Assembly (NCBI RefSeq): GCF_004193175.1 | Contig: NZ_SAUH01000001.1 | Location: 3,743,001 to 3,807,000 of the forward strand | Direction: 5' to 3' | Length of the DNA: 64,000 bases | DNA from: Streptomyces sp. RFCAC02 | GTDB taxonomy: Bacteria; Actinomycetota; Actinomycetes; Streptomycetales; Streptomycetaceae | In this document: in pieces, positions 1 through 64,000 of the stretch | How the letters are laid out: every line of letters begins with the position of its first letter | How positions within the stretch are numbered: position 1 is the first letter of the stretch | The notes under the pieces: model-generated | What the model saw: only the letters and a program-made list of their open reading frames with translations | What the model was told of the DNA's origin: nothing | The model's database searches: none | Made by a program: the position numbers and the translations under genes

Positions 1-890
1 CGCGCGTGTGGCGTGTCTACCAGCACCTCGACGCGCGGAACTGGACGCGGCTGGCCGCCGCGATCACGTTCACCAGCTTCGTCACCCTCTTCCCGGTCCT
101 CGGGCTGGCCGGCGCGGTCGGCACCGGGCTGCTGACCGACGGGCAGCTCCACACCGTGGAGGACTGGATCGCGGACCAGGTGCCCGGCATCTCCGACCAG
201 CTCCACCTGGACAGCCTCCTCGACAACGCCGGCACCATCGGCCTCGTGTCGCTGGTCCTCGTCCTGCCCACCGGCGCGAGCTGGGTGGACGCCCTGCGCG
301 GCTGCCTGCGCGCGCTGTGGGACCTGCCCGACCCGGACGAGAACACGGTCGTGCGGCGCGGCAAGGACATCGGGGTCCTCGCGGGCCTCGGGGCCGTCGT
401 CCTCGTCTCGCTCGCCGCGTCCGCGCTCGCGATGAACATCGTGCGGATACTCGCACCCCACGGCCCCGGCGGGGTCGTGCTGCAGTTCGCCGCGTACGCC
501 GTGGCGATGGGCGTGACGTTCCTGCTGCTGGCGTACGTCCTCGTGTGGCTCCCGGGCGTACGGCCCCCGCGCGGCGCCGTCGTCACCGCCTGCGTCATCG
601 GCGCGGTCGGCTTCGAGCTGCTGAAACTGCTGCTCAGCGGCTACCTGACGGAGGTCGCCACCCGCAACGTGTACGGGGCGTTCGGCGTGCCGATCGCGCT
701 GCTGATCTGGATCAACCTCATGGCGAAGCTGCTGCTCGCCTGCTGCGCGTGGACGGCCACCGCCGTCACTCCGGCGGACCGTCCGTGCGCCGACGCCCTG
801 GACGAGCCCCCAGCGGATGAGTGCGGTGGAACAGATACGCCGCCCCCGCCAGAACGGCGAGACCGGCCGCCGTCACCATCAGCACCGTGA
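1..890 (+). CDS. YihY/BrkB-family inner membrane protein, 5' end outside window
   Basis: The visible 294 residues match the polytopic YihY/BrkB family, once called RNase BN and now regarded as membrane proteins of unclear transport role. Hydrophobic segments lie near residues 20-40, 75-90, 125-145, 158-185, 190-210 and 225-255, followed by a Pro/Asp-rich cytoplasmic tail. The frame is open to the first base, and the family normally begins with more residues before the first membrane span, so the GTG at base 6 is probably internal. The 3' end runs about 125 bp into the convergent carboxypeptidase gene, an unusually long tail-to-tail overlap. Confidence 0.8.
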   Translation, partial: RVWRVYQHLDARNWTRLAAAITFTSFVTLFPVLGLAGAVGTGLLTDGQLHTVEDWIADQVPGISDQLHLDSLLDNAGTIGLVSLVLVLPTGASWVDALRGCLRALWDLPDPDENTVVRRGKDIGVLAGLGAVVLVSLAASALAMNIVRILAPHGPGGVVLQFAAYAVAMGVTFLLLAYVLVWLPGVRPPRGAVVTACVIGAVGFELLKLLLSGYLTEVATRNVYGAFGVPIALLIWINLMAKLLLACCAWTATAVTPADRPCADALDEPPADECGGTDTPPPPERRDRPPSPSAP

Positions 891-2040
891 TGCCGCTGAC
901 GGGCGCCCCGTCGTCCGCCGCCGCGCCCGCGAGGGCCGCGTCCGAGCCGTCGCCCGCCGTCGCGTCCTGTCCCGCGCCGTCGTCGGGCGCCGGGTCGTCC
1001 GGCAGCTCGCTCAGCGGCGGCACCAGCTCGCCGACCGGGTCGACCGAGCCGGCGGCGGCGAAGCCCCAGTCGAGGAGCGCGGCGCTCTCGCGGTAGACGG
1101 CCAGCGCGTCGCCCTCGGGGTCCATGACCGTCACCAGCAGGACGCGGCCGCCGCGCTCGGCGACGCCGGTGAAGGTGTGGCCGGCGGCCGAGGTGTAGCC
1201 GTTCTTGACGCCGGCGAGGCCCTCGTACGGTTCGAGCCCCGGGGCGCCGACGAGGAGGCGGTCGGTGTTCTGGATCTGGTAGGTCTCGCGGTCCTCGCCC
1301 TCGCCGGCGCCGGGGAAGTCGGCGGTGGGGAGGGCGACGTACTCGCGGAAGTCGTCCATCTGCAGGGCGTCCCTGGCGATGAGCGTCAGGTCGTACGCCG
1401 ACGAGGTCTGGCCCTCGGCGTCGTAGCCGTCGGGGTTGACGACGTGGGTGTCGCCGGCCTGGAGCTCGTGCGCGCGGGCGTTCATCTGCTCGACCGTCCC
1501 GGCCTTGCCGCCGTTCATCGCGGTCAGCGCGTACACGGCGTCGTTGCCGGAGGCGAGGAGCGCCCCGTGCCAGAGGTCCTCGACGGTGTAGGTCTGGTAG
1601 TCGGCGATGCCGACCGCGCTGCTGCCCTCGCCCATGCCGGCGAAGTGCTCGGGCCGCGCCCGGTACAGGTCGTCGCGGTCGAACGACGGCATGACCGTGT
1701 CGGCGAACAGCATCTTGAGCGTGCTGGCCGGGGCGAGCGGCCGGTGCGCGTCGTGGGCTGCGAGCACGTCGCCGGTCTCGGCGTCGGCGACGATCCAGGA
1801 CTTCGCCGTCAGGTCGGCGGGCAGCGCGGGGGTGTCGCCGCCGGCGAGGACCTGGGTCTCGGTGCGGCCGAGGAGTTCCCCGCCGACCGTCGAGCGGACG
1901 GCGCCCGCGTCGGTGTCGCCGTCGTCCGGCGCGGCGGCGGCCGTGGTCAGGGGGGCCAGCGCGAGGGCGGGCACGAGTATGGCCATCGCGAGCGCGGCAC
2001 GGGCGGGAATCCGAAAAGCGGACGAGCGATTGAACGGCAC
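766..2040 (-). CDS. Serine-type D-alanyl-D-alanine carboxypeptidase (peptidase S11, PBP5-like)
   Basis: This penicillin-binding-protein enzyme trims the terminal D-Ala of peptidoglycan stem peptides outside the cell. A signal peptide covers about residues 1-37. The catalytic motifs are in order: STLK (106-109, nucleophile Ser106), SGN (164-166) and KNG (279-281). KNG in place of KTG is usual in actinomycete members, so it is not damage. After the catalytic domain comes an acidic Ala/Asp-rich linker (about 340-372), a transmembrane helix (about 376-396) and a basic tail, so the enzyme is anchored at its C-terminus. It is transcribed divergently from the metallophosphoesterase gene. Confidence 0.9.
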   Translation of the reverse strand: MPFNRSSAFRIPARAALAMAILVPALALAPLTTAAAAPDDGDTDAGAVRSTVGGELLGRTETQVLAGGDTPALPADLTAKSWIVADAETGDVLAAHDAHRPLAPASTLKMLFADTVMPSFDRDDLYRARPEHFAGMGEGSSAVGIADYQTYTVEDLWHGALLASGNDAVYALTAMNGGKAGTVEQMNARAHELQAGDTHVVNPDGYDAEGQTSSAYDLTLIARDALQMDDFREYVALPTADFPGAGEGEDRETYQIQNTDRLLVGAPGLEPYEGLAGVKNGYTSAAGHTFTGVAERGGRVLLVTVMDPEGDALAVYRESAALLDWGFAAAGSVDPVGELVPPLSELPDDPAPDDGAGQDATAGDGSDAALAGAAADDGAPVSGITVLMVTAAGLAVLAGAAYLFHRTHPLGARPGRRRTDGPPE

Positions 2041-2180
2041 ACCGTGAACTTACCGGCCGCCCCGGGAGTCGTGACGAGCGGACAGGTCCGAACCGGTGAG
2101 GAGGGCCGGTCATCCGGGCGACCGGTCAGCGCAGCATACTGGGCGGCGTCCGGTCGGCAGGGCGCTGGAGGGGGCACCCG

Positions 2181-3443
2181 TTGATTCTCATTGCCATTCC
2201 CATGACGCTGGTCGTGGCCGCGGTGCACTGGTACCTGTGGAAACGGCTCGTGCGTGACGTGTCGGCGCCGGGAGGTGCGTACCGGCGCGTCGCGACGGTG
2301 CTCCTGGTGGTCCTCGGGGCCTTCACGCCGATCGCGTTCGTGGGGCGCGAGCTGCCGGTTCCGTTCGCGGTGCTGCGGGTCGTGTCGTGGCCCGGGTTCC
2401 TGTGGATCGTCGCGGTGCTCTACCTGCTGCTGGCGCTGGCCGTGGGGGAGGCGCTGCGTCCGCTGGTCCTGCGCCTGCTGCGGCGGCGGGCCGGCGCTGT
2501 CGCGCCGCCGGTGACGGTACCGGTGCCGGCGGCCCCCGACACCGACCCGGCCCCCGGCACCGACCCGGCGCCGGACGCCGACGGGCCCGACGACGGGGAG
2601 GAGCGCGCGGCCGTACGGGCCGAGGCGACCCGCCGCCTGTTCGTCGCACGCGGCATCGCGGTGGGCGCGGGACTCGTCGCGGCCGGCACGCTGGGCTACG
2701 GCCTGGCCAACGCCCGGAACCTCCGCACGCGTCACGTGGCCGTCACGCTGCCGAAACTGCCGCGCGCCGCCGACCGCTACCGCATCGCCGTCGTCAGCGA
2801 CATCCACCTCGGTCCCGTCCTGGGCGAGTCGCACTGCCGCCGCGTCGTGGACGCGGTGCTGCGCACCCAGCCGGACGTCATCACGGTCGTCGGCGACCTG
2901 GTGGACGCTGAGGTGGACGACCTGCGCACGGCCGTCTCGCCGATGGGGGACCTGAAGGCGCCGGACGGCGTGTTCTTCGTGACGGGGAACCACGAGTACT
3001 ACGTGGACACCGGCGCCTGGGTGGAGCACGTGCAGGACCTCGGCATGACCGCGCTGGTGAACGAGCGGACGGAGCTGCCGTACTTCGAGCTGGCCGGCGT
3101 CAACGATGTGAGCGGCGAGGGCAGCGACTTCGGCGGCCCGGACTACGAGGCGGCCCTCGGCGACCGCGACCGCTCCCGCGCCACCGTGCTCATGGCGCAC
3201 CAGCCGGTGCAGATCCACGAGGCCGTGGACTACGGAGTGGACCTGCAGCTTTCCGGCCATACGCACGGGGGCCAGATGTGGCCGCTCACCTATGTCGCGG
3301 CGGCGGCGAATCCGACGCTGGCCGGACTTGAGCGGTACGGCGACACGCAGCTCTACGTGTCGCGCGGCGCGGGTGCCTGGGGGCCGCCGGTCCGCGTGGG
3401 CGCCGATCCGGACATCACGATCGTCGAACTGCGGACGGCATGA
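2181..3443 (+). CDS. Membrane-anchored metallophosphoesterase (YkuE/YaeI-like)
   Basis: A calcineurin-type phosphoesterase of 420 residues. Two to three hydrophobic helices (about 1-18, 37-55, 70-92) precede a Pro/Asp-rich linker and a further hydrophobic stretch near 155-175. The catalytic domain follows with every metal-binding motif: SDIHLG (206-211), GDLVD (238-242), GNHEYY (269-274) and GHTHGGQ (359-365). Relatives hydrolyse phosphodiesters or lipid-linked phosphates at the membrane; the substrate cannot be read here. The start is TTG. The 140-bp gap to the divergent carboxypeptidase gene must hold both promoters. Confidence 0.85.
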   Translation: MILIAIPMTLVVAAVHWYLWKRLVRDVSAPGGAYRRVATVLLVVLGAFTPIAFVGRELPVPFAVLRVVSWPGFLWIVAVLYLLLALAVGEALRPLVLRLLRRRAGAVAPPVTVPVPAAPDTDPAPGTDPAPDADGPDDGEERAAVRAEATRRLFVARGIAVGAGLVAAGTLGYGLANARNLRTRHVAVTLPKLPRAADRYRIAVVSDIHLGPVLGESHCRRVVDAVLRTQPDVITVVGDLVDAEVDDLRTAVSPMGDLKAPDGVFFVTGNHEYYVDTGAWVEHVQDLGMTALVNERTELPYFELAGVNDVSGEGSDFGGPDYEAALGDRDRSRATVLMAHQPVQIHEAVDYGVDLQLSGHTHGGQMWPLTYVAAAANPTLAGLERYGDTQLYVSRGAGAWGPPVRVGADPDITIVELRTA

Positions 3444-3659
3444 CCGAACACCCGTGGGGCGTCTGGCTTTTCGGATTGTCCGGTTTTCGTTCCGATCTGC
3501 TCCCCGGGTCAACTATTCGTGCGCCGTTGGTGTCCTTGATAACAAGCTGGGCACAAACTGACAGCGTGGTGGACACGACGGACACCGCGCCGTGCCGTGC
3601 GGCACAGCGAGGCATCGAGTGGCACTGAGGAGTGGTGGGGAATGCCGGAGGAGACGGAA

Positions 3660-3941
3660 GTGGCCGAATCGCTGATCATCAGAGGGCGCGTCAGGGACGC
3701 CCTCGGAGTCGCGCTGCCGCGCGCCGTCGTGACGCTGACCGGCGCCGATGGCGGCCGGCACCTGGTCAAGACGCGCAGCGCGGACGACGGCGCGTTCTCC
3801 GTGACGGCCCCGCGGCGGGGCGAGTACCTGCTCGCCGCGTTCTCCCCGCAGCTCGGCAGCCAGAGCGTGGCGGTCCGGCTGGAAGGCCGTCCGGTGGAGG
3901 TGGAGTTCCGCATGGCCGTGCCCGGAGCGGTCCTGGACTGA
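3660..3941 (+). CDS. Small carboxypeptidase-regulatory-like (beta-sandwich) protein
   Basis: About 93 residues forming one carboxypeptidase-regulatory-like fold: the 'IRGRVRDALGVALPRAVVTL' opening, a central 'DDGAFSVTAPRRGEYLLAA' turn, and a final strand pair. Such domains bind or present ligands and have no catalytic residues. I chose GTG 3660 because GGAGGAG lies 6 nt upstream; ATG 3642 (99 residues) is the alternative. No signal peptide is seen. It sits alone between the phosphoesterase and solute-binding protein genes. Confidence 0.65.
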   Translation: MAESLIIRGRVRDALGVALPRAVVTLTGADGGRHLVKTRSADDGAFSVTAPRRGEYLLAAFSPQLGSQSVAVRLEGRPVEVEFRMAVPGAVLD

Positions 3942-4058
3942 CCCGCGGCGCGGCCGTTCGCCCTTCCGCGTCCGCTCCGTGACCCTCCCGGCGCACACCC
4001 GCCCCGTCGCCCTGTGGTTGGCTTGGCCCGCACATTCTTACGAGAAAGGGCGCTCCGG

Positions 4059-5696
4059 GTGCGACGGATGAAGGGTCGATGGGCGATAGTCGTCGGGCTG
4101 GTCGTGGTGCTGATCGTCGGCGCCGTGGGCGGTTGGCTGGCCTTCCGCCCCGACGACGACACGGAGGACCGGATCGTCGTGGGCTCCACGATGGCACCCA
4201 GCGTGCTGGATCCGGCCGGGGCCTACGACATCGGCTCCTGGGCGCTGACCAGCAATCTCTTCCAGTCCCTGCTGACCTTCCTGCCGGGGAACGAGGAGCC
4301 CGTCCCGGACGCGGCGGAGGAGTGCGGCTTCCAGGACGACGACCTGACGGTGTACCGGTGCACGCTGCGGGAGGGCCTGACGTTCTCCAACGGCAACCCC
4401 GTCACCCCGGACGACGTCAAGTTCTCCTTCGAGCGGATCATCGGCATGGCGGCCCGCGCCGAGCGTGAGGCGGGAGACGACTCCATCCCCGAGGAGGAGA
4501 AGTTCACCTACGCCGGTCCCGCCGGTCTGCTCGGCTCGCTCGAGGCGGTGCGGACGGACGGCCGCGACATCATCTTCGAACTGAACCAGTCCGACGCCAC
4601 CTTCCCGTTCGTCGTCGCCGGCGGCACCGGCGCCATCGTCGACCAGCAGAGCTACGAGGAACTCGAACTCCACCCGGACGACTCGGTCGTGGGCTCCGGC
4701 CCCTACATCCTCGACACGTACGTCGCCGGGGAGTACGCCGAGCTGACGCCCAACCCCGACTACAACGGCGCCGCCGGTGAGGCCCTCAGCCCCATCCGCG
4801 TCCGCTACTTCGTGCAGGAGGGCGACAAGTCCGCCGAGGAGCAGCTCGCCGCCGCCTGGGAGAACGACGAGATCGACGTCAACGACGGTGTCATGCCGCC
4901 GGAGGCGATGGCCCATCTCGACACCGCCGACCCCGACATCGCCGTCTCCGAGCAGGCCGGCTCGAACACGCGCCTCCTCAGCCTCAACAACGACGCCGAC
5001 CGGCCGTTCGGCGAGCGGGCCGTCCGCCGGGCCGCCGCCGCGCTGATCGACCGCGAGGAGATAGCCAGGCAGGTCCAGGAGGACACGGTCGAGCCGCTGT
5101 ACTCCCTGATCCCCGTCGGCTTCACGGGCCACGCCACCCCGTACTACGACCTCTACCGCGACAAGAGCGTGGACGAGCTGCGCTCCGACCTGGAGAGTGC
5201 CGGTCTCACCCTGCCCATCGAGTTCGACCTCGCCTACTCGCGCGGTGCCGCGAACACCGCGGAGGCCGAGACCATCGCCGAACAGCTGGAGCGCGGCGGC
5301 CTGTTCGAGGTCACCACGACGTACTACGACTGGTCGGACTTCATCCAGCTCATCTACGGCGACCGCGACTTCGACGCCTTCCTGGTGAGCTTCTCCTCGG
5401 ACTTCCCCGACCCCGCCACGTACACCGACAACCTGCTCGGCCCCGCCGACGCGCTGTCCACCGGCTTCAGCGACGAGGACCTGAACGCCCTCATCGCCGA
5501 GACGCGCCGCGAGACCAACCGGCCGCGCGCCGGCGAGGACTTCGAGGCCATCCTGCACGCGGCCGCCGCCGAGGCCCCGATCATCCCGATCTGGCAGGAG
5601 ACGCGCCGCACGATGAGCGACGCGAGCATCGGCGGCATCCAGCAGCTCGCGTCCAACAGCGGTGTGTGGCGCCTGTGGGAGCTGCACAGGATCTGA
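4059..5696 (+). CDS. ABC transporter substrate-binding protein, peptide/nickel type (SBP_bac_5), membrane-anchored
   Basis: An extracytoplasmic solute-binding protein of about 545 residues in the oligopeptide family. The binding core runs from 'VVGSTMAPSVLDPAGAYD' to the C-terminus and includes the family's 'FSNGNPVTPDDVKFSFERI' signature. The N-terminus has one hydrophobic helix with no lipobox cysteine and no clear cleavage site, so it looks like an uncleaved anchor rather than a lipoprotein. GTG 4059 is preferred because GAAAGGG lies 8 nt upstream; ATG 4068 is possible. No permease or ATPase gene is adjacent, so it is an orphan that must use components encoded elsewhere or act as a sensor. 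Confidence 0.85.
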   Translation: MRRMKGRWAIVVGLVVVLIVGAVGGWLAFRPDDDTEDRIVVGSTMAPSVLDPAGAYDIGSWALTSNLFQSLLTFLPGNEEPVPDAAEECGFQDDDLTVYRCTLREGLTFSNGNPVTPDDVKFSFERIIGMAARAEREAGDDSIPEEEKFTYAGPAGLLGSLEAVRTDGRDIIFELNQSDATFPFVVAGGTGAIVDQQSYEELELHPDDSVVGSGPYILDTYVAGEYAELTPNPDYNGAAGEALSPIRVRYFVQEGDKSAEEQLAAAWENDEIDVNDGVMPPEAMAHLDTADPDIAVSEQAGSNTRLLSLNNDADRPFGERAVRRAAAALIDREEIARQVQEDTVEPLYSLIPVGFTGHATPYYDLYRDKSVDELRSDLESAGLTLPIEFDLAYSRGAANTAEAETIAEQLERGGLFEVTTTYYDWSDFIQLIYGDRDFDAFLVSFSSDFPDPATYTDNLLGPADALSTGFSDEDLNALIAETRRETNRPRAGEDFEAILHAAAAEAPIIPIWQETRRTMSDASIGGIQQLASNSGVWRLWELHRI

Positions 5697-5717
5697 CGGT
5701 TACGGCAGGATGCGGTC

Positions 5718-6560
5718 ATGGCTCGTCTACGGCACACCATCGACCTGACGCCGGTGGCACGGCGCGGCGTGGAGGACGCGGTCCTCGTCCTCCACGACGT
5801 GCTGGAGTCGCTGCGCGCCACCGGGACCCGGCTCGTCACCGGGGACGGCAGGCCCGTCCCCGGCGTGACGCTGCGATCGGGTGACCACGCGCGGCCCGGC
5901 GCGCAGTACACCGTCCCGGGCCCCGTGCAGGAGGGCACCGGGCCGCCCGTGGACCGGCTGACGGTCGTCGAGTGGGACCGGGCCGTCGCGACGGCCGTGC
6001 GGTTCGAGGCCGAACGGCCCGAGCCGCCCTCCCGCGTCACCTCGGAGCTGCGGCTGCGCAGCGCGGAGCGGCCCACCGTGCTGCGGTTCACGGCGCGCGG
6101 TGAGCTGACCCGCCCGGACGGGCGGCAGCGGCGGCTGCGCTGGTTCGCCGTGCGCGGCGAACTCGATCTCGAACGCTGGTGGGAGGCGGCCGGCGGCGGC
6201 CTCGGCACCGGCGGCGGCGCCGTGGGGCGCGGCCGGCCCGCGCTCACCGTCCTGATACGGCATCCGCTGCTGCAGGCCGTCTCGGTGGCCGTGCCCCGGC
6301 CGGGACCCGACGGCCAGTGGCGCGTGCACGTCGAGACGACCCTGCGGGGCCGGCGTCTCGTGCGGCCGGTGGCGGCCGTCCCGCTGCGCGTCACGCGGCG
6401 GCTGCTGCGCCGGGCGGTCGGGGAGGCGTTCGACCGGTTCGCCGCCGACTGGCGCACGCACGTCGTCCCGGCCGTCGAACGGGATCGCGACGACCTGCGC
6501 CGCGCGCTGCTGGACGACCTGACGGGCCTCGGCGCGCGGACCAGGGCGCCCGAGGAGTGA
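5718..6560 (+). CDS. Conserved actinomycete hypothetical protein
   Basis: A soluble 280-residue protein with no signal peptide and no motif I can name. It opens with a helical segment (MARLRHTIDLTPVARRGVED), has Arg-rich beta-like stretches in the middle and a Gly-rich loop near 155-170, and ends in an amphipathic helix rich in Arg, Glu and Asp. Coding bias matches its neighbours. It follows the solute-binding protein by 21 bp and may be co-transcribed with it. A perfect 11-bp hairpin follows the stop codon. Confidence 0.6.
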   Translation: MARLRHTIDLTPVARRGVEDAVLVLHDVLESLRATGTRLVTGDGRPVPGVTLRSGDHARPGAQYTVPGPVQEGTGPPVDRLTVVEWDRAVATAVRFEAERPEPPSRVTSELRLRSAERPTVLRFTARGELTRPDGRQRRLRWFAVRGELDLERWWEAAGGGLGTGGGAVGRGRPALTVLIRHPLLQAVSVAVPRPGPDGQWRVHVETTLRGRRLVRPVAAVPLRVTRRLLRRAVGEAFDRFAADWRTHVVPAVERDRDDLRRALLDDLTGLGARTRAPEE

Positions 6561-6565
6561 CCGGC

Positions 6566-6594
6566 CCGGGCGCGGCGGACGACCGCGCCCGGGG
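6566..6594. terminator. Bidirectional hairpin terminator
   Basis: Perfect 11-bp arms CCCGGGCGCGG / CCGCGCCCGGG enclose a 7-nt loop. It sits between the stop codons of two convergent genes and has no U-tract, as is common in streptomycetes. Confidence 0.7.
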
Positions 6595-6602
6595 CCGCGC
6601 GC

Positions 6603-7166
6603 TCATGTGGCGCGCAGACCCCGGTCGGCGAAGGCGATCAGCCACTCGAAGCTCTCGTCGATGTCGGCGCTCCACTGGAAGCCGCCCGCCGACTGGAGTG
6701 TGGCGAAGCCGTGGCACAGGCTGCGGAGCATGCGCAGCACGTGGTCCCTGTCGGACGGCGCGATGTCGTAGCCGCGCAGGACCGCCATGAACGCGGCGAG
6801 CAGCCGCTGTCCCGCGTCGGCCATCGGGTCGTCGGGACCGGTCGGTTCCACGCCGATCGTCGCGGCGTACCGGCCGGGGTGCTCCAGGACATAGGCGCGG
6901 AAGGCGCGGGTCGCCGCCGCCAGGGCGTCGCGGCCCGCGTATCCCTGGACGGCGGCGCCGACGGCGTCGGCCGCCTCGCCGAGCGCCAGGGCCGCGATGC
7001 CCCGGTTCAGGTCGTCCAGGCCGGCGACGTGCTTGTACAGGGACGGGGTGCGCACGCCCAGCCGCTCGGCGAGCAGGCCCATCGTCAGGCCGGCGGCGCC
7101 CGTCTCGTCGGCGAGCGCGGCGCCGGCCGCGACGACGGCCGCCCGGTTCAGTCCGGCCCTAGGCAC
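6603..7166 (-). CDS. TetR-family transcriptional regulator
   Basis: A 187-residue repressor. The N-terminal HTH spans about residues 8-45, with 'GLTMGLLAERLGVRTPSLYKHV' as the recognition region. The C-terminal helical half resembles the WHG-type ligand-binding domain (TetR_C_33). It is the second gene of an operon with the alpha/beta hydrolase, overlapping that gene's 3' end by 8 bp, so translation is probably coupled. Two palindromes upstream of the hydrolase are its likely operators, giving autorepression. The ligand is probably a small hydrophobic ester or the hydrolase product (inference). Confidence 0.85.
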   Translation of the reverse strand: MPRAGLNRAAVVAAGAALADETGAAGLTMGLLAERLGVRTPSLYKHVAGLDDLNRGIAALALGEAADAVGAAVQGYAGRDALAAATRAFRAYVLEHPGRYAATIGVEPTGPDDPMADAGQRLLAAFMAVLRGYDIAPSDRDHVLRMLRSLCHGFATLQSAGGFQWSADIDESFEWLIAFADRGLRAT

Positions 7167-8007
7167 GGGCGGCGTCCGACCCGAGGAAGGCGAGCGTGAG
7201 GGCGACGACCTGCTCGGGGTACTGGTCGTGCGGGTAGTGTCCGGCGCCCTCGATCATCGCCAGGCTGCCGAGGCCGTCCGGCAGGGCGGCGACGATCGCC
7301 GAGCCCTCGGCGTGCGGGTCGGCCCAGTCGGGGTCCTCCGTGCCCATCACGACCAGGACGGGGCAGCGGACGCGGCCGAGGTGCGCGCCGGCGTCGGTCG
7401 GGGCCGAGCGGCCCATGGCCTGCATGGCCTTCATCCGGCCCGGCTCGCGCAGCGTGGTCTCGATGCGGGCGACGCGCTCGGCCCAGTCGTCCGGCCGCAC
7501 GCCGGGGTAGGCGACCTCGAGGTAGGAGCGCCACAGCCGCACGCTGCCGAACATTCCCGCGCCGAGCAGCCGCAGCATGCCCCGCCGGAAGCGCCGCACC
7601 CGCAGGTCGCCGAGGCGGATCGACTGCTTCCGGGTGAACGGCGCCAGCTCGACGACGCCGGTGACCAGCGACGGCTCCAGCGCGGCGGCGATGGTGGCGG
7701 CGCCGCCCGCGACGGAGTGGCCGACGATGACGGCCGGGCCCCCGAGGTGGCGGATCAGCGCGAGCAGGTCGCCGGCGATGGCGGTGCGGCTCCAGGCCGG
7801 CCACTCGACGCTCGACTCGCCGCAGCCGCGCAGGTCGAGCGCGGCGACGCGGTAGCCGGCCGCCACCAGCGGCGGGAGCACGGCCCGGAACGCGGCGCGG
7901 CTGATGCCCATGCCGTGCGCGAGCACGATCAGCGGCCCTGAGCCGGCCACCTCGTAGGCGAGGGTGCCGCCGTCGACGGTGAGGTACTCGGTCGTGGTCC
8001 CGGTCAT
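7159..8007 (-). CDS. Alpha/beta-fold hydrolase
   Basis: A 282-residue hydrolase. The oxyanion-hole segment 'PLIVLAHGMGISRAAF' is followed by 'DLRGCGESSVEW', the nucleophile elbow GHSVAGG, an acidic residue near 'VVMGTEDPDWADP' and the catalytic His in 'GAGHYPHDQYPEQV'. Substrate is unknown; esterase, lactonase and epoxide-hydrolase members look alike. Start ATG 8007 is chosen because AGGGGA lies just upstream; a longer start would run into the operator palindromes. It shares an operon with the TetR gene and is probably induced when that repressor is released. Confidence 0.85.
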   Translation of the reverse strand: MTGTTTEYLTVDGGTLAYEVAGSGPLIVLAHGMGISRAAFRAVLPPLVAAGYRVAALDLRGCGESSVEWPAWSRTAIAGDLLALIRHLGGPAVIVGHSVAGGAATIAAALEPSLVTGVVELAPFTRKQSIRLGDLRVRRFRRGMLRLLGAGMFGSVRLWRSYLEVAYPGVRPDDWAERVARIETTLREPGRMKAMQAMGRSAPTDAGAHLGRVRCPVLVVMGTEDPDWADPHAEGSAIVAALPDGLGSLAMIEGAGHYPHDQYPEQVVALTLAFLGSDAARA

Positions 8008-8033
8008 GGTGTCCCCTTGGCTCGCGGGCGGCG

Positions 8034-8076
8034 CTCGGCTAATCGCGTTAGCCAAAAGCTAATCCAATTAGCCGAG
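8034..8076. promoter_or_regulatory. Double TetR operator upstream of hydrolase-tetR operon
   Basis: Two palindromes lie in tandem: GGCTAATCGCGTTAGCC (8037-8053) and GCTAATCCAATTAGC (8058-8072), with centres 20 bp apart. They are nested inside an outer inverted repeat CTCGGCTAAT (8034-8043) / ATTAGCCGAG (8067-8076). The TTAGC/GCTAA half-site therefore occurs four times just upstream of the operon start at 8007. This is the expected binding layout for two TetR dimers. Confidence 0.75.
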
Positions 8077-8120
8077 CCTGTCAACGGCGGACCCCGGGGC
8101 GGGGAGAACGGGGGCAGGCG

Positions 8121-9488
8121 TCAGAGGACCTTGCCGGGGTTGAGGATGCCGAGCGGGTCGAAGGTGCGGCGGATCGCGCGCTGCATCTCCAGCCCCACCG
8201 GGCCGAGTTCACGGGCGAGCCAGTCGCGTTTCAGCACGCCGACGCCGTGCTCGCCGGTGATCGTGCCGCCCAGGTCGAGGCCGAGCGCCATGATCTCGCC
8301 GAACGCCTCCTGCGCGCGCTCCCGTTCGCCCTCGTCGGCGGGGTCGAAGCAGACGGTCGGGTGCGTGTTGCCGTCACCGGCGTGCGCGCACACCCCGATC
8401 GTCAGCCGGTTGCGGCGCCCGATCGCGGCGACCCCGTCGAGCAGTCCGGCGAGCCGGCTGCGCGGCACGCACACGTCGTCGATCATCATCGACCCCCTGA
8501 CCGCCTCCAGGGCCGGCAGGGCCGCCCGCCGCGCGGCGAGCAGCAGGTCCGACTCGGCCGCGTCGTCCGCCGGCACGACCTCCGTCGCCCCCGCGGCCCG
8601 GCACAGCCCGCCCACCGCCGCGAGGTCCGCCGCCGGGTCGGGCGTGTCGAACGCGGCGATCAGCAGCGCCTGCGTCGTCTCCGGCAGCCCCATGCGGGTC
8701 AGCTCGTTCACGGCGCGGACGGTCGTGGCGTCCATCAGCTCCAGCAGGGACGGCGTGTGCCCGGCCGCCATGACCGCGGCGACCGCCTCGCCCGCCGCCG
8801 ACGCCGAGGGGAACTCCGCCGCGAGCGCCAACTGCGGCGGCGGCGCCGGCCGCAGCGCGAGCACCGCCCGCACGACCACCCCGAGCGTCCCCTCGGAGCC
8901 GACGAACAGGCGGGTCAGGTCGTAGCCCGCCACGCCCTTCGCCGTCCGCCGCCCGGTGCGCAGCAGCCGCCCGTCCGCGAGCACCACGTCGAGCCCGAGG
9001 ACGTACTCGGCCGTCACGCCGTACTTGACGCAGCACAGCCCGCCGGCGCCCGTGCCGATGTTGCCGCCGATGGTGCACTGCTCCCAGCTCGACGGGTCGG
9101 GCGGGTACGCGAGCCCGTGCGCCGCGACCGCCCTGGACAGCGTCGCGTTCACCACCCCCGGCTCCACGACGGCGCAGCGGTTCACCGGGTCGATCTCCAG
9201 GATGCGGTCCATGCGGACCAGGGAGAGCACCACACAGCCGTCCACCGCGTTCGCCGCGCCCGACAGGCCCGTGCGCGCGCCCTGCGGCACCACGGGCACC
9301 CGCAGCCCGTGCGCCGTCCGCAGGACGTGCCGCACCTCGTCCACCGTGCGCGGCAGGACCACGCAGGCGGGTGTGCCGGCCGGGCAGAAGCCGGCCATGT
9401 CGGTGGCGTAGGAGGCGGTGATCGCGGGGTCGGTGAGGACCGCCTCGCCGGGCAGCCCCTCGCGCAGCGTCGCGACAAGAGTGCTCAT
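8121..9488 (-). CDS. FAD-linked oxidase, glycolate/D-lactate dehydrogenase type (GlcD-like)
   Basis: A 455-residue flavoprotein that oxidises a 2-hydroxy acid such as glycolate or D-lactate. The N-terminal FAD-binding domain shows 'VPQGARTGLSGAAN' and 'TIGGNIGTGAGGLCCVKYG'. The C-terminal cap domain shows 'CAHAGDGNTHP' and 'GGTITGEHGVG', which include the conserved histidines. Start is ATG 9488; the open frame extends far upstream but those residues are non-coding in character and overlap the neighbouring gene. It is transcribed alone, divergent from the choice-of-anchor protein. The exact substrate cannot be assigned. Confidence 0.9.
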   Translation of the reverse strand: MSTLVATLREGLPGEAVLTDPAITASYATDMAGFCPAGTPACVVLPRTVDEVRHVLRTAHGLRVPVVPQGARTGLSGAANAVDGCVVLSLVRMDRILEIDPVNRCAVVEPGVVNATLSRAVAAHGLAYPPDPSSWEQCTIGGNIGTGAGGLCCVKYGVTAEYVLGLDVVLADGRLLRTGRRTAKGVAGYDLTRLFVGSEGTLGVVVRAVLALRPAPPPQLALAAEFPSASAAGEAVAAVMAAGHTPSLLELMDATTVRAVNELTRMGLPETTQALLIAAFDTPDPAADLAAVGGLCRAAGATEVVPADDAAESDLLLAARRAALPALEAVRGSMMIDDVCVPRSRLAGLLDGVAAIGRRNRLTIGVCAHAGDGNTHPTVCFDPADEGERERAQEAFGEIMALGLDLGGTITGEHGVGVLKRDWLARELGPVGLEMQRAIRRTFDPLGILNPGKVL

Positions 9489-9617
9489 ACCGGCAGCTTG
9501 GCAGGCGTGCGGGCCGCCGTCATCCCCCGCGCCGGACACCGTGCCGTTGCGCGCCCGTTCACCCGGGCACAGCACACCGTTCACGTCACGGGCGCGGCAG
9601 GACCCGACGATCCGGCC

Positions 9618-11204
9618 ATGATGTATCGAAGACTCGCCTTCCCGGTCGTGGCCACGGCCCTGTCCGCCGTCGTCATGGCCCCCGGCGCCGCGGCCCACCC
9701 GCGCGACGGGCACGGCCACGGCACGGACCGGGGCGACCTGGAGCTGACCCTGCTCGGGCGCTACGAGACCGGCTCGTTCGACGAGGGCGCCGCCGAGATC
9801 ACGGCGTACGACGCCCGCACCGAGCGGGTGTTCACCGTCAACGCGGAGCGCGGCACCGTCGACGTCCTCGACATCTCCGACCCGGCCGAGCCGCGCAAGG
9901 TCGCCGAACTCGACACACCCGGCGCCAACAGCGTGGCCGTGCACGACGGGACCGTCGCCGTCGCGCAGGAGGCCGGGGACAAGACCGACCCGGGCACCGT
10001 CACCCTCTTCCGCGCGCGGGACGGACGGCGCATCGACGCCGTCACGGTCGGCGCGCTCCCCGACATGCTGACGTTCACGCCGGACGGGCGGCGCGTCGTG
10101 GTCGTCGGCGAGGGCGAGCCCGACTCGTACTGCGCCGGCGGCACCGACCCGGAGGGCACCGTCTCCGTGCTCGACCTCGACCGGCACGGCCGCGTCACCG
10201 GCGTGCGGACGGCGGACTTCCGCGCGTGGAACGGGCAGGAGGACCGGCTGCGCGAGCAGGGGGTGCGGATCTACGGCCCCGGCGCGAGCGCCGCGCAGGA
10301 CTTCGAGCCGGAGTACGCGGCTGTCTCGCCCGACGGACGGACGGCGTACGTCACGCTCCAGGAGAACAACGCGATCGCCACCGTCGACCTGGTGCGCGCC
10401 CGCGTCACGCGCGTCGACGCCCTCGGGACGAAGGACCACGGGACGGCGGGCAACGGCCTCGACCCGTCCGACGACGACGGCGGCGCAGCCATCGGCACCT
10501 GGCCGGTGTCCGGCCTCTACGAGCCGGACGGCATCGCGTCCTTCGGCGGCGGCCGGTACCTCGTCACCGCGAACGAGGGCGACACCCGTGACGGGGACTG
10601 CTGGTCGGAGGAGGTCAGGGTCGCCGACCTCGACCTGTCGCCCGAGGCGTTCCCCGACGCGGCGGCGCTCCAGGACGACGCGGCGCTCGGGCGGCTGACC
10701 GTCACGGCCACCTCGCCACGCGACGCCGAGGGCCGGGTCACGGAGCTCCAGGTGCCCGGCGGGCGCTCCCTGTCCGTGCGGGACACGCGCGGCCGGCTCC
10801 TGTGGGACTCGGGCGACGACCTGGAGCGGCTGATGGCCGAGCGGTACCCGGACGACTTCAACACCGACAACACCGAGAACGACCCCGACTCCCGCAGCGA
10901 CGCCAAGGGACCCGAGCCCGAGGGCGTCACGGTCGGGACGGTCCGGGGGACGACGTACGCGTTCGCCGGTCTCGAGCGGTTCGGCGGCATCGTGGTGTAC
11001 GACCTGTCCGACCCGCGCGATCCGCGGCTCGCCGGGTACGTCACCTCCCGGGACTTCGGCGGCGACCCGGAGGCCGGGACGGCCGGCGACCTCGGCCCCG
11101 AGGGGCTGACGTTCGTCCCCGCCGCCGACAGCCCGACCGGTGACGCGCTGCTCGTCGTCGGCAACGAGACCAGCGGCACGACCGCGATCTACCGCGTCGG
11201 CTGA
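9618..11204 (+). CDS. Secreted choice-of-anchor I / beta-propeller-type protein
   Basis: A 528-residue secreted protein with a signal peptide over about residues 1-26, followed by a His-rich segment (HPRDGHGHG). The body contains WD40/YVTN-like repeats such as 'RTERVFTVNAERGTVDVLDI' and 'PDGRTAYVTLQENNAIATVD', plus an acidic Asp/Asn stretch near 410-430 that could bind calcium. This is the choice-of-anchor I family, often annotated alkaline-phosphatase-like, though no phosphatase motif is visible. It lacks an evident C-terminal anchor. ATG 9618 and ATG 9621 are both possible starts. Confidence 0.8.
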   Translation: MMYRRLAFPVVATALSAVVMAPGAAAHPRDGHGHGTDRGDLELTLLGRYETGSFDEGAAEITAYDARTERVFTVNAERGTVDVLDISDPAEPRKVAELDTPGANSVAVHDGTVAVAQEAGDKTDPGTVTLFRARDGRRIDAVTVGALPDMLTFTPDGRRVVVVGEGEPDSYCAGGTDPEGTVSVLDLDRHGRVTGVRTADFRAWNGQEDRLREQGVRIYGPGASAAQDFEPEYAAVSPDGRTAYVTLQENNAIATVDLVRARVTRVDALGTKDHGTAGNGLDPSDDDGGAAIGTWPVSGLYEPDGIASFGGGRYLVTANEGDTRDGDCWSEEVRVADLDLSPEAFPDAAALQDDAALGRLTVTATSPRDAEGRVTELQVPGGRSLSVRDTRGRLLWDSGDDLERLMAERYPDDFNTDNTENDPDSRSDAKGPEPEGVTVGTVRGTTYAFAGLERFGGIVVYDLSDPRDPRLAGYVTSRDFGGDPEAGTAGDLGPEGLTFVPAADSPTGDALLVVGNETSGTTAIYRVG

Positions 11205-11231
11205 ACCCGTCCGCCCGGTGCCCCGGCCCCG

Positions 11232-12968
11232 CTACGCGCGCCCGTCCGCGCCGCCGCCGGGGCCGGGCGCGTGCGGGACGGACTCGGCGATGTCGCGGCG
11301 CCCGGTCGTGCGCGCCTGGTCCGTGGCCGTGATGCCGGGGTGGTGCAGGTCGAAGGCGGGCGACTCGGAGTGGATGCGGGGCAGCGCGACGAAGTTGTGG
11401 CGCGGCGGCGGGCAGGACGTGGCCCATTCGAGCGAGCGGCCGTAGCCCCACGGGTCGTCGCTCCGCACCCGGGGCGCGTACCTGGCGGTCTTCCACACGT
11501 TGTAGAAGAACGGCAGCGTGGACAGGCCGAGGAGGAACGCGCTGATGCTGGAGACCGTGTTGAGGGCCGTGAAGCCGTCCGACGCCAGGTAGTCGGCGTA
11601 GCGGCGGGGCATGCCCTGGGCGCCGAGCCAGTGCTGCACGAGGAACGTGCCGTGGAAGCCGACGAACAGCGTCCAGAACTGGATCTTCCCGAGCCGCTCG
11701 TCCAGCATCCGGCCGGTGAATTTCGGCCACCAGAAGAAGAAGCCGGCGAACATCGCGAACACCACCGTGCCGAAGACGACGTAATGGAAATGCGCGACGA
11801 CGAAATAGCTGTCGTGGACGTGGAAGTCGAGCGGCGGTGACGCCAGCAGCACGCCCGTCAGGCCGCCGAAGAGAAAGGTCACGAGGAATCCGATCGACCA
11901 CAGCATCGGTGTCTCGAACGACAGCGAGCCGTGCCACATCGTGCCGATCCAGTTGAAGAACTTCACCCCGGTCGGGACCGCGATGAGGAACGACAGCAGG
12001 GAGAAGAACGGCAGCAGGACCGCGCCCGTCGCGAACATGTGGTGCGCCCACACCGTCACGGACAGGCCGGTGATGGCGATCGTGGCGGCGACCAGGCCGA
12101 TGTACCCGAAGATCGGTTTGCGGCTGAACACCGGCAGGATCTCCGTGACGACGCCGAAGAACGGCAGCGCGATGATGTAGACCTCGGGGTGCCCGAAGAA
12201 CCAGAAGAGGTGCGACCACAGCAGCGAGCCGCCGTTCGCCGCGTCGAAGATGTGCGCGCCGAGCCGCCGGTCCGCCTCGAGCGCGAAGAGCTGCGCCGCC
12301 AGCACGGGGAACGCCATCAGGACGAGCACGCTGGTCAGGAGGGTGTTCCAGGTGAAGATCGGCATCCGGAACATCGTCATCCCCGGGGCGCGCATGCACA
12401 GGATGCTGGCGATGAAGTTGACGGCGCCGAAGATCGTGCCGAACCCCGCCATGGAGAGCCCCATGATCCACATGTCGTGTCCGACGCCCGGGGAACGCGT
12501 CATGTCGTTCAGCGGGGCGTTCGAGAACCAGCCGAAACTCGCGGGGCCGCCCGGGACGACCAGGGACGAGAGGACGATGAGGCCGCCGAAGAGGAACAGC
12601 CAGTAGGAAATGGCGTTGAGGCGGGGAAAGGCGACATCGGGCGCGCCGATCTGCAGCGGCATGATGGCGTTCGCGAAACCGGCGAAGAGCGGTGTCGCGA
12701 ACAGCAGCATCATGATGGTGCCGTGCATGGTGAACGCCTGGTTGTACTGCTCCTTGCTCAGCAGTTGGAGACCGGGCCGCGCGAGTTCCGCGCGCACCGC
12801 CATGGCCAGCGCGCCGCCCACCACGAAGAACGCGAAAGCCGTCACGAGATACATCGAACCGATGCGCTTGTGGTCCGTCGTGGTGAGCCAGGAGACGATG
12901 ATCTGACCGGGTTTTCCCGGCGGTTTCGGGTCGGGTCGCTGGGTCCGGGATTCGGTCACGGTGGCCAC
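11232..12968 (-). CDS. ctaD: Cytochrome c oxidase subunit I (aa3-type), stand-alone copy
   Basis: The catalytic haem-copper subunit of terminal oxidase, 578 residues with twelve predicted helices. Ligand residues are all present: haem a His in 'AFTMHGTIM', the CuB His and cross-linked Tyr in '[13 protein letters not shown]', the His pair in 'WAHHMFATG', and the haem a3/a His pair in 'VVAHFHYV'. GTG 12968 is chosen because upstream residues are not coding-like. No ctaC, ctaE or qcr genes are adjacent, so this is probably an extra copy alongside a main cta-qcr cluster elsewhere. The C-terminal tail (about 540-578) is polar and specific to this copy. Confidence 0.92.
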
Positions 12969-13176
12969 GCGTCCGTTGTACCCCCGTCGCCGCCCACCGG
13001 TCCGGATTGGACGCGCGCGCCCCGCCGTGCTGTTCGCGCCACCGTGACCGAAAGTGATCGACCGCACACAAAAGGTGACGCTTCCTCGCTGCCCGTTGGC
13101 CGGGATGACATGTCCGGTTCACTCGCGTCCACCAGTGTCGCGGCGACCCGATACGCCCGAGCGTTGGGAGACGTGT

Positions 13177-13587
13177 ATGCGAGTGCGGAGAGCGTTGAAG
13201 TCGTTCGCGGTCATCGGGGCGGCCATGGCCGCCCTGTTCGGCGCGAGCCAGCCCGCCCACGCGGCCGCGGGGTGGGGCATGTCGTGGGGTGCCTCCCAAA
13301 CCGAGAGCACCATTCAGTGGACCAGCGGCTACTCGGCCTACGTCGACGGCTACATCAAGGCCGTCAGCGGCTACCGCGAGGTCTGTTTCCAGGGCAACAA
13401 CGGTGACTACTGGACCGGCGAGTGGTGCTACGGCGCCTACGCGGGCCAGACGACATCCTGGTCGGACGCGAACCTGCGCATCGCGGTGCCCGGGGGCGTC
13501 CAGCGCGTCTACGCCTACATGTACGCGGACGGCGGCTGGGTGCACGAGGTGTTCTGCACGCGGAGCGGATGCACCCGCGTGTACTGA
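13177..13587 (+). CDS. Small secreted aromatic-rich protein, function unknown
   Basis: 136 residues with a classical signal peptide (about 1-30, AHA/AA cleavage). The mature ~105-residue domain is rich in Gly, Trp and Tyr and has four cysteines in 'EVCFQG', 'EWCYG', 'VFCTR' and 'SGCTR', enough for two disulfides. It resembles no family I can name; a small extracellular beta-sheet protein is likely. ATG 13177 has GGGAG 7 nt upstream. It is divergent from ctaD and followed by a strong hairpin. Confidence 0.65.
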   Translation: MRVRRALKSFAVIGAAMAALFGASQPAHAAAGWGMSWGASQTESTIQWTSGYSAYVDGYIKAVSGYREVCFQGNNGDYWTGEWCYGAYAGQTTSWSDANLRIAVPGGVQRVYAYMYADGGWVHEVFCTRSGCTRVY

Positions 13588-13595
13588 GCCGGCCC

Positions 13596-13638
13596 GCCCC
13601 CGCCGGTGCCCCGGAATCCTCCGTCCACCGGCGGGGGC
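13596..13638. terminator. Bidirectional hairpin terminator
   Basis: Perfect 13-bp arms GCCCCCGCCGGTG / CACCGGCGGGGGC around a 17-nt loop, lying between the secreted protein gene and the convergent NAD(P)-binding protein gene. Confidence 0.75.
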
Positions 13639-13648
13639 GCCGCCGCGC

Positions 13649-14260
13649 TCAGGAGACGTGGGCCACCGTGAAGCGGGCGCGGCGGTGGCGCGGTGTCTCC
13701 GCCTCGTCCAGCAGGGCCACGGCCAGGTCCTCCATCGAGATCGCGGAGCGGCCCGCGGCGTCCGTGAGGAGTTCGTCGCCGCCGGTGGTGTAGCGGCCGG
13801 TGCGTTCGCCGGGGGCGAGCATCGCGGGCGGGCTCAGGTACGTCCAGTCCACGTCGGTCGGCGTCGTGCGGAACACGTCGAACTGCGCGCCGCTCGCCAG
13901 CGCGATCGCGCGCCAGGCCGCGCCGACGTACCGCGGGTCGTCCACCACGAGCCGGCGGCCGTCCGTCCCGGGGACCGTCAGGCTGCCCGCGCCGCCCACC
14001 ACGAGCAGGCGCGCGCCCGTGCCGGCGAGGCCGCGCAGCAGCGCGCGGGCGGCCACCGCGTGGTCGGACTCGGCGCCCGGCGCGGGGCGGGTCGCCGCGA
14101 TCACGACGTCCTGCCCGGCGGCCGGCCGCGCCACCGCGGCCGGGTCGGTCACGTCGCCCGAGCGGTGGGTCAGCGGCGTCACGTCATGGCGGCGGCGCAG
14201 CGCCTCCGCGACGATCCGGCTGCCGGACTCGCCCGAGGCTCCGATGACGGCGATGCGCAT
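13649..14260 (-). CDS. NAD(P)H-binding atypical SDR (NmrA/YwnB-like)
   Basis: A 203-residue Rossmann protein with the N-terminal dinucleotide motif GASGESG (about residues 8-14), 'DVVIAATRPAPG' and a terminal region 'DWTYLSPPAMLAPGERTG' typical of the YwnB/NmrA group. These act as NAD(P)-sensing proteins or reductases of quinone-like substrates. It begins 2 bp after the stop of the EamA gene and so is the second cistron of the operon controlled by the MarR operators. Confidence 0.8.
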   Translation of the reverse strand: MRIAVIGASGESGSRIVAEALRRRHDVTPLTHRSGDVTDPAAVARPAAGQDVVIAATRPAPGAESDHAVAARALLRGLAGTGARLLVVGGAGSLTVPGTDGRRLVVDDPRYVGAAWRAIALASGAQFDVFRTTPTDVDWTYLSPPAMLAPGERTGRYTTGGDELLTDAAGRSAISMEDLAVALLDEAETPRHRRARFTVAHVS

Positions 14261-14262
14261 GG

Positions 14263-15180
14263 TCAGTTCTCCTTCGCGGTACGGCGGGGCGCGGTCTGCG
14301 CGGCGGCCACCGAGGCCATCGCCAGGAGGAAACCGGCGCCCTGCAGCGGGGTCAGGGACTCGCCGAGGGCGACGACGCCGAGCAGCGTCGCGACGGCGGG
14401 GGACAGGAGCGGCAGGAACGACAGCGCGCCCACCGGCAGCCGGCGCACCCCGTCGAACCACAGGGCGTACGCCAGGAGCGTGCCGACGATCGACAGCCAC
14501 GCGTAGCCGCCCACGGCCGCCGCGTCGAGCGCGGGCGGCATGCCCTCGACGGTGAGGGCCAGTGGGGTGAGCAGCAGGCCGCCGACCGTGAGCTGCCAGC
14601 CGGTGAACGCCATGACGCCCACCCCTTCCGGACGGCCCCAGCGCTTGCCGAGGACCGTCCCGGCCGCCATGACGCCGGTCCCGGCCAGGCCGGCCGCGAT
14701 GCCGACGGCATCGAACCCGGCGCCGGGGCGGAGGACCATCGCGGCGACGCCGGCCGTTCCCGCGACGCCCCAGGCGAGGCGGCGGCGGGCGGGACGTTCG
14801 CCGGTCAGGGCGAGGGCGAGACCGGCGACCATGAGCGGCTGCACGGCCGACAGGGTCGCCGCCACGCCGCCCGGCAGGCGGTAGGCGGCGGCGAAGAGGA
14901 GGGCGAAGAACGCGCCGATGTTGAGCGTGCCGAGGACCGCCGCCCGCCACCACCACGCGCCGTGCGGCAGGCGGCGCCCGATGGCCAGGGCGATGAGCCC
15001 GGCGGGCAGGGCGCGGAGCACACCCGACAGCAGGGGGCGATCGGGAGGGAGCCACTCGGAGGTGACGAGGTAGGTGGTGCCCCAGGCCGCCGGTGCGAGG
15101 GCGGTGAGGCCGGTGGTGCTCCAGGCGTGGCGGGCGGGACCGGTCAGGGGCACGGACGCGGGTGCGGCGGTCGCGGACAC
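14263..15180 (-). CDS. EamA/DMT-family transporter
   Basis: 305 residues with about ten hydrophobic helices in two EamA repeats (near 20-145 and 160-290). It is a drug/metabolite exporter type that moves small molecules across the inner membrane. The gene is divergent from a MarR regulator, with duplicated operator sequences between them, and is followed by a Rossmann protein. That arrangement suggests an inducible efflux and detoxification unit. The substrate is not deducible. Confidence 0.85.
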   Translation of the reverse strand: MSATAAPASVPLTGPARHAWSTTGLTALAPAAWGTTYLVTSEWLPPDRPLLSGVLRALPAGLIALAIGRRLPHGAWWWRAAVLGTLNIGAFFALLFAAAYRLPGGVAATLSAVQPLMVAGLALALTGERPARRRLAWGVAGTAGVAAMVLRPGAGFDAVGIAAGLAGTGVMAAGTVLGKRWGRPEGVGVMAFTGWQLTVGGLLLTPLALTVEGMPPALDAAAVGGYAWLSIVGTLLAYALWFDGVRRLPVGALSFLPLLSPAVATLLGVVALGESLTPLQGAGFLLAMASVAAAQTAPRRTAKEN

Positions 15181-15187
15181 ACGGATT

Positions 15188-15256
15188 CCTCAACGTTGAA
15201 CTGTTTGACGTTGAGGAGACTAGGGTCGGTGTTAGCTTGGCGTCAAACAGTTCGAC
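15188..15256. promoter_or_regulatory. Divergent MarR operator pair
   Basis: The 15-mer GTTGAACTGTTTGAC (15195-15209) reappears in opposite orientation as GTCAAACAGTTCGAC (15242-15256), 14 of 15 bases matching. The first lies next to the eamA start, the second next to the marR start. The first copy also sits in a larger inverted repeat CCTCAACG (15188-15195) / CGTTGAGG (15209-15216). One repressor probably controls both directions. Confidence 0.7.
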
Positions 15257-15270
15257 GTCGAGGAGTTGAA

Positions 15271-15789
15271 GTGGCCGACGGGGACGACGCCCTCGACTGG
15301 GTCATCGGGCAGTGGAACGCCGAACGCCCCGCGCTCGACGCACGTCCCATGGGCGTCGTCGGCCGCGTGCAGCGCGCCTCCCGCCTCCTGGAGCGCGGCC
15401 TCGCCGACTGCTTCGGCGAGCACGGGCTCCAGACCTGGGAGTTCGACATCCTGGCCACCCTGCTGCGCTCCGGCCCCCCCTACCGCCTCACCGCGGGCGC
15501 CCTCAGCCGCGCGTCGATGATCACCTCGGGGGCCGTCACCCACCGGATCGACCGGCTCGCCGCCCGGGGCCTCGTCGACCGGGCCACCGACCCCGGCAAC
15601 CGCCGCAGCGTCCTCGTCACCCTCACCGACGCGGGCCGCGCCCTGCTCGACGACGTCCTGCCCGCGCACATCGCCAACGAGTACCGGCTCATCGGCGCCC
15701 TCGACCCCGAGGAACAGGACCGGCTCGCCGCACTCCTGCGCAAGCTCCTCACCGGCCTCGGTGACACCCCGCCGGAAGCACGCCGGTGA
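15271..15789 (+). CDS. MarR-family transcriptional regulator
   Basis: 172 residues with the MarR winged helix: 'LQTWEFDILATLLRSGPPYRLTAGALSRASMITSGAVTHRIDRLAARGLVDR', wing 'DPGNRRSVLVTLTDAGRALLDD'. GTG 15271 has GAGGAG 5 nt upstream. It overlaps the following acetyltransferase by GTGA, so the two are translationally coupled. It very likely represses itself and the divergent EamA operon through the duplicated sites at 15195-15256; phenolic or antibiotic ligands are usual for the family. Confidence 0.88.
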   Translation: MADGDDALDWVIGQWNAERPALDARPMGVVGRVQRASRLLERGLADCFGEHGLQTWEFDILATLLRSGPPYRLTAGALSRASMITSGAVTHRIDRLAARGLVDRATDPGNRRSVLVTLTDAGRALLDDVLPAHIANEYRLIGALDPEEQDRLAALLRKLLTGLGDTPPEARR

Positions 15790-16337
15790 CCCCCCGCCTC
15801 GTCACGCCCCGGCTGATCCTGCGCGGCTGGCGCGACGACGACCTCGACGCGCTCGCCGCCATCGACGGCGACCCGGCGGTCATGCGTCTCATCGGCGACG
15901 GCACGGTCCGCACCCGCGACGAGACGGTCGCCACCCTCGCGCGGCTGCGGGCGGCCTGGGCGGAGCAGGGGTACGGCCTGTTCGCCGCCGAGGAGCGGGC
16001 CACGGGCGCGCTCGCCGGCTGGACCGGCCTCGCGGTGCCCCGCTTCCTGCCCGAGATCCTCCCCGCCGTCGAGATCGGCTGGCGCTTCGGCACCGCCTTC
16101 TGGGGGCGCGGCCTCGCCACCGAGGCCGCGCGCGAGGCGGCCCGGTTCGCCTTCCGGGAGGCCGGTCTCGAACGGCTCGTCAGCGTCTGCCACGTCGACC
16201 ACCACGCGTCGGCCCGGGTGATGGCGAAGCTCGGCATGCGGCTCGACCGCTTCACGACCGTGCCCGGCCGCGACACCCCGGTGCGGGTCATGGCGCTGAC
16301 CCGGGCCGAGTGGGAACGGGCCGACACCGGACGGTGA
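15786..16337 (+). CDS. GNAT N-acetyltransferase (RimJ/RimL type)
   Basis: 183 residues of the GNAT fold. It opens with the hallmark 'LVTPRLILRGWRDDDLDALAAI' and carries the acetyl-CoA-binding segment 'FWGRGLATEAAREAARFAF', then 'HHASARVMAKLGMRLD'. It transfers acetyl to a primary amine, either a protein N-terminus or a small molecule. It overlaps marR by 4 bp and may acetylate the compound that MarR senses (inference). Confidence 0.85.
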   Translation: MTPRLVTPRLILRGWRDDDLDALAAIDGDPAVMRLIGDGTVRTRDETVATLARLRAAWAEQGYGLFAAEERATGALAGWTGLAVPRFLPEILPAVEIGWRFGTAFWGRGLATEAAREAARFAFREAGLERLVSVCHVDHHASARVMAKLGMRLDRFTTVPGRDTPVRVMALTRAEWERADTGR

Positions 16338-16510
16338 CGGGCGAACCGGTGCCCGCCGCCGTACGGAATCTGCGTCCGCCGCGACAGACACGGTCGGGAG
16401 CACGCCCCCGGGAGGGGTGGCGTACCGTGAGGATCCCGGACGCCCGGCACCCCGGAAACCGCCGGGCCGGACGGACCCGCGAGCCTTGACGCGTCTCCCG
16501 AGAGGTACCA

Positions 16511-16852
16511 GTGGCCGCAGACGAACCCCCCGCCGCGCCGAGCCCGCTCGACGACGACGACTACCCGGCCTACACGATGGGGCGGGCGGCCGAGATGCTC
16601 GGGGCCACGCCGGCCTTCCTGCGGGCGCTCGGCGAGGCCGGGCTGATCGTCCCGCTCCGCTCCCGGGGCGGCCACCGCCGTTACTCGCGCCGCCAGTTGC
16701 GGACCGCGGCACGCGCCCGCGAACTGGTCGGCCAGGGCACGCCGATCGACGCGGCCTGCCGGATCATCGACCTGGAGGACCAGTTGGACGAGGCCAGGCG
16801 CGCCAACGAACTGCTGCGCCGCACCGCTCCGCCGCCGGAGGGCGACGGCTGA
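16511..16852 (+). CDS. Short MerR-type helix-turn-helix regulator
   Basis: 113 residues with an N-terminal acidic tail and a MerR HTH ('YTMGRAAEMLGATPAFLRALGEAGLIVPLRSRGGHRRYSRRQL'), followed by a dimerisation helix. No effector-binding domain follows, as in short HspR-like or stress-type MerR proteins. It lies directly upstream of the cold-shock gene and could regulate it (inference). GTG 16511 has a GAGAGG upstream. Confidence 0.75.
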   Translation: MAADEPPAAPSPLDDDDYPAYTMGRAAEMLGATPAFLRALGEAGLIVPLRSRGGHRRYSRRQLRTAARARELVGQGTPIDAACRIIDLEDQLDEARRANELLRRTAPPPEGDG

Positions 16853-16980
16853 TCGCCCTGTGCCGGAAACCTCCAGCGGCCGGTGCAGGAATCCGGGGAA
16901 TGCGCCGGGGTGGAAACGCGGCGAAAACCGCTGCGCGCGGCCGGGATCCGCGACGCCGGGCGCTCCGCGGACAGGCGTGT

Positions 16981-17148
16981 TAGCCTGGAGCCAGTTGCAG
17001 TTGTGGTTCCCATGGATTTCGCATGCTTTCCGGCTCCGGCCGGTGAGTTGTTTTTCATTTCCGGTGTTTTCCGGAGGGTAAATCATCGCAGCGACTCCGG
17101 GTCCGCACGGTGCGGACTTCCGGAAACTGCTCCCGAAGGAGATTGCAT
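16981..17148 (+). promoter_or_regulatory. Promoter and long 5' leader of the cold-shock gene
   Basis: A -10-like TAGCCT lies at 16981-16986, leaving a leader of about 155 nt. It is noticeably T-rich (GTTGTTTTTCATTTCC near 17045) in an otherwise GC-saturated region. It ends with a strong GAAGGAGA ribosome site just before ATG 17149. Long structured leaders are typical of cold-shock mRNAs, where they act as thermosensors. The -10 assignment is by eye. Confidence 0.5.
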
Positions 17149-17352
17149 ATGGCTACCGGCACCGTGAAGTGGTTCAACTCCGAAAAGGGCTTCGGCTTCA
17201 TCGAGCAGGACGGCGGCGGCGCCGACGTGTTCGCGCACTACTCGAACATCGCCACCACCGGCTTCCGTGAGCTCGTCGAGGGCCAGAAGGTCACCTTCGA
17301 CGTCACGCAGGGCCAGAAGGGCCCGCAGGCCGAGAACATCGTTCCCGCCTGA
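17149..17352 (+). CDS. Cold-shock protein, CspA family
   Basis: 67 residues making a single OB-fold cold-shock domain with both RNA-binding motifs, KGFGFIE (RNP1) and VFAHYS (RNP2-like; VFVHFS is more usual). The protein binds single-stranded RNA and relieves secondary structure at low temperature. It has a strong ribosome site and a long leader upstream, and is followed by a hairpin terminator and then by a DEAD-box helicase, a functionally matched neighbour. Confidence 0.95.
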
Positions 17353-17370
17353 CACGCGTACACACCGGCC

Positions 17371-17406
17371 GGCCGGGACACGCACCCTCGGGTGCGGGTC
17401 CCGGCC
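17371..17406 (+). terminator. Hairpin terminator after cold-shock gene
   Basis: Stem GGCCGGGAC-A-CGCACCC / GGGTGCG-G-GTCCCGGCC: 16 paired bases with one A/G mismatch and a 2-nt (TC) gap between the arms. It begins 19 nt after the cold-shock stop codon. The remaining bases to 17654 hold no gene; they must contain the helicase promoter and its GGAGGAAGG ribosome site. Confidence 0.75.
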
Positions 17407-17654
17407 CGTCGCGTTCCAGCGCCCGCCCGACGCCGGCGGGCACCCGCGTCACGGCCCGTCCCCGGCCGGACGCCCACCCGGGCCGCCCACCGCTCCGCGA
17501 CCGCGGCCCCGGCGCATCTCCTGAGCGGACCGGTTGCCCCCTGTGCCCGGTACCGCCCGTCGATTTCTCGGCCCGTTCCTGTGAATCCCCGCGCGGCACA
17601 TCGCGACCGGGACGCATTCCTCGGCACGTGCCGCACGGAGGAAGGTCCCCGTTC

Positions 17655-19133
17655 ATGCACCGCACCGCACACACCGATGACGGCACGAACCGCACCGGCG
17701 CCGACGCCGGCCGCGGCCGGCGCCGCCCGTCCCGGAGAGGGCGCGGAGCCACCCGTCCCGCCGGTGAGCAGCAGCGTCCCCCGGCCGTCCGCGAGCAGGC
17801 CGCGCCGCGCAGCGCCGCCGCCGCACCGCCGCCCGCCGAGACGTTCGACGGGCTCGGCCTCCCCGCGCCCCTCGCCGCGACGCTCCGCGCCGAGGGCCTG
17901 ACCGCGCCGTTCCCGATCCAGGCCGCGACCCTTCCGAGCGCGCTGGCAGGCCGCGACGTCCTCGGCCGCGGCCGTACGGGCTCCGGCAAGACGCTCGCGT
18001 TCGGCCTCCCCCTCCTCGCCCGGATCGAGGGCCGCCGGGCGGAACCGCGCCGGCCGCTCGCCCTCGTCCTGGTCCCCACCAGGGAACTGGCCCAGCAGGT
18101 CACCGACGCCCTCACCCCCTACGCACGCGCCCTGCGGCTGCGGCTCACCACCGTCGTCGGCGGCGTGGGGATCGGCCGCCAGGCGAACGCGCTGCGCGCC
18201 GGCGCCGAGGCCGTCATCGCGACCCCCGGCCGGCTCGCCGACCTCATCGACCGCGGTGACTGCCGGCTCGACGAGGTCGCCGTCACCGTCCTCGACGAGG
18301 CCGACCAGATGACCGACATGGGCTTCCTGCCCCAGGTGACGCGCCTCCTCGACCGGGTGCGGCCCGACGGCCAGCGCATGCTCTTCTCCGCCACCCTCGA
18401 CAAGAACGTCGACCGCCTCGTCCGCCGCTACCTGTCCGACCCGGTGGTCCACTCCGTCGATCCCCCCGCGGGCGCGGTCGTCACGATGGAGCACCACCTG
18501 CTGTACGTCCAGGACACCGACAAGCAGGCCACCGTCACGGAGATCGGCGCGCGCGACGGTCGCGTGATCATGTTCCTGGCCACCAAGCGCGCGGTGGACC
18601 GGCAGGTCAAGCGGCTGCTGGCGGTCGGCGTCCAGGCGTCAGCGCTGCACGGCGGCAAGTCCCAGTCGCAGCGCACCCGCACCCTCGACCAGTTCAGGAC
18701 CGGCCACACGACCGTCCTGGTCGCCACGAACGTCGCCGCCCGCGGCATCCACATCGACAACCTCGACCTCGTGGTCAACGTCGACCCGCCGGGCGACCCC
18801 AAGGACTACCTGCACCGCGGCGGCCGCACCGCCCGCGCCGGGGAATCCGGCACCGTCGTCACCCTCGTCCTGCCCGACCAGCGCCGCGAGACCAACCGCA
18901 TGCTGGCCGGCGCCGGGATCAGGGCGCAGGTGACGGAGGTCCGCCCCGGCGGGGCCGAGCTGAGCCGCATCACCGGTGCCCGGCAGCCGTCGGGCGTGCC
19001 CGTCGTCCCCGTCACCACCGCCGCGCCGGCCGCCGCGGCCCCGGCCCGCGCCACGGCCGCCGGCACCCCCGGGCGCGCCCGGCGGAACCGGCCGGGACGC
19101 GGCCGCCGCACCACCGCCCGCCGCGCCGCCTGA
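17655..19133 (+). CDS. DEAD-box ATP-dependent RNA helicase
   Basis: 492 residues. An Arg/Gly-rich disordered N-terminus (about 1-65) precedes the two RecA lobes: Q-motif region 'FPIQAATLPSALAGRDVL', Walker A GRTGSGKT, 'VPTRELAQQV', 'TPGRLADLI', DEAD, SAT, and C-lobe 'HRGGRTARAG'. A basic Ala/Arg/Pro-rich tail should hold it to RNA. It unwinds RNA duplexes during ribosome assembly and cold adaptation. ATG 17655 is preferred to an upstream GTG because GGAGGAAGG stands about 10 nt before it. The neighbouring Csp gene supports a cold-shock role. Confidence 0.92.
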   Translation: MHRTAHTDDGTNRTGADAGRGRRRPSRRGRGATRPAGEQQRPPAVREQAAPRSAAAAPPPAETFDGLGLPAPLAATLRAEGLTAPFPIQAATLPSALAGRDVLGRGRTGSGKTLAFGLPLLARIEGRRAEPRRPLALVLVPTRELAQQVTDALTPYARALRLRLTTVVGGVGIGRQANALRAGAEAVIATPGRLADLIDRGDCRLDEVAVTVLDEADQMTDMGFLPQVTRLLDRVRPDGQRMLFSATLDKNVDRLVRRYLSDPVVHSVDPPAGAVVTMEHHLLYVQDTDKQATVTEIGARDGRVIMFLATKRAVDRQVKRLLAVGVQASALHGGKSQSQRTRTLDQFRTGHTTVLVATNVAARGIHIDNLDLVVNVDPPGDPKDYLHRGGRTARAGESGTVVTLVLPDQRRETNRMLAGAGIRAQVTEVRPGGAELSRITGARQPSGVPVVPVTTAAPAAAAPARATAAGTPGRARRNRPGRGRRTTARRAA

Positions 19134-19140
19134 CAGACCA

Positions 19141-19186
19141 GAGGCCCCGCCCCCCGGTCGTTTCCACGACGGGGAGGCGGGGCCTC
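19141..19186. terminator. Long bidirectional hairpin terminator
   Basis: Outer arms GAGGCCCCGCC (19141-19151) / GGCGGGGCCTC (19176-19186) are perfect, and inner CCCCGGTCGT/ACGACGGGG pairs further. It separates the helicase gene from the convergent sdhB. Confidence 0.8.
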
Positions 19187-19206
19187 GGCGTACGGCGGCG
19201 TGAGCC

Positions 19207-19989
19207 TCAGAAGCGGCGCGTCACCAGCGCCCGCTTCACCTCCTGGATCGCCTTCGTGACCTCGATGCCGCGCGGGCAGGCGTCCGTGCAGTTGAACGTC
19301 GTACGGCAGCGCCACACGCCGTCCCGGTCGTTCAGGATCTCCAGGCGCTGCTCACCGCCCTCGTCGCGCGAGTCGAAGATGAAGCGGTGCGCGTTCACGA
19401 TCGCGGCGGGGCCGAAGTACTGCCCGTCGTTCCAGAAGATCGGGCAGGACGACGTGCACGCCGCGCACAGGATGCACTTGGTCGTGTCGTCGAACCGCGC
19501 CCGGTCCTCCGGGGACTGCCGCCGCTCGCGCGTGGGCTCGTTCCCCGTGGTGATGAGGAACGGCATCACGTCGCGGTACGCCTGGAAGAACGGGTCCATG
19601 TCCACGACGAGGTCCTTCAGGACCGTCAGACCCTTGATCGGCTCGACCGTGATCGGCTTGGTGGCACGCCCGTCCGCCAGCTCCACGATGTCCTTGATCA
19701 GCGTCTTGCACGCCAGGCGGTTCCGCCCGTTGATGCGCATCGCGTCCGAGCCGCAGATGCCGTGCGCGCAGGACCGGCGGAACGTCAGGGTGCCGTCGAG
19801 CTCCCACTTGATCTGGTGCAGCCCGTCGAGCACGCGCTCCTTCGGGTCGATGCGCATCTCGAAGTCCTGCCACGACGCCTCCGCCGAGACCTCCGGGTTG
19901 AACCGGCGGATGCGGAAGGTCACCGTGACCAGGTGTTCGTCCTCGGACGGCGGGGCCGTGTCCGTCTTCTCCAACGTCGGGGTGCTCAT
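19207..19989 (-). CDS. sdhB: Succinate dehydrogenase iron-sulfur subunit
   Basis: A 260-residue electron-transfer subunit of complex II. The N-terminal ferredoxin domain has the [2Fe-2S] cysteines in 'RRSCAHGICGSDAM' and 'RLAC'. The C-terminal domain has 'CILCAACTSSCP' and 'CTDACPRG' for the [4Fe-4S] and [3Fe-4S] clusters. It is the last gene of sdhCDAB and overlaps the sdhA stop by one base (TGATG), so translation is coupled. Confidence 0.97.
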   Translation of the reverse strand: MSTPTLEKTDTAPPSEDEHLVTVTFRIRRFNPEVSAEASWQDFEMRIDPKERVLDGLHQIKWELDGTLTFRRSCAHGICGSDAMRINGRNRLACKTLIKDIVELADGRATKPITVEPIKGLTVLKDLVVDMDPFFQAYRDVMPFLITTGNEPTRERRQSPEDRARFDDTTKCILCAACTSSCPIFWNDGQYFGPAAIVNAHRFIFDSRDEGGEQRLEILNDRDGVWRCRTTFNCTDACPRGIEVTKAIQEVKRALVTRRF

Positions 19990-21743
19990 CAGTACTTACG
20001 CTCCATCGGCTGGTAGCGGGTCTGGACGACGGGCTTGTAGTCCAGCCGGATCGTCTGGTTGCCGTCGGCGTCCACCTCGCGGTAGGCCATGGTGTGGCGC
20101 ATGAAGTTGACGTCGTCGCGGTTCGGGTAGTCCTCGCGGTAGTGACCGCCGCGGGACTCCTTGCGGGCGAGCGCGGAGGTGACGAGGACCTCGGCGAGCT
20201 CCAGCAGGTTGCCCAGCTCCAGGGCCTCCAGCAGGTCGGTGTTGAACCGCTTGCCCTTGTCCTGGACCGACACGTTCCGGTAGCGGCGCCTGAGTTCGGT
20301 GATCTCCTCCAGCGCCTCCTTCAGTGTCTGCTCGGTGCGGAACACCATGGCGTTCTTGTCCATGGTGTCCTGCAGCTCCCTGCGGATCACCGGGACCCGC
20401 TCGCTGCCCTCCGAGTCGCGCATCCGCTCGACCTCGTCGGCGACGAACTTCTCCGGGGCCTCCGGCAGCGGCACGAAGTCGGCGGTCGCCGCGTACTCGG
20501 CGGCGGCGATGCCGGCCCGGCGGCCGAACACGTTGATGTCGAGGAGGGAGTTGGTGCCCAGACGGTTCGCGCCGTGCACGGACACGCAGGCGACCTCGCC
20601 CGCCGCGTACAGGCCGGGGACGACGTCCGTGTTGTTCGCGAGGACCTCGCCCTTGACGTTCGTCGGGATGCCGCCCATCGCGTAGTGCGCGGTCGGCTGG
20701 ATCGGGATCGGGTCCGTGTACGGCTCGATGCCGAGGTACGTCCGCGCGAACTCGGTGATGTCCGGCAGCTTCGCGTCGAGCTGCTCCGGCGGCAGGTGCG
20801 TCAGGTCCAGGTACACGTGGTCGCCCTCGGGGCCGCAGCCGCGGCCCTCGCGGATCTCCGTGTAGATGGAGCGGGACACCACGTCGCGGGAGGCGAGGTC
20901 CTTCATGACCGGCGCGTACTTCTCCATGAAGCGCTCGCCGTCCTTGTTGCGGAGGATGCCGCCCTCGCCGCGCGCGCCCTCGGTGAGGAGGATGCCCATG
21001 CGCCAGATGCCGGTCGGGTGGAACTGGAAGAACTCCATGTCCTCCAGCGGCAGCCCGCGCCGCCACGCCGCCGCCTGCCCGTCACCGGTCAGGGTGTGGG
21101 CGTTGGAGGTGACGCGGTAGAACTTGCCGTTGCCGCCGGACGCGAACACGACGGCCTTCGCCTGGAAGACGTGCAGCTCGCCGGTGGCCAGCTCAAGGGC
21201 CACCACGCCCGCGGTCCTCCGGACGCCGTCCACCTCGGTGAGGAGGAGGTCGAGGACGTAGAACTCGTTGTAGAACTCGACGCCCTCCTTCACGCAGTTC
21301 TGGTACAGCGTCTGGAGGATCATGTGGCCGGTGCGGTCGGCCGCGTAGCAGGACCGGCGGACCGGGGCCTCGCCGTGGTTGCGGCTGTGGCCGCCGAAGC
21401 GCCGCTGGTCGATCCGGCCCTCGGGGGTCCGGTTGAAGGGCAGGCCCATCTTCTCCAGGTCGAGGACCGAGTCGATGGCCTCCTTCGCCAGGATCTCGGC
21501 GGCGTCCTGGTCGACCAGGTAGTCACCGCCCTTGATCGTGTCGAAGGTGTGCCACTCCCAGTTGTCCTCCTCGACGTTGGCGAGGGCGGCGGCCATGCCG
21601 CCCTGGGCCGCGCCGGTGTGGGACCGCGTGGGGTACAGCTTGGTCAGCACGGCGGTGCGGCTGCGCTTGGTGGCCTCGATGGCCGCGCGCATGCCGGCGC
21701 CGCCGGCGCCGACGATGACGGTGTCGTACTTGTGGATCTGCAT
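19989..21743 (-). CDS. sdhA: Succinate dehydrogenase flavoprotein subunit
   Basis: The 584-residue catalytic subunit oxidises succinate to fumarate. It has the FAD-binding [10 protein letters not shown] motif near residue 12, the covalent flavin-linkage His in '[10 protein letters not shown]', the substrate-site 'HPTGI' and 'RGEGG', and '[19 protein letters not shown]'. The C-terminal domain carries '[20 protein letters not shown]'. It lies 41 bp after sdhD and feeds electrons to SdhB. Confidence 0.97.
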
Positions 21744-21784
21744 GCTCGCTCTGCCTGCCTCGTACCTGGTCGCGGCGCCGTGCG

Positions 21785-22252
21785 TCAGCGGATGTTCGGG
21801 TCGAAGGTGAAGATCACCAGCGTGCCCAGCAGCACGGTGAACACCGTGGCCGTGTACAGCAGCATCTTCAGCCAGAAGCGCGTGGCGTCACGCTCGGCGT
21901 AGTCGTTGATGATCGTGCGGAGGCCGTTGGCGCCGTGCAGCATGGCCAGCCACAGCATGATCAGGTCCCACGCCTGCCAGAACGGCGACGCCCAGCGGCC
22001 CGCGACGAACGCGAAGCTGACCTTGGTCACACCGCCCTCCAGCACGAGCTGGATGATCAGGTGTGTCAGGACGAGGATGACCAGCAGCACGCCGGACACC
22101 CGCATGAACAGCCAGCCGTACAGCTCGAAGTTGGTGCGGGTGGTGCGGGGTGTGCGGGCGGTACGGGCGCGCGGCGGCTCGATGACCATGGCCGGGGTCT
22201 CGGCGGACGGCGGCTGCGCGGGCTGGGCGGTGATTTCGGTCGACATGATCAT
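21785..22252 (-). CDS. sdhD: Succinate dehydrogenase hydrophobic membrane anchor
   Basis: 155 residues (or 153 from the internal ATG). A Pro/Thr-rich N-terminal tail precedes three transmembrane helices (about 50-70, 92-112, 128-148) with the conserved quinone/haem-region '[20 protein letters not shown]'. It overlaps sdhC by one base. Together with SdhC it anchors complex II and binds menaquinone. Confidence 0.93.
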
Positions 22253-22632
22253 CAGCTCCCGAACAGCTCACTGAAGGCGTGCGAGAGGACCGGGTAAGCA
22301 GCCCCGGCCATCAGGACGACCCAGATGCCGACGACGGTCCACAGCAGCTGGCGCTGGTACTGCGCGCCCTTGTTCCAGAAGTCCACGGCGATGACCCGCA
22401 GGCCGTTCAGCGCGTGGAAGAGCACGGCGGCCACGAGGCCGTACTCCATGAAGCCCACGAGGGGCGTCTTGTAGACCTCGATCGTCTCGTCGTACGCCTC
22501 GGGCGAGACGCGGACGAGAGCGGTGTCCAGCACGTGGACGAACAGGAAGAAGAAGATGAGGACACCGGTGACACGATGCGCCACCCATGACCACATGCCT
22601 TCCCGGCCGCGGTACAACGTTCCTGCCGGCAC
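22252..22632 (-). CDS. sdhC: Succinate dehydrogenase cytochrome b556 subunit
   Basis: 126 residues and three helices. It opens with 'PAGTLYRGREGMWSWVAHR', the standard Streptomyces SdhC beginning, which together with GGAGGG 8 nt upstream fixes the GTG start at 22632. Haem-binding histidine candidates are in 'FLFVHVLDTAL' and 'VLFHALNGLRVIAVDFW'. It is the first gene of the operon. The 235-bp gap to the divergent hexosaminidase gene holds the operon promoter, which I could not place with confidence. Confidence 0.94.
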   Translation of the reverse strand: MPAGTLYRGREGMWSWVAHRVTGVLIFFFLFVHVLDTALVRVSPEAYDETIEVYKTPLVGFMEYGLVAAVLFHALNGLRVIAVDFWNKGAQYQRQLLWTVVGIWVVLMAGAAYPVLSHAFSELFGS

Positions 22633-22867
22633 GGAAAAACCCTCCGGTAGCGTGTGCAGAGAGCCCCGCCGGCAGTACTGGGGACGTCGGTCGGGCCCGG
22701 CCGGATACGGTCCACCGGCCGCCGCCATGGTACTGGCGGCCGCGGGGTCCCACGGAGCCGGGGTCGTTCCGGTGTCGGTACGGGGGCGCGCGGCACCCGC
22801 GCGGGCGCCCGGACGGCCACCGGCTTGATCCGTTTGCCGACGCGACGGTTATGCATACGGTCGGAGT

Positions 22868-24487
22868 ATGCGACAAGCGCCCTGGCGTCTCTGCGCCCTG
22901 GCCGTGGCGGCCCTGACGATCGTCGTCGCCGCGTCCCTGGTGATCGCCGAACAGGGCGGTGACGGGACGGGTACCGAACGTTCCGGTCCGGCCGCCGCCA
23001 CGCCCCCCGAGGCTTCCCAGTCCCCCGACCCCGACGACCTCCCGGACGGTCCGCGCGGCGAGCCGCGCGTCATCCCCGCCGTCCGTTCGTTCGACGCCGC
23101 GGACGGCGACGGATGGGCGCCCGCCGAGGGCGTCACCCGTGTCGTCGCCGACGGCGATGGCCCGCTGGACGACGAGGCCGACCGCCTCGCCGACGAGATC
23201 GGCGCCGAGCGCGCCGACGACGGCGCCCGCGCCGGCGACGTCGTGCTGAAGCTCGACGACGACGCCGACACCGGCGGCGAGGGCTACCGGCTCGTCACCG
23301 AGGACCACCGCGTCACCATCACCGGCCGCGCGCAGGCCGGCGTCTTCTACGGCACCCGCACCGTCGCCCAGGCCGTGCGCGGGGCCGGCGGCCTGCCCGA
23401 GGGCACGGCCTGGGACCGGCCCGACCGGCCGCAGCGCGGGCTGCTGCTCGACACCGCGCGGAAACCTTTCTCCGCCGACTGGATCAAGGCCAGGCTCACC
23501 GAAATGGCCGATCTCAAGCTGAACCAGCTCCAGCTCCACTTCAGCGACGACCAGGGCTTCCGCGTGGCCAGCGAGAGCCACCCCGAGGTCGCCTCGGACG
23601 ACGCCCTCACGAAGGACGAGGTCGAGGACATCCTGCGGCTCGCGCGCGACCTGCACATCACGGTGATCCCCGAGATCGACTCGCCCGGGCACCTCGGGGC
23701 CGTGCTGGCGGCGCACCCCGAGTTCGCGCTGAAGCGGGCGGACGGCACGGTCACCGAGGGGGCCGTCGACATAGCGAACCCGGAGGCGGGCGAGCTGATC
23801 GACGACCTGCTGCGCGAGTACGCCGAACTGTTCCCCGGCGACTGGGTGCACGTGGGCGGTGACGAGTACGTCGCCTCCACGGTCAGCGACCCCGAGGGCA
23901 CCTACCCGGACCTGGCCAGGGAGGCGCGCGACCGGTTCGGCGACGACGCGGGCGTCCGCGACCTGGCGACGGCCTGGATCAACGACCGCGCCGACGCCGT
24001 GCGCGACGCCGGGAAGACCCCGCAGGTGTGGAACGACGGCATGCACGCCGGCGGCACCGTGAAGCCCGACGAGGACCGGCAGGTCACCTACTGGACCGGC
24101 CGCGAGTACGGCGCGCGCGAGCCCGTGGAGTACCTGGAGGGCGGCTGGCCCGTGCTGAACCACAGCTCCGAGTACCTCTACTACGTGCTCGGCGAGCCGA
24201 ACGACTTCACCTACCCGACCGGCGAGCGGATCTACGAGGAGTGGACACCGGCCGTCCTGCGCGGCACCGAACCGGTGCCGGAACGTTTCCGCGACGCGGA
24301 ACACATACCCGGCGCGCGGTTCGGCGTCTGGTGCGACCTGTCGGACGCGCAGACCCCCGAGCAGGTGGCCGACGGCATCCGGATGCCGCTCGCAGCGCTC
24401 TCCCAGAAGGTCTGGGACCCGGGCGAGCCGAAGCTGTCGTGGGACGAGTTCAGCGCCCTGGCGGGGGAGGTCGTCCCGGCACGGTGA
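22868..24487 (+). CDS. Beta-N-acetylhexosaminidase (GH20)
   Basis: A 539-residue exported enzyme that removes terminal GlcNAc from chitobiose, other chitooligosaccharides or wall glycans. The N-terminus is a signal peptide or anchor (about 8-28) followed by an Asp/Pro-rich linker. The GH20b-like domain (about 65-185) leads into the catalytic barrel with 'RGLLLDTARKPFSADWIK', 'HFSDDQGFR', 'IPEIDSPGHLG' and the catalytic Asp-Glu pair in 'WVHVGGDEY'. The gene's last 24 bp and its 3' flank are duplicated about 4.7 kb downstream, marking the edge of the variable locus. Confidence 0.93.
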   Translation: MRQAPWRLCALAVAALTIVVAASLVIAEQGGDGTGTERSGPAAATPPEASQSPDPDDLPDGPRGEPRVIPAVRSFDAADGDGWAPAEGVTRVVADGDGPLDDEADRLADEIGAERADDGARAGDVVLKLDDDADTGGEGYRLVTEDHRVTITGRAQAGVFYGTRTVAQAVRGAGGLPEGTAWDRPDRPQRGLLLDTARKPFSADWIKARLTEMADLKLNQLQLHFSDDQGFRVASESHPEVASDDALTKDEVEDILRLARDLHITVIPEIDSPGHLGAVLAAHPEFALKRADGTVTEGAVDIANPEAGELIDDLLREYAELFPGDWVHVGGDEYVASTVSDPEGTYPDLAREARDRFGDDAGVRDLATAWINDRADAVRDAGKTPQVWNDGMHAGGTVKPDEDRQVTYWTGREYGAREPVEYLEGGWPVLNHSSEYLYYVLGEPNDFTYPTGERIYEEWTPAVLRGTEPVPERFRDAEHIPGARFGVWCDLSDAQTPEQVADGIRMPLAALSQKVWDPGEPKLSWDEFSALAGEVVPAR

Positions 24488-24601
24488 CGGCCCTGCCCCC
24501 CAGCACGGAACGGTCCCGGCGGCACCAGCCACCGGGACCGTTCCCTTCGTAGCGGCACCCCCCCCGGATTCACCCGCACGGGGGAACGCCCCCAGAAGCG
24601 G
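24464..24601 (+). repeat. Direct repeat A, copy 1 (hexosaminidase 3' end plus flank)
   Basis: The last eight codons of the hexosaminidase gene and about 110 bp of flank recur at 29144-29237. The copies differ by a few bases, and copy 2 lacks the ~41-bp terminator-hairpin segment. This is the left border of the duplicated hexosaminidase-cargo-sigma arrangement. Confidence 0.85.
24507..24544 (+). terminator. Hairpin terminator of the hexosaminidase gene
   Basis: Perfect 13-bp arms GGAACGGTCCCGG / CCGGGACCGTTCC with a 12-nt loop, 19 nt after the stop codon. Its bases are precisely what is missing from the second copy of this flank at 29144-29237. Confidence 0.85.
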
Positions 24602-24664
24602 CGGGGACCCCGGTCCGAGCCGTACGTCACGGCCTTCCGGGTACCCGAATGATCCCGTTCGCCG

Positions 24665-25828
24665 TCAGTCGAGGCGGTGCTCCCAGTTCAGCTTCTGAGC
24701 GCCCTCGATCCAGTAGCGGTGCGACGCCTGGGTGACGCGGAGACGTACAGCGTCGATCTCAGGGCTCCCCGCCGCCCGCCACGCGACGAGTGCGTCCTCG
24801 ATCCTGTCCCAGAGCGCCGCGGGGCCGCCCTGGCGGACCGTCCATCCGGCGCCGTCGGCGATGAACTCCGCGAAGGACTCCCGATCGGGATCGAAGACAT
24901 ACAGCAGCCGCGTCCCATCGCTCCGAGCGGCACGGACGAGTTGCGCGCCGGGCGCGGCGAGCTGGGTGAGGAAGGCCGGCATCCAGTCGTCCAGCACGGT
25001 GGGCGGCACCTTCGTCCCCCTCTCACTGTCCGGATAGGCCGTCCGGGCGGACAGGTCACCGGAGACCGGCACCACGGCCTGTGCCCGAGCGTGCATGAAC
25101 GCGGACCTGCCGACGATCCGCCCTTCGGCGTTGCCGTCGCCGTCCACGGTGAGCCTGGCCAGGCCTGTTCCGTAGGGCCAGGAACCCACGGTGCTCAGAA
25201 TGACGCCGCCGGGCTTGGTCTGCCGAACCCAGGAGTGCGGAACGCGACGCACGGCGCAGGTGGCGATCACACGATCGTACGGCGCGTTCCGCGGGTGACC
25301 GAGGAGACCGTCCCCGGTGACGGTCCACGTCGAGAAGCCGGCCGTCTCGAGAGCGGCGTCCGCCCGCTCTGCCACCGCGGGGTCCACCTCGATCGTGGTC
25401 ACGTCGTCCTCACCGAGGAAGTGGCACATAAGGGCGGTGGAATAGCCGGTGCCGGTGCCGACCTCCATGACGTGGTGGCCGGCTTTCAACCCCAGGCTTT
25501 CGATCATGCGGACAACGGTGGTCGGTGTGGTGGATGAGGATGTGGGTACGCCTCGGATGGGGCCATCGGCCTGGTCGGCGGTCAGGTGGCCGTCGAGCTG
25601 GGTCGTGAGCGTGTCGCCGGTGTACACGATCCCGAGCCACTCGGCCGGGTCGGTACCGACCGCGGTGACGGGGCGCCATGCACCGCCCTCGTCGATGAAG
25701 ACGCCGGGGTGGAGGAACAGTTCCCGGGGCACGGCTTCGACGGCGGCGCGCAGCCACGGGGACGTGAGGGCTCCCTCGTCCGCCAGCGCGGCGGCCAGAC
25801 GGCGCCGCTGGGATGCCGAGTCGTTCAT
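24665..25828 (-). CDS. tgmC: PIMT-like methyltransferase of an ATP-grasp RiPP (graspetide) system
   Basis: 387 residues. The PCMT-like core (about 1-240) has the acceptor-loop motif PTSSSTTPTT (95-104) and SAM-binding HVMEVGTGTGYS (119-130). A ~150-residue C-terminal extension is typical of RiPP-associated members. In the fuscimiditide pathway the homologous enzyme methylates an Asp of the cross-linked peptide, which then closes to an aspartimide; the same role is inferred here. It overlaps the ATP-grasp gene by ATGA, forming a tight precursor-ligase-methyltransferase operon. Codon bias is less extreme than in flanking core genes. Confidence 0.85.
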   Translation of the reverse strand: MNDSASQRRRLAAALADEGALTSPWLRAAVEAVPRELFLHPGVFIDEGGAWRPVTAVGTDPAEWLGIVYTGDTLTTQLDGHLTADQADGPIRGVPTSSSTTPTTVVRMIESLGLKAGHHVMEVGTGTGYSTALMCHFLGEDDVTTIEVDPAVAERADAALETAGFSTWTVTGDGLLGHPRNAPYDRVIATCAVRRVPHSWVRQTKPGGVILSTVGSWPYGTGLARLTVDGDGNAEGRIVGRSAFMHARAQAVVPVSGDLSARTAYPDSERGTKVPPTVLDDWMPAFLTQLAAPGAQLVRAARSDGTRLLYVFDPDRESFAEFIADGAGWTVRQGGPAALWDRIEDALVAWRAAGSPEIDAVRLRVTQASHRYWIEGAQKLNWEHRLD

Positions 25829-26784
25829 GCGCCATCTCCTTGGGTGAGCAGGTCAGCGAAGGCGGCGGACATCGGGAGGCCCGTCTCCGTCTCCAGCCAC
25901 CCCCACTGGCCGTTCGGGTTCAGTTCCAGCCACCAGTGCTCGCCTTGCCGATCCACGGCGAGGTCGAAGCTGCCCGACACCAGGCCGAGGGACTCCAGGT
26001 AGTGGTGCAGAGCCTTGTCCACCCGGTGGGGGAGCCGTTCGACGGTGTAGGTGAGGGCGCTGTAGTCCTTGCGCCAGTCCAGCAACTCGGAGTCGATCCG
26101 TACGGCGAACGTCCGGTGACCGACGATCAGAACCCGAAGGTCGGCGGCCTTGTCGACGCGTGCCTGGAACAGGTGCGGAGCGACGCGCACGCTGTCGTCG
26201 ATCTCGTCGGCGGTCACGGGGTCGGCCCAGCCGGTGACCGGTACGCCGTTGCGTGTGTACGGGGTCCAGCGCAGGGTTTTGGAGATCACATCTCCCTGCG
26301 CCGTGATGAATTCACGGGCCTCGTGAGGACAGTTGGTGACCAGGGTGGGTGGGACGGCGAGGCCGAGCCGCTGAGCGAGGGCGAGCTGAGCCGGTTTGTA
26401 GTCGGCCGCGGCGTTGCGGAGGGGGTGGTTGACCCAGAGGGGAGAGTCCGAGGCGAAAAGACTCCCCCCGAGCCCGTAGCGGACGTGCGCGGCCGCGAAC
26501 CGGGCGTCGTCCGGCTCCAGGTCCGGGAACGCGGGCCATTGGGGACGGCGCCAGTACACCGCTCTGACGCGAGACAGGTCGGCAGTCCTCGACGGAGTGC
26601 GTACCTGCCGAGCCGCGGGCGCCGAGCAGATGCCGAACCTGGCCGAGATCGTCAGGGTGGTGCCGATGTCGCGGGGGTCGAACCTCATCACCGGCACGTC
26701 CCGCCGGTTCAGCTCCATGAGCACCATGTCGGCGGTGAGGTCGTCCGCCGCGGTGACCACCAGTACTGGTCGCTCATCGGCCAT
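25825..26784 (-). CDS. tgmB: ATP-grasp peptide ligase (graspetide maturase)
   Basis: 319 residues of the ATP-grasp RiPP-maturase type. It has an N-terminal pre-ATP-grasp fold (PVLVVTAADDLTADMVLMEL), a central nucleotide-binding domain (ISKTLRWTPYTRNG; LFQARVDKAADLRVLIVG) and the C-terminal metal/ATP site 'GSFDLAVDRQGEHWWLELNPNGQWGW'. The enzyme activates Asp/Glu side chains of the precursor and joins them to Ser/Thr or Lys, giving macrolactone or macrolactam rings. The start lies 2 bp after the precursor stop; the 3' end overlaps the methyltransferase. The cytoplasmic substrate is the 26787-27047 product. Confidence 0.9.
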   Translation of the reverse strand: MADERPVLVVTAADDLTADMVLMELNRRDVPVMRFDPRDIGTTLTISARFGICSAPAARQVRTPSRTADLSRVRAVYWRRPQWPAFPDLEPDDARFAAAHVRYGLGGSLFASDSPLWVNHPLRNAAADYKPAQLALAQRLGLAVPPTLVTNCPHEAREFITAQGDVISKTLRWTPYTRNGVPVTGWADPVTADEIDDSVRVAPHLFQARVDKAADLRVLIVGHRTFAVRIDSELLDWRKDYSALTYTVERLPHRVDKALHHYLESLGLVSGSFDLAVDRQGEHWWLELNPNGQWGWLETETGLPMSAAFADLLTQGDGA

Positions 26785-26786
26785 CG

Positions 26787-27047
26787 TCAGTCCTGCTGGG
26801 AGTCCTGGTCGTGACCCTGATCGTTCGCGGAGTCGGAGTTCGTGGTGGTCGAGGTCTCCGTGCCCTTGCTGGTTCCGTGCTTCCCCATCTCGACCACGTG
26901 GCCGGTGCGGTCGCGGAAGACACCGAGCTGCGTGTCGGGGTCGATGGTGACCGAGACGTGCGGAAGGCGGACGGTGGTCGGATAGGGCGCGAGACGGTCG
27001 GCGCCCCAGGGGCGGATGGCGGTGAACCGTTCGGTCGTGGTCGTCAC
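26787..27047 (-). CDS. tgmA: Graspetide precursor peptide (ATP-grasp-modified RiPP)
   Basis: 86 residues. The leader carries the family's RPWG (12-15), 'VTIDPDTQLGVFRDRTG' and EMGKHG (53-58) signature of ATP-grasp targets. The C-terminal core (about 59-86) alternates hydroxyl donors (T59, S60, T63, T65, S66, T67-T69, S71, S73) with carboxyl acceptors (E64, D72, D76, D80, D82, D86). That is the composition expected for several omega-ester rings in a stem-loop. Ring topology cannot be read from sequence. The upstream gap contains palindromes that may bind the neighbouring XRE regulator. Confidence 0.85.
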   Translation of the reverse strand: MTTTTERFTAIRPWGADRLAPYPTTVRLPHVSVTIDPDTQLGVFRDRTGHVVEMGKHGTSKGTETSTTTNSDSANDQGHDQDSQQD

Positions 27048-27086
27048 AGTGGCTCCTGATGCTCTTCGGCGATCCGAGACCCGGGT

Positions 27087-27143
27087 GTTCCGGGGAACGC
27101 CCGGGGCCGTGTGACAACCGTGCCGGTGAACGCAGCGTCACAC
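27087..27143 (-). promoter_or_regulatory. Palindromes upstream of the graspetide operon
   Basis: A 12-bp palindrome GTTCCGGGGAAC (27087-27098) and an inverted repeat GTGTGAC (27109-27115) / GTCACAC (27137-27143) occupy the gap between the XRE regulator stop and the precursor start. They are candidate operator elements; no clear -10/-35 pair was placed. Confidence 0.4.
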
Positions 27144-27171
27144 CAACAGGATTGTGAGTAATTGCGCGCGT

Positions 27172-28023
27172 TCACCCGAGGGAGCGGACGGCGGATTCGA
27201 TCAGTCGCCTCGCATCGATGCCGTAGACGGCCATCCTTCCCAGCTCCCGGAACGCCTTGGCGTAGTCGGTGATCTCCCGGGGCTGCCTGATGTTGATCTC
27301 AGCCGTCAGCGTCTCCACAACCACGTGCTGGCCGTCGAACATGTAGAAGCCTTCCAGCGGCCAGATCACCCGTCGGGCGCTGAATGGAATCACTCCGAGT
27401 GAAATACTGACCAACGGCAGCGCCGTGAGGAGGCGATTCAGTTGGTCGGCCATCACCTGCGCATCGCCGATCACACACCGCAACACCCATTCCTCCAGCA
27501 GTACCACGAACCTGTGGTTGCCCTGGTGGAGAAACCGACCGCGCGCCACCCGTGCGGCCACCGCGTCGGCGACGTCGTCGGGCGTGCCCTGGAAATCGGT
27601 GATCCGTTGCATGAGCGCGGTCGCATAGGCGGGGGTCTGGAGGAACCCCGGCACGCCATTGGAGGCGTAAACGCGGCACACCTCGGCGTTCTCGTGCAGT
27701 GAGGTGAAATCCTCCTGTGTCCTGCGCATACCGTTGCGGTGAAGACGGCGCCACCCCATGTACATCGAGTCCACCGCCCGAGCGGTGGCGATGAGGTCCG
27801 CTGTCTGGTCCTCGGCGTCACAAGCGGCACACCAGGCGCGGATGTCGGCGTCGGTGGGCGCGGCCTCGCCCTTCTGCATGCGAGTGGTCTTCGCCGGATG
27901 CCAGCCGCACCGGGCGGAGAGTTCCCTGCCGGTGAGCCCGGCGTCCATGCGGAGGTGCATCAGGCGGACGGCCAGGGCTTCACGGGCAGCCCGGGCGCTG
28001 GATGAGGGTGATGGTGAGGGCAT
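27172..28023 (-). CDS. XRE-family regulator with DUF5753 domain
   Basis: 283 residues. A helix-turn-helix (about 19-60, 'RMDAGLTGRELSARCGWHPAKTTRMQKG') is followed by the DUF5753 domain with its hallmark 'VYASNGVPGFLQTPAYATALM' and 'HFVVLLEEWVLR'-like core. These proteins control secondary-metabolite or developmental genes in streptomycetes. Here it lies directly upstream of, and co-oriented with, the graspetide operon, its likely target. The usual DUF397 partner is absent; a DUF6879 gene lies upstream instead. Confidence 0.85.
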   Translation of the reverse strand: MPSPSPSSSARAAREALAVRLMHLRMDAGLTGRELSARCGWHPAKTTRMQKGEAAPTDADIRAWCAACDAEDQTADLIATARAVDSMYMGWRRLHRNGMRRTQEDFTSLHENAEVCRVYASNGVPGFLQTPAYATALMQRITDFQGTPDDVADAVAARVARGRFLHQGNHRFVVLLEEWVLRCVIGDAQVMADQLNRLLTALPLVSISLGVIPFSARRVIWPLEGFYMFDGQHVVVETLTAEINIRQPREITDYAKAFRELGRMAVYGIDARRLIESAVRSLG

Positions 28024-28041
28024 GGGGCCGTTGCAATGAGG

Positions 28042-28569
28042 TCAGACGGTGAACTGCCCGTGGTCGATGCCCCGTTGCCACACTGACTCGAACGCCGACG
28101 CGCACAGTCCCACGGTGGCGGGGTCCTCGCTGAACATGTGTCCGGCCCAGTCGCCGTCTCCGGTGAACCAGTGGAAGAGGACCCGGCGTCCGTCGATCAG
28201 CCAGAGGTCGTTGCCGGGCAGTGCGATGTCCGATGCCCGGCTGCGCGGAAGCCAGCGAACCTGCTCCCCGAGGGCGACGTTGACCGGGGTCAGGGCGTAC
28301 TCATAGCGGATGTAGTCGGTTACCGGCTCGGACACGATCCGTGCCCTGCGCATGGCCACGCCTCGTCCCACGGCCTCCCGCACCAGCGGGGCCCAGCCCT
28401 GCCAGAACGCCGAGTCGGGGTCGAGGTCTGCCTCACCGGTCTTCATGAAGCGCTCGAAGCTACTGGTCTCGTCCCCGACGCTGTAGATGTCGCGCATCTC
28501 CAGATGCGCGGCAGTGAACCGGGCCGACTTCAGCAGGTCAGCGAAGTCCGGCGCGCCGTTCCGCGACAT
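28042..28569 (-). CDS. DUF6879-family protein
   Basis: 175 residues with the DUF6879 pattern: 'SARFTAAHLEMRDIYSVGDETSSFERF', 'EPVTDYIRYEYALTPVNVALGEQVRWLPR' and 'LWLIDGRRVLFHWFTGDGDW'. Function is unknown; the family often accompanies XRE-DUF5753 regulators in actinomycetes and may form a regulatory pair with them. It lies 18 bp upstream of the XRE gene and overlaps the preceding small gene by 32 bp. Confidence 0.8.
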   Translation of the reverse strand: MSRNGAPDFADLLKSARFTAAHLEMRDIYSVGDETSSFERFMKTGEADLDPDSAFWQGWAPLVREAVGRGVAMRRARIVSEPVTDYIRYEYALTPVNVALGEQVRWLPRSRASDIALPGNDLWLIDGRRVLFHWFTGDGDWAGHMFSEDPATVGLCASAFESVWQRGIDHGQFTV

Positions 28570-28801
28570 CGCAGGCCTCCCTCAGAAGCGGCACCATGCG
28601 GGCCGGAATGCGGATCACGGTCTCGTGCGGGGGAATGCCGATGTGGTGCCCCGACACCCACTCGGTCCCGCCGATCCGGGCCTTGAGCAGCTCGCCCGCT
28701 TCCTCGCCCTGGAGAACGAGGCCGGCTTCCTCGTCGACCCACACGGTCGGTGAACCACCCCCGGTCGTCTCGGGGTCGATTCCGATGAAGGTCAGTTCCA
28801 C
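28538..28801 (-). CDS. Small hypothetical protein, DUF6879-associated
   Basis: 87 residues from GTG 28801, chosen because GGAGGG stands a few nt upstream. 'SPTVWVDEEAGLVLQGEEAGELL' and 'HETVIRIPARMVPLLREACD' give it the look of the small acidic protein commonly found upstream of DUF6879 genes. No function can be assigned. It is the first gene of the minus-strand accessory block, and the repeated sigma-gene sequence starts only about 50 bp beyond its start. Confidence 0.65.
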   Translation of the reverse strand: MELTFIGIDPETTGGGSPTVWVDEEAGLVLQGEEAGELLKARIGGTEWVSGHHIGIPPHETVIRIPARMVPLLREACDVAERRAGLR

Positions 28802-28853
28802 GGTGCCCTCCAGGAGCCAGGTCGGTTGCCATATCCGCTTCCACGCACGTCGG

Positions 28854-29143
28854 ACAGCCGGGGCCGCCACCCCCCACAGGAGAGACCCCGGCTTTCTCGG
28901 GTCGTGGACCGGTCCTGTCCGTGCCCGCGTCTCCTACAGCGCCGGGGGCCTCGGATGCGTTACGCAGCGGATACGGTCGGGTGCGCCATGGATTGGCGTG
29001 GATCCGCAGCGTAGCGTTCTGCGCACTGAGACAGACGGCGGGCGGGACGTCACTGTGGCGTGGAGCCGCAAGGGGGGCGAGGGATGCTGGGCGCAGACAG
29101 CGAGTTGACCGCGGCGGTACGAGCGGCCCAGGCCGGGGACGAG
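28854..29143 (+). repeat. Direct repeat B, copy 1 (sigma-gene promoter and 5' end)
   Basis: About 290 bp repeated at 30129-30423, with roughly 20 substitutions and a few small indels by eye (about 93% identical). It contains the AGCCGGGG/CCCCGGCT inverted repeat, a TGCGTTACGCA palindrome, the sigma ribosome site and the first 20 sigma codons. It stops abruptly at codon 20, where repeat A copy 2 begins. Confidence 0.9.
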
Positions 29144-29167
29144 GGGGAGGTCGTCCGGGCACGGTGA
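29084..29167 (+). pseudogene. Chimeric remnant: sigma-factor N-terminus fused in frame to hexosaminidase C-terminus
   Basis: A 27-codon frame. Residues 1-20 (MLGADSELTAAVRAAQAGDE) match the start of the ECF sigma factor encoded at 30364; residues 21-27 (GEVVRAR) match the last residues of the GH20 hexosaminidase (GEVVPAR), including the stop. The sigma start region (GAGGGATG here, GAGGAGTG in the full copy) is kept, so the remnant could still be transcribed. It is a recombination scar rather than a functional gene. Confidence 0.85.
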
Positions 29168-29237
29168 CGGCCCTGCCCCCAGCACGGAACGGCACCCCCC
29201 CGGATTCACCCGCATGGGGGAACGCCCCCGGAAGCGG
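29144..29237 (+). repeat. Direct repeat A, copy 2 (hexosaminidase 3' end without terminator)
   Basis: Matches 24464-24601 from the GGGGAGGTCGTCC codons through 'ggattcacccgca' to 'gaagcgg'. A ~41-bp internal deletion removes the terminator hairpin, apparently between short CGG repeats. Transcription entering from repeat B copy 1 would therefore not be stopped here. Confidence 0.85.
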
Positions 29238-29316
29238 AAGGCCGGCCGCCGGTGCTTCCGGACAATCCCAGGTGGCTCATAGCTGTCGAGGGACCAAGCC
29301 GCTGCGGGGACGTGCG

Positions 29317-30096
29317 GTGGTCGATCTGCGGCTCGGTGCCTTCGACTACCGGGACAGCCTGCGCGAGGACCCGAGGATCACACAGCACACGCTTTACTAC
29401 GACATCCTCACCGCGATCGCCAACGGCGCCACCACGCCCAGCAGGATCGGCGCCGCTCTCGAACGTCCGCGCAACGCCGTCGCCCACCCGCTCGGGGTCC
29501 TGGAATCGACCGGTTACATCCGGCGGGAACAGGACATCCTCCGCGCCAGGCACCCCGTCATCACCCTCGCCGACCCGGTCATCCGCTTCAACCAGCTCAT
29601 CACCCTCCCGCAGGCCGCCGCCGTCGAGCAGGGCTTCGCCGGGCAGGTGTGGCAGCAGGCCGCCCCGACCTTCAACTCGAAGATCCTCGGGCCGCACTTC
29701 GAGGACCTGGCCCGCGACTTCACGCGTCGGTACGCCCACACCCTCCTGCCCGGCGGACTGCCAGGACCGGTCGGCACCACCGAGGTCGCCGACCGGGCCG
29801 CCGGGACCAGGCACGAGGTCGACGTCATCGCCCTGGCCGCCGGCGAGCGCCCGCAGACTCCCCGCGCGAGGATCGCGCTGCTGGGCGAGGCCAAGGCGAC
29901 CGCCGCCCGCCGGGGGACCGGTGACCTGCGACGTCTGGAACGCATCCGCGTCCTGCTCGCGGAACAGGGGCACGACACCGCCGGCACCACGCTGGCCCTG
30001 TACTCGCTGCACGGCTTCCACCCCGACCTGGTCGGCTCGGCCGGCCGCCGCGACGACGTACTCCTGGTCGACCTGCCCACCCTCTACGGCATCTGA
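29317..30096 (+). pseudogene. C-terminal half of an AAA/DUF234 ATPase-nuclease (N-terminal ATPase missing)
   Basis: About 260 residues match the C-terminal part of archaeal-type ATPases (ATPase_2/DUF234): a winged helix ('YYDILTAIANGATTPSRIGAALERP...LESTGYIRRE'), 'LADPVIRFNQLI', 'ILGPHFEDLARDFTRRY', and a PD-(D/E)xK-like nuclease core with D in 'HEVDVIALA' and E/K in 'ALLGEAKAT'. The ~200-residue P-loop domain that should precede it is absent; the gene begins at the edge of repeat A. GTG 29317 is the first in-frame start in the homologous part. Probably non-functional, although a free nuclease domain could still fold. Confidence 0.7.
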
Positions 30097-30128
30097 ACGA
30101 GGCGCCGGGCCGGCCGGGGCATGGGGAA

Positions 30129-30423
30129 ACAGCCGGGGCCGCCACCCCCCACAGGAGAGACCCCGGCTGTCGCGGGCCGTGGACCGGTGCTGTCCGTGCC
30201 CGCATCTCCTACAGCGCCGAGGGCCTCGAATGCGTTACGCAGCGGATACGGCCGGGTGCGCCATGGACTGGCGTGGATCCGCAGCGTAGCGTTCTGCGCA
30301 CTGAGACAGACGGACGGCGGGCGGGACGTCATCGTGGCGTGGGGCCGCAAAGGGGGGCGAGGAGTGCTGGGTGCAGACAGCGAGTTGACCGCGGCGGTGC
30401 GAGCGGCCCAGGCGGGGGACGAG
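30129..30423 (+). repeat. Direct repeat B, copy 2 (intact sigma-gene promoter and 5' end)
   Basis: The full-length partner of 28854-29143, running into the intact sigma gene. An 8-bp inverted repeat AGCCGGGG (30131-30138) / CCCCGGCT (30161-30168) and the palindrome TGCGTTACGCA are unchanged between copies. They are therefore candidate regulatory elements of the sigma gene. No other gene lies in 30097-30363. Confidence 0.9.
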
Positions 30424-30951
30424 CAGGCGTTCCGCGCCGTCTTCAGGGCCGTCCATCCGCGGCTGCTCGGCTATGTGCGCACCATCGTGGCCGAGCCGGA
30501 CGCCGAGGACGTGACGGCGGAGGCGTGGCTGCACATAGCGCGGGACTTACGGCGGTTCCGGGGGGACGCGGACCGGTTCCGCGGCTGGACGGCGACGATC
30601 GCGCGGAACCGCGCGCTCGACCACCTGCGGGCGCGCGGGCGCAGGCCGCAGGAGACCAGGGCCGACGAGGACGCGCTGGCCGCGCTGCCGGCCGCGAGCG
30701 ACACCGCCGAGGAGGCCATCGCGGCCCTCGGGACGAGCCGGGCGCTCGCCCTCGTCGCGGAGCTGCCGCACGAGCAGGCGGGCGCCGTGATGCTGCGCAC
30801 GGTCGTGGGGATGGACGCGCGGCGGGCCGCCGCGCTGCTCGGCTCGCGGCCCGGTGCCGTCCGCACGGCCAACCACCGCGGCCTGCGGCGGCTCGCGCAG
30901 CGGCTCGACCGCTTCGGGCGCGACGGCGGCGGGCTCACGGCGGCCGTGTAA
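30364..30951 (+). CDS. ECF-type RNA polymerase sigma factor
   Basis: 195 residues. Sigma region 2 (about 17-82) reads 'EQAFRAVFRAVHPRLLGYVRTIV...AEDVTAEAWLHIARDLRRFRGD...FRGWTATIARNRALDHLR'. Region 4 (about 125-180) reads 'LPHEQAGAVMLRTVVGMDARRAAALLGSRPGAVRTANHRGLRRLA'. It directs RNA polymerase to a specific promoter set. GTG 30364 has GAGGA just upstream. No anti-sigma gene is adjacent. Its first 60 bp and promoter are duplicated at 28854-29143. Confidence 0.9.
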   Translation: MLGADSELTAAVRAAQAGDEQAFRAVFRAVHPRLLGYVRTIVAEPDAEDVTAEAWLHIARDLRRFRGDADRFRGWTATIARNRALDHLRARGRRPQETRADEDALAALPAASDTAEEAIAALGTSRALALVAELPHEQAGAVMLRTVVGMDARRAAALLGSRPGAVRTANHRGLRRLAQRLDRFGRDGGGLTAAV

Positions 30952-31005
30952 CGGATCGGGGGGCTACGGCGCAGTAAGGAACGGGCCGACTGGTCATCGG
31001 TCCGC

Positions 31006-31044
31006 GGGACTCCCCGAGGTCCCCCCCGTACCTCAGGGAGTCCC
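31006..31044 (+). terminator. Hairpin terminator after the sigma gene
   Basis: GGGACTCCC (31006-31014) pairs with GGGAGTCCC (31036-31044), and inner GAGGT/ACCTC extends the stem. It is 55 nt past the sigma stop codon. Confidence 0.75.
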
Positions 31045-31059
31045 CCGCGCGGGCGGGGC

Positions 31060-31426
31060 GGTGTTCCCGGCCCGCCCGCGCACCCCGACCACCCGCCCGC
31101 GCCCGGTCACCCGGACGGCTCAGGGGCCCTTCCGCCTCGCCCCCTTTCACCGCTCTTTCCCCGCGCCGCTGCCGGCTCCGCGTCCTCCCGGTCCGGCCGG
31201 TGGTGGAATTCACTTTTCCCGCCGTCTTTCTACCGTCATTCCGCCCTCATTTCACCGTCAAGGTGAACGCTTCCCCACTCGACGGCCAACGCCGTGTTAA
31301 CCAGGCCCGTCCGCGGAGCGAAATGCACGTGCGCACGGGGGAGTTGGTTCTTAAGTGTCACGCTGTTAACGCGTTGTTGAGGCTGAGTTGGTCCGGCCCT
31401 CCGCCGCGCCGCCTACGGTTCGATCC
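31060..31426 (+). promoter_or_regulatory. Non-coding upstream region of the nonulosonate cluster
   Basis: About 370 bp with no gene. It is distinctly richer in T and A than its surroundings (for example TTCACTTTTCCCGCCGTC near 31208) and contains two GTTAAC sites (31295 and 31368 areas). TACGGT at 31414-31419 ends 7 nt before GTG 31427, compatible with a -10 element and a nearly leaderless transcript. The -35 candidate TTGGTC (31388-31393) gives a long 20-nt spacer. Confidence 0.4.
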
Positions 31427-32779
31427 GTGCCCGATTCATCCCCCACGACACGTCGCGTGGCCGTGCTGGCGGATTCCGACACCAGGTGGAAATGGGGCGC
31501 GCTCACCGCGCGCCGGATAGCCCCCGAGTCATCCGTCACCGGCTACGTGCTGCGCGGCCGCGCGACCCCCACGGAACGCCAGCTCGCGGAGACCGGCACG
31601 GACGTCGACGCGCCCCGCGAGGTGCGCGCCATCGACTTCCTGGCCGACCTCGCCGCGCGCCGTGACGCCGCCGCGCCGTTCGACGTGCTCGTCCTCGCCT
31701 GCGTCGGCACCACCACGCAGGCGATGCTCCACGGCCTGGCCCGCGCCTGGCACGGCGCGCCCCGCCGCACCACCGTCGTCACCGGCTACGTGGGCGTGGT
31801 GTACGAGAACCTGGCCAGCGGCCTCCTCGCCCGGCACGGCGCCGACATCATCCTCGCGAACAGCCCGTACGACGTCCGCCGGTTCCGCGACCTGCTGAGC
31901 GGAGTCCCGGCCGATCCCGCGTCGGTCACCGGGGCGGCGCTGCCGTTCCTCGACGGCGCGCCGTACGACCCGGACGCGGTCGCCCGCGGGGACCGCCCGT
32001 ACCGCGTCGTCTTCGCCGTCCAGCCGTCCGTCCCGGGCAACCGCGCCGACCGCGCCTACCTCCTGGAGCGCGCGATGGACCACGCGCGCCGCCACCCCGG
32101 CCGCGAGGTCGTCCTCAAGCTGCGCAGCAGGCCGGGCGAGCACACGACGCACCTGGAGGAGCTGCCCTACCAGCGGCTCGCCGAGCGCGCCAAGGGCGAG
32201 ACGCCCCCCAACTTCCAGCTCGCCTACGGCAACATGGGCGAGGTCCTGGACGGCACGGACCTCCTGGTGACCGTCAGCTCGACCGCCGCCCTCGAATCGC
32301 TGCACCGCGGCATCCCCACCGCCGTCCTCACCGACCTCGGCGTGCGCGAACCGCTCGGCAACCACTACTTCATCGGCTCCGGCTGCTTCTCGTCCTGGGA
32401 CGAGCTGGACGGCGGCGCCGTCCCCGAGCCCGACCCGGCCTGGCTCGCCGACCAGGGCCTGCGCGCCGACACCGACGAGGCGTTCGCGCCCGCCAGGGAA
32501 CGGCTCGCCGACCTCATGGAACAGGCCGCCGACGAGGCCGGGCTCCCGCCGCTCGACCCCTACTACACCGTGCGGACCGCGCCCGCGTACCTGCCCGGCG
32601 TCCTCACCCGCCACGGCCTCGACGCCAAGGGCGAGCCGCAGGCCGGCTACCAGGGCGCCGCCGAGCCCACCGGCGTCCGCGCCGCGTCCCGCCGCCTGCT
32701 GCGCCGCACCGCGCGCGGCGCCTACCGGGCGGGCGCGCAGCGCGTCGCCCCCCTGATCCGCCGCTGGGGCCAGCTGTGA
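31427..32779 (+). CDS. DUF6716 putative glycosyltransferase
   Basis: 450 residues beginning 'VAVLADSDTRWKWGALTARRIAP', the DUF6716 hallmark, with a GT-B-like layout. The N-lobe has 'ANSPYDVRRFRDLL'; the C-lobe has 'RVVFAVQPSVPGNRADRAYLLERAM' and a nucleotide-sugar-site-like 'GTDLLVTVSSTAALESLHRGIPTAVLTD'. The family regularly accompanies sialic-acid-type synthesis genes in streptomycetes, so it probably transfers a nonulosonic acid or links it to a surface glycan at the cytoplasmic face. GTG 31427 is chosen because earlier residues are not coding-like. Confidence 0.75.
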   Translation: MPDSSPTTRRVAVLADSDTRWKWGALTARRIAPESSVTGYVLRGRATPTERQLAETGTDVDAPREVRAIDFLADLAARRDAAAPFDVLVLACVGTTTQAMLHGLARAWHGAPRRTTVVTGYVGVVYENLASGLLARHGADIILANSPYDVRRFRDLLSGVPADPASVTGAALPFLDGAPYDPDAVARGDRPYRVVFAVQPSVPGNRADRAYLLERAMDHARRHPGREVVLKLRSRPGEHTTHLEELPYQRLAERAKGETPPNFQLAYGNMGEVLDGTDLLVTVSSTAALESLHRGIPTAVLTDLGVREPLGNHYFIGSGCFSSWDELDGGAVPEPDPAWLADQGLRADTDEAFAPARERLADLMEQAADEAGLPPLDPYYTVRTAPAYLPGVLTRHGLDAKGEPQAGYQGAAEPTGVRAASRRLLRRTARGAYRAGAQRVAPLIRRWGQL

Positions 32780-32850
32780 CGGCCCCGCGCGACACGCCGG
32801 ACCCGATACCGGGCGGCACCCCACCCGACCGACGAACGAAGGCGTCCCCC

Positions 32851-34067
32851 ATGAGCACGGTCCTGGCAGTGATTCCGGCGCGCGGGGGTCCAAGGGGGTG
32901 CCGGGCAAGAACCTGGCGCCCGTCGGCGACGCCCCGCTCGTCCACCGGGCCGTCCGCGCCTGCCGCGCGGCGCGCCTGGTCACCGCCGTCGCCGTGTCCA
33001 CCGACGACCCCGCGATCGCCACCGCGGCGCACGCCGCGGGCGCCGAGGTGATCCAGCGGCCCGACGCCATCGCCGGCGACACGGCGACCAGCGAGGCCGC
33101 CGTCATCCACACGCTCGACGCGTGGGAGGAGCGCCACGGCACCACGGCCGACGTGGTCCTGCTCGTGCAGTGCACCAGCCCGTTCCTCACCGCCGAGGAC
33201 GTCGACGGGGTCACCGCCGCGGTGCTCGACGGCGCCGACAGCGCGCTGACGGCCGCCCCGTTCCACGGCTTCGTGTGGCGGGCCGGCGAGGAGACCGGGG
33301 AGGGGAGCGGCGCGGTCGGGGTCAACCACGACAAGGCGTTCCGCCCCCGCCGCCAGGACCGGCCCCAGGACTACCTGGAGACGGGCGCCGCGTACGCCAT
33401 GCGGGCCGCGGGCTTCCGCGCTGCCGGGCACCGCTTCTTCGGCCGCACCGACCTGGTCCCCACCGACCCGGCGCGCGTCCTGGAGATCGACGACCCGCAC
33501 GACCTGGCCCGCGCCCGCGCCCTCGCGCCGCTGCTCGACGGCGCCCGGGCCGCCACGGCCCCCGCGCCGTTCCCCGACCACCTGCCGACCCGCGCCGACG
33601 TCGACGCGGTCGTGCTCGACTTCGACGGCACCCAGACCGACGACCGGGTGCTCGTCGACTCCGAGGGGCGGGAGTTCGTCGCCGTGCACCGCGGCGACGG
33701 CCTCGGGATCGCAGCGCTCCGCCGTTCCGGCATGCCGCTGCTGATCCTGTCCACGGAGGAGAACCCGGTCGTCGCCGCGCGGGCGCGCAAGCTGCGCATC
33801 CCCGTCCTGCACGGCATCGACCGCAAGGACCTCGCCCTCAAACAGTGGTGCGAGGAGCAGGGCATCGCGCCCGAACGCGTGCTCTACGCCGGCAACGACG
33901 TCAACGACCTGCCCTGCTTCGACCTGGTCGGCTGGCCGGTCGCCGTCGCCAGCGCCCACGACGTGGTGCGCGGAGCCGCCCGCGCGGTCACCGCCGCCGC
34001 GGGGGGCGCGGGCGCGATCCGCGAGATCGCCTCGTGGATTCTCGGAAAGGAACTGACCACATCATGA
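32851..34067 (+). CDS. neuA: CMP-nonulosonate (acylneuraminate) cytidylyltransferase fused to HAD phosphatase; apparent 1-base deletion
   Basis: The N-terminal half is a CMP-sugar synthetase: 'MSTVLAVIPARGG', then (in the next frame) 'GKNLAPVGDAPLVHRAV', 'VQCTSPFLTAEDVDG', 'TGAAYAMR'. The frame breaks near 32886-32889 in a run of five G; one more base restores the RxGSKGxPGKN nucleotide-binding motif. The C-terminal ~165 residues are a KdsC-like HAD phosphatase with 'DFDGTQTDD', 'LLILSTEEN', 'RKDLALKQW' and 'GNDVNDLPCF', so it should also remove a sugar phosphate. ATG 32851 has a GAAGG site upstream. It overlaps neuB by ATGA. Either a sequence error or a real inactivation. Confidence 0.75.
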
Positions 34068-34993
34068 CCTCGGGCAACGACCGACTCCGTACCTTCGGCG
34101 ACCGCCTCGTGGGCCCCGGACGCCCCGTCTACGTCACGGGCGAGATCGGCATCAACCACAACGGCGACCTCGAGAACGCCCTCGCGCTCATCGACGCCGC
34201 CGTCGAGGCCGGCTGCGACGCCGTGAAGTTCCAGAAGCGGACGCCGGAGATCTGCACCCCGCGCGACCAGTGGGACATCGAGCGCGACACCCCCTGGGGC
34301 CGGATGACGTACATCGACTACCGGCACCGCGTCGAGTTCGGCGAGGACGAGTACCGCGCCATCGACGAGTACTGCAGGAAGCGCGGCATCCACTGGTTCG
34401 CCTCCCCCTGGGACACCGAGGCCGTCGCGTTCCTGGAGAAGTTCGACCTGCCGGCGCACAAGGTGGCGTCCGCGTCCCTCACGGACGACGAGCTGCTGCG
34501 CGCCCTGCGCGCCACCGGCCGCACCGTCATCCTCTCCACCGGGATGTCGACGCCCAAGCAGATCCGGCACGCCGTGGAGGTCCTCGGCAGCGAGAACATC
34601 CTCCTCTGCCACGCCACCAGCACCTACCCGGCCAAGGCCGAGGAGCTGAACCTCCGCGTCATCCACACCCTGCAGGCCGAGTACCCGAACGTCCCGATCG
34701 GCTACTCCGGCCACGAGACGGGCCTGCAGACCACCCTGGCCGCCGTCGCCCTCGGCGCCGTCTTCGTCGAGCGGCACATCACCCTCGACCGCGCCATGTG
34801 GGGCTCCGACCAGGCCGCGTCCGTCGAGCCGCAGGGCCTCCAGCGCCTCGTCCGCGACATCCGCACGATCGAGGACTCCCTCGGCGACGGCGTGAAGCGG
34901 GTCTACGACAGCGAGCTCGGCCCGATGAAGAAGCTGCGCCGGGTCAAGGGCGTCGTCGCCGAGTCCGCCGGCACGGCGACCGCCGGGGTCTGA
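34064..34993 (+). CDS. neuB: N-acetylneuraminate synthase family protein
   Basis: 309 residues. The enzyme condenses phosphoenolpyruvate with an N-acyl-mannosamine-type sugar to make a nonulosonic acid. The TIM-barrel motifs are complete: 'GEIGINHNGDLENALALID', 'CDAVKFQKRTPE', 'FASPWDTEAVAFLEK', 'KVASASLTDDELL', 'LSTGMST', 'HATSTYPAK', 'GYSGHETG', 'ERHITLDRAMWGSDQAAS'. The C-terminal SAF (antifreeze-like) domain of classical NeuB (~345 residues) is absent; the protein stops soon after 'LRRVKGVVAES'. It is coupled to the cytidylyltransferase gene. Confidence 0.9.
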   Translation: MTSGNDRLRTFGDRLVGPGRPVYVTGEIGINHNGDLENALALIDAAVEAGCDAVKFQKRTPEICTPRDQWDIERDTPWGRMTYIDYRHRVEFGEDEYRAIDEYCRKRGIHWFASPWDTEAVAFLEKFDLPAHKVASASLTDDELLRALRATGRTVILSTGMSTPKQIRHAVEVLGSENILLCHATSTYPAKAEELNLRVIHTLQAEYPNVPIGYSGHETGLQTTLAAVALGAVFVERHITLDRAMWGSDQAASVEPQGLQRLVRDIRTIEDSLGDGVKRVYDSELGPMKKLRRVKGVVAESAGTATAGV

Positions 34994-35019
34994 ACGGCCA
35001 CGGGAGGCGGGAGGACCGC

Positions 35020-36081
35020 ATGAGTGAGAACCGCGAGCGGACCCTGGCGTTCGCCGAGAGTCCCGTGCAGATGCTCAACATCGTCGAGTGGGCGCACGTC
35101 ACCGTTCCCGACGGCCTCACCATAGCGATCCTCCCGCCCCACGATCCGACGTCCCGGGGCCAGCTGCGCCGCATGGCGCGGCTCGCCCGCGACGCCGGGC
35201 ACCGGGTCCTGTGGCGAGAGGCCCGCGGCGGCGCGGTCGCGCCCCCCAAGGCGCTGGCCACGCTCACCGGGCCGGTGCGCAGGGCACGCCACCTCGTCGT
35301 CGGCGACCCGTTCTCCCGCTACCTGCAGCTCCTGCTGTCCATGGGCGGCAGCGGCGACATCACGGTGGTCGACGACGGCACGGCCACCATGGAGTTCGTC
35401 GCGCAGCTCGGCCGCGGCGAACGGCTGGTGCGCTGGCACCGGCCCCGGGCGCGCGGGCCGCGCGCGCTGCTGTTCGCGCCGGTCGCGCGGCGCGCCGTGC
35501 GGCGGCTGCGGCCGATCGCCGGGCGGCGGGTCGAGGTGTTCACGGCGATGCCGGTGCCGGAGCTGCCGGGGATCACCGTCACGGACAACACGTTCGCCTG
35601 GACGCGCTCCACGTTCGGCCCGCCGCGCCTCACCGGCGGCGCCGACCTCGTCGGCACCTCGCTCGTGGAGACCGGCGTCATCGCCGAGGACCGCTACGTC
35701 GCGGGGGTCGCAGCCCTCGCCGCCGAGCACGGTGTGACGCGCTACTTCGCGCACCGCAGGGAGAGCCAGGAGAAGCTGCACCGCCTCACCGCGGAGGCCG
35801 GCCTGGAGATCGTACGGCCCGACTTCCCCCTCGAACTCGTCGCCCGCCGCGGCCCGATCGGCGCCCGCGTCCTCAGCTTCCCGTCCACCGTCGTGCACAC
35901 CCTGCCGCGCGTCCTCGCCGGCACGGGCGCGGAGGTGGAGATCTGCGACATCGCCGACGACTGGTTCACCGCCGGCGTCACCGAGCGGGCCACCGGCTTC
36001 CTGCGGGACGTGACCGAGACCGCGCGCGGCACCCACCGGCTCACCACCATCCCCACCCAGCGCGAGGGCACCGCCTCCTGA
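35020..36081 (+). CDS. Polysialyltransferase-like glycosyltransferase
   Basis: 353 residues. The start 'RTLAFAESPVQMLNIVEWA' and the overall layout resemble bacterial alpha-2,8 polysialyltransferase/GT52-like enzymes. The candidate catalytic motifs are an acidic-acidic-Gly DDG in 'ITVVDDGTATMEF' (near 120), a His motif in 'RYFAHRRESQEKL' (near 247) and a Ser-Thr motif in 'LSFPSTVVHTL' (near 290). It would transfer a CMP-activated nonulosonic acid to a growing chain. ATG 35020 has GGGAGG and GGAGGA upstream. Last gene of the synthesis block, about 160 bp before the hydrolase. Confidence 0.65.
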   Translation: MSENRERTLAFAESPVQMLNIVEWAHVTVPDGLTIAILPPHDPTSRGQLRRMARLARDAGHRVLWREARGGAVAPPKALATLTGPVRRARHLVVGDPFSRYLQLLLSMGGSGDITVVDDGTATMEFVAQLGRGERLVRWHRPRARGPRALLFAPVARRAVRRLRPIAGRRVEVFTAMPVPELPGITVTDNTFAWTRSTFGPPRLTGGADLVGTSLVETGVIAEDRYVAGVAALAAEHGVTRYFAHRRESQEKLHRLTAEAGLEIVRPDFPLELVARRGPIGARVLSFPSTVVHTLPRVLAGTGAEVEICDIADDWFTAGVTERATGFLRDVTETARGTHRLTTIPTQREGTAS

Positions 36082-36227
36082 CCGGCGGGAGCGGCCCGGC
36101 GAAGAAACGCGGGGAAAAACGCAAAAGGGAGAGTCATACCCAGTCGTTTACGTCCTCATGCGGCCGACGGCTCCATCGGTCGTATGAACTTTCCATGATC
36201 ACCGCCGACTTGGCGGCCGAACGGCGC

Positions 36228-36240
36228 TAGTCTCGATCAC
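36228..36240 (+). promoter_or_regulatory. Candidate -10 of a leaderless M20 transcript
   Basis: TAGTCT (36228-36233) ends 7 nt before GTG 36241, and no ribosome-binding site lies between. That is the usual geometry of a leaderless streptomycete promoter. No convincing -35 was found. Confidence 0.35.
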
Positions 36241-37467
36241 GTGAGTGATCCACTGCCCTCGGACCCCGACCCCATCCCGCCGCTGGACGACACCCTGCGT
36301 GCCGAGCTCGTCGCGTTCCGCCGCGACCTGCACATGCACCCCGAGCTGGGCAACCAGGAGGTCCGCACCACCGCCGTCCTCACGGAGCGCCTCACGCGCG
36401 CCGGGCTCACCCCGCGCGTACTCGACGGCGGCACGGGGCTGATCTGCGACATCACCGCACCGGGGCTCGACGGACCACTCCTCGCGCTGCGCGCCGACAT
36501 CGACGCGCTCCCCATCCCGGACACCAAGACGGTGCCCTACCGCTCCACCGTCCCCGGCCGCGCCCACGCCTGCGGGCACGACGTGCACACCACCGTCGTC
36601 CTCGGCGCCGGCCTCGTCCTGGCCCGCGCCGCCGCCGAGGGGCGGCTCGCCCGGCCGGTGCGGCTGCTGTTCCAGCCGGCCGAGGAGGTCCTGCCGGGCG
36701 GCGCGCCCGACATCATCGAGTACGGCGTCCTCGACGGCGTCGAACGCATCCTCGCCCTCCACTGCGACCCCAAGGTGGACGCCGGCCGCATCGGCGTGCG
36801 CACGGGCGCGATCACCTCGGCGTGCGACCGCATCGAGGTCACCCTCGCCGGCCCCGGCGGCCACACGGCGCGCCCCCACCTCACCACCGACCTCGTCACG
36901 GCGGCTGCGAAGGTCGCGACGGAGGTCCCCGCGCTGCTCGCCCGCCGCGTCGACACCCGCGCCGGCATGGCCGTCACCTGGGGCCGGCTCACCACCGGCC
37001 ACGCGTCGAACGTCATCCCGCAGACCGCGCAGCTCTCCGGCACCATGCGCTGCCTCGACCTCGACGCCTGGCACGCCGCCCCCGACCTCGTGCACGCGGC
37101 CGTGGACGAGGTCGCGTCGCTGTACCGCGCCAAGTCCGAACTCCAGTACATCCGCGGCGTCCCGCCCGTCGTCAACGACGCCGGGTCCACGGCCCTGCTG
37201 ACGGCGGCGATGACCGCGCGGTTCGGCGCCGACGCCGTCGAGCCCACCGAGCAGAGCCTCGGCGGCGAGGACTTCTCCTGGTACCTGGAGCACGTGCCGG
37301 GCGCGATGGCACGCCTCGGCGTACGCCCCCCGGCCACCCCCGGCTCCCCGCGCCCCGGCGCACGCGACCTGCACCAGGGCGACTTCGACGTGGACGAGAC
37401 GGCGATCACCATCGGCGTCGACCTCCTGACAACAGCCACCACCCTGAGCCGCACGGTCCCCGCGTGA
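36241..37467 (+). CDS. M20-family amidohydrolase/peptidase
   Basis: 408 residues with M20D features: 'FRRDLHMHPELGNQEVRTTAVL', 'LLALRADIDALPIPD', the metal-binding 'HACGHDVHTTVVLGAG', 'FQPAEEVLPGGAPDIIEYG', and the C-terminal 'SLGGEDFSWYLEHVPGAMARLG'. It hydrolyses N-acyl or indole-type amides, possibly N-acyl amino sugars or acyl-amino acids. The preceding cluster suggests a link to amino-sugar metabolism, but the gap and own promoter leave this open. Confidence 0.85.
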   Translation: MSDPLPSDPDPIPPLDDTLRAELVAFRRDLHMHPELGNQEVRTTAVLTERLTRAGLTPRVLDGGTGLICDITAPGLDGPLLALRADIDALPIPDTKTVPYRSTVPGRAHACGHDVHTTVVLGAGLVLARAAAEGRLARPVRLLFQPAEEVLPGGAPDIIEYGVLDGVERILALHCDPKVDAGRIGVRTGAITSACDRIEVTLAGPGGHTARPHLTTDLVTAAAKVATEVPALLARRVDTRAGMAVTWGRLTTGHASNVIPQTAQLSGTMRCLDLDAWHAAPDLVHAAVDEVASLYRAKSELQYIRGVPPVVNDAGSTALLTAAMTARFGADAVEPTEQSLGGEDFSWYLEHVPGAMARLGVRPPATPGSPRPGARDLHQGDFDVDETAITIGVDLLTTATTLSRTVPA

Positions 37468-37557
37468 CACGGCCGCTCACCGTTGGACGCCCCGCGATCG
37501 CTCCTGCTTAGCTGGGCGGGAGCGGTCCCGAGCCGGAGTGGACGAGAGAGGTGCCAG

Positions 37558-38895
37558 GTGGAGACTCCCCGTCTGGAGGAGGTGCGCCTGGCCTCGTTCA
37601 AGAGCTTCACCGGCCAGTGCCTGCCGCTCAACGACCTCACGGTGCTGATCGGCCGCAACGGCAGCGGCAAGTCGAACGCCTTGGACGGGCTGATGGTGCT
37701 GTCGCGCCTCGCCTCGGGCGAGCCGGTGCGGGACGCGCTGGACGGGCCGCAGAGCGGAGGCGAGGAACCGGTCCGGGGCGGCGCCGAGGGCTGCGCACCC
37801 CTCGGCCGGGAGACGTTCCGGCTGGGCTGCCGGGTGCGGTCAGGGGAAGCGGTGTTCGCTCTGGACGTGGAGATCGAGGTCCGGCCCGAGGTCCGCGTCC
37901 TGAAGGAGGAGCTGACCGCCGTCGAGGGCGTGCGCTACGCGAACCGTCGGCTCATTGAGCGGTCGCTGCTCGCCAGTGAACCCATGGAACCCCATCGAAG
38001 TGATCTCAAGGTCCGCTACTTCAACGGACGGCGAGGCGTCGATCCGAGTGTTCCCTTCACCACCGACCGCCTGCTGACGAGCCAGGTACCAGTACGTCTG
38101 CCCGCGACGACGGAAGCGACCAGGCTGGTGCACCGCGCCGCGCAGGACGTCCTCGCGGCGCTGCGGGCGGTCTTCCCGCTCGACCCCGTACCGCATCTCA
38201 TGCGGCAGTACGTCAATGCCCGGGACACCGAGCTGCGGCGAAGCGCCGACAATCTGAGCGCGGCCGTGGAGAGCCTCCACCGGACCGACCCCCCGGCGTT
38301 CAGGCGGCTGACGGACCTGGTGGCGGGCATGCCGGAGTACCCGGTCCGCGGTATCAGCAGCGTCGACACGAGGCTCGGTGACGTTCAGCTCGTGCTGCGC
38401 GAGTCCGGCTATCACGGTGCGGAACACGACGTCCCGGCCCGCCTCCTCAGCGATGGCATGCTGCGCTTTCTCGCCTTCGGCACAGCGCTGCTCACCGCCC
38501 CGGTCGCCGACGGCGGCGACGACCCGGCGCGGGCACAGCGTCACCTGGTGATCGAGGAGATCGAGAACGGCCTCTATCCCACACAGGCCGCGCGGGTGCT
38601 GGACCTGATGAAGGAGGAGTCGCAGCGGCGGCGCATCGACGTGCTGCTCACGACCCACAGTCCCGCGCTGCTCAATTCCCTCGACGCGCAGGACCACCCG
38701 GGCGTCGTGGTGTGCAGCAGGGCGCCGCACTCGGGGGAGAGCATGCTGACCCGCCTGACCGAGCTGCCCGGATATGTCGAGCTGCTCGCAGCCGGTGATC
38801 TGGGCGACGTGGTCTCCAAGGACCGCCTGCCCGACGCCGTCCGCCCACCCGACACGGGCGTGAGCGGCGTCGAGGACTTCTTGAGGAGCCTGTGA
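37558..38895 (+). CDS. SMC/OLD-like AAA ATPase (AAA_21 type)
   Basis: 445 residues. It has Walker A GRNGSGKS (32-39) right after a RecF-like 'VRLASFKSFTG' start, an ABC-like signature LLSDG (296-300), Walker B 'HLVIEEIENG' (329-338) and the switch His in 'LLTTHSPALLNSL' (367). No TOPRIM domain follows, so any nuclease activity must come from the partner encoded 4 bp downstream. Such solitary ABC-type ATPases with a small effector are a common form of antiphage and toxin-antitoxin modules; that role is inferred. GTG 37558 follows a GAGAGAGG sequence. Confidence 0.82.
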   Translation: METPRLEEVRLASFKSFTGQCLPLNDLTVLIGRNGSGKSNALDGLMVLSRLASGEPVRDALDGPQSGGEEPVRGGAEGCAPLGRETFRLGCRVRSGEAVFALDVEIEVRPEVRVLKEELTAVEGVRYANRRLIERSLLASEPMEPHRSDLKVRYFNGRRGVDPSVPFTTDRLLTSQVPVRLPATTEATRLVHRAAQDVLAALRAVFPLDPVPHLMRQYVNARDTELRRSADNLSAAVESLHRTDPPAFRRLTDLVAGMPEYPVRGISSVDTRLGDVQLVLRESGYHGAEHDVPARLLSDGMLRFLAFGTALLTAPVADGGDDPARAQRHLVIEEIENGLYPTQAARVLDLMKEESQRRRIDVLLTTHSPALLNSLDAQDHPGVVVCSRAPHSGESMLTRLTELPGYVELLAAGDLGDVVSKDRLPDAVRPPDTGVSGVEDFLRSL

Positions 38896-38899
38896 GCCC

Positions 38900-39406
38900 G
38901 TGAACGGACCGCGCAGGGCGGGACTCCGGCTGCCCGTCGTCGATTTCCTGGACACGTCGGTGTTCGTCGAGATTCTCGACCTGCCCCACATGAACGGTCA
39001 CCGCGACGCCGTCCTGTCGGAGATGGACGCCAGGCTGAAGGCAGGAGTCCGCTTCATCCTGCCGACCGCGACGGTGATCGAGACGGGCAACCACGTGTTC
39101 CAGATCAAGGACGGCTCGGTCCGCCGCACCCGCGCGACGGAGCTGATGCGCGTGCTGCTCAAGACCGCCCGGGGGCAGGCGCCCTGGGTCCTGCATGAGC
39201 GGACCTGGGACGGCGCGTTCATCGCCTCGCTGTGCGGAGGCGGCAGCACCGGCATGGATCTGGCCGAGCACGCCGTGCGCCGGCAACTCGGTGCCGGGGA
39301 TCTGAGCATCGTCGCCGAGCGGGACCTGTACGCGTCCCGCGTGCGGGCGCGGGTACGTATCTGGACTTTGGAGGCGGTCATGGGGACGTGGGCCGAGACG
39401 CCATGA
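38900..39406 (+). CDS. PIN-like nuclease-fold partner of the AAA ATPase
   Basis: 168 residues with a PIN-domain pattern. 'VVDFLDTSVFVEIL' supplies D15/D18, 'LPTATVIETGNHV' supplies E61, and 'LGAGDLSIVAERDLY' supplies D134 and E140/D142, the spacing expected of a four-acid metal site. PIN proteins cut RNA (often tRNA or rRNA). It begins 4 bp after the ATPase stop and is surely co-expressed with it. It does not match the usual VapC length (~130 residues). Assignment is by motif only. Confidence 0.65.
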   Translation: MNGPRRAGLRLPVVDFLDTSVFVEILDLPHMNGHRDAVLSEMDARLKAGVRFILPTATVIETGNHVFQIKDGSVRRTRATELMRVLLKTARGQAPWVLHERTWDGAFIASLCGGGSTGMDLAEHAVRRQLGAGDLSIVAERDLYASRVRARVRIWTLEAVMGTWAETP

Positions 39407-39634
39407 GCGGCGTGCTGTCGCGTGTTCGGGAGCAACCGGTTCGGGGGTGGTGGGGCGAGGGGTGTGTGGTCCGGTCCGGTGAGGTGGCCGGTGTTCGCCG
39501 TGTTGCGGACGGGTTTCGTTAACACCGATCTGATAACGGGGTCGCCGCACCTCTTCCCACCGGTTCTACGCGCGTTACGATCTGGCGCAACAGCGCCGTC
39601 CAAGAGGCGCTTTTCGACCGAAGGGAACGTCCTC

Positions 39635-40686
39635 TTGCGCCGCGTATCACGGCTGACGGCCACGATCGCCCTCTCCGCAGCCCTCGCGCTGACCGCCGCC
39701 TGCGGGGAGAGCTCGACCGAGTCCAACAGCAACGACAACGCCAGCAGCGGTAGCGACAGCAACGAACAGGGCGTCGGGATCGCCTTCGACGTCGGCGGCC
39801 GTGACGACCACTCGTTCAACGAGTCGGCGGCCCGCGGCGGCGACCAGGCGATCGAGGAACTCGGCGTCACCGTCGACTACCAGACGGCCCGCAACGGCGA
39901 GACCGACGACGACCGCATCCAGCGCCTCACCGCCATGGCGGAGGCCGGCTACAACCCGGTCATCGGTGTCGGCTACCTCTACGACAACGCCATCCTGACC
40001 GTCGCCGAGCAGTACCCCGACACCACGTTCGCCGTCGTCGACTCCGCCCCGAGGGCGACAACATCTACGCGATGACGTTCGCCGAGCACGAGGGCTCCTA
40101 CCTCGCCGGTGTCGCCGCGGCCCTCAAGACCGAGTCGGGACAGGTCGGCTTCATCGGCGGCGTGGAGAACCCGCTGATCCAGAAGTTCGAGGCCGGCTTC
40201 GTGCAGGGCGTCGAGGCGACGAACCCGGACGTCGAGGTGGACGTGCGCTACCTCTACCGTGACGACGACCGCGGCTACAACGACCCGGCCCGTGCCGCCG
40301 AGACGGCCGACTCGATGCTCGGCGACGGCGTCGACATCATCTACACGGCCGCCGGCTCCTCCGGCACCGGTTCGATCGAGACCGTCGCGAACGCCGGCGC
40401 CTGGGCGATCGGCGTCGACTCCGACCAGTACCAGCAGCCCGGCCTCGAGGACTACCAGGACCACATCCTCACCTCGGTCGTGAAGAGCGTGGACGTGGCC
40501 GTGTTCGACCTGATCGAGGCGGTGCAGAACGGCGAGTCGCCGTCCGGCCTCCACTCGTACACGCTGGCCGAGGGCGGCGTGTCGCTGTCCACCTCCGGCG
40601 GCTTCATCGACGACATCGCCGAGGAGATCCAGGCCGCGACCGACGGCATCACGAGCGGCGAGATCACCGTCCGGGACACCCCCTGA
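39635..40686 (+). CDS. BMP-family nucleoside-binding lipoprotein; apparent 1-base deletion
   Basis: A basic membrane protein family (BmpA/PnrA) purine-nucleoside receptor. TTG 39635 starts a lipoprotein signal 'LTATIALSAALALTAACGES' with the lipobox Cys near residue 24. The first frame runs to 'DTTFAVVDSAP' and then breaks at CCCC 40047-40050. One extra base would continue it into 'EGDNIYAMTFAEHEGSYLAGVAAALK', encoded from 40051 onward. The full product would be about 350 residues. The intact transporter and salvage genes downstream make a sequence error likely, but a real frameshift is not excluded. Confidence 0.82.
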
Positions 40687-40710
40687 TCCCTGTCGGGTGA
40701 CGGCGGCCGC

Positions 40711-40760
40711 GCCCGCCGGCAGCCCCGCCCCCGCACCGGGGCGCGGCGCTGCCGGCGGGC
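40711..40760 (+). terminator. Intra-operon hairpin between lipoprotein and ATPase genes
   Basis: Perfect 13-bp arms GCCCGCCGGCAGC / GCTGCCGGCGGGC with an inner GCCCC/GGGGC stem. It stands 25 nt after the BMP stop codon and about 100 nt before the ATPase, where it should let the binding protein be made in excess by partial termination or RNA protection. Confidence 0.65.
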
Positions 40761-40857
40761 CGCCCCGCGTCCGGCCCGGGGCCGCCGGCCCAGGGCTCCG
40801 GTACGGTCGGGCGCAGCGTTCCCGGCCGACGACGCCCCCGTCCGAGGAGAGTGCGAC

Positions 40858-42435
40858 ATTCCAGCTCCCAGCAGCAGCGCGGTCGAACTGCGCGGCATCA
40901 CCAAACGCTTCCCCGGCGTCGTCGCCAACCACGACATCGACCTCACGGTCAGGCGCGGCACCGTCCACGCCCTCGTCGGCGAGAACGGCGCGGGCAAGTC
41001 CACCCTGATGAAGATCCTCTACGGCATGCAGCGGCCGGACGAGGGCACCATCGGCGTCGACGGCGAGCAGGTGGTCCTCCGCAGCCCCGCCGACGCCATC
41101 GCGCGCGGCATCGGCATGGTGCACCAGCACTTCATGCTGGCCGACAACCTCACCGTGCTGGAGAACGTCGTCCTCGGCGCCGAGAAGAGCCACGGCATCG
41201 GCGCCCGCGCCCGCCGCCGCATCGCCGAGATATCCGACGCCTACGGCCTGGGCGTCCGCCCCGACGTCCTCGTGGAGGACATCGGCGTCGCCGACCGGCA
41301 GCGCGTGGAGATCCTCAAGGTCCTCTACCGGGGCGCCCGTACGCTGATCCTGGACGAGCCGACCGCCGTCCTCGTCCCGCAGGAGGTCGACGCCCTCTTC
41401 GGCAACCTCCGCCGGCTCACCGACGAGGGCCTCACCGTCCTGTTCATCTCGCACAAGCTGGGCGAGGTCCTGTCGGTCGCGGACGACATCACCGTCATCC
41501 GGCGCGGCACGACCGTCGCCACCGTCGACCCGCGCGAGACGGACCCCCGCGCCCTCGCCGAACTCATGGTCGGCAGCGAACTCCCCACCCCGGGCACCCG
41601 CGAGTCGACCGTCACCGACGAGCCGGTCCTCACCGTCTCGGACCTCTCCCTCACCGGTGAGGACTCCGACGGCGTGCGCCGCGCCGTCCTCACCGGCATC
41701 GACCTCGTGATCCACCGCGGCGAAGTCCTCGGCATCGCCGGCGTCGAGGGCAACGGGCAGGCCGAACTGGTCGAGGCCGTCATGGGCATGCGCGCCCCCG
41801 ACACCGGGACGATCGTCCTCGACGGCGACGACATCACCCGCGCCCCGACCCGGGAGCGCCGCGTCGGCGGCATCGGCTACATCCCCGAGGACCGCCACCG
41901 CCACGGCCTCCTCCTCGACGCCCCGCTGTGGGAGAACCGCATGCTGGGGCACGTCACGCAGCCGCCGAGCAGCCGCGGCCCGTGGCTCACCGCGCGCGAC
42001 GCCCGCGCCGACACCCGCCGCATCGTCGAGGAGTACGACGTGCGGACGCCCGGCATCGAGGTGACCGCGGGCTCCCTGTCCGGCGGCAACCAGCAGAAGC
42101 TGATCGTCGGCCGCGAGATGAGCCACCACCCCAAGGTCCTGATCGCCGCGCACCCGACGCGCGGCGTGGACGTGGGGGCGCAGGCGCAGATCTGGGACGA
42201 GATCCGGCGCGCCCGCCGCGAGGGCATGGGCGTGCTGCTGATCTCGGCCGACCTGGACGAGCTGATCGGCCTGTCCGACAGCCTGCGGGTGATGTACCGG
42301 GGCCGGCTGGTCGCGGACGCCGACCCGGCGGCCATCACCCCGGAGGAGCTGGGGACGGCCATGACCGGTGCCGCCTCCGGGCACCTGGAACACGAACGAC
42401 CCGCCGCGGCCGGCGGGGAGGAGGACGACCGGTGA
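40858..42435 (+). CDS. Nucleoside ABC transporter ATP-binding protein (duplicated ABC, NupO/YufO-like)
   Basis: 525 residues with two ABC domains. Domain 1 has 'LVGENGAGKSTLMKILYG' and 'LILDEPTAVL'. Domain 2 has 'LSGGNQQKLIVGREMSHHPKVLIAAHPTRGVDVG', the degenerate second Walker B usual in the family. The reading frame is clearly coding from 40861 on, but it contains no ATG, GTG or TTG before the P-loop. ATT 40858 is the best start, with GAGGAGAG 6 nt upstream. A lost base is the alternative, since GTG 40851 is one frame off. It powers the two permeases that follow. Confidence 0.85.
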   Translation: MPAPSSSAVELRGITKRFPGVVANHDIDLTVRRGTVHALVGENGAGKSTLMKILYGMQRPDEGTIGVDGEQVVLRSPADAIARGIGMVHQHFMLADNLTVLENVVLGAEKSHGIGARARRRIAEISDAYGLGVRPDVLVEDIGVADRQRVEILKVLYRGARTLILDEPTAVLVPQEVDALFGNLRRLTDEGLTVLFISHKLGEVLSVADDITVIRRGTTVATVDPRETDPRALAELMVGSELPTPGTRESTVTDEPVLTVSDLSLTGEDSDGVRRAVLTGIDLVIHRGEVLGIAGVEGNGQAELVEAVMGMRAPDTGTIVLDGDDITRAPTRERRVGGIGYIPEDRHRHGLLLDAPLWENRMLGHVTQPPSSRGPWLTARDARADTRRIVEEYDVRTPGIEVTAGSLSGGNQQKLIVGREMSHHPKVLIAAHPTRGVDVGAQAQIWDEIRRARREGMGVLLISADLDELIGLSDSLRVMYRGRLVADADPAAITPEELGTAMTGAASGHLEHERPAAAGGEEDDR

Positions 42436-43574
42436 AGACACTGCTCCGGCGCGTCGACCGCGAGAAGCTGGTCCTCGGCCTGGCCGCGCCGCTGCTCGCG
42501 ATCGTCACGGCCGTGGTCATCACGTCCCTGGTGCTGCTCGCGACGGGCGACGACCCGTTCCGCGCCTACTCGGTGATGGTGGACTTCGGCACCAAGAGCG
42601 ACAGCCAGGTGTGGATCCTGAACAAGGCGATCCCGTACTACCTGGCCGCCGTGGCGGTCGCCGTCGGCTTCCGGATGAACCTGTTCAACATCGGTGTGGA
42701 CGGCCAGTACCGCGTCGCCGCGTTCTTCGCGGCCGTGGTCGGCGGGGCGCTGAGCCTGCCGGGGATCGTGCAGATCCCGCTGATCCTGCTCACCGCGATG
42801 GTGTGCGGCGGCCTGTGGGCGGGCATCGCGGGCTGGCTGAAGGCGGCGCGCGGCGTCAGCGAGGTCATCACGACCATCATGCTGAACTTCATCGCCGGCT
42901 CCCTCATCGGCTACTTCCTGCAGGAGGGGCGGCTCGCCGAGCGCGACGGCAACATCATCCACACCCACGACATCCCCGACTCCAGCTTCTTCTTCCAGAT
43001 CAGCACGCGCGTCCAGCCGATCAACGGGACGTTCGTCCTCGCGGTCCTCGCCGGTGTCGCGTACTGGCTGCTGCTGAGCAGGACGCGGTTCGGGTTCGAC
43101 CTGCGGGCGGTGGGCCGCTCGGAGCCGGCCGCCGAGGCGAGCGGCGTCAGTGTGCGGCGCACCGTCGTCACGGCGATGCTGCTGTCCGGCGCGATCGCCG
43201 GCCTGGTCGGCATGCCCACGCTGCTCAACCAGTCGGGCAACTACGGCAACGACTTCCCCGAGGGCCTCGGCTTCACGGGCATCGCCATCGCGCTCCTCGG
43301 CCGCAACAACGCGGTCGGCATGGGCTTCGCCGCGCTCCTGTGGTGCTTCCTGGAGCGGACCGGCACCCAGCTCGAGTTCGAGGGGTACGCCCAGGAGATC
43401 GTCGGCGTGATGCAGGGCGTCATCGTCCTGTCCGTCGTCGTGGCGTACGAGCTGGTGCGCCGCTGGGGCGTACGGCGCCAGCAGCGCATGGTCGGTGAGG
43501 AACTGGCCGCGCGGGCGCGCCGCGCCGCGAAGGAACCGAACGACAACCCGGACTCGGCGGAGGTGTCCGCGTGA
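42432..43574 (+). CDS. Nucleoside ABC transporter permease 1 (NupP/YufP-like)
   Basis: 380 residues of the BPD_transp_2 family with about nine hydrophobic helices. The signature loop 'GFRMNLFNIGVDGQYRVAAF' and the cytoplasmic coupling region 'LRAVGRSEPAAEASGVSVRRTVVTAMLLSGAIAGLVG' are intact. It overlaps the ATPase gene by GTGA and the second permease by GTGA. It forms half of the heterodimeric channel. Confidence 0.9.
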   Translation: MKTLLRRVDREKLVLGLAAPLLAIVTAVVITSLVLLATGDDPFRAYSVMVDFGTKSDSQVWILNKAIPYYLAAVAVAVGFRMNLFNIGVDGQYRVAAFFAAVVGGALSLPGIVQIPLILLTAMVCGGLWAGIAGWLKAARGVSEVITTIMLNFIAGSLIGYFLQEGRLAERDGNIIHTHDIPDSSFFFQISTRVQPINGTFVLAVLAGVAYWLLLSRTRFGFDLRAVGRSEPAAEASGVSVRRTVVTAMLLSGAIAGLVGMPTLLNQSGNYGNDFPEGLGFTGIAIALLGRNNAVGMGFAALLWCFLERTGTQLEFEGYAQEIVGVMQGVIVLSVVVAYELVRRWGVRRQQRMVGEELAARARRAAKEPNDNPDSAEVSA

Positions 43575-44869
43575 CCACCAACCTCGACACCTCGCCGGCG
43601 CCGGCCGCCGGGCGGGCGGGCACCGAGCCCGTGCGCGAGGGGCGCCGCCGGATGACGTACCCCGTCGTCCTGCTGCTGCTCGCGGGCGCGCTGGTGCTGC
43701 TTTCGGTCGTCCGGTGGGCGACCGACGAGAACAGCCTGACGGCGACCGCGCAGTGGACGGCGGCGATGACGTTCGCCGTGCCGATCGGGCTCGCGGGCCT
43801 GGCCGGTCTGTGGGCCGAGCGCTCCGGCGTCGTGAACATCGGGCTCGAGGGCATGATGATGCTCGGCCTGTTCGCCGCCGGCTGGGCCGGCTGGCAGTGG
43901 GGGCCGTGGGTCGCGGTACTCGCCGGGATCGTGGGCGGCGCGCTCGGCGGCCTGGTGCACGCGGTCGCGACGGTGACGTTCGGCGTGGACCACATCGTGT
44001 CCGGTGTCGCGATGAACATCCTGGCGCTCGGCGTCGTGCAGTTCATGGCGAAGGAGTGGTTCGGCGCCGAGGGCAGCGAGGCGGCGGCCGCGGGCGGCAA
44101 CGACAAGCAGTCCCCGCCGATGGAGCGCCTGGAACCGTTCACCGTGCCGGGGATCTCCGACTGGCTGGGCGATCTGGCGGACAAGCGCTGGTTCCTCGTC
44201 TCCGACCTCGCGGGCATCCTGCGCGCGGCCGTGCACGAGGTGTCCTGGCTGACGCTGCTCGCGATCGTCCTCTTCGTCGGGTCGTACTGGCTGCTGTGGC
44301 GTACGTCCTTCGGGCTGCGGCTGCGTTCCTGCGGCGAGAACCCGCAGGCCACCGAATCCCTCGGCGTGAACGTCTACGCCTACAAGTACGCGGCCCTCGC
44401 CGTCTCGGGCGGTCTCGCCGGCCTCGGCGGCGCGTACCTCGCCGTCCTCATCCGCATGTACCAGGACGGGCAGACCGGCGGGCGCGGCTACCTCGGCCTC
44501 GCCACCATGATCTTCGGCAACTGGCGGCCCGGCGGCATCGCCACCGGCGCCGGCCTGTTCGGCTTCATGGACGCCCTCCAGACGCGCGGCGGCGGCGGCG
44601 TGGTCCACGCGACGCTGCTGCTGTTCGCGGTGGCGCTCCTCGGCCTCTCGGTGTGGTGGTTCACGCGCGGCAAGCGGCTGCAGGCCGGCGTCGGTGTCGT
44701 CGTGGCGGCGCTGCTCGGCGTGTGGTTCGGGCTCACGGACGAGATGCCGCTCGAACTGGTCAGCGCCAGCCCGTACCTGACGACGCTGCTGGTCCTCACC
44801 CTGTTCGCGCAGCGGCTGCGGCCACCGCGCGCGGTCGGCAAGCCGTTCCGGAGGGGACAGGGCGGATGA
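43571..44869 (+). CDS. Nucleoside ABC transporter permease 2 (NupQ/YufQ-like)
   Basis: 432 residues, again BPD_transp_2: 'ERSGVVNIGLEGMMMLGLFAAGW' and 'LRSCGENPQATESLGVNVYAYKYAALAVSGGLAGLGGAYLA'. About 100 extra C-terminal residues add hydrophobic helices compared with permease 1. It is translationally coupled to permease 1 upstream and to cytidine deaminase downstream, tying uptake directly to salvage. Confidence 0.9.
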   Translation: MTTNLDTSPAPAAGRAGTEPVREGRRRMTYPVVLLLLAGALVLLSVVRWATDENSLTATAQWTAAMTFAVPIGLAGLAGLWAERSGVVNIGLEGMMMLGLFAAGWAGWQWGPWVAVLAGIVGGALGGLVHAVATVTFGVDHIVSGVAMNILALGVVQFMAKEWFGAEGSEAAAAGGNDKQSPPMERLEPFTVPGISDWLGDLADKRWFLVSDLAGILRAAVHEVSWLTLLAIVLFVGSYWLLWRTSFGLRLRSCGENPQATESLGVNVYAYKYAALAVSGGLAGLGGAYLAVLIRMYQDGQTGGRGYLGLATMIFGNWRPGGIATGAGLFGFMDALQTRGGGGVVHATLLLFAVALLGLSVWWFTRGKRLQAGVGVVVAALLGVWFGLTDEMPLELVSASPYLTTLLVLTLFAQRLRPPRAVGKPFRRGQGG

Positions 44870-45267
44870 CCGAGAATCGGGACATGACCGCCGTCGACTG
44901 GCCGGCCCTGCGCGCCGCCGCGCGGGACGCCATGTCCCGCGCGTACGCCCCGTACTCCCGCTACCCGGTGGGCGCCGCCGCCCTCGTGGACGACGGCCGC
45001 ACCGTCTCCGGCTGCAACGTCGAGAACGCCTCGTACGGTCTCGGCCTGTGCGCCGAGTGCGGGCTCGTCTCGGCGCTGCACGCCTCGGGCGGCGGCCGGC
45101 TGACGCACTTCACCTGCTGCAACGGCGCGGGCGACCGCATCACCCCGTGCGGCCGGTGCCGCCAGCTCCTGATGGAGCACGGCGGTCCCGGCCTGCTCGT
45201 GGACACGGCGGACGGCGTACGGCCCCTGTCCGACCTGCTGCCGGACGCCTGGCACCTGGCGCAGTAG
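44866..45267 (+). CDS. cdd: Cytidine deaminase
   Basis: 133 residues of the small tetrameric type. It deaminates cytidine and deoxycytidine to uridine and deoxyuridine. The zinc site is complete: 'LCAECGLVSAL' (Cys and catalytic Glu) and 'TPCGRCRQLL' (two Cys). 'YSRYPVGAAALVDDGRTVSGCNVENASYG' is the substrate-binding front. ATG 44866 overlaps the permease stop by 4 bp. Confidence 0.95.
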   Translation: MTENRDMTAVDWPALRAAARDAMSRAYAPYSRYPVGAAALVDDGRTVSGCNVENASYGLGLCAECGLVSALHASGGGRLTHFTCCNGAGDRITPCGRCRQLLMEHGGPGLLVDTADGVRPLSDLLPDAWHLAQ

Positions 45268-45300
45268 CCACGACCGCACGACCACGGACAGGAACGACGC

Positions 45301-46593
45301 ATGCACACCCCCGACGCCATCTCCGTCATCCGCGCCAAGCGCGACGGCGCCGCCCTCACACCGGAGCAGATCGACTGGGTCGTCGACGCGTACGTCCGCG
45401 GCGAGGTCGCCGACGAGCAGATGTCCGCCCTGGCGATGGCGATACTGCTCAACGGCATGGACCGCGCCGAGATCGCCCGCTGGACCGCCGCGATGATCGC
45501 CTCGGGCGACCGCATGGACTTCTCGTCGCTGCCGCTGCCCACGGCCGACAAGCACTCGACGGGCGGCATCGGTGACAAGATCACGCTGCCGCTCGCGCCG
45601 CTGGTCGCGGCGTGCGGGGCGGCCGTCCCGCAGCTCTCGGGGCGCGGCCTCGGGCACACGGGCGGCACGCTCGACAAGCTGGAGGCCATCCCCGGCTGGC
45701 GGGCGCGGCTGTCGGGCGAGGAGATGCTGCGCGTGCTGCGCGAGACGGGCGCGGTGATCTGCGCGGCGGGGGAGGGCCTCGCGCCGGCCGACCGGAAGCT
45801 GTACGCGCTGCGCGACGTGACGGGCACCGTGGAGTCGATCCCGCTGATCGCCTCGTCCATCATGTCGAAGAAGATCGCGGAGGGCACGGGCGCGCTGGTC
45901 CTCGATGTGAAGACGGGCTCCGGCGCGTTCATGAAGACCGAGGCGGACGCCCGCGAGCTGGCCTCCACGATGGTGGAGATCGGCACGGACAACGGCGTGC
46001 GGACGGTCGCGCTCCTGACCGACATGTCGACACCGCTCGGGCTGACGGCGGGCAACGGCCTGGAGGTGCGCGAGTCCGTCGAGGTGCTGGCGGGCGGCGG
46101 CCCCGCCGACGTCGTGGAGCTGACGCTCGCCCTGGCCAGGGAGATGCTGGACGCCGCCGGGCTGCCGGACGCCGATCCGGCACGGGCGCTGGCGGACGGT
46201 TCGGCGATGGACCGGTGGCGCCGCATGATCGCCGCGCAGGGCGGTGACCCGGACGCGCCGCTGCCCGTGGCCCGGGAGACCCACACGGTGCCGGCGCCGG
46301 CGACCGGCGTCCTGTCGGTGCTCGACGCGTACGCCGTGGGGATCGCCGCGTGGCGGCTGGGCGCGGGCCGGGCGCGCAAGGAGGACCCGGTGCAGGCGGC
46401 GGCCGGCGTGGAGATGCACGCGAAGCCGGGCGACCGTGTGGTGGCGGGCGAGCCGCTGCTGACGCTGCACACGGACACGCCGGAGCGGTTCCCCGGCGCG
46501 CTGGCCGCGCTGGAGGGCGACGCCGTCGTCGTGGACACGTCCGGCGCCGAGCCCGCCGCACGTCGCGGTGTGATCATCGACCGCGTGGCCTGA
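45301..46593 (+). CDS. deoA: Thymidine (pyrimidine-nucleoside) phosphorylase
   Basis: 430 residues. It phosphorolyses thymidine or deoxyuridine to the free base and deoxyribose-1-phosphate. The family signature 'SGRGLGHTGGTLDKLEAIPGW', the phosphate site 'KHSTGGIGDKITLPLAP' and 'ALVLDVKTGSGAFMKT' are all present, as is the C-terminal domain 'GIAAWRLGAGRARKEDPVQAAAGVEMHAKPGDRV'. It ends the importer-salvage operon, 33 bp after cdd, and is followed by a GC hairpin. Confidence 0.96.
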   Translation: MHTPDAISVIRAKRDGAALTPEQIDWVVDAYVRGEVADEQMSALAMAILLNGMDRAEIARWTAAMIASGDRMDFSSLPLPTADKHSTGGIGDKITLPLAPLVAACGAAVPQLSGRGLGHTGGTLDKLEAIPGWRARLSGEEMLRVLRETGAVICAAGEGLAPADRKLYALRDVTGTVESIPLIASSIMSKKIAEGTGALVLDVKTGSGAFMKTEADARELASTMVEIGTDNGVRTVALLTDMSTPLGLTAGNGLEVRESVEVLAGGGPADVVELTLALAREMLDAAGLPDADPARALADGSAMDRWRRMIAAQGGDPDAPLPVARETHTVPAPATGVLSVLDAYAVGIAAWRLGAGRARKEDPVQAAAGVEMHAKPGDRVVAGEPLLTLHTDTPERFPGALAALEGDAVVVDTSGAEPAARRGVIIDRVA

Positions 46594-46610
46594 CGGACCG
46601 CCGTACGGCC

Positions 46611-46632
46611 CCCGCGCGCGCCGGCGCGCGGG
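46611..46632 (+). terminator. Hairpin terminator of the nucleoside operon
   Basis: Perfect 9-bp arms CCCGCGCGC / GCGCGCGGG with a 4-nt loop, 17 nt after the deoA stop codon. Confidence 0.7.
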
Positions 46633-46684
46633 ACCTGCCGTCCGCCTCCCGGCCGCCCGGCGTTCGTCCCGTGGGCCGGATCGC

Positions 46685-46716
46685 TTGACCTGATCAGGTC
46701 CGATGGCGAGTACCCT
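46685..46716 (+). promoter_or_regulatory. mgtE promoter region with 14-bp palindrome
   Basis: TTGACC (46685-46690) and TACCCT (46711-46716) form a possible -35/-10 pair, though the 20-nt spacer is long. The perfect palindrome GACCTGATCAGGTC (46687-46700) overlaps the -35 and is a likely repressor site. Confidence 0.45.
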
Positions 46717-46761
46717 GAAGAGCGGTTGCGGTGGAACGACACGGCGGGAGGTGAAGCTGCC

Positions 46762-46803
46762 ATGCGCAGTGACCCTCCCAGTCATCCCCCGCGCCACGTC
46801 TGA
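46762..46803 (+). CDS. Short proline-rich leader peptide upstream of mgtE
   Basis: A 13-codon frame (MRSDPPSHPPRHV) with an excellent ribosome site GGGAGGTG 8 nt upstream, better than that of mgtE itself. Two Pro-Pro pairs, one following Asp, recall the Pro/acidic leader mgtL of Salmonella, where low magnesium makes ribosomes falter and switches on the transporter gene. Right after its stop an inverted repeat (CCCAGG 46807-46812 / CCTGGG 46827-46832, with AACGATCGTT inside) could fold. It lies 96 bp before mgtE. Confidence 0.55.
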   Translation: MRSDPPSHPPRHV

Positions 46804-46899
46804 CGGCCCAGGAAACGATCGTTCCGCCTGGGGCGGCAGGCGTGTGCGCGCACCTCGGATGCCCGTGCCCGCTCTCCGTTCCCCGGGGGTTTCTCCGTC

Positions 46900-48225
46900 A
46901 TGACCCATCTTCCCGCGCTGCTGGAGGAGCACGACCTCGCCGGCGCCCTCGAATGGCTGGAGACCCAGCCGCCGTACGCCATCGCGGACGAGATCGCGCG
47001 CATGGACGCGGTCGAGTCCGTCATCTCCTTCCGGCTCCTCGACAAGGACCGTGCGCTCGAGGTCTTCGAGGAGCTCGATCCGGTCGACCAGCAGCAGATC
47101 CTCGAAGGGCTGCGCGACCAGGCGTTCCGCGACCTGGTGGAGGGCATGGACCCGGACGACCGGGCGCGCATGCTCAAGGAGGCGCCGGCGAAGGTGGCGC
47201 AGCGCGTCCTCGCCGGCCTGTCCGCGCACGAACGGCAGATGACCGCCGCGCTCCTCGGCTACCCCGAGGGCGCGGTCGGCCGCTACATGACGCCGGAGAC
47301 GGTCGCGCTCCAGCAGGACCTGACCGTCGGCCAGGCCCTCGAAGTGGTGCGGCTGCGCGGCGGCCGTGCCGAGACCATCTACACGCTGCCGGTCGTGGAC
47401 CGGGGCCGCCGCCTCACCGGCATCGTGGAGCTGCGGGAGCTGGTCCTCAGCGAGCCGGACGCCATGGTGTCCGACCTGGTCGTGACGGAGCCGCCGAAGG
47501 CACGGGCCACCGACCTGGCGGAGACGGCCGCCCGCCTGATGCGGGAGACGAACGTCCTCGACCTGCCCGTCGTGGACAGCGAGGACCGGCTCGTCGGGCT
47601 GCTGACCAGCGACGACGCGTTCGAGGTCATCGAGGCGGCGGACAGCGAGGACGTGGCACGGCAGGCGGGCGCCGAGCCGCTGGAGCGGCACTACATGGCG
47701 GCCAGCGTCTTCCAGCTCTCGCGGACGCGCATGCTGTGGCTGATGCTGCTGCTGGTCGCGGCGACGATGACGGTCACGGTGACGCAGATGTTCGAGGACG
47801 AGCTGGAGTCGGCGACGCAGCTCGCGCTGTTCGTGCCGCTGCTCATCGGCACGGGCGGCAACGCGGGCGCGCAGGCGGCGACGGCGGCGGTCCGCGCCCT
47901 CGCGGTCGGCGAGGTACGGACGTCCGACCTGCTGCGCGTGATCTGGCGCGAGTGCAGGACCGGGGTGCTGCTCGGCGCGATGCTCGCGGTCGTGGGGTTC
48001 GTGGTGGGCGTGTTCTTCGTCGATCCGGACGTGGCGCTGGTCGTCGGCATCACGCTCGTCGTGATCTGCGCGTGGGCGTCGACGGTGGGCGGGACGATGC
48101 CGCTGCTGGCGAAGAAACTGCGCATCGACCCGGCGGTGGTGTCGGCCCCGATGGTGACGACACTCGTGGACGCGTCCGGCCTGATCATCTACTTCATGAC
48201 GGCGAAACTGGTCCTGGGCATCTGA
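46900..48225 (+). CDS. mgtE: Magnesium transporter/channel MgtE
   Basis: 441 residues. The N-terminal helical domain (about 1-120, 'RMDAVESVISFRLLDKDRALEVFEEL', 'GMDPDDRARMLKEAP') leads to two CBS domains (about 120-250), which bind Mg2+ and gate the channel. Five transmembrane helices (about 275-440) carry the pore signature 'PLLIGTGGNAGAQAATAAVRALA'. It is a single gene after its own leader; the start ATG follows a GGGGG stretch. Confidence 0.95.
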   Translation: MTHLPALLEEHDLAGALEWLETQPPYAIADEIARMDAVESVISFRLLDKDRALEVFEELDPVDQQQILEGLRDQAFRDLVEGMDPDDRARMLKEAPAKVAQRVLAGLSAHERQMTAALLGYPEGAVGRYMTPETVALQQDLTVGQALEVVRLRGGRAETIYTLPVVDRGRRLTGIVELRELVLSEPDAMVSDLVVTEPPKARATDLAETAARLMRETNVLDLPVVDSEDRLVGLLTSDDAFEVIEAADSEDVARQAGAEPLERHYMAASVFQLSRTRMLWLMLLLVAATMTVTVTQMFEDELESATQLALFVPLLIGTGGNAGAQAATAAVRALAVGEVRTSDLLRVIWRECRTGVLLGAMLAVVGFVVGVFFVDPDVALVVGITLVVICAWASTVGGTMPLLAKKLRIDPAVVSAPMVTTLVDASGLIIYFMTAKLVLGI

Positions 48226-48291
48226 CGCGGCGGGCGCCGCCGGCCGTCCTTGGCGTGAATGGGCACTGTCAGGCCGTCCACCACGGCAGGA

Positions 48292-48313
48292 CACTGGCGT
48301 GGCGCGGCCAGTG
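48292..48313 (+). promoter_or_regulatory. Inverted repeat upstream of the AA10-like gene
   Basis: CACTGGC (48292-48298) and GCCAGTG (48307-48313) with an 8-nt spacer. The ACTGG/CCAGT ends resemble half-sites of chitin-responsive GntR (DasR) boxes, but the spacing is 4 bp wider than in that box. Confidence 0.4.
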
Positions 48314-48336
48314 GAGCACCGTCCGGAGGAGCCGGC

Positions 48337-49038
48337 ATGACGTCATCCCGTCCGTCCCGATCCCGACACGGCATGGCGCGCGGCGCCTCGGTCGTCCTCG
48401 CCGGTGTCCTGTGCGTGCTGCCGTGGGGGGTGTCGCCCGCGCAGGCCCAGGGGACCACGATCGACCCTGCCTCACGGAACTACGACTGCTGGCTCCGGTG
48501 GGCGGACGACCTGCAGGATCCCGCCATGCAGACGCAGGACCCGATGTGCTGGCAGGCGGTCCAGGACGACCCGCTTGCGGTCCAGCGCTGGGACGAGGTC
48601 TACCGCGACGACACCGTCACGCCCGCCGACGGCGAGATCTGCAGCGCCGGCCGCACGGCCGCCGGGCGCTACGACTCCCTGGACACGCCGGGTCCCTGGC
48701 ACACCACCCCCGTCACCGACCCGGGGGGCTCGTTCTCCGTCAACGTGCACGACATGGTCCGCGACGGCGCCGACCTCATCTGGATCTGGGTCACCGAGCA
48801 GGGCTTCGACCCGGAGACCGAGCCGCTGACCTGGGACGACCTCGTCCTCGAACGTACCGAGGGCTCGTTCGAGCCGGACTGGGGGGACCCCTCTCCGGAG
48901 CCCCACCTGCCCGGCGGCACGTACGAGGTCGTGGTCGGTGCGCCCGGCCGCACGGGGCACCACGTCGTCGTCACCCAGTTCAAGCTGACGGGCTCGACGC
49001 GGACCCACTGGCTGTGCAGCGACGTCGACTTCTCCTGA
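48337..49038 (+). CDS. AA10 lytic polysaccharide monooxygenase-like protein lacking the N-terminal copper His
   Basis: 233 residues. The signal peptide ends AQA (35-37). The mature chain then begins QGTTIDPASRNYDCW, which matches AA10 enzymes of the 'HG...DPxSRNYGCW' group except that the first residue is Gln (CAG), not His. Other family marks remain: 'DPMCWQAVQDDP', 'GEICSAGRTAAGRYDSLDTPGPW', 'EQGFDPETEPLTWDDLVL', 'PGRTGHHVVVTQ' and the terminal 'WLCSDVDFS'. Active enzymes bind copper through the amino-terminal His, so this protein is probably non-oxidative and may act as a chitin or cellulose binder. A different signal-cleavage site would not supply a His. Confidence 0.78.
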   Translation: MTSSRPSRSRHGMARGASVVLAGVLCVLPWGVSPAQAQGTTIDPASRNYDCWLRWADDLQDPAMQTQDPMCWQAVQDDPLAVQRWDEVYRDDTVTPADGEICSAGRTAAGRYDSLDTPGPWHTTPVTDPGGSFSVNVHDMVRDGADLIWIWVTEQGFDPETEPLTWDDLVLERTEGSFEPDWGDPSPEPHLPGGTYEVVVGAPGRTGHHVVVTQFKLTGSTRTHWLCSDVDFS

Positions 49039-49054
49039 GGCGCGCCCTGAGGAC

Positions 49055-50824
49055 TCAGTAGCCGTAGCCCCAGGATGTCTCGATGTAGTAGCAGTCGGAG
49101 TACAGCGTGCCCGATGTCAGGTCCCAGCCGCCCGAGTACGGCGTGACCGAGCCGTCGGACACCGCGCGGGCCACCACCGTGTAGTCGCCCGGCGGCAGGG
49201 ACAGGGTGCGGGACGGCAGTCCGTCCGCGTACGTGCAGGCGAACTGGCCGCCGCCACCGCCCGCGTCGACCGTGACCCGGCCGGTCTCGGGACCGGTGTA
49301 GAGGATCTCCAGCTCCTCGGCCGACCCGTTGATGATCTGCACCTGGCTCGTGCCGCCCGGGGCGCTGCCCGCCTCGGAGGGCGGCGGCAGCGTGCCGGCG
49401 CTGCCGCCGGCGTCGATCTCGGCGATCTCGATCGCGATGAGCAGGTCCTCGGCGTCGTCGGCGCGGGAGCCGCCGTCGTCGGCCACCTGCTGGGCCATCT
49501 CGCGGGCGCGCTCCCAGTCGGCGTCGTCGAACGCCTCCTCCGCGCACCCGTACAGCGCGTCCCGCTTCGCGTCGGCGGCACGGTCGGCGTAGTCGCCCGC
49601 CACCTCGTCGAACACGTCGATGGCGGCGCAGGCGTCGCCGTCGTCGGCGCGGGCGCGGCCGCAGTCGTAGCGGGAGTGGTTCAGGGCCGCCTCGGCGCGG
49701 CCGGCGAGGTCGGCGTCGTCGCCCGCGGCGGCGACCGCGTCGGTGTAGCTGCCGATGGCGTCGCAGTACGCGTGGTCCGCGCGCCGCGTCTCGCCGCAGC
49801 CGAAGTACGCGCCGGGCAGGGCCGCGTCGGCCCGCTCGGCCAGGTCGCGGGCCTCGGCCCTGTCGTCCTCGCCCGACAGGGCGGCGAACGGCGCGAGCTG
49901 CCCGACCGCCGCGCAGTGGTCCTCGGCGGCCAGGGCGGGCGTGCCCCCGGTCCACAGGGCCTCGATGCGGTCGGGGACGAGCGCGGCCTGCTCGGTGTCC
50001 GGCTGCTTCTCGGCGAGCGCCGCGTAGGCGTTGATGGTGGGGAGGTAGCGGTCGGGCCCCTCGCCCTCGGCGGCGAGCGCGGCCTCGGCGAGGCCGTCGG
50101 CGTGGTCGAGCCGCAGTCCGGCGAGGTGGTCGTCCGCGTCCCGCCAGACGGGGTCGCCGCCGCCGTAGCCGTCCAGGTAGGTCTGGTAGCCGTCGATGGC
50201 GTCCACCAGTTCGCCCGCCTCCTCGCGCTCCCGGGCGGCGGTGAGGTCGGCGCAGCGCGCCACCTCGGCGCGGGCGTCGCCCGCGGCGGGCGTGAGGGTG
50301 AACTCGTAGCGCACGCGCATGGCGTCTGCGTAGTGCGGCAGCGCCGCCGCGCAGTCGCCGTCGGCGTGCGCCGCCTGGCCCGCGGCGAACGCGTCGGCCG
50401 GGGTGCCGCGGAACAGGACGAGGCCCGTCGTCGCGAGGCCGAGCACGACCGCGCCCGTGACGGCGGCGATCCACGGCCGGCGCGGTTCGAGGACGCGCCG
50501 GGGCTTCTTCAGGCGCCGGTCCTGCGTCCACTTCCAGCCGCCGCGGGCGAGGAACACGAGCCACAGGGCGTAGAGGGGAACCCAGAAGCCGGGCGTGTCC
50601 GACGCGTTGACGGCGTTCGCGACGATGACGAGCAGTCCGGAGGTGATCAGCGCGAGGACGCCGAAGGCCGGGATGCCCGCGTAGAAGTAACCCGCGCCGG
50701 TGCCGGTGGCGTTGAGGAGTGCCGCGGCGACCGCGGAGAGGCGGTGTCCTGGCGGGTGGTCCGGCGGTTCCTGCCGGGCCGGCTGCTGCCCGGGCGGGGT
50801 CGTCGGTTCGTCCTGTGCGTCCAT
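49055..50824 (-). CDS. Membrane protein with extracytoplasmic Cys-containing TPR-like repeats
   Basis: 589 residues. A Pro-rich cytoplasmic N-terminus, two to three helices near 30-95 and another near 118-140 precede a long extracytoplasmic region (about 145-590). This holds degenerate ~35-60-residue helical repeats such as 'ADGDCAAALPHYADAM', 'AEDHCAAVGQLAPFA', 'RADHAYCDAIGSYTDAV' and 'DDGDACAAIDVFDEVA'. Each has a Cys at the same position; a second Cys occurs in 'YFGCGE', 'RYDCGR' and 'LYGCAE'. A C-terminal beta domain (about 490-589) ends in an aromatic tail. No known family; a wall-side scaffold or binding protein is plausible. Confidence 0.65.
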   Translation of the reverse strand: MDAQDEPTTPPGQQPARQEPPDHPPGHRLSAVAAALLNATGTGAGYFYAGIPAFGVLALITSGLLVIVANAVNASDTPGFWVPLYALWLVFLARGGWKWTQDRRLKKPRRVLEPRRPWIAAVTGAVVLGLATTGLVLFRGTPADAFAAGQAAHADGDCAAALPHYADAMRVRYEFTLTPAAGDARAEVARCADLTAAREREEAGELVDAIDGYQTYLDGYGGGDPVWRDADDHLAGLRLDHADGLAEAALAAEGEGPDRYLPTINAYAALAEKQPDTEQAALVPDRIEALWTGGTPALAAEDHCAAVGQLAPFAALSGEDDRAEARDLAERADAALPGAYFGCGETRRADHAYCDAIGSYTDAVAAAGDDADLAGRAEAALNHSRYDCGRARADDGDACAAIDVFDEVAGDYADRAADAKRDALYGCAEEAFDDADWERAREMAQQVADDGGSRADDAEDLLIAIEIAEIDAGGSAGTLPPPSEAGSAPGGTSQVQIINGSAEELEILYTGPETGRVTVDAGGGGGQFACTYADGLPSRTLSLPPGDYTVVARAVSDGSVTPYSGGWDLTSGTLYSDCYYIETSWGYGY

Positions 50825-51030
50825 GGTGCCCCCGTATAGGTACGCGACAACGCTGCCCGGTATAGCACCGGCATGGTCGGCCGTGGACCGGTTTCGCTCG
50901 GAATTCCCCTCAACGGTGCGCGATGGGTGACGAGTTGATACCCGCTCGTATCATCCCGCCCGACCACCGCCCCGTGACCGCGCCGGGGCGGACGGGGGCC
51001 GGTGCCCCTGAACGAGGGGACCATGGCGGC

Positions 51031-51261
51031 ATGGCTCTGAAGAGGACGACCGTCATGGTCGACGAAGAGGATCTCGCCCTGGTCGAGGAGGCGGCGGCGC
51101 GGGAGGGCCGGCCGGTGTCGGAGTACGTTCGGGAGGCTTTCCACCTCACGGCACTGCGCACCCGACGCTGGCACGAGGAGTGGGACATCCCGAGCCTTGA
51201 TTTCGGTGGCCCGGTCGCCGCTGAGGACATCGACCGTGCGGTCCGGTCCGGTGCGGCGTGA
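51031..51261 (+). CDS. Ribbon-helix-helix (CopG/MetJ-type) antitoxin-like protein
   Basis: 76 residues: an RHH fold 'MALKRTTVMVDEEDLALVEEAAAREGRPVSEYVREAFHLTALRTRRW' with a short acidic tail. Such proteins are usually antitoxins of two-gene modules. The frame downstream overlapping by GTGA (51258-51461) shows no recognisable toxin fold, so the antitoxin looks orphaned. Length and codon use support a real gene. Confidence 0.65.
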   Translation: MALKRTTVMVDEEDLALVEEAAAREGRPVSEYVREAFHLTALRTRRWHEEWDIPSLDFGGPVAAEDIDRAVRSGAA

Positions 51262-51426
51262 CGGAGACCGGGACCGTCCGTCCCTCCGATCGCCGGGACT
51301 TCCGGGCGGTGACACCGCTCCCCGGTCACCACGCGTTCCGGTCGCCGCCGACGGCCTATGGGAACCATCCGGTCCGTGCGGTCCGTCCTCCTCGGCTGGG
51401 CCGGGGACGGACCGCCGCGCCGCGAG

Positions 51427-51648
51427 TCAGACTTCGCGGATGTCAGCGACGAATGCGCTGAACGTCGCACGCCCCAGCAGCAAAGCGGGGCCGTCAGGGT
51501 CCTTGGAGTCGCGAATGGCGATGCCGCCGTGGGTGGGGGTCACGTCGGCGACTGAGACGCACTGGGACTCGCTGCCGCTGTATGACGATGTCTTCCAGAC
51601 TGCGCCTGCGAAGTCAGGTGCCATCAGTGCGCGCCTGTTCTCGGTCAC
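51427..51648 (-). CDS. DUF397-family protein
   Basis: 73 residues with the DUF397 core 'VWKTSSYSGSESQCVSVADV...GGIAIRDSKDPDGPALLLGRATFSAFVADIR'. DUF397 proteins pair with XRE-DUF5753 regulators in streptomycetes; one member of a similar pair acts in development. GTG 51648 overlaps the regulator stop by 4 bp. Confidence 0.88.
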   Translation of the reverse strand: MTENRRALMAPDFAGAVWKTSSYSGSESQCVSVADVTPTHGGIAIRDSKDPDGPALLLGRATFSAFVADIREV

Positions 51649-52508
51649 GTGTACGGTCCTTCCAGGAACTCGTGGAGAAGGTCCCGCGTCTTGTCCGCGG
51701 GCAGTGCGACAGAGGCGAAGTGGTCGAACTCCGTTGCCAGGAGTTCGAGATGCGTCGCATCTTCTGTATGAGTCCCTCCCAGCTGATTGTCGACGCTGGC
51801 TACCGGCAACCAGGGGTGTCGGAACGTCAGGAGCGTGGCCGGACCGTTCGACACGTACGACGGGTGGGTGGTGAGGGGGAGAACCTGTAGCTCGACGTTC
51901 GGCATCTCGGAGGCGTCGAGCAGCTTCCGGATCTGGTCGCGCATGATCGCACTCGACTCGAACCGGGCGTGCAGCGCTGCCTCGGGAACCAGTGCATGGA
52001 GCTGGACCGGGTTCTCCTCACGGGTGAGGACTGCCTGCCGAGCGATGCGGATGTGCACCAGCATTTCCGCCCGCCGTTTGGTCGGTGCGGTCGGGGCTCG
52101 ACTGATGATCTCCCGCGCGTATCCGGCTGTCTGGAGCGGGCCGGGGATGATCACCTGGTGGTGGATGCGGATGGTCTCCGCCTCGTGCTCCAGCTCGATG
52201 AAGTCGAGATAGTTCGGGGCGATGCGCCCCGTGTACGGAGCCCACCAGCCTGTTCCGGGCGGCTCCTCGGCGACCTTGGCTACCTCTTCGACGGCGGCCA
52301 GGTCCTCGACGCCGAGCTTCGCGCACAACTCGCGTACCTCGTCGCCGGAGACGCGATAGAGACCGCGCTCGATTCGAGAGAGCCGCGTCGCGTCCCAACC
52401 CATGGCGTCGGCAGCGGCGCCCGACTTCATCACGGGCTCACGCCAGCGGCGCAGCTGAGCGCCAACCCGGCGTCTCCAGACAGTCGGCGTCGCCCTCTTC
52501 TGCGTCAT
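51645..52508 (-). CDS. XRE-family regulator with DUF5753 domain
   Basis: 287 residues. HTH at about 10-55 ('RRWREPVMKSGAAADAMGWDATRLSRIERG'), then DUF5753 with 'ETIRIHHQVIIPGPLQTAGYAREII' and the C-terminal 'FRHPWLPVASVDNQLGGTHTED'. ATG 52508 is chosen; the upstream extension is not coding-like. Coupled to DUF397. It is divergent from the four-gene operon starting at 52633 and may control it. Confidence 0.87.
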   Translation of the reverse strand: MTQKRATPTVWRRRVGAQLRRWREPVMKSGAAADAMGWDATRLSRIERGLYRVSGDEVRELCAKLGVEDLAAVEEVAKVAEEPPGTGWWAPYTGRIAPNYLDFIELEHEAETIRIHHQVIIPGPLQTAGYAREIISRAPTAPTKRRAEMLVHIRIARQAVLTREENPVQLHALVPEAALHARFESSAIMRDQIRKLLDASEMPNVELQVLPLTTHPSYVSNGPATLLTFRHPWLPVASVDNQLGGTHTEDATHLELLATEFDHFASVALPADKTRDLLHEFLEGPYT

Positions 52509-52632
52509 GGGCGCAGTGTCGCACGTCCTCAACTGACCCGACCATGCGCACATCAGTTCTCTCCCTTTGCTCTTCCCGTCGCAGCCTTGCGAAATGACCG
52601 CCAAAAGGAGCACTCTAGGAGCCCGGCGGGAC

Positions 52633-52857
52633 ATGACTGCTTTTCAAATCATGATCGACGGCTACGAGCCGTCATGCCCACCGTTCATAGGGCCTTGGTG
52701 GATGCCTGGCCGCTACAAGCCTGAGAGCGAGGCGATGGCGATGTTCGTAACTCCTCAGCACGCTGCACTCCGCAGCGCTGTCGCCCGTCCGTTACTGGCT
52801 TGCCTCTCCGGAAACAGCACGCTGCTGCCTCGCCCGCGTCTCGGGACTGAGCGGTGA
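52633..52857 (+). CDS. Small hypothetical protein, first of a coupled four-gene operon
   Basis: About 74 residues from ATG 52633 (ATG 52594 is the alternative): 'MTAFQIMIDGYEPSCPPFIGPWWMPGRYKPES', then a tail 'HAALRSAVARPLLACLSGNSTLLPRPRLG'. No recognised domain. Its stop overlaps the next start (GTGA), which is the main support for it being translated. Confidence 0.45.
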   Translation: MTAFQIMIDGYEPSCPPFIGPWWMPGRYKPESEAMAMFVTPQHAALRSAVARPLLACLSGNSTLLPRPRLGTER

Positions 52858-53150
52858 GCGCCATCCACGGGTCGGGAGCAGCCGTCGCGGGCACGCTCTG
52901 GCTGGTGTTCGGCGCCCGCGCTTACGACGCAGTGTCCCGCGCAGTGGGCATCGCACAGCTCTTCCAGGACGCCCGGCACTGGATATGGGTGGAGAACGCG
53001 CCGGCCGAGCCGGTACGGGTCCTGCTCCGCCCTGTCGGGATTGCACTTCGCTGCTGGTGGTGGGCGGAAGTGGGGGACCTTCGTCCGGCGCCTCTTCCTG
53101 AGTGCCCTGGCGACATGGAAGACCTGCTCGGTTCGATGGTGGGGCGGTGA
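52854..53150 (+). CDS. Hypothetical protein of the coupled four-gene operon
   Basis: 98 residues: 'GTLWLVFGARAYDAVSRAVGIAQLFQDARHWIWVENAPAEPVRVLLRPVGIALRCWWWAEVGDLRPAPLPECPGDMEDLLG'. It is Trp-rich and probably soluble, with no known family. Overlaps at both ends by GTGA place it in one translational unit with its neighbours. Confidence 0.5.
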   Translation: MSAIHGSGAAVAGTLWLVFGARAYDAVSRAVGIAQLFQDARHWIWVENAPAEPVRVLLRPVGIALRCWWWAEVGDLRPAPLPECPGDMEDLLGSMVGR

Positions 53151-53695
53151 TCGCGCCATGCAGCACCGACGGTCCGGCCGCAGCCGAGCCGGCGACCTGG
53201 GGGGAAGCCGCCTCCTGGGTGGTGTCCGCCGGCACGCCGATGGGCGATGTGCTGGCGGCCTGGACCTGTGGACGGGCCGTCGTGGTGCCGGTCGGGACGC
53301 GGTGGGACGTGGTGCGGGTCCTGCGCCCGGCCGGGCGCGAAGTTCTGGCCCGACTACGGGCGTCCGGCGTCATGGTGGGGCCGGTGCTGGAGGTGCCGGC
53401 GCGCGAGGTTCTGGAGTTCGTCGTGACAGTCGGTACGGCACGGTCCTGGACGCCTCTACGGGGGACCACGTGCGTCGGGTTCGCACGGCCGGGGGTGAGC
53501 CGGTTCCCGGCCCCGGACGCATCAGCTCGGAGACAGGCGGCGGCGTGCGGGCGGTTCTGGCGGTCCCCGCTGAACCCCGCCGTGGCGCCAGTGACGAACG
53601 GTGGCCTCGTGCGGGAGCTGGTGGCAGCCGTCGTGGACGAACAGCGGCTCCGCCGTGTCGCTCTACTGCCAGGAGGAGGTGACCGAAATGTATGA
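53147..53695 (+). CDS. Hypothetical protein, possibly a degenerate primase-polymerase-like domain
   Basis: 182 residues: 'TWGEAASWVVSAGTPMGDVLAAWTCGRAVVVPVGTRWDVVRV', 'VGPVLEVPAREVLEFVVTVGTARSW', 'WRSPLNPAVAPVTNGGLVRELVAAVVDEQRLRR'. The opening and the 'P..GP.TNGGLL' ending recall the prim-pol-like hypothetical proteins frequent in streptomycete accessory regions, but no catalytic Asp motif is evident. It overlaps the previous gene by 4 bp and the next by 8 bp. Confidence 0.55.
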   Translation: MIAPCSTDGPAAAEPATWGEAASWVVSAGTPMGDVLAAWTCGRAVVVPVGTRWDVVRVLRPAGREVLARLRASGVMVGPVLEVPAREVLEFVVTVGTARSWTPLRGTTCVGFARPGVSRFPAPDASARRQAAACGRFWRSPLNPAVAPVTNGGLVRELVAAVVDEQRLRRVALLPGGGDRNV

Positions 53696-54053
53696 TTCAG
53701 CCTTTCTGCCTCTCTGGGTGCCCTCGGCCGCAGACGCCACCGTCGGGTCCGCCGCTGCGGCGGTGACGCAGACCGACGTCGCGACGCTCACCTGGGTCGG
53801 GATCGCACTCCGGGCGAGCCTGAAGTGCTGGCGGTGCGGTGAGACGGAGGAGCGGCTGACTCGGCGCGGCGTCGTGGAAGGCCTGTATGGCGCCGTACCG
53901 CTGTTTCTCTGCCCGGCCTGCGCGGCGGCTCAAGAACGCATGTACTTCACGGCGTGCGGGCTGCCGTCGGCTGCTGAGCAGCAGGCGCCGGAGCAACCAG
54001 CCCCGGGGGTGGCTGATCCGCTGTCGGCGCGCGATGGGAGCCATCCATGGTGA
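53688..54053 (+). CDS. Zinc-ribbon protein of the coupled four-gene operon
   Basis: 121 residues from ATG 53688, with GGAGGAGGTGA upstream inside the preceding gene. A two-CxxC zinc ribbon is visible: 'LKCWRCGETEE' and 'LFLCPACAAAQERM' about 30 residues later. A Pro/Gln-rich tail follows. The ribbon suggests nucleic-acid or protein binding. Last gene of the operon. Confidence 0.6.
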   Translation: MYDSAFLPLWVPSAADATVGSAAAAVTQTDVATLTWVGIALRASLKCWRCGETEERLTRRGVVEGLYGAVPLFLCPACAAAQERMYFTACGLPSAAEQQAPEQPAPGVADPLSARDGSHPW

Positions 54054-54456
54054 GAACGTCCTCTGTCCGGACTGCCCCGGCCCGGCGCACACTGCGCAGC
54101 ACGCTCGGTTACCTCGCCAAGCCGGCGGCCGACCCGACAGCGCATGCCTCGGCCGCCTGCCGAGCAGCACGGCGCCCTCGGCGATGTCGTCCGCCGTGGA
54201 ACGACCCCCGCTCTCCTCGCCACTCCACTCCCAGAGGGTGGGGGCGTTGCCGGCCGTTCACCCGGAGCGTGGTTCATCGCCGCCCCGAAGAGCGGACGCT
54301 CGGACTCCTCCGCCCGGCAACCCGGTCCGGCGCGAAGACCGCACCCCGACACCGCAACCAGCAGGGAGGCCCCATGCCAACCGCTCCCGTGGCAAGCAGT
54401 GACCTGGCTCTTTCAACAGTCCTCGTAACGCGATCACAGATGGCTAGGGTGATGCC
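54054..54456. other. 403-bp gap upstream of the lanthipeptide cluster
   Basis: No gene is supported here. Several frames are open but lack coding bias and ribosome sites. TAGGGT at 54445-54450 ends 6 nt before ATG 54457 and is a candidate -10 for a leaderless transcript of the cluster. An eroded gene is possible because a plausible coding stretch (LGDVVRRGTTPALLATPLPE, near 54177) has no clear start or homologue. Confidence 0.4.
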
Positions 54457-55662
54457 ATGACTACGGTCCGAGACACGGATGACACAGCGGCCTCGCTCCG
54501 AGCGGCCATGGTGAGCGAGCTGCGCGAGATGGGCGTGTTCGAGTCCGAGGCGGTCGCGAAGGCTGTCGAGACGGTGCCCCGGCACCTGTTCGCGGCCGAC
54601 GAGCCCTTGGAGTCGGCGTATGCCGCGAACAAGGCTCTGGTGGTCAAGCGGGATGAGTCCGGCAACGCTCTCAGCTCGCTGTCGGCCACGCACATTCAGG
54701 CGGTGATGCTCGAACAGGCCAGGATCGAGCCGGGGATGCGGGTCCTCGAGGTGGGCTCCGGCGGCTACAACGCCGCGTTGCTCGCTGAACTGGTCGGTGA
54801 CACCGGCACCGTGATCACCGCCGACATCGACGCGGAGATCGCGGACCGTGCTCGCGCCTGCCTGGATTCGGCCGGCTACGGGCGCGTCCAGGTCGTGCTG
54901 GCCGACGCGGAGGGTGGCGTTCCGGATCACGCGCCGTTCGACCGGATCATCGTCACAGCGGGAGCCTGGGACATCCCGCCGGCGTGGCTGGAGCAGGTGT
55001 CCGAGCGGGGCAGGATCGTGGTCCCGCTGCGGATGCGTGGCCTGACCCGGTCGATTGCGTTCGATCGCGACGGCCGGAATCTCGTCAGCGCCAGCTACCG
55101 CCTGTGCGGCTTCGTGCCGATGCAAGGCAGTGGCGCCTACACCGAGCGGGTTGTCCCGGTCGCGGACGGCATCAAGCTCCAGGTCGACGACCAGCGTCAG
55201 GAGTTCGACACCGAGGCCCTGGCTGCCGCTGTGCGCACGCCGCGGGTGGAGCTGTGGTCGGGGGCCGCGTTCGACATGCCCGATGAGCTGGAGTTGTTCC
55301 TGGCGACCAGTACACCGGAGATCGTGATGCTGCACGGCAGCAAGCAGCTGGCCGACCAGGGCGTACTCGCGCTGTCGGTGACGCGCGGCGTTCCGGCTCT
55401 GGTGGTCGGCGGCAGCTTCGCCTACCGGACCAAGCGGCCCAATGAGGAGACCGGCGGCTTCGAGAGCGGGGTGTTCGCCCACGGACCCGAGGCTGAGAAG
55501 GCCGCCGCGCGGTATGCGGACCTGCTGCGCCGGTGGGCGTCCGACCACCGGCGGCGCGGGGCCGCCCGAATCCGGTACGTCCGGATGCCCGAGGGTACGG
55601 CCGAGCCGTCTGCGGGGGTCGTGGCAAAGCGGTTCGGAGCCGTCGAGGTCTCCTGGACGTAG
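54457..55662 (+). CDS. FxLD-system methyltransferase (PIMT-like)
   Basis: 401 residues. A PCMT-type core has the acceptor loop 'ALSSLSATHIQAVML' (71-85) and SAM motif VLEVGSGGYNAAL (96-108), followed by a ~170-residue C-terminal domain characteristic of lanthipeptide-associated members. The related enzyme OlvSA converts an Asp of a lanthipeptide to isoaspartate through an aspartimide; the same chemistry is inferred here, acting on the Asp-Gly of the precursor. First gene of the cluster, 70 bp before the precursor. Confidence 0.88.
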   Translation: MTTVRDTDDTAASLRAAMVSELREMGVFESEAVAKAVETVPRHLFAADEPLESAYAANKALVVKRDESGNALSSLSATHIQAVMLEQARIEPGMRVLEVGSGGYNAALLAELVGDTGTVITADIDAEIADRARACLDSAGYGRVQVVLADAEGGVPDHAPFDRIIVTAGAWDIPPAWLEQVSERGRIVVPLRMRGLTRSIAFDRDGRNLVSASYRLCGFVPMQGSGAYTERVVPVADGIKLQVDDQRQEFDTEALAAAVRTPRVELWSGAAFDMPDELELFLATSTPEIVMLHGSKQLADQGVLALSVTRGVPALVVGGSFAYRTKRPNEETGGFESGVFAHGPEAEKAAARYADLLRRWASDHRRRGAARIRYVRMPEGTAEPSAGVVAKRFGAVEVSWT

Positions 55663-55732
55663 TCTCCCCGCTCCCGGTGGGAAGCCGGGGGCGGGGCTGT
55701 ATGCACCACCCAACTCTCAGAAGGAGGTTGTT

Positions 55733-55924
55733 GTGTCCGTGCAGTCCGAGAAAGCGGTGGCTACGGTCCCCGCAGCAGAAGAGGGCCAGGAGGGGACCGG
55801 CGACGGCTGGGACCTGGATGTCTCCATCATCGAGTCCGGCCCCGAGGCCGACAGGCTCATCCAGATGACCGACGACGGCTGCGGTCAGACCTGCGAGTCC
55901 GCCTGCTCGACGACCTGCCCGTAA
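55733..55924 (+). CDS. FxLD-family lanthipeptide precursor
   Basis: 63 residues from GTG 55733, with AAGGAGG 6 nt upstream. The leader carries WDLDV (26-30), the FxLD recognition motif with Trp in place of Phe. The core (about 46-63) is TDDGCGQTCESACSTTCP, with cysteines at 50, 54, 58 and 62, exactly every fourth residue, and dehydratable T46, T53, S56, S59, T60, T61. D48-G49 is a classic succinimide-prone pair and the likely methyltransferase target. Up to four thioether rings are possible; ring pattern is not predictable. Confidence 0.88.
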   Translation: MSVQSEKAVATVPAAEEGQEGTGDGWDLDVSIIESGPEADRLIQMTDDGCGQTCESACSTTCP

Positions 55925-55944
55925 GCCGTCCGGATTCTCTGCTC

Positions 55945-55978
55945 GTGGTGTCCGGCCGCCGTCGCGGCCGGACACCAC
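55945..55978 (+). terminator. Perfect 15-bp hairpin between precursor and lanB
   Basis: GTGGTGTCCGGCCGC (55945-55959) / GCGGCCGGACACCAC (55964-55978) around the loop CGTC. It starts 21 nt after the precursor stop and ends 20 nt before the lanB start. Attenuators at this position let lanthipeptide precursors be made in excess over their enzymes. Its presence argues against the upstream GTG 55945 as the lanB start. Confidence 0.85.
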
Positions 55979-55998
55979 ACGGCAACAGGGGGTGGCTG

Positions 55999-58900
55999 GT
56001 GTACGAGTACATCGATGCGGCGGTGCTGCGAGCGGCGGCCTGGCCACCGGATCGCCGCATCCTGATCTGGCCCGATCTGACCGGCGAGGGCGACGGAGTG
56101 CCGTGGCGATCGTGGCTGGAGCAGACTTGGCAGGTCCCCGGCTTCGCCGCCGCTGTTGAGCAGGCAAGCCCGGTGCTGGCAGACCGCGTCCGGCAGATCT
56201 GCAACGGTCGGCTGCTGCCCGACCCGGTCGTCCGCAAGGCGGTGGTGGCTCTCATGCGCTACCTGCTGCGCGCTTCGAGTCGGGCCACCCCGTTCGGTCT
56301 CTTCGCCGGGGTAGCGCCCGCCCGCATCGGCGGCGTATCGGCAGCCCGCATCGGCACCGGCCACCAGGCCGCCGTTCGTCCCGACGCCACCTGGCTTGCG
56401 ACGGTGGTCGAACACCTGGAAGCCGACCAGCTGCTCCAGCCCCGGCTAACGGTCCAGGCTCATCCGCTCGCGGTGCAGCGGGACGGTCATGTGGTGCTTG
56501 AGCATCGTCCTGCGAGCGGCAGTGGTGCCCCGGAGCATGTACGAGTCCGCCTCACCACACCCGTCAAGGCGGCGCTGGACGCCGCACACATACCCATCCG
56601 CACCGCGGATCTCGCGGCCGAACTGGCCGCTGACTTCCCCCATGTCCCCGGTTCGACCGTCAACCGGCTTCTGGCGGAACTGATCGCCCAACGTCTCCTG
56701 ATCACGAACCTGCGCCCGGCGACCACGGAGACGGACCCGCTCGCCCACGTGCTGACCGTCCTCGGCACTGCGGCTGCCGAGGACACCGCCCCGGCCGCAG
56801 AGGCTTCGGCGAAGTTGCGCGAGATCGCCCACGCCCTGGGACAGCACAACAGCAACACCGACCCGGCGGCCGCCCACGAACAGCGTGCCGAGATCGAGCC
56901 GGTGATGCGCGACCTCGGTCCGGTGGCCGGACCGGTGCTGTCGGTCGACCTGCGGTTGGACGCCGAGGTGGCCCTCCCCCGGGCGGTCGCGGCAGAGGTC
57001 GCTCGGGCGGCGACTGCGCTCATCAAACTCTCGGCCCGCCCCGCGCTCTCCCGTGCCTGGGTGGCCTGGCACGGCCGTTTCCTGGAACGCTACGGCCCGC
57101 GCGCTGTGGTACCGCTCCTCGACGCAGTGGACGGCGACACAGGCCTGGGCTACCCGGCCGGTTTCCTCGGCGGCCCGCCCACCGCGGGCACTGCCCCTTT
57201 GAGCGAGCGGGACACCAAGTTGCTGACGCTCGCCCAGGGCGCCGCTCTGCGACGTCAACACGAGATCGTGCTGGACGACGCCATGGTCACCGACCTTGCC
57301 GAGGAGAGCCCGGACAGACGCATCCAGCCCACCACAGAGCTGACCGTACGTATCGGTGCCCGCAGTCTGCGGGCTCTGGACGAGGGGGAGTTCGTGTTGG
57401 CCGTCGTCGGGGTCTCACGGTCCGCCGGGACGACGACCGGCAGATTCCTCAGTCTGCTCGACAGGCACGACCGAGAGCGGATGGCGGTGGCGTACGCGAC
57501 GGCGTCCACCGCGACCGAGCACGCGCTGAGGGTTCAGGTCATTGCTCCCCCGCTGTATGCGGGCACCGGCAATGTGGCACGGACCGCGCAGGTGTTGCCC
57601 ATCGCCGTCCTTCTCGCCGAGTTTCACCACGCCGGTACAGCGGACCTGGTGCCCATGGGGGACATCGCCGTGACTGCGGACGCCCACCGCCTCTGCCTGG
57701 TATCGACCTCGCGGCGCCGCCCGCTGGAGTTCGTGACCATGAACGCGGTGGAGCCCACCCGCCGCACCCATCCACTGGTGCGGTTCCTCACCGAAGCCAC
57801 GCATGCTCTGAGCGTTCCGTGCACCACTTTCGACTGGGGAGCGGCGGCCAGCCTGCCGTTCCTGCCCGCGCTGCGCTACGGACGCACGTTCCTCGCGCCG
57901 GCGCGCTGGCGACTCACCGCCGCCGACCTCACCGACCCCGCAGACGACTGGAGTCGGTGGGACCAGTCCCTGACCGAATGGCTCGTCCAGACCCGGGTGC
58001 CGAGCACTGTCCACCTGGGTGAGGGTGATCAGCGTCTCCGCCTCGATCTGGACGAGTCCTCCCACCGGGCACTGTTGCACATCCACATGCAGCGCAACGG
58101 CAACGCGGTCCTGCGCGCCGAAACGGCAGCCGACGCGGGATGGCTCAACGGCCACCCTCACGAAGTCGTCATCCCTTTCGCCACCACCGCCAGCCCCGCT
58201 CCTGCGCCGTACTGGCTCGACGCCGCCCCGGTGACCGGACGCGAGCATGGCCGTCTGCCCGGCTGCGACGGGCAGTTCCTCGTCAAGCTCTACGCACACC
58301 GTGGCCGTCACGCGGACATCCTCACCCGCCACCTTCCGGACCTGCTCCAGCGGTTGCGCGTGGGTGATGACGAGGCGCGGTGGTGGTTCCTGCCCTACCG
58401 CGACCCCGACGAACACCTGCGGCTGCGCTTGGCCGTCCCGGACAGCCGGGCCGCCGACGCCGCTGCGGCAATCGGCGCCTGGACCCGGAGGCTGCGTCGG
58501 GCCGGGCTCCTGGCCCGGGTGCAATGGGACACCGACTTCCCCGAGACAGCTCGCTTCGGAGGCCCTCAGGTGTGGGAGGCCGCCGAAGCGTACTTCGCGG
58601 CGGACTCAACGGCCGCTGTCGCGCAACTGACCGCCTGCACGGCGACGGGCGGGCGCGACCGGCGGGCCGTGACCGCCGCCAGCATGCTCGATGTGGCCAT
58701 CGGCCTGATCGGCGACGCGGGCGAGGCCATGCGGTGGCTCATCGACAGTGCCCAGGCCACCCGCACAGCCCCGGACCGAAGCTTGTACGACCAGGCGATC
58801 GCACTGGCCAACCCCCACGGTCGCACCGACCTGGCCCGTATGCCTGGAGGCGAGGAAGTCATCGCCCAGTGGACCCGGCGGCGCATGGCGTTGACCGTAT

Positions 58901-59079
58901 ACCGCAGCGCTCTCGCGACCGCGGGAACTCTCGCGGCGACCGCCCTGCTCCCGGAGCTGCTGCACCTGCACCACACCCGCATGGCCGGCCTCGACATGGA
59001 GGCCGAACGCCGCTGCGTGCACCTGGCCCGCGCCGCGGCCCTCAGTTGGACCGCCCGCGCAACCCAAGGAGCATCGTGA
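55999..59079 (+). CDS. lanB: Class I lantibiotic dehydratase (full-length LanB)
   Basis: 1026 residues. The large N-terminal glutamylation domain (about 1-640) starts 'YEYIDAAVLRAAAW' and includes 'RYLLRASSRATPFGLFAGVA' and 'HPLVRFLTEATH'. The C-terminal elimination (SpaB_C) domain (about 740-1000) includes 'QFLVKLYAHRGRHADIL' and 'WWFLPYRDPDEHLRLRL'. It glutamylates core Ser/Thr with Glu-tRNA and eliminates to Dha/Dhb. GTG 55999, preceded by GGGGGTGG, is preferred to GTG 55945, which lies inside the hairpin. Overlaps lanC by 4 bp. Confidence 0.92.
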   Translation: MYEYIDAAVLRAAAWPPDRRILIWPDLTGEGDGVPWRSWLEQTWQVPGFAAAVEQASPVLADRVRQICNGRLLPDPVVRKAVVALMRYLLRASSRATPFGLFAGVAPARIGGVSAARIGTGHQAAVRPDATWLATVVEHLEADQLLQPRLTVQAHPLAVQRDGHVVLEHRPASGSGAPEHVRVRLTTPVKAALDAAHIPIRTADLAAELAADFPHVPGSTVNRLLAELIAQRLLITNLRPATTETDPLAHVLTVLGTAAAEDTAPAAEASAKLREIAHALGQHNSNTDPAAAHEQRAEIEPVMRDLGPVAGPVLSVDLRLDAEVALPRAVAAEVARAATALIKLSARPALSRAWVAWHGRFLERYGPRAVVPLLDAVDGDTGLGYPAGFLGGPPTAGTAPLSERDTKLLTLAQGAALRRQHEIVLDDAMVTDLAEESPDRRIQPTTELTVRIGARSLRALDEGEFVLAVVGVSRSAGTTTGRFLSLLDRHDRERMAVAYATASTATEHALRVQVIAPPLYAGTGNVARTAQVLPIAVLLAEFHHAGTADLVPMGDIAVTADAHRLCLVSTSRRRPLEFVTMNAVEPTRRTHPLVRFLTEATHALSVPCTTFDWGAAASLPFLPALRYGRTFLAPARWRLTAADLTDPADDWSRWDQSLTEWLVQTRVPSTVHLGEGDQRLRLDLDESSHRALLHIHMQRNGNAVLRAETAADAGWLNGHPHEVVIPFATTASPAPAPYWLDAAPVTGREHGRLPGCDGQFLVKLYAHRGRHADILTRHLPDLLQRLRVGDDEARWWFLPYRDPDEHLRLRLAVPDSRAADAAAAIGAWTRRLRRAGLLARVQWDTDFPETARFGGPQVWEAAEAYFAADSTAAVAQLTACTATGGRDRRAVTAASMLDVAIGLIGDAGEAMRWLIDSAQATRTAPDRSLYDQAIALANPHGRTDLARMPGGEEVIAQWTRRRMALTVYRSALATAGTLAATALLPELLHLHHTRMAGLDMEAERRCVHLARAAALSWTARATQGAS

Positions 59080-60317
59080 AGCCGCTACCGCAGGCCGCGG
59101 CCCTGGCCGACGTACTCACCGAGGAGTTGTCCGACCCGCGCACCGCCTGGGGTACGGCACCGCCGGGCGGCCGGGCGTGGCCGCAGTCCCTCGCCGGCGG
59201 CGCCGCCGGCATCGCGCTGCTCCACATCGAGCGCGCCCGCTGCGGGTTGGGTGACTGGGACACTGTGCACACCTGGCTGACCGCGGCCGCCGCCGACGAC
59301 CTGACAGCTGCCGCGAACGCCAGCCTCTACATGGGAGCGCCCGCCCTGGCGTTCGCCATGAACGCCGCGGCAGCGACCTCCTCCAACCGGTACCAGCGGG
59401 CCTTGAAGCAGCTGGACGACGCCACGATCACCGTCACCCACCGCCGTCTGGCCCACGCGCACGCCCGCATCGACCGGGGCGACGAACCGCCGGAGATGAA
59501 GGAATTCGATGTGATTCGCGGGCTCGCCGGACTGGGCGCCTACCACCTCAGACGCCACCCGGATCACCCGATCACCGCCGAAGTCCTCGCCTACCTGGTG
59601 CGCCTGACCGACGCCCGCCCCAACGATCTCGGCCTCCCGGCGTGGTGGACCGATGTGGCGCCCAACGGCACCGAGAGTCCCGACTGTCCCGGAGGGCACG
59701 GGAACTTCGGCATGGCCCACGGCATAGGCTCCGTCCTCGCCCTCCTGTCCCTGGCCATTCTCGACAACCTGGCCATCCCCGGCACGCGCGACGCGGTGGA
59801 ACGGATCTGCGCCTGGACGGACCAGTGGCTCCAGCACGACGCCACCGGCCCCTGGTGGCCCGGCTTCATCACCGTCGACCAAGCCCGACAGCACCACGTC
59901 GATCCGGCACTCCGGCCCCGGCCCTCGTGGTGCTACGGCATCGCCGGCAGCGCCCGAGCCCAGCAACTTGCCGGCATCGCCTTGGGTGACAGCGCCCGCC
60001 AGCAGACCGCCGAGCACGCCATGGTCACCACCCTCCAGGACCCGGTCCAGTTGGAGAAGCTCACCGAGACCGGGCTCTGCCACGGCACCGCCGGGCTGCT
60101 CCAGTCTGCCTGGCGGATGGCCGACGACGCCCGCACCTCCGCGATCGCCGACGAACTGCCCCACCTGACCGACCGGCTCATCCAACAGATCACCCACGTC
60201 CACCCGCGCGACCCCGAACTCCTGGACGGCACCGCCGGCACAGCGCTCGCCCTCCAGACCCTCGGCAACAACACCGCCCCGGAATCCGGCTGGGACGCCT
60301 TCCTCCTCCTGGCATAG
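59076..60317 (+). CDS. lanC: Lanthionine cyclase (LanC)
   Basis: 413 residues of the LanC alpha-barrel. Zinc ligands are present: Cys in 'SWCYGIAGSAR' and Cys-His in 'GLCHGTAGLLQ'. The active-site region 'GGHGNFGMAHGIGSVLALLSL' is intact. It adds the core cysteines to dehydro residues to make lanthionine and methyllanthionine rings. Coupled to lanB by a GTGA overlap. Confidence 0.93.
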   Translation: MKPLPQAAALADVLTEELSDPRTAWGTAPPGGRAWPQSLAGGAAGIALLHIERARCGLGDWDTVHTWLTAAAADDLTAAANASLYMGAPALAFAMNAAAATSSNRYQRALKQLDDATITVTHRRLAHAHARIDRGDEPPEMKEFDVIRGLAGLGAYHLRRHPDHPITAEVLAYLVRLTDARPNDLGLPAWWTDVAPNGTESPDCPGGHGNFGMAHGIGSVLALLSLAILDNLAIPGTRDAVERICAWTDQWLQHDATGPWWPGFITVDQARQHHVDPALRPRPSWCYGIAGSARAQQLAGIALGDSARQQTAEHAMVTTLQDPVQLEKLTETGLCHGTAGLLQSAWRMADDARTSAIADELPHLTDRLIQQITHVHPRDPELLDGTAGTALALQTLGNNTAPESGWDAFLLLA

Positions 60318-60338
60318 AAGAGACGGAGCCGAACCCGC

Positions 60339-61175
60339 ATGGACACCACCTGGCGGCAGATCACCATCACCTTCGGCGACTGGGCCACCGCCGAGCAGAC
60401 GGTCCTCACCCACCTTGCCCCGCGCCTGGCCACCGCCGAGACCGTTCGCTTCATCGGCCCCTGGTTCTTCCTCCGCAAGAACCCTTCCTGGCGCTTCCGC
60501 TACCAACCACCCGGCGACCCCACTGCGGCTGAGGACCACCTCCTGCATACCTTCGGCTCCCTTCAGCGCGACCACCACCTCGCTCTCGTCACCCCCACGA
60601 TCTACGAGCCGGAAATCCACGCCTTCGGCGGACCGGAGGCCATGACCAGTGCCCACCGGCTCTTCGCCCTCGACAGCCATCACTTGGTCGACCACCTCGC
60701 CCGTCACCCGGGCCGACCGCATCGCCGTGAACTGTCGATCCTGCTGTGCACGGCGCTGCTCCGCGCCGCCGGCCTCGACTGGTACGAACAGGGAGACGTC
60801 TGGGCGCGCGTGGCCGACCACCGTGACCCTCCCCGAGCCTTGCCCGACCACCGCCTGAAAAGGCTGCGGGACGGTCTGCGGCACCTGATGACCGCCGATA
60901 TCACCCAGCTCACCCGTGAAGGCGCCCCGCTCACTGTTCCCGCCGCTTGGCCGCAGGCCTTCACCAGCGCAGGCCACGATCTCGCGGCCCTCGCGTCCGC
61001 CGGTCGGCTTCATCGCGGACCGCGTGCCGTGCTGGCCCACCACATCATCTTCGCCTTCAACCGGATCGGTCTCCCGCACGCGACCCAGGCCACCCTTGCC
61101 ACCGGCGCCAAAGCCGTCGTCTTCGGTCCGGACCCCTCCATCGACGACCAGAGCGCACAGGGAGCCTCGGCATGA
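60339..61175 (+). CDS. Thiopeptide-type bacteriocin biosynthesis protein (stand-alone SpaB_C-like domain)
   Basis: 278 residues. The start 'WRQITITFGDWATAEQTVLTHLAPRL' and the hallmark 'FIGPWFFLRKNPSWRFRYQPPG' place it in the group of small SpaB_C-like proteins, with 'EIHAFGGPEAMTSAHRLFALDSHHL' in the middle. Relatives act as elimination enzymes in split-LanB systems or as [4+2] cyclases in thiopeptides. Here a full LanB already has this domain, so the protein is either a second eliminase or has another step such as a non-canonical modification (inference). It overlaps the next gene by ATGA. Confidence 0.88.
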   Translation: MDTTWRQITITFGDWATAEQTVLTHLAPRLATAETVRFIGPWFFLRKNPSWRFRYQPPGDPTAAEDHLLHTFGSLQRDHHLALVTPTIYEPEIHAFGGPEAMTSAHRLFALDSHHLVDHLARHPGRPHRRELSILLCTALLRAAGLDWYEQGDVWARVADHRDPPRALPDHRLKRLRDGLRHLMTADITQLTREGAPLTVPAAWPQAFTSAGHDLAALASAGRLHRGPRAVLAHHIIFAFNRIGLPHATQATLATGAKAVVFGPDPSIDDQSAQGASA

Positions 61176-62311
61176 TGGGGTCGCTCCTGTCCTGGTTCCC
61201 ACTCATCCAACGGCCTCGCCCTCCCGCGCTCCCCCTTGACGCCCGGATCTCCCAGCTGACGGACCTGGCCATGCGACCCGCCATCGGGGATGTCTACGAA
61301 CAGGCCGTCCGCGCCGCCGAGATCTGCAACAAGGCGGCCCTCATCGCCTCGGACTGCGCCCTCCCCGACCTCGCCCGCGCCTTGTGCTGGTCTCAATACA
61401 GGGTGTTCGCCCAGGCTCGGCCGCTTCCCCCGTGGGCGGTGAAGCTCGCTCTCCAGCCGATCCTCAACATCGCCCGGCAGCTCATCCGCGAAGGCGACGG
61501 CAACAGCGCCTACATCACGCTCGAAGCTCTCTTCCGTGCGGCCCGCGACAGGTCCTCCGTCGAGATCGCCGGACGGACCGTCGCTCTGCACACGCTCACC
61601 AGCACCACGGACGACCACAAGACCGTGTGCACTCTGACGTGGACGGCGCTCCTGGCCGATGGCACCCGTGCCCTGGTCCAGGCCGGCCGCTGGCAGGAAG
61701 CCGCCGAAGCAGCAGCCACCCACCACGGTGTCGGCGCCCGGCTCCTCGACGGTCGGCAGATCACCATCCTCGCCCTCGTTCAAAACGGACGGCACGACGA
61801 AGCAAGGAGGCTGGTCGAGACGAGCCGGCCCTCCGAACCGTGGGAAGAAGCGGTACAGAGCCTGCTGCGTGTCCTCTGTCGAGGCACCGGTTCCGCACCG
61901 GCGACGCACATCGACGAGATGCTCAACACCATCCTCGCGCTGCGGCAACAACCCGCCCCCGGCACAACCGTCTTCCTCACCCGAGTCGGTATCTCCGCGC
62001 TGATCCTGGCAGCGGACCACGACGACGAACGGACGCACCAACTGCACAGGGACGTCCTCGCCATGGCCCGATCCGACGCCTACGCGGCCCGTGACACCCT
62101 CGCGCACTCACAGTTCAGAAACGCGTTGACAGCCAGCCAGCACAGCGCTCTGACCAGTACGGTCCACGCCTCTGGACTTGGTATGGGGACAGCGCCAGCA
62201 CCCTTGAACAGCGATCTGATGGGAGCAGTGCAGGCGGCTGAGGACCAGCTTCGTTGCTGCCTCGAACTCAGTACGGACACCTCAACCACCGCATGCTCTC
62301 CTGGCGGCTGA
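61172..62311 (+). CDS. Helical-repeat hypothetical protein of the lanthipeptide cluster
   Basis: 379 residues with TPR-like amphipathic helices: 'DVYEQAVRAAEICNKAALIASDCALPDLARALCWSQYRVF', 'LTWTALLADGTRALVQAGRWQEAAEAAATHHGVG', 'LALVQNGRHDEARRLVETSRP'. Similar proteins occur at the end of FxLD and other actinomycete RiPP operons, with no established function; a scaffold or regulator of the modification enzymes is possible. The last ~40 residues are low-complexity and may be drifting. Coupled to the preceding gene. Confidence 0.75.
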   Translation: MMGSLLSWFPLIQRPRPPALPLDARISQLTDLAMRPAIGDVYEQAVRAAEICNKAALIASDCALPDLARALCWSQYRVFAQARPLPPWAVKLALQPILNIARQLIREGDGNSAYITLEALFRAARDRSSVEIAGRTVALHTLTSTTDDHKTVCTLTWTALLADGTRALVQAGRWQEAAEAAATHHGVGARLLDGRQITILALVQNGRHDEARRLVETSRPSEPWEEAVQSLLRVLCRGTGSAPATHIDEMLNTILALRQQPAPGTTVFLTRVGISALILAADHDDERTHQLHRDVLAMARSDAYAARDTLAHSQFRNALTASQHSALTSTVHASGLGMGTAPAPLNSDLMGAVQAAEDQLRCCLELSTDTSTTACSPGG

Positions 62312-62422
62312 CGCACCGCGCTGACCTTGCCGGAGCCATGGCACGGAACGCGTGGCTTACAGTGCCCGTGACGCAACTACCTGCGCGGGCGGACCGCCAC
62401 GGGACCGGGGTCGGGTCGTGAA

Positions 62423-62428
62423 TAGGAT
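62423..62428 (+). promoter_or_regulatory. Candidate -10 of the amidohydrolase gene
   Basis: TAGGAT stands 30 nt before ATG 62459, followed by a GGAAGG ribosome site. No clear -35 is seen. Core-type codon bias resumes downstream, marking the right edge of the accessory region. Confidence 0.35.
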
Positions 62429-62458
62429 GGCCGCCGTCCCCCCTTTCGGAAGGCCCTC

Positions 62459-63667
62459 ATGTCCCCGGCTCAGCCGTACCCGTCCGCTGCCCGCAGGGTG
62501 CTGCTGACGGGGGGCAGCGTGTTCGACGCCGCGACCGGGCAGGTGCGCCCCGGCGAGATCGTGATCGGGGACGGACGGATCACCGCCGTCGGTGCGGGCA
62601 CCGGCTCGCTGGACGGCGACGAGGCCGTGGACACGTCGGGCTGCCTGCTGCTGCCCGGCTTCGTCGACTGCCACACGCACGTCGCGCTCGCCGCCACGCG
62701 GCAGGACACCTTCGGACTGCCCCGGTCGGCGCGCGGTCTTTCGGCCGTGCCCGTCCTGCGCACGCTGCTGCGGCGCGGTGTGACGACCGTGCGGGACGCG
62801 TGGGGCGCAGACGCGGGCGTGCGGCTCGCCGTGGAACGCGGCTGGATCGAGGGACCCGAGGTCCTCCTGTCGCTGCGGCAGGTCTGCACGACCGGCGGCA
62901 TCGGCGACCACTGGTCGCCGCGGACCGGGCCGTTCGACTTCTTCGGCGACCCCGCGATGCCGGACCCGGTGTTCGACGGCGAGGACGGCGCGCGTGCGGT
63001 GGTGCGGCGGATGGTGCGCGCCGGTGCCGACTGGATCAAGGTGACCGCCACCGGGTCGCTGAGCGCGGGCCTCGGGGTCACCGACACGCAGATCACGCCC
63101 GGGGAGATGGCCGCCATCGTGGACGAGGCCCGCCGGCAGGGCGGGCGCGGCGTCATGGTGCACGCGCACGGCGCGCGGGCCGCGGAGGAGGCGGCGCGCG
63201 CGGGGGCGCGCAGTGTCGAGCACGGCACCTTCCTGGACGAGGCGGCCGTCACGGCGATGGCGGAGTCCGGGACGTGGCTCGTGCCGACCCTCTCCGTGAC
63301 CCAGAGCGGCGACGGCGACGGGGAGGCGGCCGAGGCGCACCGGCGTTCCGTACGGCTCGCGGCCTCCGCGGGCGTCCCGGTCGCCATGGGCACCGACAAC
63401 CCCGTGCGCCCCCACGACGAGGTCCTCCGCGAGATCGACCACCTCGCGCACGCGGCGGGGCTCGGCCCGGCCCGTGCGCTGCGCGCCGCAACCCTGGACG
63501 CCGCGCGGCTCCTCGGCCTCGACGGCGACCGGGGCGAGATCGCGGCCGGGAAGCGCGCCGACCTCGTGCTGCTGTCCGGCACCGGCCTGGCGACCGGCGC
63601 GCTGTCGGAGCGCGTGCGCGCGGTGTGGCGGAGTGGCCGTCGTGTCACGCTTCAGGACGGCGTGTGA
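62459..63667 (+). CDS. Amidohydrolase (imidazolonepropionase-like)
   Basis: 402 residues of the metal-dependent amidohydrolase superfamily. The HxH motif is in 'GFVDCHTHVALAATRQD', the candidate carboxylated Lys in 'AGADWIKVTATG', His ligands in 'GVMVHAHGARAAEEAARAGARSVEHGTFLD', and Asp in 'VAMGTDNPVRPHDE'. Members of this branch hydrolyse imidazolone-, prolidase- or aryl-amide-type substrates; this one cannot be narrowed further. ATG 62459 has GGAAGG upstream. Probably co-transcribed with the next gene. Confidence 0.88.
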   Translation: MSPAQPYPSAARRVLLTGGSVFDAATGQVRPGEIVIGDGRITAVGAGTGSLDGDEAVDTSGCLLLPGFVDCHTHVALAATRQDTFGLPRSARGLSAVPVLRTLLRRGVTTVRDAWGADAGVRLAVERGWIEGPEVLLSLRQVCTTGGIGDHWSPRTGPFDFFGDPAMPDPVFDGEDGARAVVRRMVRAGADWIKVTATGSLSAGLGVTDTQITPGEMAAIVDEARRQGGRGVMVHAHGARAAEEAARAGARSVEHGTFLDEAAVTAMAESGTWLVPTLSVTQSGDGDGEAAEAHRRSVRLAASAGVPVAMGTDNPVRPHDEVLREIDHLAHAAGLGPARALRAATLDAARLLGLDGDRGEIAAGKRADLVLLSGTGLATGALSERVRAVWRSGRRVTLQDGV

Positions 63668-63683
63668 AGGGTAAGCGGACACT

Positions 63684-64000
63684 GTGAACACCGAGGGGCG
63701 CGGCGGCGCTTGGCTGCTCGTGGTCGCGCTCGTCGCCTTCGCCGCCCTCGTGCTGCCGAACGTGCTGGGCGACGGCGACCTCATGGCGCTTCCGGCCGAG
63801 CGTCCCGCGACGCCGCAGCCCGCGCCCGCGCCGAGCGATGACCCCGAGCCGCCCGAGGACGCGACGGGCGAGGCGTTCGCGGCCGTGCGCGCCGGCGACT
63901 GCCTCGCGGTGTACGACACGGGCACGGGCGAGTGGAGCAGCGATCTCCCGGCCCGCGTCCGCTGCGACGCGGCCGAGGCGCATGTGCGTGTGACGGACGT
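63684..64000 (+). CDS. Membrane-anchored secreted protein, 3' end outside window
   Basis: The first 105 residues from GTG 63684: a hydrophobic segment (about 10-27), a Pro/Ala/Asp-rich linker, then the start of a small extracytoplasmic domain with 'VRAGDCLAVYDTGTGEWSSDLPARVRCDAAEAHVRV'. That Cys-containing pattern resembles the LppU/SCO3897-like domains of streptomycete exported proteins. The frame is still open at the window end. Confidence 0.6.
   Translation, partial: MNTEGRGGAWLLVVALVAFAALVLPNVLGDGDLMALPAERPATPQPAPAPSDDPEPPEDATGEAFAAVRAGDCLAVYDTGTGEWSSDLPARVRCDAAEAHVRVTD

Follow-up and report, generated by a model that had tools for sequence, protein, structure and literature searches.

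The window, a stretch of 64,000 nucleotides from Streptomyces sp. RFCAC02, exhibits two cargos in tandem between two intact genes of the forward strand. The left flank gene (22868..24487) encodes a GH20 beta-N-acetylhexosaminidase (PF00728, E-value = 5e-43; PF02838), and the right flank gene (30364..30951) an ECF sigma factor (PF04542, PF08281). For the hexosaminidase, the closest named relative among the best 80 of 428 is S. avicenniae, whose best segment reaches 78%. Reading from left to right on the forward strand, the 3' end of the hexosaminidase gene and its downstream flank with a terminator-like hairpin (H1, 24463..24601) are followed by a graspetide cassette (cargo 1, 24602-28850), an orphan and decayed copy of the sigma upstream region with the first ~20 sigma codons (S1, 28851..29143), an orphan hexosaminidase end (H2, 29143..29237), a broken ATPase gene (cargo 2, 29238-30125), and the upstream region and first codons of the intact sigma gene (S2, 30126..30423). 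The locus lies within a 6.10-Mb contig of an assembly of 2 contigs.

The flank copies are direct repeats. On the sigma side, 28854-29046 matches 30129-30321 (94%), 29029-29077 matches 30308-30356 (90%) and 29070-29152 matches 30350-30432 (89%). On the hexosaminidase side, H1 is repeated at 29143-29237 in two parts (24463-24500 with 29143-29180, 97%; 24559-24601 with 29195-29237, 95%). Within the genome itself, the S1 plus H2 stretch matched only itself, S2 (93%) and H1 (in two parts). A dispersed or chance repeat is thereby rejected, and the map given in the original prediction, in which two different cargos are each preceded by a hexosaminidase end and followed by a sigma start, is correct. 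The orphan pieces are smaller in coding content than their first description as a partial sigma 5' end and a partial hexosaminidase 3' end implied. Both repeats exist, but the former consists largely of upstream DNA, namely a hairpin and a likely promoter, with only ~20 sigma codons, and the latter holds just 25 coding bases including the stop codon, the rest being 3' flank.

Cargo 1 is encoded on the reverse strand. It contains a PIMT-type methyltransferase of ATP-grasp RiPP systems (24665..25828; TIGR04188, 484.6 bits, cut-off 380), an ATP-grasp peptide maturase, i.e. a graspetide synthetase (25825..26784; TIGR04187, 408.7 bits, cut-off 350), and an 86-aa graspetide precursor peptide (26787..27047; TIGR04186, 103.8 bits, cut-off 25; PF14408, 85.9 bits, cut-off 25). 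The three components of a SAV_5884-type graspetide cassette are thus all present above curated cut-offs, and a cyclised, methylated peptide is the predicted product. Further genes on this strand encode an HTH_31/DUF5753 regulator (27172..28023; PF19054, PF13560), a DUF6879 protein (28042..28569; PF21806) and a small ORF of 87 aa (28538..28801), which belongs to no family, having no match at E≤0.01 in NCBIfam and Pfam.

The ATP-grasp gene is patchily distributed in the genus, being found at E≤1e-115 in 40 of 392 genomes (this one counted). Across eight genome stretches that we fetched, only the precursor-ATP-grasp-methyltransferase part is conserved. The DNA match starts at or beside the methyltransferase stop codon (24664-24668) in six of the eight stretches and at 24701-24705 in the other two. 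As far as these stretches reach, the graspetide core does not lie between hexosaminidase and sigma genes in any of the eight genomes, and no such cassette occupies this interval in 80 named and 14 fetched loci. Among the matches listed, a comparison of cassette and interval coordinates by eye revealed no coincidence. S. bohaiensis, alone in these searches, carries a graspetide cassette nearby, on the other side of the hexosaminidase gene; of the named loci, only L060 has the ATP-grasp gene, beyond the hexosaminidase gene at a distance of 8 kb. The measured intervals of the named loci contain no graspetide ATP-grasp or close methyltransferase gene, so that cargo 1 is added DNA absent from the unmodified locus. 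These searches turned up neither a donor nor a recipient strain in which a graspetide cargo alone fills the interval.

Cargo 2 is a broken gene (29251..30096, + strand). Compared with an ATPase homologue of 470 aa (P0003), it retains residues 129-160, a 32-residue upstream piece, and residues 225-469, the C-terminal half, the latter with 87% identity; residues 1-128 and 161-224 have no counterpart. A functional N-terminal ATPase domain (ATPase_2, PF01637) is therefore lacking, and the match of P0003 itself to this family is weak (residues 6-166, 25.1 bits, cut-off 33.2). The original prediction regarded cargo 2 as an ATPase-nuclease and the two cargos as alleles; because its N-terminal ATPase part is missing along with an internal stretch, cargo 2 is a fragment, and the notion of two working alleles fails for it. 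Just one other homologue (40% identity) was found in the genome. S. varsoviensis (L082) has a C-terminal remnant of a gene of this family (86% DNA identity over 373 bp) in the corresponding interval, which is 8.5 kb long there. ATPase cargo thus does visit this interval.

The interval varies widely among relatives. In the best 80 of 428 relatives, we measured how far the hairpin at the start of the sigma region lies from the hexosaminidase match. Both were on the forward strand in 67 loci; the 13 others comprise 12 without a hairpin match and one (L099) with the hairpin on the opposite strand. The interval is empty (≤300 bp) in 33 of the 67, between 300 and 1000 bp in 3, and longer than 1000 bp in 31. 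Near relatives with an empty interval are S. sp. 8K308, S. hainanensis, SBT349, S. radicis, S. specialis, NBRC 109706 and MP131-18, and near relatives with other DNA in it are S. avicenniae, S. sedi and S. triticirhizae. None of the 67 exhibits a double arrangement or a second copy (hairpin search on the + strand with 5 substitutions allowed), each having an empty interval or one filled interval, and a second exact copy of the hairpin loop is absent from all 80 named and 14 fetched loci. Pfam and NCBIfam scans of the seven cargo proteins of our locus revealed no integrase or transposase, in line with the proposal that modules are stacked here without an integrase. Nor do inverted repeats at the cargo borders hint at transposition, the pairs listed being hairpins and short low-quality pairs. 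The hexosaminidase-sigma interval is an insertion hotspot of Streptomyces, in which accessory genes may well be gained and lost without an integrase.

The hairpin used as the right-hand marker lies at the left border of S2 (30126..30172, + strand), with a decayed copy in S1 (28851-28897). Its stem has 12 bp, and its loop of 20 bases is nearly invariant, departing at one base in one of 52 aligned sequences. Base pairs were counted after omission of two of 53 distinct sequences (L083 and L088), which were out of register, and addition of the window copy. Changes on both sides occur at 7 of the 12 pairs, in 52 cells versus 19.4 in shuffles; 90.9% of the cells are paired, a proportion falling to ≤57% once the partner is slid, and further pair types are fewer than in shuffles (8 versus 11.7). 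The hairpin has no match in Rfam at E≤1. With up to 3 mismatches allowed, it occurs in the genome only as the S1 and S2 copies, and a 15-base piece of its loop did not occur in the literature searched. This element merits a separate study.

The two orphans, S1 and H2, lie on either side of the joint, and on their sequences both are decayed copies, S2 being the ancestral-like one. With 95 bases, H2 falls 44 short of the 139 bases of H1. It is devoid of the piece that folds in H1 as a strong terminator-like hairpin (about 24506-24545; the stretch 24494-24560 has a folding energy of -40.1 kcal/mol, z = -5.8). This loss agrees with a decay of the orphan copies.

Between S1 and S2, we count 20 differences in 288 ungapped columns (6.9%), which agrees with the figure of about 7% given originally. 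That figure had been taken as a sign of two divergent alleles. We aligned both copies with 12 relatives, namely the ten nearest plus L145 and L148; these were drawn from 94 loci, some of which are one and the same stretch, and are not independent, L148 being almost identical to L033. S1 and S2 are sisters in a FastTree tree, in which the S1 branch has a length of 0.093 and the S2 branch one of about 0. With gaps included, the derived state seems to lie in S1 at 16 of the differing columns and in S2 at 5, another 4 being ambiguous. A relative-rate comparison with S. avicenniae as outgroup gave 12 S1-only versus 2 S2-only changes (p = 0.013). The difference is thus lopsided onto the orphan. It also reaches conserved sites: S1 alone departs at 6 of the 156 columns that are invariant in the 12 relatives, and S2 alone at none.

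The distribution of the changes over these columns is also informative. Changes in S1 affect 6 of the 156 invariant columns and 8 of the 132 variable ones (p = 0.42). For the S1/S2 pair taken jointly, the numbers are 7 of 156 and 13 of 132 (p = 0.10), so that neither an even nor an uneven spread is significant. Orthologue pairs between species exhibit a different pattern, with 1 of 147 invariant versus 19 of 146 variable columns changed (L032/L034), 0 of 146 versus 29 of 147 (L037/L040) and 2 of 148 versus 29 of 145 (L033/L035); in the closest pair, L033/L148, the numbers are 1 of 148 versus 6 of 145, which is not significant (p = 0.065). Since changes in S1 fall alike on invariant and variable columns, unlike those between orthologues, S1 behaves as functionless sequence. 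It is probably a dead copy decaying in place, and most of its divergence from S2 probably followed the event that joined S1 to H2. The entire divergence could be of this origin, as a difference of zero at the time of joining fits the data; a few per cent may have preceded the event, the counts being small and the relatives not independent. On the comparison with the 12 relatives, we reject the 7% difference as an argument for divergent alleles, although such alleles may have been part of the history. The arrangement is not a proof that two divergent strains have merged here.

S1 and H2 meet at 29142..29143, and at present they overlap by 1 base (29143). The joint retains the reading frame, with 27 codons of which the last is the hexosaminidase stop, for which the chance expectation is 1 in 3. 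Two words are shared near the joint, GGCGGGGGA (9 bases) and GGGACGAG (8 bases). The latter is present in the same direction in H1 and S2; it ends exactly at the sigma side of the joint, and in H1 it lies 14 bases from the hexosaminidase side. With random breakpoints in three + strand flank genes, a shared word of at least 8 bases within about 20 bases occurred in 12% of trials, one of at least 9 bases in 4%, and a word positioned like GGGACGAG in 0.3%. Because the shared words were sought after the fact, these figures suggest microhomology at the joint and go no further. At this end, therefore, an illegitimate joint is observed with little or no homology (the 1-base overlap, and the 8- and 9-base words nearby). 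The genome encodes Ku, so that end joining is available.

How did the arrangement arise? Our tentative preference, to which we assign somewhat less than an even chance, is homology-facilitated illegitimate recombination, i.e. one-sided homologous recombination in a flank combined with an illegitimate joint. The resident chromosome would have carried the now-broken ATPase gene between the hexosaminidase and sigma genes. Incoming linear DNA from a related strain, with the order hexosaminidase, graspetide cassette, sigma start, would have paired and recombined by normal homology inside the hexosaminidase gene, while its far end, broken ~20 codons into the sigma gene, would have been joined illegitimately to the resident hexosaminidase tail. 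The new cargo would thereby be added, with the old one left downstream, and the orphans S1 and H2 would decay afterwards. One event, homologous in one flank and illegitimate at the opposite end, suffices to produce the order seen here without loss of the resident cargo. The broken state of cargo 2 and the intact scores of cargo 1 fit an older resident and a newer arrival, and the variable interval and the patchy occurrence of the graspetide core speak for this reading as well. Against it weigh the near lack of overlap at the present joint, the failure to find a strain with the graspetide cargo alone, and a spread of the S1/S2 differences that, considered by itself, is not significant either way. 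We infer which DNA was the donor, where the homologous crossover took place and in which order the cargos arrived; the identity of the hexosaminidase gene to six relatives, followed in 150-base steps as a check for the crossover point, exhibits no clear break by eye.

The flank data fit a duplication within the strain, followed by cargo exchange, equally well, because S1 and S2 need not have differed when they were joined. Here, an unequal exchange between sister chromosomes at short words shared by the hexosaminidase tail and the sigma start would have doubled the interval; later, one copy would have gained the graspetide cassette by insertion or homologous replacement, and the other would have held an ATPase gene or decayed to its remnant. 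The words GGCGGGGGA and GGGACGAG at the joint, a divergence of S1 from S2 that can be explained from a starting value of zero, and the fact that each step is commonplace all speak for such a history. Overall, we consider it rather unlikely: at least one further event is required, words of at least 8 bases arise near two random breakpoints by chance in about 12% of trials, and S1 and H2 would afterwards have been free targets, yet both cargos appear to stop at the same functional borders.

The original prediction invoked a circle, in which a fragment from hexosaminidase end to sigma start closes on itself to create the sigma-hexosaminidase joint and then enters by one homologous crossover in either flank copy. 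One joint and one crossover would give exactly the observed order, and GGGACGAG, lying in the same direction in H1 and S2, could also have excised such a circle. We nevertheless regard this route as doubtful, with a small probability. The homology for recombination would be merely about 95 bp (hexosaminidase side) or 290 bp (sigma side), and the 7% divergence brought forward in its support is mostly decay after the event. A one-sided anchor, as in the homology-facilitated reading that we prefer, may draw on a whole gene of homology, and a linear fragment so anchored needs less than a circle.

The preferred mechanism also has a mirror version, in which the anchor lies in the sigma gene, the graspetide allele is the resident and the ATPase interval is the newcomer. 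The anatomy would be the same, and the remnant in the S. varsoviensis interval (86% DNA identity, 373 bp) speaks for ATPase cargo arriving here; with cargo 2 broken and cargo 1 scoring as intact, we judge this version improbable. A still bolder extension, which we hold to be very improbable, regards the interval as a standing integrase-free stacking site. Sigma-hexosaminidase joints would form repeatedly via the short flank words, by circle excision or by capture of linear conjugated DNA, and cargos would queue while older ones decay, resembling an integron array minus the integrase. That an assembly join of two haplotypes produced the arrangement is scarcely credible, since the copies differ by 7% and by small deletions, S1 departs at sites conserved in relatives, and the locus is inside a 6.1-Mb contig of a 2-contig assembly.

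Homology-facilitated illegitimate recombination has been proposed, in the parts of the reports available to us, for effector-immunity arrays of the Vibrio cholerae type VI secretion system (T6SS) (Kirchberger et al. 2017, PMC5361080; also PMC8189183). There, as in our locus, a new module lies beside a conserved anchor, with the old module and partial pieces downstream; the cargo is toxin-immunity genes, and the upstream part of the effector module serves as anchor (PMC5361080, in its accessible part). The Streptomyces locus differs in carrying unrelated cargo genes between two conserved flank genes, and in that the far flank of the putative donor (S1) and the near flank of the putative resident (H2) are both visible at the joint. 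Orphan modules of Rhs/CDI systems are likewise displaced with short core-gene pieces in front, a likeness to the present locus. These modules are also named in the consulted portion of PMC5361080; unlike them, our locus contains no polymorphic toxin gene.

Integrase-free hotspots have been ascribed to double homologous exchange at flanking core genes, which replaces the cargo (Oliveira et al. 2017, PMC5635113, as far as its available text goes). They share with our interval a variable cargo between conserved genes and the absence of a recognised mobility gene. In contrast, cargo is replaced there and was added here, and for an addition one illegitimate joint is needed; double exchange thus explains the hotspot and not the addition. 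Gene flux between conspecific Streptomyces similarly involves accessory insertions at hotspots, attributed to conjugative transfer of chromosomal DNA, although the accessible part of that report (PMC6722414) describes no stacked interval with split flanks. The available text on Streptomyces end joining in PMC5124664 contains no description of such stacking, and a literature search combining homology-facilitated illegitimate recombination with Streptomyces returned nothing on it, judging by titles.

By analogy with these systems, the locus suggests a recombination accident of a type previously proposed in other bacteria. As a fossil of recombination it is legible down to single bases, since all four copies of the flanks persist together with the illegitimate joint, and the decay of the orphans gives the event a relative age. 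Homology-facilitated illegitimate recombination, known as a proposal for the weapon arrays of Vibrio, is suggested to stack natural-product cassettes in Streptomyces too, and the hexosaminidase-sigma interval offers a defined place for tracing the exchange of such cassettes.

The left border of the sigma region, in which the intact ECF sigma gene starts, is marked by a hairpin with a 12-bp stem and a 20-base loop (position 30126 to 30172), a decayed copy of which lies at 28851-28897. The stem covaries, and the loop sequence (CGCCACCCCCCACAGGAGAG, 20 bases) is nearly invariant. The hairpin was identified in 68 of the 80 named Streptomyces loci, 67 of them carrying it on the + strand; Rfam returned no match for it. 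Among these 67 loci, the ECF sigma start lies 202-554 bp 3' of the hairpin in 50 and 1.2-1.75 kb 3' in 15, and no ECF sigma gene was found 3' of the hairpin in the other two. An ORF longer than 1 kb separates the hairpin from the sigma gene in all four examined of the 15 long-distance loci.

The joint between the orphan sigma start (S1) and the orphan hexosaminidase end creates an in-frame mini-ORF of 27 codons (29084-29167), consisting of the sigma start and first codons followed by the final hexosaminidase codons. Its start codon is ATG, whereas the intact sigma copy (S2) and all 12 aligned relatives exhibit GTG. This mini-ORF is perhaps a chance product.

S. bohaiensis (L177/L060) carries a graspetide cassette (ATP-grasp, 70% identity) about 8 kb from the hexosaminidase gene, on the side opposite sigma. 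Compared by eye, the hexosaminidase-to-hairpin intervals of S. sedi (L033, 11600-13100) and S. triticirhizae (L035, 6120-7240) hold apparently related cargo, the latter copy looking shortened; the interval of another Streptomyces locus, L148, is similar to these in length, the sole property compared. The same interval of S. varsoviensis harbors, as the window does with cargo 2, an ATPase remnant of the cargo 2 family (L082, 14667-15039; 373 bp, 86% DNA identity).
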